NCBI GenBank assembly: GCA_019347855.1
Contig: JAHWKO010000065.1
Location: 1 to 13,570, forward strand
Length of the DNA: 13,570 bases
Origin: Actinomycetota bacterium
GTDB taxonomy: Bacteria > Actinomycetota > Nitriliruptoria > Nitriliruptorales > JAHWKO01
Reading direction: 5' to 3'
Shown: positions 1 through 13,570 of the stretch, piece after piece
Layout: every line of letters starts with the position of its first letter
Numbering within the stretch: the first letter of the stretch is position 1
Notes under the pieces: model-generated
Seen by the model: only the letters and a program-made list of their open reading frames with translations
Told to the model about the DNA's origin: nothing
Databases searched by the model: none
Program-made: the position numbers and the translations under genes

Positions 1-2
1 CG

Positions 3-533
3 ACCCTCCCCGTCCAACGTCCCCGTCCCCCCCTGTGGATCGCCGCCAACAATGACAAGGCTGTCGAACGAGCTGCTCGCCTGGGCGACACCTGGCTGAT
101 CAACCCGCATGCCCGATTTTCGACCATCAGGAGGCAGCTCGAACTCTTCCACGGTCAACGCGAGGCCACCGGAAAGGCCACCTTGAGGGAGCTCCCAGCG
201 ATCAAGGAGATCTTCTGCGCCGAAACCCGGAAACGAGCGGTCAGGATGGCACGCCCGTATATCGATGCGAAGTACCGAGCTTACGCGGACTGGGGGCAAG
301 ATAAGGCGCTGCCGGGCGAGGAATCTTTCGAGATCCCGTTCGAAGAACTTGAGCAGGACCGCTTCATCATCGGCTCGCCGGATCAGTGCATCGAACAGCT
401 TCGGCCATGGCGTGACGAGCTTGGCGTCAACCACTTCGTGTTCAGGACTCACTGGTCAGGTATCCCGATCGAGAGCAGCCTCCATTCGATCAAGATGCTG
501 ACCGATCACGTGCTCCCGGCACTCCGCACATAG
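3..533 (+). CDS. LLM-class flavin-dependent oxidoreductase, C-terminal part (5' end outside window)
   Basis: The reading frame is open from the first bases of the window to the TAG at 531-533, giving about 176 visible residues; the start lies upstream. The visible part fits the C-terminal half of the bacterial luciferase-like (LLM) TIM-barrel monooxygenases, which use FMN or F420. An early strand reads PLWIAANNDKAVERAARLGD, followed by helical segments. Near the end comes the family's GSPDQCIEQL segment and then GVNHFVFRTHW, and the protein finishes with a helix ending VLPAL. A TTG at 183 could be taken as a start, but the homologous frame clearly continues upstream of it, so it is internal. 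Substrate and cofactor cannot be read from this fragment. It is separated by 166 bp from the next gene, and nothing shows that it belongs to the downstream units. Confidence 0.8.
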   Translation, partial: TLPVQRPRPPLWIAANNDKAVERAARLGDTWLINPHARFSTIRRQLELFHGQREATGKATLRELPAIKEIFCAETRKRAVRMARPYIDAKYRAYADWGQDKALPGEESFEIPFEELEQDRFIIGSPDQCIEQLRPWRDELGVNHFVFRTHWSGIPIESSLHSIKMLTDHVLPALRT

Positions 534-699
534 AGGGCCCCGACCGGGTGGTGCAGAGGACGATTCCAACTGTCACCGCTCCGTTTCAAGCCGCTTCGCA
601 TATGCACCTCCGTCGGGTTCCACGGACCGCGTGCGGAGTCGAGTCATACGCGCCGTACCGTGGGCCGTGCCCCGTGAATGAGTCCTCCCAGGAGTCGCC

Positions 700-1299
700 G
701 TGACCGGCCACCGCATCCGCATAGGCGTCGCGTTGTTCGAGGACGCCGAGGAACTCGACTGGGCCGGCCCATGGGAAGTGTTGGCCGCTTGGAGTACCCG
801 GTGGCCGAATGATGGCGTGGAGGTGGCCACCGTCGCCGATGACGAGGGTCCCATCCGATGCGCACGGGGCCTCCGCGTCCTCGCTGACGAGACGTGGGAT
901 CGTGCCAGTGGGTACGACGTCGTCGTCTATCCCGGAGGGCAGGGGACACGTCGCCAGTTGGACCTGGTCCCTCTCCACGAACGCTTACGAGCTCTGGCTT
1001 CCGACGGCACACTCATGACGAGCGTGTGCACCGGTTCCCTGGTCTACGCGGCGGCCGGCCTGCTGCAGAACCGTCCCGCGACCACGCACTGGCGTTCGCT
1101 AGATCTTCTGGCCTCTTTGGACCCGACCATCGATGTGCGGGACGACGAGCGTTTCGTGGACGACGGTGACGTCGTCACCGCGGCGGGTGTCTCCGCGGGG
1201 ATCGACATGGCCCTGCACCTGATCGCCCGCCTGCACTCCCCCGAGCGCGCCCGGGAGGTCCGTCGACACATCCAGTACGACCCGGAGCCTCCCGTTTGA
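700..1299 (+). CDS. DJ-1/PfpI family protein (class I glutamine amidotransferase-like)
   Basis: This 199-residue protein has the DJ-1/PfpI fold, in the branch that includes isonitrile hydratase and the N-terminal domains of GlxA-type AraC regulators. A first strand (IRIGVALFEDAEELDW, about residues 6-21) carries the acidic pair Glu17-Glu18. YDVVVYPGGQGTR lies at about 72-84. The nucleophile elbow TSVCTGSLVYAAAGLL has its cysteine at residue 110, and the TTHWRSLDLL segment has His130. The length is typical for a single-domain member, and there is no DNA-binding helix-turn-helix domain. The start is GTG at 700, preceded by AGGAG at 690-694. The gene stands alone, with 166 bp before it and 50 bp after it. 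It could be an isonitrile-hydratase-like lyase or a stress or glyoxalase-type protein; the exact reaction is not assignable. Confidence 0.85.
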   Translation: MTGHRIRIGVALFEDAEELDWAGPWEVLAAWSTRWPNDGVEVATVADDEGPIRCARGLRVLADETWDRASGYDVVVYPGGQGTRRQLDLVPLHERLRALASDGTLMTSVCTGSLVYAAAGLLQNRPATTHWRSLDLLASLDPTIDVRDDERFVDDGDVVTAAGVSAGIDMALHLIARLHSPERAREVRRHIQYDPEPPV

Positions 1300-1328
1300 C
1301 GAGGTTTCTGATTCCTGATAAGAAATCA
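1296..1328 (+). promoter_or_regulatory. Putative promoter/operator before the first unit
   Basis: TTGACG at 1296-1301, overlapping the stop of the preceding gene, resembles a -35 box. At 17-bp spacing the matching -10 (TAAGAA, 1319-1324) is weak. Between them lies a 20-bp imperfect palindrome, 1309-1328 (TGATTCCTGATAAGAAATCA), in which 8 of 10 pairs are complementary. It is strikingly AT-rich for this DNA, and its left part, TGATTCCTGATAAG, recurs in similar form before the second unit at 8144-8157. A repressor operator is the natural reading; the regulator is unknown. Confidence 0.4.
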
Positions 1329-1349
1329 TATGCGACGTGAAGGTCCTGT

Positions 1350-2612
1350 GTGGACGAGTGCGAGGGCGGCCGACCTCAGCCGCTCGAGGACGTCCGTGTC
1401 GTCGCGGTCGAGCAGTACGGCGCCGGTCCGTTCGGGAGCCTCCACTTCGCCGAGCTCGGCGCCGACGTGATCAAGATCGAGGATGCGCGTTCCGGTGGCG
1501 ACATCGGCCGCTACGTCCCTCCGTACCAGGGGGGGCACGACAGCCTCTTCTTCGAGTCGCTCAACCGTAACAAGCGCAGCCTGGCACTCGACCTCCGCAG
1601 CGACGCCGGCCGCGAGGTTCTGCTCGACCTGGTCGCCGTCTCCGATGCGGTGTACTCCAACCTCCGCGGCGACGGCCCGGAACGGCTCAGGATCCGCTAC
1701 GAGGACCTGCGCGACACCAACCCGCGCATCGTGTGCTGCTGCCTCTCAGGGTTCGGTCAGACGGGTCCGCGCCGCCGAGACGCAGCCTATGACTACATGA
1801 TCCAGGCCATGGCAGGATGGATGAGCCTGACGGGCGAGCCCGAAGCCCCGCCGACGAAGACGGGTCCGTCGCTGGTGGACTTCTCGGGCGGCTACGTCGC
1901 TGCGATGAGCATGCTCGCGGGCATCCACGCAGCCCGACGGGACGGGGTCGGCATGGACTGCGACGTGACCCTGTTCGAGGTCGCGCTCAGCATGCTCAAC
2001 TACCAGGCGACGTGGCACCTGACCCAGGGTTTCGAGCCGACGCGGACCCGGTGGTCGGCGCACCCCTCTCTCGTGCCGTTCCAGAACTTCCCGACGGCGG
2101 ACGGTTGGGTCACGATCTGCTGTCCGAACCAGAAGTTCTGGGGTCTGCTGTGCGATGCCCTCGGCCGACCTGAGCTCCGCAACGACCCGCGCTACGTCGA
2201 CTTCGCGAAGCGACGCGAGAACAGGGACGAACTCGTGGAGGAGCTGACTCGCGAACTCGCCCAACGCACGACCGACGCGTGGGTCGAGTTGCTCGGCAGC
2301 GCAGGGGTCCCGGTCGCCCCGGTCAACTCCGTCGCGCAGGCCCTCCGCGATCAGCAGGCCAGGGCCCGGGATGCGGTGGCCTGGGTCGAGCATCCCCGGT
2401 TCGGTCGGGTCGGGCACGTCCGGAGCGGCGTGAGGGTGGGCGACCACCGTCCAGACCTTCGCAACGCCCCGGGCCTCCACGAGCACGACACCGAGATCCT
2501 TGGCGACCTCCTCGGATACACCGCTGACCGATGCGACCGGCTCGCCGCCGACGGAGCGTTCGGAGCAAACGGTCAGACGGAGAGCTCCACGACCGGAGGG
2601 AACCCCACGTGA
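1350..2612 (+). CDS. CaiB/BaiF family (class III) CoA-transferase A
   Basis: This 420-residue protein is a family III CoA-transferase (formyl-CoA transferase/CaiB type), which moves CoA from an acyl-CoA donor to a carboxylic acid through an aspartyl-CoA intermediate. The N-terminal Rossmann-like segment ends LGADVIKIED (about 37-45). SLNRNKRSLALDL (about 70-82) and LSGFGQTGP (about 132-140) are family hallmarks. The likely catalytic aspartate is Asp177 in SLVDFSGG. Length is normal for the family (about 400). The start is GTG at 1350, with GAAGG at 1339-1343 in front. The stop overlaps the next start as GTGA. It is the first gene of a packed unit and is clearly related to the transferase at 8178 (shared LSGFGxTGP, PPTKxG, and a SAHPxLV stretch). 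The acid acted on is unknown. Confidence 0.9.
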   Translation: MDECEGGRPQPLEDVRVVAVEQYGAGPFGSLHFAELGADVIKIEDARSGGDIGRYVPPYQGGHDSLFFESLNRNKRSLALDLRSDAGREVLLDLVAVSDAVYSNLRGDGPERLRIRYEDLRDTNPRIVCCCLSGFGQTGPRRRDAAYDYMIQAMAGWMSLTGEPEAPPTKTGPSLVDFSGGYVAAMSMLAGIHAARRDGVGMDCDVTLFEVALSMLNYQATWHLTQGFEPTRTRWSAHPSLVPFQNFPTADGWVTICCPNQKFWGLLCDALGRPELRNDPRYVDFAKRRENRDELVEELTRELAQRTTDAWVELLGSAGVPVAPVNSVAQALRDQQARARDAVAWVEHPRFGRVGHVRSGVRVGDHRPDLRNAPGLHEHDTEILGDLLGYTADRCDRLAADGAFGANGQTESSTTGGNPT

Positions 2613-3766
2613 CCTACGAGTTGACGGAGGAGCAGGAGGCGTTCCGTGGGGTCGTCGCAGACTTCGTCCGCCGCGAGATCGCGCCCGTGGCCAACGAGTG
2701 GGAACGGATGGGGCGCGAACCCGTCGAGATCGTCGACAAGATGCGCGAGATGGGGTTGTTCGGGATGCTCGTGCCCGGCAACTACGGCGGCCTCGACGTC
2801 GATGCAGTCTCGTACGGCCTAGCCTTCGAGGAGATCAGTCGAGCGTGGATGGGGATCGCCGGGACCCTCGGGAGCCACTCCCTCGCGTGCCTACTCATCG
2901 CCCGTTTCGGCACCAGCGAACAGCGGGACCGGTACCTGCCCCGGATGGCCACCGGGGAGTGGCGCTCCGGCATCGCTCTCACAGAGCCCGGTGCGGGGAC
3001 CGACCTGCAGGGGATCAGGACCCGGGCGTCCCGCGACAGCGACGGGTACCGGGTGCGGGGTACCAAGATGTGGATCACCAACGCCAGGCACGCGGCCGTG
3101 CTCCCGGTCCTCGTCGTCACGGATCCTGACGCGGAGCCCCGGCACCGCGGGTTGAGCATGCTGCTGATGGATGCCGACACGTTCGAGGTCGGACGTGACC
3201 TCGGGAAGCTCGGTTACAAGGGAACCGAATCGTGCGAGGTCGTGATCGACTCGGCCGTCCCAGCCACGACCCTCCTCGGGGGGCAGGAGGGCAGCGGGTT
3301 CAAGCAGGCTCTGAACGTGCTCGAGCACGGACGCATCAACATCGCTGCGAGGGCGGTCGGGGTCGCTCAGGCCTCCTACGAAGCGGCACTGGCCTACTCC
3401 CAACAGCGAGAGGCGTTCGGCCAACCGATCAGCGAGTTCCAGGCGATCCGCTTGAAGCTCGCCGACATGGCGACCGACATCACCGCAGGCCGCCTCCTGT
3501 GGCGGTGGGCGGCGACACGTCTGGACGCACAGGAACGGGCGGACCGCGAGACCGGTATGGCCAAGGTTTTCTGCTCGGAGGTCGCACTTCGTGCCTCGCT
3601 GACCTCGATGCGGGTGCACGGCGGGTACGGCTATTCGACCGAGTACGACGTGGAGCGCTACTACCGCGATGCCCCCCTGATGGCGATCGGCGAGGGCACC
3701 AACGACGTCCTACGGCTCGTGGTGGCCCGTTCCTTGCTGAGCAACGATGGAAGGAGCGCGCGATGA
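2609..3766 (+). CDS. Acyl-CoA dehydrogenase
   Basis: This 385-residue FAD enzyme introduces a 2,3-double bond into an acyl-CoA and passes electrons to an electron-transfer flavoprotein. Domain order is standard: N-terminal helices from YELTEEQEAF, the middle beta domain with signature 1 (ALTEPGAGTD, about 123-132) and KMWITNA (about 153-159), and the C-terminal helical domain with QREAFGQPI and HGGYGY (about 337-342). Glu362 in GEGTNDVLR sits where the catalytic base lies in medium-chain acyl-CoA dehydrogenase. The start is GTG at 2609, with GGAGGG at 2595-2600 and a 4-base GTGA overlap with the preceding stop. An in-frame ATG 26 codons upstream would add residues without family resemblance. 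Substrate chain is not deducible; the neighbouring CoA-transferases suggest a CoA-activated organic acid. Confidence 0.93.
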   Translation: MTYELTEEQEAFRGVVADFVRREIAPVANEWERMGREPVEIVDKMREMGLFGMLVPGNYGGLDVDAVSYGLAFEEISRAWMGIAGTLGSHSLACLLIARFGTSEQRDRYLPRMATGEWRSGIALTEPGAGTDLQGIRTRASRDSDGYRVRGTKMWITNARHAAVLPVLVVTDPDAEPRHRGLSMLLMDADTFEVGRDLGKLGYKGTESCEVVIDSAVPATTLLGGQEGSGFKQALNVLEHGRINIAARAVGVAQASYEAALAYSQQREAFGQPISEFQAIRLKLADMATDITAGRLLWRWAATRLDAQERADRETGMAKVFCSEVALRASLTSMRVHGGYGYSTEYDVERYYRDAPLMAIGEGTNDVLRLVVARSLLSNDGRSAR

Positions 3767-5187
3767 CCACGATCCACACTTCCGACACGGGGGCCCGAAC
3801 CGGAACGATCTCAGGCCAACTGGGAGCGTTCGCGGCTGGTCTGGGGCACGACGAGATCCCGCCCGAGGTCCGCCGACGTGCCAGCTTGCTCGCGCTCGAC
3901 GCAGTGGGCGTCGCCCTTGCCTCAGGGACGTTCGACTTCGCCCGCCGAGCACACGACGCGATCACCCGTCTGACGGGTAAGTCGTCCGGTGACGCCACGG
4001 TCATCGGTAGCTCGGAGCGTCTCCCGCTGCGGGATGCGATGCACCTCAACGGCATCCTGGTACACGGTCTCGACTACGACGACACGCACCCCGGCGGTGT
4101 GATCCACGCCACGTCCAGCGTCTTACCTACCGCACTGGGCGTCGCTGAGGCCCATGCCCTCCCCGGTCGGGAGCTCTTGACCGCTTACATCATCGGCCTC
4201 GAGGTCGCCGCCCGCCTCGGCATCGCCGCTCGCGGGGCGTTCCACCTCGTCGGTTTCCATCCCACCGGCGTTCTCGGCGCGTTCGCCTCCAGCATCGTCG
4301 CGAGTCGCTTGCTTGGCCTGGATCCGTCCCAGATCGCGACCGCCCAGGGGTTCGTCGGCAGCTCGGCCGCAGGATCGTTCGAGTTCCTGGAGACCGGAGC
4401 TTGGACGAAGCGCTCACATCCGGGATGGGCGGCGGTGTGCGGGATGACCGCGGCAGCCTTCGCGGCCGAGGGCTTCGAGAGTCCCCCTAGGATCTACGAG
4501 GGACGGTTCGGCCTGTACGAGAGCCACCTTCAGGGTGACCTCGACGTGGATCTGACCGCTTGTACCGCCGAGCTCGGCGAACGCTGGGAGACCCTCCAGG
4601 TCGCCGTGAAACCCTACCCCGCATGCCACCTGACCCACGCGTTCATCGACGCAGCACTCATACTGCGCGAGCGTTACGGGATCCGGCCGGACGACATCGC
4701 TGACGTGACCTGCCGGATCGCTCCCGGCGAGACCGGCATCGTGTGCGAGCCAGCCGACAGAAAGCGCCGGCCGGGATCGTCCTACGATGCCGCGTTCAGC
4801 CTCCCCTACCTGGTTGCTACCGCTCTCGTCCGGGGGCGTCTGACGCTCGACGAGCTCGATGCCGCCACCCGCGAAGATCCCGAGGTGCAGGCGGTGACGG
4901 ACCGCATCGACTACGAGCCCGACCCCGACAGTGGATACCCGGAGCTGTTCTCGGGCGAACTGGTGATCCGCACACGCGACGGGCAGGAGGTTCGGCACCG
5001 CGAACAGGTCAACCGTGGGGCCGCCGACCGTCCTCTGACGCCGGACGAGATCCACACGAAGTTCCTCGCGAACGCTGCTCACGCTGTACCCCGAGCCGAT
5101 GCGGATAGCATCGCCGATGTCATCCTCAACCTGGACGAGGCGGAGGACGCCCGGACCGTCCTCGCCCAACTGGCCCCAGCCACCTGA
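3763..5187 (+). CDS. MmgE/PrpD family protein
   Basis: This 474-residue protein belongs to the MmgE/PrpD family, which includes 2-methylcitrate dehydratase, cis-aconitate decarboxylase and iminodisuccinate epimerase; members act on di- or tricarboxylic acids without a metal cluster. Family marks seen are HGLDYDDTHPGGVIH (about 101-115), a GFHPTG segment (about 164-169), KRSHPGWAA (about 216-224) in the alpha-helical domain, and KPYPACHLTHAF (about 283-294). The start is ATG at 3763, overlapping the upstream stop as ATGA and preceded by AAGGAG at 3751-3756. The frame stays open far upstream inside the dehydrogenase gene, but that part is only out-of-frame sequence. Whether it dehydrates, decarboxylates or epimerises cannot be told from motifs. 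Lying between an acyl-CoA dehydrogenase and a CoA-transferase, a substrate of the same acid pathway is likely. Confidence 0.9.
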   Translation: MTTIHTSDTGARTGTISGQLGAFAAGLGHDEIPPEVRRRASLLALDAVGVALASGTFDFARRAHDAITRLTGKSSGDATVIGSSERLPLRDAMHLNGILVHGLDYDDTHPGGVIHATSSVLPTALGVAEAHALPGRELLTAYIIGLEVAARLGIAARGAFHLVGFHPTGVLGAFASSIVASRLLGLDPSQIATAQGFVGSSAAGSFEFLETGAWTKRSHPGWAAVCGMTAAAFAAEGFESPPRIYEGRFGLYESHLQGDLDVDLTACTAELGERWETLQVAVKPYPACHLTHAFIDAALILRERYGIRPDDIADVTCRIAPGETGIVCEPADRKRRPGSSYDAAFSLPYLVATALVRGRLTLDELDAATREDPEVQAVTDRIDYEPDPDSGYPELFSGELVIRTRDGQEVRHREQVNRGAADRPLTPDEIHTKFLANAAHAVPRADADSIADVILNLDEAEDARTVLAQLAPAT

Positions 5188-6416
5188 TGGGATCAGCACC
5201 GGATGGTGGACGGACGGTGATCGATGGCGATCCACAGGCGTTGGGTGATGTGCGTGTGGTCGACTGCGCGACACTCTTCGCGGGTCCGACGGTGGCCAGC
5301 CTCCTCGGCGACTTCGGCGCGGACGTCATCAAGGTCGAGCATCCCCGCGGGGACTCCCTCCGGGGCCTGGGATGGAGCAAGGACGGTCAGTCCCTGTGGT
5401 GGCTGCTCACCTCCCGCAACAAGCGCTGCGTAACCCTGGATCTATCGACGAGGCCCGGGCGCGAGGTGATGCTCAGGTTGGCTGCGACCGCCGACGTGCT
5501 CGTCGAGAACTTCCGACCGGGGGTGATGGAGGACTGGGGGCTCGGCCCGTCCGAGTTGCACGCCGCCCACCCTGGTCTGGTCATCGTACGCACCACCGGC
5601 TTCGGACAGACCGGCCCGTACTCGCAGCGCCCCGGGTTCGGCACGCTGGCCGAAGCGATGAGCGGGTTCGCGCACATCAACGGGCACCCCGATGGCCCAC
5701 CCACCCTTCCGCCGTTCGCGCTCGGTGACGGGGTTGCTGGCCTGTTCGGAGCGGTAGCCACGCTCGCCGCGCTACACGAACGCGCGGCTTCCGGCCGCGG
5801 ACAGGTGATCGACCTGTCGATCTACGAACCGCTGTTCTCGCTCCTCGGACCCCAGTCGGTCGTGTACGACCAGCTCGGGATCGTGCAGCGACGCACCGGC
5901 AACCGCGCTCCCTTCACCGCCCCTCGCAACGCCTACTGCACGCGGGACGGGGTGTGGATGGCCCTGTCCGCGAGCGCCCAATCCGTCGCGGAGCGGGTCA
6001 TGCACATCGTGGGCAGGCCCGACATCGTCGACGAGCCCTGGTTCGCGAGCCACCAGGGCCGTCTCGACCACCAGGACGAGCTCGACGCGCTCATCGGGGA
6101 TTGGATCGAACAGCGCGACGCCGCGGACGTGGCGGCCGCCTTCGAGGAGGGCGACGCCGCCATCGCCCCCGTCTACTCGGTCGCGGACACCTTCACCGAC
6201 CCCCAGTACCGCGCCCGGAACACGATCACGATCGTGCCCCACCCGGACCTCGGTGACGTCCGCGTGCCCGACGTCTTCCCCCGTATGTCACGCACCCCCG
6301 GACGCATCCGCCACCTCGGCGGCCGCCTCGGTGAGGCGAACACGGAGGTGTACGTCGACGAGTTGGGCTACAGCCCCAGCGAGCTTGGACGGTGGCACGC
6401 AGACGGCATCGTATGA
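5187..6416 (+). CDS. CaiB/BaiF family (class III) CoA-transferase B
   Basis: This is a second family III CoA-transferase, 409 residues from the ATG at 5187, which shares one base with the preceding TGA. An in-frame GTG at 5217 would give 399 residues and removes a short tail that looks non-homologous, so the start is uncertain. Hallmarks are FAGPTVASLLGDFGADVIKV (about 31-50), SRNKRCVTLDL (about 76-86), LVENFRPGVMEDWGLG (about 105-120), TGFGQTGPYS (about 137-146) and FALGDGVAGLFGA, with the probable catalytic Asp181. It is of a different subgroup from transferases A and C: its active-site stretch reads LGDGVAG rather than VDFSGG or VDHVGG. Having distinct paralogues suggests either several acids or opposite steps (activation and release) in one route. 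Confidence 0.9.
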   Translation: MGSAPDGGRTVIDGDPQALGDVRVVDCATLFAGPTVASLLGDFGADVIKVEHPRGDSLRGLGWSKDGQSLWWLLTSRNKRCVTLDLSTRPGREVMLRLAATADVLVENFRPGVMEDWGLGPSELHAAHPGLVIVRTTGFGQTGPYSQRPGFGTLAEAMSGFAHINGHPDGPPTLPPFALGDGVAGLFGAVATLAALHERAASGRGQVIDLSIYEPLFSLLGPQSVVYDQLGIVQRRTGNRAPFTAPRNAYCTRDGVWMALSASAQSVAERVMHIVGRPDIVDEPWFASHQGRLDHQDELDALIGDWIEQRDAADVAAAFEEGDAAIAPVYSVADTFTDPQYRARNTITIVPHPDLGDVRVPDVFPRMSRTPGRIRHLGGRLGEANTEVYVDELGYSPSELGRWHADGIV

Positions 6417-6427
6417 CAGGAGGCCCC

Positions 6428-7537
6428 ATGAACGACACGGCGCAGACGTCCCGAACCGACGCCCCGCCACGGGACGTGGACCTCGTCGAGTGGTACTACG
6501 AACAGGGTTGGACGGACGGGCTGCCGGTTGTCCCTCCGACCGACGACCGCATCGATGCGATGGTGACCGCGCTGGGCGGCGACCCGGAGCACGTGGAGGG
6601 ACGGGTACCACCCCGGTGGGCGAACCTCACCCGCGAGGTGCTCGCCACGAACATGGTGATGGCAGGCTGTCGACCTGAGTACGGCCCGGTGGTCCGGGCC
6701 GCGCTTCGGGCCCTGTGCGACCCGCACTTCAACCTCAACGGCGTGCAGGCCACCACCCACATGGCCGCCCCACTCATCGTCGTCAACGGACCGGTACGGA
6801 CCGAGATCGGTTTGAACGCGGGCCCGAACGTGTTCGGGTCCGGCTTCAGGGCGAACGCCACCATCGGGCGCGCGATCCGCCTCGTGTTGCTCAACGTGGG
6901 AGGTGGACGTCCTGGCGAACTGGACAAGTCGACGCTGGGCAACCCGTCGAAGTTCTCGTTCTGCATCGCGGAGAACGAGGAGGAGTCGCCGTGGGCCCCC
7001 TACCACGTCGAGAAGGGCTACGACGCGGGGGACTCTACGGTCTTCGCGATCGCCGTGGAAGGCCCTCACAGCGTCACGAACCACGTCTCCGACGACCCAC
7101 AGGGGATCCTGGACAGCATCGCCTCAGCTATGAGCACGTTCGCTCACAACAACGCCGTGACGAGCGGATCGTGCGCCGTGGTCATCGGGCTGGAGCACGC
7201 GACGACGATCGCCGATCACGACTGGAAGAAGAACGACGTCCGTAGCTACCTGTGGATGAACTCGGGCAACCGTTTCGAGGAGATCAGCTTCGGGCACCGG
7301 TACGGGCAGGTGTACAACCGGCACCTCCCGCGCTGGTATCGCCGGGACCCGAACGCGCGGATCCCCATCGTGCCTCGACCGGACGACATACACCTGTTCG
7401 TGGCTGGCGGTGACGCTGGCCGCTTCTCGGCGTTCCTGCCCGGTTGGGGACACATGACCAACCCGGTGTTGCGGGCGCTCGACGGCCGGGAGCCGGCCGG
7501 CGCACCGAACTGCCAGGACGGCAGTTGCCTACTGTGA
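6428..7537 (+). CDS. Conserved protein of unknown function encoded next to the UGSC selenoprotein
   Basis: I do not recognise a characterised family. The 369-residue protein has no signal peptide or membrane segment. It opens with a conserved-looking GWTDGLPVVPPTDDRI (about 27-42). It continues with a central NLNGVQATTHMAAPLIVVNG stretch (about 102-121) and a glycine-rich LNAGPNVFGSGFRANATIGRA (about 129-149), and later FVAGGDAGRFSAFLPGWG (about 324-341). It ends in Cys-Gln-Asp-Gly-Ser-Cys-Leu-Leu, so two cysteines (362 and 367) sit within eight residues of the C-terminus. The start chosen is ATG 6428, after AGGAGG at 6418-6423; ATG 6413, overlapping the upstream stop as ATGA, is a rival adding five residues. 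Only 34 bp separate it from the selenoprotein gene, so a functional partnership is a fair inference. Confidence 0.8.
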   Translation: MNDTAQTSRTDAPPRDVDLVEWYYEQGWTDGLPVVPPTDDRIDAMVTALGGDPEHVEGRVPPRWANLTREVLATNMVMAGCRPEYGPVVRAALRALCDPHFNLNGVQATTHMAAPLIVVNGPVRTEIGLNAGPNVFGSGFRANATIGRAIRLVLLNVGGGRPGELDKSTLGNPSKFSFCIAENEEESPWAPYHVEKGYDAGDSTVFAIAVEGPHSVTNHVSDDPQGILDSIASAMSTFAHNNAVTSGSCAVVIGLEHATTIADHDWKKNDVRSYLWMNSGNRFEEISFGHRYGQVYNRHLPRWYRRDPNARIPIVPRPDDIHLFVAGGDAGRFSAFLPGWGHMTNPVLRALDGREPAGAPNCQDGSCLL

Positions 7538-7571
7538 GAACCGATCCCGTCAACCGGAAAGGACCCGGACG

Positions 7572-8120
7572 ATGACCAGGATGACACTCGAGACCGGACA
7601 GACCGTCTACGACCCCCGCGGCGAGATCGATGCACAGCCTCAGGAGCTCGCGCCACGCCCCCCTTCGCTGAAGGGCGTCCGCGTCGGCGTGCTCGACAAC
7701 TCCAAGTGGAACGCAGGCGCACTTCTACGCCACGTCGTAGAGATGCTGGAGGACGAGGTTGGTCCGTTCGGTGGGGTCACCACGTACAAGAAGGACAGCT
7801 TCTCCAGCAACGCGGCACCCGAGCTGATCGGCCGCATCGCTGCCAAGGAGAGCGTGGTCATCACCGCGATCGGCGATTGAGGGTCGTGCACGTCGTGCTG
7901 TATGCACGACTCCGTGACCTTGGAGAGTCTGGGCATCCCCACCGCCCCGATCGTGACCCGGAACTTCGAGGAGGAGGCACGGGCGCAGCGTGAGGCGCTC
8001 GGGGCCCCGGACCTCGTGCCGGCGCTGATCGATCACCCGTTGAGCACGCTTTCTGACGATCAGATCCGGACGCGAGCCCGGCAGGCGGTCGACCAAGTAC
8101 GCCAGATCCTGAGCCCGTAA
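7572..8120 (+). CDS. UGSC family selenoprotein (TGA at 7878-7880 read as selenocysteine)
   Basis: This is one gene of 182 residues, with selenocysteine at position 103. ATG 7572 follows GGAAAGGA (7556-7563). The frame runs to a TGA at 7878-7880 and continues in the same frame to a TAA at 8118-8120. Around the TGA the protein reads VITAIGD-U-GSCTSCCMHDSVTL; U103-G-S-C106 is the motif that names the UGSC (seleno)protein family, in which Cys replaces Sec in some members. Cys109 and Cys110 add further thiols. Ahead of it LKGVRVGVLDNSKWNAGALL (about 33-52) looks like a first beta-alpha unit; after it LGIPTAPIVT (about 120-129) looks like another strand, so an alpha/beta fold is likely. A Sec-x-x-Cys pair points to redox chemistry, but the family's reaction is not known to me. 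A SECIS-type hairpin lies immediately after the TGA. It is the last gene of the first unit. Confidence 0.9.
7882..7919 (+). promoter_or_regulatory. Bacterial SECIS-like stem-loop after the Sec codon
   Basis: The upper stem is seven perfect pairs: GTCGTGC at 7892-7898 with GCACGAC at 7904-7910, closing a 5-nt loop UGUAU (7899-7903). A lower stem pairs 7882-7888 (GGTCGTG) with 7913-7919 (CGTGACC), two of its seven pairs being G-U. A small internal loop (3 against 2 nt) separates the stems. Exactly 11 nt lie between the TGA and the upper stem, and 18 nt between the TGA and the apical loop. A G is in the first two loop bases, as expected of bacterial SelB-binding elements. No bulged U like that of E. 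coli fdhF is obvious. GTCGTGC occurs twice (7883-7889 and 7892-7898), so an alternative pairing with a 12-nt loop exists. Confidence 0.75.
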
Positions 8121-8139
8121 CGAACGCTCCATTAGCCAC

Positions 8140-8160
8140 GATATGATACTTGATAACATC
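8140..8160 (+). promoter_or_regulatory. Putative operator/promoter before the second unit
   Basis: In the 57-bp gap before the third CoA-transferase, the stretch 8140-8160 (GATATGATACTTGATAACAT plus C) is AT-rich and partly palindromic (6 of 10 pairs around 8150). It contains TATGAT (8142-8147), a good -10 hexamer without a clear -35 box. It also contains TGATACTTGATAAC (8144-8157), which matches 11 of 14 bases with TGATTCCTGATAAG at 1309-1322 ahead of the first unit. The distance to the start codon is similar (34 versus 41 nt). Confidence 0.4.
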
Positions 8161-8177
8161 CGACGGAGGTTGGCTAC

Positions 8178-9389
8178 GTGACGACCGCACCCCTCGCGGG
8201 GGTCCGCGTCCTCGAGCTGACGGCCCAACTGTCCGGGCCGTACGCGGCGATGATCCTCGCCGACCTCGGGGCCGACGTCATCAAGATCGAGTCCCCGCGG
8301 CGCCCGGATCCGGCCCGTCGGGTGCCATCCACCCGGATCGACGGCCAGACCACCTATTACCTGAGCCTCAACCGCAACAAGCGTTCGGTTCTGCTCGACC
8401 TCAAGGACCCCGCCGGGAACGACGTCTTCCTACGTCTAGCGGAGCAGGCCGACGTCGTGCTCGACAACTTCCGCCCCGGCGTTACGCAACGTCTCGGCAT
8501 CGATCACGAGACGCTCGTGGAACGCAACGCCGGCATCGTGACCTGCTCCTTGAGCGGTTTCGGTGAGACCGGACCCGACCGCGACCGTCCCGGCTACGAC
8601 TACCTCATGCAGGCGTTGGCGGGGACCATGGACCTCACGGGCGATCCGAACGGCCCGCCGACGAAGTACGGCATCTCGGTGGTCGACCACGTGGGTGGCC
8701 TGTTCGCGGTGATCGCGATCCAGGCAGCGCTCGCCGCGCGAGACCGAGACCCCGACGCCCGGGGGCGACACGTCGATCTCGGGCTGCTCGATACCCACCT
8801 GTCGCTGCTCAGCTACCTGGCCTGCGAGTGGCTGAACGGCGGGGAGCTGCCACGCCGTCAGCGCATGTCCGCCCACCCCCGTCTCGTCGGCAACCAGCTG
8901 TTCCGGACGTCCGACGGCCACGTCGTCGTGATGCCGCTAGCCGACCACTTCTTCGCTCTGATGTGCGACGCGCTGGAGTTGCCCCACCTCGTCGACGACG
9001 CCCGCTTCGCCGACGCGCAGGCGCGCCTGGCCCACCGAGAGGAACTGCTCGACATCCTGGAGCGACGGTTCGCCGATCGCACCACTGGCGAGTGGCTCAA
9101 GGAGCTGACGGCCGCCGGCGTGCCTGCCGCCCCGGTCCAGACGGTCGCCGATGCGCTGGAGATGGAGCAGACCCGCGCCCGCGACATGGTCGTGGAGCTC
9201 AAGCATCCTGAGTACGGCAGCTACCGGATGGTTGGCAACCCGCTGAAGATCTCCGACACGGAACAGCAGTTGGGGCCAGCACCGACCGCGGGCCAGGACA
9301 CGCGCGACGTCCTGACCTCGCTGTCGGGGTTGACCGGCGATGAGATCGACGACCTCGTGGAGCGCGGCGTGTGCGGGGTGCCCTCGTGA
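8178..9389 (+). CDS. CaiB/BaiF family (class III) CoA-transferase C
   Basis: The third family III CoA-transferase of the window has 403 residues. Seen in order: LSGPYAAMILADLGADVIKI (about 18-37), SLNRNKRSVLLDL (about 63-75), VLDNFRPGVTQRLG (about 94-107), LSGFGETGP (about 125-133), YDYLMQALAG (about 140-149) and SVVDHVGGLFA, with the probable catalytic Asp170. The start is GTG at 8178, with GGAGG at 8165-8169. It heads the second unit, after a 57-bp gap with an AT-rich motif. It resembles transferase A (1350-2612) more than B, including the shared SAHPxLV and DG.V segments in the second domain, so A and C look like paralogues used in the same pathway. Its acid substrate is unknown. The stop overlaps the next start as GTGA. 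Confidence 0.92.
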   Translation: MTTAPLAGVRVLELTAQLSGPYAAMILADLGADVIKIESPRRPDPARRVPSTRIDGQTTYYLSLNRNKRSVLLDLKDPAGNDVFLRLAEQADVVLDNFRPGVTQRLGIDHETLVERNAGIVTCSLSGFGETGPDRDRPGYDYLMQALAGTMDLTGDPNGPPTKYGISVVDHVGGLFAVIAIQAALAARDRDPDARGRHVDLGLLDTHLSLLSYLACEWLNGGELPRRQRMSAHPRLVGNQLFRTSDGHVVVMPLADHFFALMCDALELPHLVDDARFADAQARLAHREELLDILERRFADRTTGEWLKELTAAGVPAAPVQTVADALEMEQTRARDMVVELKHPEYGSYRMVGNPLKISDTEQQLGPAPTAGQDTRDVLTSLSGLTGDEIDDLVERGVCGVPS

Positions 9390-10195
9390 GCGCGGCGACC
9401 ATCGGGCCTGCGGTCGAGGGTGTCGTGGTGGAGGTGCGCGGTCCGGTGCTCGAGCTCACCCTGGACCGCCCCGCGCGCCGCAACGCGTTGACGCCCGAGC
9501 TGATAGAGGGCCTGCTCGGGATCCTCGATGAGGCCTCCGGCAACAACGACGTGCGTGCGGTCCTGCTCACGGGCGCCGGGGACCGGGCGTTCTGCGCGGG
9601 CTTCGACATCGGACGGATCGAGAGCCCCGGGGGCCAAGAGGGTGGCAACGAGCGCGACCTGGTCGACGACCTGGCGACGGTCGTCCGCGAGCTACCGCTG
9701 CCGGTGATCGCCGCCGTCAACGGCGCAGCGGTGGGCGCCGGCTGTGACCTGGCCGTGGCCTGCGACATCCGCATCGGCGTCCCGACCGCACGGTTCGGGA
9801 TGCCTCCAGCCCGGCTCGGCCTCCTGTACGGATGGAAGGGCGTCGACCGCCTGGTGCGCACGGTCGGCCTTCCGGCAGCCAAGGAGATGCTCCTGACCGG
9901 TCGTCTCTACGACGCCCAGCGTGCGTACGACGTGGGGCTCCTCAGCGCGATCATCCCCGCCGATGACCTCCTCACCGAAGCACGTGAACTGACCGACACG
10001 ATCGCGTCGAACGCACCCCTGTCGGTCGCCGGCAGCAAGCGGATGGTCGACGTCTTGGCGTCACGCAGCTCCGTCACGGATGAGGAGTTGGACGAGTTCG
10101 CCGCGATCCAGGAGCGGGTGTGGGCGAGCGAGGACGCTACCGAGGGCGCGCGCGCCTACCGAGAGGGCCGTCAGCCACGTTTCAAGGGACGTTGA
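9386..10195 (+). CDS. Enoyl-CoA hydratase/isomerase (crotonase) family protein with altered active site
   Basis: This 269-residue crotonase-fold protein binds acyl-CoA and stabilises an enolate through two backbone amides. The first oxyanion segment is AFCAGFDIG (about 68-76) and the second is AVNGAAVGAGCDLAVACD (about 110-127). Compared with rat crotonase, Glu144 is replaced by Asp121 (GAGCDLA), and the position of Glu164 is Pro141 (GMPPARLG). It therefore lacks the two-glutamate pair needed for standard water addition, and could be a hydrolase, isomerase, decarboxylase or lyase instead. The start is taken as GTG 9386 because of the 4-base GTGA overlap used elsewhere in this cluster; GTG 9371, with GGAG upstream at 9359-9362, would add five residues. 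It is followed 10 bp later by the B12 mutase genes, suggesting it handles the mutase substrate or product. Confidence 0.88.
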   Translation: MSAATIGPAVEGVVVEVRGPVLELTLDRPARRNALTPELIEGLLGILDEASGNNDVRAVLLTGAGDRAFCAGFDIGRIESPGGQEGGNERDLVDDLATVVRELPLPVIAAVNGAAVGAGCDLAVACDIRIGVPTARFGMPPARLGLLYGWKGVDRLVRTVGLPAAKEMLLTGRLYDAQRAYDVGLLSAIIPADDLLTEARELTDTIASNAPLSVAGSKRMVDVLASRSSVTDEELDEFAAIQERVWASEDATEGARAYREGRQPRFKGR

Positions 10196-10205
10196 GGAGA
10201 CACCC

Positions 10206-11801
10206 ATGGAAGACCGAGCGTTCGCCGACCTACCGACCGAGACACCATCGGGGATCCCACTCGACGCCGTCTACGGCCCGTCCGCTGAGGAGCGTCCTGA
10301 CGTTCCCCCACCTGGGGAGGCCCCGTTCACGCGCGGCATCTACCCGACGATGTACCGGGGCCGTCTATGGACGATGCGTCAGTACGCGGGCTTCGGGAGC
10401 CCGGAGGCGACCAACGAGCGCTACCGCTTCCTGCTGGACTCCGGGCAGACCGGGCTGTCCGTCGCCTTCGATCTCCCGAGCCAGATCGGGTACGACTCCG
10501 ACGATCCCGATGCGGAGGAGGAGGTCGGGCGTGTAGGGGTTCCGATCGACACCCTCGCGGACATGGAGATCGTGTTCGATGGGATCCCGCTCGATCGCGT
10601 CTCCACCTCGATGACCATCAACGGGACCGCGTTCATCATGCTCGCGATGTACGTGGCCGTCGCCGAACGACAGGGCGTCCCCTCCGAGCAGATCACCGGC
10701 ACGATCCAGAACGACATCCTCAAGGAGTACGTCGCGCGTGGGACGTGGATCTTCCCGCCCGACCCCTCGCTGCGGCTCATCGTGGACACCATCGAGTGGT
10801 GCGCGGCGAACATGCCGAAATTCAACTCCATCTCGATCAGCGGCTACCACATGCAGGAAGCCGGGGCGACGGCGGTTCAGGAGCTCGCCTTCACCCTCGC
10901 GGACGGGATCGCCTACGTCGAACGCTGTCGCGCGCGCGGGCTCGACCTCGAGCGCATCGGACGGCGTCTGTCGTTCTTCTTCTACACGCACATGGACCTG
11001 TTCGAGGAGATCGCCAAGTACCGTGCGGGGCGTCGGCTCTGGGCGCGGATCATGCGTGACCGCTTCGGTGTCACCGACCCGAAGGCGATGATGTTCAGGA
11101 CCGGTGTGGTCTGCGGCGGTAGCTCGCTCACCGCGGAGCAGCCGCGGAACAACATCATCCGCGTCGCCTACGAGGCGCTGGCTGCGGTCCTCGGAGGTGT
11201 CCAATCCGTGTTCACCTGCGCGTGGGACGAAGCTCTGACCCTGCCCTCCGAGGAGACCGCCGAACTCGCGCTGCGGACCCAGCAGATCCTCGCATTCGAG
11301 ACCGGGGTACCAGCGGTGGCAGATCCGCTTGGAGGTTCTTGGTTCGTCGAAGATCTCACGACCCGGTTCGAGGAGGCGACCGAGAAGCTCATCGCAGAGA
11401 TCGACGAACGCGGTGGCATGGTCGCCTGCATCGAGGACGGCTGGGTGCAATCCTGCATCAGCAGCGAGGCCTACGACCAGCAGCGCCGGATCGAGTCAGG
11501 GGACCGTCCCGTCGTCGGGGTGAACATCTTCCGCAAAGAGGACGAGGACCGCAGGGTCGAGTACTACCAGACCTCCGAGGAGGACCTGGCCCGTCAGCGC
11601 CGGCGGCTCGACGACGTTCGTCAGCGTCGCGACGACGCTGAGGTCGCGTCCACGCTCGAACGGTTACACGAGGGAGCCGAGGGCGACGCGAACCTCGTCC
11701 CTCTGCTGATCGACTGCGTGAAGGCGTACTGCACGGTCGGGGAGATCACCCACACGTTGCGTGACGTCTTCGGCGAGTTCCACGAACCGCTCGTGATCTG
11801 A
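10206..11801 (+). CDS. B12-dependent acyl-CoA mutase, large (substrate-binding) subunit, methylmalonyl-CoA mutase family
   Basis: This 531-residue protein matches the TIM-barrel half of methylmalonyl-CoA mutase; the B12 domain is a separate gene just downstream. Against P. freudenreichii (shermanii) enzyme numbering, TMYRGRLWTMRQYAGF (about 48-63) keeps Thr85 (Thr56) and Tyr89 (Tyr60). GTIQND keeps Thr195 and Gln197 (Thr166, Gln168). EYVARGTWIFPP keeps Arg207 (Arg178), and SISGYHMQEAG keeps His244 (His215). Tyr89 plus Arg207 is the methylmalonyl-CoA pair; isobutyryl-CoA mutases have Phe and Gln. In contrast the adenosyl-ribose loop is changed: His328 becomes Gly300, Gln330 becomes Val302 and Asn366 becomes Cys338, while Glu370 is kept as Glu342. 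A carboxylated acyl-CoA is the likely substrate, not necessarily methylmalonyl-CoA. Start ATG 10206 follows GAGGAG at 10194-10199. Confidence 0.9.
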   Translation: MEDRAFADLPTETPSGIPLDAVYGPSAEERPDVPPPGEAPFTRGIYPTMYRGRLWTMRQYAGFGSPEATNERYRFLLDSGQTGLSVAFDLPSQIGYDSDDPDAEEEVGRVGVPIDTLADMEIVFDGIPLDRVSTSMTINGTAFIMLAMYVAVAERQGVPSEQITGTIQNDILKEYVARGTWIFPPDPSLRLIVDTIEWCAANMPKFNSISISGYHMQEAGATAVQELAFTLADGIAYVERCRARGLDLERIGRRLSFFFYTHMDLFEEIAKYRAGRRLWARIMRDRFGVTDPKAMMFRTGVVCGGSSLTAEQPRNNIIRVAYEALAAVLGGVQSVFTCAWDEALTLPSEETAELALRTQQILAFETGVPAVADPLGGSWFVEDLTTRFEEATEKLIAEIDERGGMVACIEDGWVQSCISSEAYDQQRRIESGDRPVVGVNIFRKEDEDRRVEYYQTSEEDLARQRRRLDDVRQRRDDAEVASTLERLHEGAEGDANLVPLLIDCVKAYCTVGEITHTLRDVFGEFHEPLVI

Positions 11802-11808
11802 GGGAGCC

Positions 11809-12231
11809 ATGGAGCGCGTACGTATCCTCATCGCCAAACCGGGGCTCGACGGCCACGACCGCGGTGCGAAGGTCGTGGCCCGAGCACTGCGTGACGCCGG
11901 GATGGAGGTGGTCTACCTCGGCCTGCGCAACACGCCTAGACAGATCGCCGCCGCCGCTGTCCAGGAGGATGTCGATGCCGTCGGCCTATCGGTGCTGTCG
12001 GGGTCGCACCTGCCTCTGGCGCGCAAGATGCTCGCCGCCCTCGAGGAGCAGAACGCCGCGGACATCCCGGTCGTGCTCGGCGGGACGGTGCCTCCCGAGG
12101 ACGTGCCGGTCCTCCTCGAGATGGGGATCGGGGCCGTCCTCCCCACCTCGACGCCACTCGACGACGTGGTGGCAGCCGTACGGCGGGCCGTCGACAGCAG
12201 CACCGCCTCCCCTGCCGAGAAGCCCCGATGA
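11809..12231 (+). CDS. B12-binding small subunit of the acyl-CoA mutase
   Basis: This 140-residue stand-alone cobalamin-binding domain resembles the C-terminal domain of methylmalonyl-CoA mutase. LIAKPGLDGHDRGAKVVARA (about 7-26) contains the DxHxxG motif with His16, the residue expected to replace dimethylbenzimidazole as the lower cobalt ligand. The SVLSGSH segment (about 61-67) and VLGGTVPPED (about 89-98) are the usual nucleotide-tail binding parts. The gene begins 7 bp after the large subunit, with a short-spaced AGGGAG at 11801-11806, and its end overlaps the next start as ATGA. The two subunits should form the active mutase, as in split archaeal and actinobacterial enzymes. The last ten or so residues are Ser/Pro-rich and probably disordered. 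Confidence 0.93.
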   Translation: MERVRILIAKPGLDGHDRGAKVVARALRDAGMEVVYLGLRNTPRQIAAAAVQEDVDAVGLSVLSGSHLPLARKMLAALEEQNAADIPVVLGGTVPPEDVPVLLEMGIGAVLPTSTPLDDVVAAVRRAVDSSTASPAEKPR

Positions 12232-12731
12232 CGCAACGGATCGAACACGACTGGCAGGGACGTTTCTTCGAGGATCTCGAGGTCGGGACCACGTACGAGC
12301 ACGCGGGCGGGAGGACCGTCGATGCGACGGACAACGCCTGGTTCACACTGCTGACGAACAACACGAACGAACTGCACTACAACACCGAGTACGCCCGGGG
12401 CGGGATCCACGGCCGCCGCCTGGTCAACTCGTGCCTGACGCTGTCGATCGTCACGGGGCTCACCGTGACCGGGATCAGCCGCAACGCGGCAGCCAACCTG
12501 GGTTGGGATGACGTGCGGCTCCCCGCGCCGGTGTTCGAGGGGGACACCCTGCGGGCGCGAACGACTGTCCTCGATAAGCGCCCCTCGCGATCGCGTCCGA
12601 ACACTGGGATCGTGCAGGTCCGCACCGAGGGCTACAAGCAGGACGGCACGGTCGTCATCGCGTTCGACCGGGCCATCCTGGTCTACACGCGAGACGGCGC
12701 ACCGCAGACGGGCGAGGACATCGGAGACTGA
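12228..12731 (+). CDS. MaoC family (hot-dog fold) acyl-CoA dehydratase/hydratase
   Basis: This 167-residue hot-dog protein resembles the MaoC/R-specific enoyl-CoA hydratase family, closest in feel to mesaconyl- or beta-methylmalyl-CoA hydratases. FFEDLEVGTTYEHAGGRTV (about 13-31) opens the domain, and the hydratase-2 region reads TNNTNELHYN (about 43-52). Aligned with the classic GDxNPxH motif, the catalytic aspartate position is Asn45, while Asn47 and His50 are kept. NLGWDDVRLPAPVFEGDTL (about 90-108) and SRSRPNTGIVQVRTEGYKQ (about 120-138) are typical later segments. It begins within an ATGA overlap with the B12 subunit gene and ends the second unit. It would hydrate an unsaturated (di)carboxylyl-CoA, or remove water from a hydroxyacyl-CoA, in the mutase pathway; the direction is not deducible. 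Confidence 0.87.
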   Translation: MTQRIEHDWQGRFFEDLEVGTTYEHAGGRTVDATDNAWFTLLTNNTNELHYNTEYARGGIHGRRLVNSCLTLSIVTGLTVTGISRNAAANLGWDDVRLPAPVFEGDTLRARTTVLDKRPSRSRPNTGIVQVRTEGYKQDGTVVIAFDRAILVYTRDGAPQTGEDIGD

Positions 12732-12790
12732 ACGGTCAGCCAGACCCCCTTGCCTGTTCCGCGTCCTGCCAGAAGCCAGAACGTGGGGGA

Positions 12791-12841
12791 GAGGATCTTG
12801 CCGAGGGTGGAGGTCGCCGGGTCGAATCCGGTCGTCCGCTT
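12791..12841 (+). other. Degenerate tRNA-Gly(GCC)-like 3' part
   Basis: CTTGCCGAGG (12797-12806) resembles a tRNA-Gly anticodon loop with GCC at 12800-12802. It is followed by AGGTC (12811-12815), then a T-arm-like hairpin GCCGG-GTCGAAT-CCGGT (12816-12832), then CGTCCGC (12833-12839), which resembles a 3' acceptor strand. The T loop has G instead of the first T. The anticodon stem pairs poorly, and no partner GCGGACG is found about 70 nt upstream, so this is not a working tRNA. It may be a remnant or a half attachment site. Confidence 0.3.
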
Positions 12842-12904
12842 TGTAGAGTTCGGCCGCTAGGGCTCGCCTTTCTCGCCGTGGCCTCCTGCGTCTCGTGTTC
12901 GCCC

Positions 12905-13015
12905 ATGTTCTGCCCGCCTGATGATCGCAGCACCTGGGACTGTGGCTCACCCGAAGACGACCTGGCCGAGCTCCGTGGGGTCCTCGACTCCATACGAGTC
13001 GAGGATGTCACGTAG
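12905..13015 (+). pseudogene. Short protein-like frame, possibly a gene remnant
   Basis: ATG 12905 to TAG 13013-13015 encodes 36 residues, including PEDDLAELRGVLDSIRVEDV, which has the charge pattern of a real helix. The style recalls the N-terminus of actinobacterial DUF222/HNH endonuclease-like proteins, but the match is by impression only. There is no clear ribosome binding site. The following DNA continues similar-looking sequence (SDAYRPCDEEA) in another frame, which would fit a frameshifted remnant. Confidence 0.18.
12981..13005. repeat. Perfect 10-bp inverted repeat (stem-loop)
   Basis: TCCTCGACTC (12981-12990) and GAGTCGAGGA (12996-13005) are exact reverse complements around a 5-nt loop, CATAC. 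No T-run follows on either side, so it is not a classical intrinsic terminator. It could still act as a hairpin between the + strand unit ending at 12731 and the minus-strand gene ending at 13257, or be part of a decayed coding region. Confidence 0.5.
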
Positions 13016-13256
13016 CGATGCCTACCGTCCTTGCGATGAAGAAGCGGCTCCTACGCGATCCAGTTGTGGGTCGTCGGTTCCGTGTTGTTCTTCGGGGGTC
13101 TTCTCTCTGTTCGGTCAGGGAGATGGATACGGCTACGTCCTGATGGTCTCAGGCGTCGGGCTGCGCTTCTCCAGCCCCGACTGGGAACTGCCCCCGGAGC
13201 GAGAGTTCGAGGTGGTGTTCCGTCGTTCGGTGCTCTCGGTGCCCCGGTGTGCGCCG

Positions 13257-13570
13257 TCAATGGTGATGGGTCTCGAAGATCGCTCGCGTCGAGTACACAG
13301 GCAGCAGGCATCTGGCGACGAAGCCCATGCGTGTGTACATGGGTAGCGCCATCTCGCTGGCGTGCAGCACGCAGCGGTGGACACCGTGGCGCTTGGCCCG
13401 CGTGAGTGCTTCGTCCATCAGCGCACGGGCGATGCCGCGTCCTCGGGCCTCGGACTTGACGACCACCCCGTAGATGGCAACGTGGGATGGAGCCGCCTGC
13501 ATGTTCATGAACAGTTTGCCGACGGGTGCCCCGTCCAGATATGCGACGAACCGCAAGCCCGGGCTGCGTG
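13257..13570 (-). CDS. GNAT family N-acetyltransferase, 5' end outside window
   Basis: This minus-strand frame ends at the TGA at 13259-13257 and stays open to the window edge, so the start is not visible; the TTG at 13556 is an internal codon, not a convincing start. About 104 residues are seen. FVAYLDGAPVGKLFMN is the usual beta2-beta3 region, and IYGVVVKSEARGRGIARALM contains the acetyl-CoA pyrophosphate-binding motif RGRGIA (RxxGxA). MALPMYTRMGF is the standard C-terminal helix-strand of the fold. It transfers acetyl from acetyl-CoA to an unknown amine. It converges on the catabolic cluster and has no evident link to it. Confidence 0.85.
   Translation of the reverse strand, partial: RSPGLRFVAYLDGAPVGKLFMNMQAAPSHVAIYGVVVKSEARGRGIARALMDEALTRAKRHGVHRCVLHASEMALPMYTRMGFVARCLLPVYSTRAIFETHHH

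Follow-up and report, generated by a model that had tools for sequence, protein, structure and literature searches.

The TGA codon at position 7878 is almost certainly decoded as selenocysteine (Sec), which would give a selenoprotein of 182 residues belonging to the UGSC family. We further propose that this protein works, as the catalytic half of a two-part enzyme, together with the product of the gene upstream of it and is distantly related to GrdB, the selenoprotein B of glycine reductase. Taken as a whole (Sec, two-part enzyme and relationship to GrdB, with the bond-cleavage step left out) this reading is likely. The window, as we call the whole stretch of DNA analysed, is 13,570 nucleotides long, and the features discussed here lie on its forward strand:

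5187–6416 (+), CoA-transferase family III, 5' of the pair (Pfam, NCBIfam)
6428–7537 (+), partner gene, 369 residues, without a Pfam or NCBIfam match, 5' of the UGSC gene and fused to it in some genomes (locus survey, profile searches)
7511–7528 (+), codons of the partner's C-terminal CQDGSC tail with Cys362 and Cys367 (alignment of partner rows)
7556–7563 (+), possible ribosome-binding site of the UGSC gene, GGAAAGGA (assigned by eye)
7572–8120 (+), UGSC selenoprotein gene, TGA read as Sec, 182 residues (translation, NF041046 and PF24696 matches)
7878–7880 (+), in-frame TGA, putative Sec103 codon of the U-x-x-C-x-x-C-C motif (sequence, TGA of homologues)
7892–7910 (+), bacterial-type SECIS hairpin GUCGUGC-UGUAU-GCACGAC, 7 bp, 5-nt loop with a G (folding, pair counts, codon use)
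7902–8120 (+), ORF of 72 residues 3' of the TGA, reportable by a gene caller but not a separate gene (homologues are one chain)
8178–9389 (+), CoA-transferase family III, 3' of the pair (Pfam, NCBIfam)
9371–12731 (+), acyl-CoA unit: enoyl-CoA hydratase, two-piece B12-dependent acyl-CoA mutase, MaoC hydratase (Pfam, NCBIfam, homologues)

The frame starts with ATG at 7572, runs for 102 codons to the TGA at 7878–7880 and continues for 79 codons to TAA at 8118–8120, exactly as an earlier note on this DNA had read it. Read-through places U103 in AIGD-U-GSCTSCCMHDS. The same note had assigned the product to the UGSC family, and the 182-residue product exceeded both family cut-offs: it scored 145.9 bits against a cut-off of 125 with NCBIfam NF041046 ('UGSC family (seleno)protein', residues 35–180) and 189.6 bits against a cut-off of 25 with Pfam PF24696 (residues 12–180). 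Both alignments extend across the TGA and cover its two flanks. Codon 103, the TGA, is followed by GSC and so falls on the leading residue of the U/C-G-S-C motif, where the family has Sec or Cys. Judged by these matches the read-through product is a UGSC family member, and nothing was found against its membership.

A protein search returned 572 homologues, 120 of which were listed. In 118 of these 120 a single chain carries Cys at the Sec position; a comparison with UGSC proteins was the check that the earlier note had proposed. The remaining two, close to the protein of the window (P0002 90%, P0051 82% over the part present), are stubs of 102 residues which stop exactly at the TGA, and here the predicted truncation by gene callers can be seen directly. 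Cys forms thus dominate the listed proteins, though databases truncate Sec forms.

We also scanned genome contigs and took the best 80 of 169 relatives as loci. TGA stands at the codon for residue 103 in all 82 homologous matches that cover the site, a count which overstates the share of TGA because the scan patterns included the Sec-type peptide CTSCCMHD and favoured Sec-type genes. A second search was therefore made without such a filter. It covered 142 genomes from the class of host G024, which itself came from the first scan, and used a profile built from both Sec and Cys forms. All 31 UGSC matches, found in 14 of the 142 genomes, had exactly one in-frame stop, and it was TGA; its position at the motif was confirmed in the 20 matches whose loci were fetched. 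The frame around TGA 7878 is conserved, a SECIS-type hairpin accompanies the codon, and among the relatives fetched TGA at this codon is the rule.

The codon might be a true stop or a nonsense mutation, so that the gene is decaying or two proteins of 102 and 72 residues are made. The 102-residue stub in the gene calls of relatives and the ORF of 72 residues that begins at 7902 speak for it, but the recurrence of TGA in every homologous place, its single occurrence in each class-sample match, the conserved hairpin and the homologues that form one chain with Cys at the site make it very improbable. We give even less weight to a reassignment of TGA to another amino acid in this organism. One in-frame TGA read through would fit it; however, TGA ends 11 of the 13 genes read in the window and the sole internal one is that of the UGSC gene, so TGA is an ordinary stop in the window and the standard code applies.

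The bacterial SECIS is described as a hairpin just 3' of the UGA with a small apical loop containing a G (PMC1088965). In the window we found a 12-nt spacer, a 7-bp stem and the loop UGUAU. The conserved 6-bp core (7893–7909) begins 12 nt after the TGA, and RNAalifold, run on 77 distinct sequences, returned a single hairpin UCGUGC-UGUAU-GCAYGA, again 12 nt 3' of the TGA. In the window and its 82 matches standard pairs occupied 497 of 498 pair cells, and all six pairs were present in 82 of the 83 sequences. When the 3' arm was slid by one to three columns as a control, only 1 to 248 of the 498 cells paired. The hairpin stretch of the window folds at -19.5 kcal/mol (z -2.96), and 2 of 200 shuffles were as good.

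The codons tell the same story. Compared with pooled codon use, and with relatedness ignored, Ser108 is TCG in 77 of 79 sequences (p 5e-32), Cys109 is TGC in 79 of 79 (p 3e-15) and Cys110 is TGT in 79 of 79 (p 4e-37) despite TGT being the minor codon. For the other conserved UGSC codons the lowest p was 6e-14, at Ser105, two codons past the TGA; for the most fixed codon of the partner gene it was 3e-10 (the same comparison, relatedness ignored in both cases). A second, paralogous copy at locus L063 keeps the stem with a C-G pair swapped to G-C, while four fused genes have a different stem, CCCGC/GCGGG, spaced from the TGA as in the unfused genes. The hairpin site was found by motif search in 19 of 20 class-sample loci, with six pairs in 14 and five pairs in 5. 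Met-His after the Cys pair occurs in none of the 118 Cys homologues, which mostly have Ile/Val-Arg there; this suggests that the RNA is part of the reason for Met-His in the Sec genes. An Rfam search gave no RNA family match at the hairpin.

Next, the Sec machinery was looked for in 40 host genomes (those of the first 40 loci out of 80) and in 14 control genomes. SelB scored over the cut-off in 36 of the 40 host genomes and in 2 of the 14 controls. A tRNA-Sec of at least 65 bits was present in 36 of the 40 hosts; the gathering score for tRNA-Sec is lax, and 5 of the 14 controls pass it. In four hosts SelB was below the cut-off, and three of these (G004, G020, G040) are also without a clear tRNA-Sec. 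In the class sample SelB was found in 13 of the 14 genomes with UGSC compared with 6 of the 128 without it; it was not found in G060, which has four UGSC places. When ten chosen neighbours were looked at, sel genes lay near the UGSC-partner pair in at least 6 of the 80 loci: selA and then selB next downstream of the pair (L074, L075), selB downstream of it (L068), selB next upstream of the partner gene (L046, L049) and a SelD fusion next downstream (L013). The TGA in all 82 places, the hairpin and the machinery of the relatives agree with the selenoprotein proposed in the earlier note.

The steadiest neighbour of UGSC is the partner gene, to which that note made no reference. Searched against Pfam and NCBIfam it gave no match even at E 10, and its relatives in the protein database number at least 7804. 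In 78 of 80 loci it precedes UGSC on the same strand, and in 77 of these 78 the spacing of the two ORFs is between -20 and 233 nt; in L069 they overlap with an apparent frameshift, and in several loci the contig starts inside the partner. Of the two loci without it, L064 lies on a contig that begins within UGSC, and L079 is matched only in part. Across L001–L063 the partner is conserved at 60–75% and UGSC at 50–60%. In the class sample the partner is present in the same 14 of 142 genomes as UGSC (Fisher p 1e-19, relatedness ignored).

Four of these 14 genomes (L152–L155) have one Sec-type frame of about 590 codons, in which a UGSC domain with the TGA is followed by a partner domain. The fused set reached 99.0% with the UGSC profile and 100% with the partner profile (E 1e-47), and its UGSC forms are without C109. 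It may be the 'UGSC/Unknown_1' fusion of the GOS paper (PMC2398784). From gene order, co-occurrence and these fusions, which suggest physical contact, we consider it very probable that UGSC and the protein encoded at 6428–7537 make up a two-subunit enzyme.

In the partner, C81 is present in 52 of 53 rows and C179 in 47 of 53. Both Cys of the CxDGxC-type tail occur in 39 of 39 main-clade rows and in 0 of 14 distal rows, and three other partner paralogues end in a CxDC tail. An additional partner-like match lies beside the fused gene in L152–L155 (rows G024:C41, G102:C73, G116:C118, G106:C1), and tandem pairs of partner-like matches were seen elsewhere, for example in G060:C14, G142:C2 and G115:C1. 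UGSC and its partner seem to exist both as two-part and as three-part systems. UGSC paralogues number up to five per genome (G129), with four in each of G024 and G060, and each has one in-frame TGA. So many paralogues per genome suggest substrate diversification.

In anaerobic bacteria, selenium enzymes of the GrdB kind break down glycine and proline. The three weak NCBIfam matches of UGSC fell at one place and were to PrdB (E 0.036), GrdB (E 0.1) and GrdF (E 0.16). They are far below the family cut-offs (13.5 of 300 bits for TIGR04483 and 11.4 of 602.2 bits for TIGR01917), and PF07355 did not match UGSC up to E 10. We therefore compared profiles. PF07355 proteins were collected from 25 host genomes, 23 of which had a match, and in 30 of 30 loci fetched a TGA stands at the end of the PF07355 match, the expected place of the Sec codon. 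By hhalign, UGSC (62 rows) against eight GrdB-type proteins gave 89–91% with E 1-2e-6 (a single comparison) and with Sec aligned on Sec, compared with at most 0.6% in 20 column shuffles and 0.2% for the reversed profile. With the motif masked the value was still 61.9%, and the part behind the motif alone gave 76.9%. Adding more paralogues, or using a joint GrdB and PrdB-like set, gave 88–90% (30 shuffles, at most 0.4%); the UGSC paralogues alone gave 80.7–87% and the fused forms 88–92% against GrdB. Against the PrdB-like set alone, UGSC reached 5–16% and the fused forms 58.9%.

In the alignment with L081, UGSCTSCC falls on UGTCTRCG and HPLS on HPLG. GrdB is said to act through a U-x-x-C-x-x-C motif (PMC13188914), and the window's UGSC has it as U103, C106 and C109. 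This is a weak criterion for GrdB, since L081 is the only one of the eight GrdB-type rows with both Cys; the other seven have Ser or Gly.

UGSC resembles GrdB, selenoprotein B of glycine, sarcosine or betaine reductase (PF07355, TIGR01917), in the aligned Sec, in a similar helix and strand behind it (LExxGIPT) and in gene order: its partner gene directly precedes it, and grdE directly precedes grdB at all nine PF09338 places found. It differs in being the Sec domain only, with 182 residues compared with about 440 in GrdB, and in its partner: this gave 0.1–0.2% with the GrdE set by profile, no detectable relationship, and no Pfam match to PF09338 (GrdE/PrdA-like subunit) up to E 10. GrdA, GrdC and GrdD are the parts of the glycine reductase system that pass on the acetyl group, and none was among the genes of the window annotated with Pfam and NCBIfam. 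Like PrdB of D-proline reductase (TIGR04483), UGSC is a small Sec subunit and matches it weakly, but it remains far below the TIGR04483 cut-off and UGSC alone has little similarity to the PrdB-like set. FarB/FarE of the fluoroacetate reductase operon of Synergistota also combine a GrdB-like Sec subunit with a second subunit; in the account given there farE is a grdE homologue (PMC10838667), whereas the UGSC partner is not, and no link to fluoride is shown for UGSC. On the profile comparison, common ancestry is well supported, and UGSC would be a pared-down form of GrdB's Sec-bearing catalytic domain.

PrdB-like selenoproteins, with a PF07355 match and mostly with U-P-x-C, occur in many UGSC hosts (L087–L103, L107–L110), and one genome (G047) has up to eight PF07355 matches.

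The AlphaFold2 model of UGSC, made with Cys at 103 (pLDDT 91.7), has an alternating five-strand alpha/beta fold in which residue 103 lies between the third strand (95–99) and helix 108–119. This predicted fold does not clearly correspond to the thioredoxin-like fold that was considered likely in 2008. A fold-library search had no thioredoxin among the matches listed, a result which does not exclude a thioredoxin topology. These data bear on another possibility, in line with the 2008 description of the family: UGSC, though a selenoprotein, could be a thiol-redox protein of a general kind, similar to thioredoxin or peroxiredoxin, with the partner as its substrate or reductant. The GOS paper of 2008 deems a thioredoxin-like fold likely (PMC2398784), U-x-x-C is a common redox motif and Cys tails occur in several clades of the partner. 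On the other hand, the model predicts a five-strand alternating beta-alpha fold, the profile similarity to GrdB outlasts masking of the motif, and carbon-catabolism neighbours recur (CoA-transferase III, acyl-CoA dehydrogenase, UbiD, amidase, TctC), each in a minority of loci. We regard the thiol-redox role as rather unlikely. The earlier description of UGSC as a Sec-x-x-Cys redox protein is probably too generic: among known proteins, the nearest relative found is GrdB with its catalytic domain.

The window holds, on one strand, three CoA-transferases III, an acyl-CoA dehydrogenase, an MmgE/PrpD-like protein, hydratases and a B12 mutase, which suggests a catabolic acid as the substrate. The placement in an acyl-CoA catabolic unit, put forward earlier as a clue to the role of the family, recurs elsewhere without being constant: of the 80 loci, 12 have a CoA-transferase III match directly 3' of UGSC and on its strand (6 of them are near-duplicate Nitrospinota-type contigs), and 3 have an acyl-CoA dehydrogenase match in that place. 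A Pfam scan of the next genes (n=72) found TctC six times, CoA-transferase III five times and acyl-CoA dehydrogenase twice, and among the previous genes (n=65) UbiD four times. Since the neighbours vary so widely they do not indicate a single substrate, and substrates probably differ between paralogues.

The two-piece B12-dependent acyl-CoA mutase at 10200–12231 keeps the Tyr and Arg that we take to mark methylmalonyl-type rather than isobutyryl-type enzymes. Its nearest named relatives are actinobacterial, from Egibacteraceae (79%), Euzebyales (74%) and Blastococcus (73%), and the window is probably from an actinobacterium. Relatives of the partner and of the mutase come from contigs that agree in length and source (P0130/P0244, 131329 bases; P0126/P0248, 12240 bases), and the 91% partner and the 90% UGSC stub agree likewise (P0122/P0002, 2663 bases); judged by these lengths, the clusters may be conserved. 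Ahead of the acyl-CoA unit, on the same strand, lies a DJ-1/PfpI domain protein (700–1299) which matches the N-terminal part of FtrA-type regulators. Five loci (L031, L035, L038, L042, L049) come from MAG records titled Bordetella parapertussis or Klebsiella pneumoniae; they resemble the UGSC loci of environmental betaproteobacteria, and the titles are probably misassigned.

By analogy with GrdB-type proteins, UGSC and its partner could carry out reductive cleavage of a carbon-heteroatom bond, a step to which we give an even chance. For one GrdB-like pair, the proposal is that a selenolate attack breaks the C-F bond in fluoroacetate (PMC10838667). In line with what has been proposed for proteins of the GrdB type, the U103 selenolate would attack the polarised carbon of an acid bound with the partner and break this carbon's bond to N, O, S or halogen. 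The selenium intermediate may then be resolved by Cys106 (and by Cys109 in proteins that have it) and would be reduced by the partner's CxDGxC tail, where present, or by a cellular dithiol. In this window the acid formed could enter the surrounding route of CoA-transferase, hydratase and B12 mutase.

UGSC was already known as a selenoprotein family, with 255 Sec and 21 Cys forms in GOS (PMC2398784) and 8.2% of the selenoprotein genes of a later aquatic set (PMC9402790), and by these two sources it is among the most abundant selenoproteins of aquatic samples. A 2026 review counts it among the selenoproteins with largely uncharacterised functions (PMC13188914). In the portion of the selenium literature mentioning UGSC that our survey covered, no link between UGSC and GrdB was found, and the fused domain (Unknown_1) appeared only in the GOS paper (PMC2398784). 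As far as that literature goes, the constant partner gene, the relationship to GrdB and the recurrent catabolic setting are new, and the UGSC-partner fusion may already have been seen in 2008.

UGSC and its partner may represent an undescribed selenoenzyme class, a possibility we hold tentatively and at slightly less than even chances. In such a class a shrunken GrdB domain, with a new partner in place of GrdE, would be spread over several phyla with many paralogues per genome, and would perform glycine-reductase-type cleavage (C-N, C-O, C-S, C-halogen) in ordinary acyl-CoA catabolism and not in Stickland fermentation. With the constant partner, the fusions and the link to GrdB, one can now ask specifically which substrate the pair cleaves. 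The records of some loci carry strain names (L024, Vineibacter terrae; L044, Reyranella; L068 and L075, Noviherbaspirillum), and as these hosts are presumably in culture, a knock-out or a purification of the pair would be feasible there. If the selenoenzyme class is real, it would mean that glycine-reductase-type chemistry has been carried into ordinary acyl-CoA catabolism.
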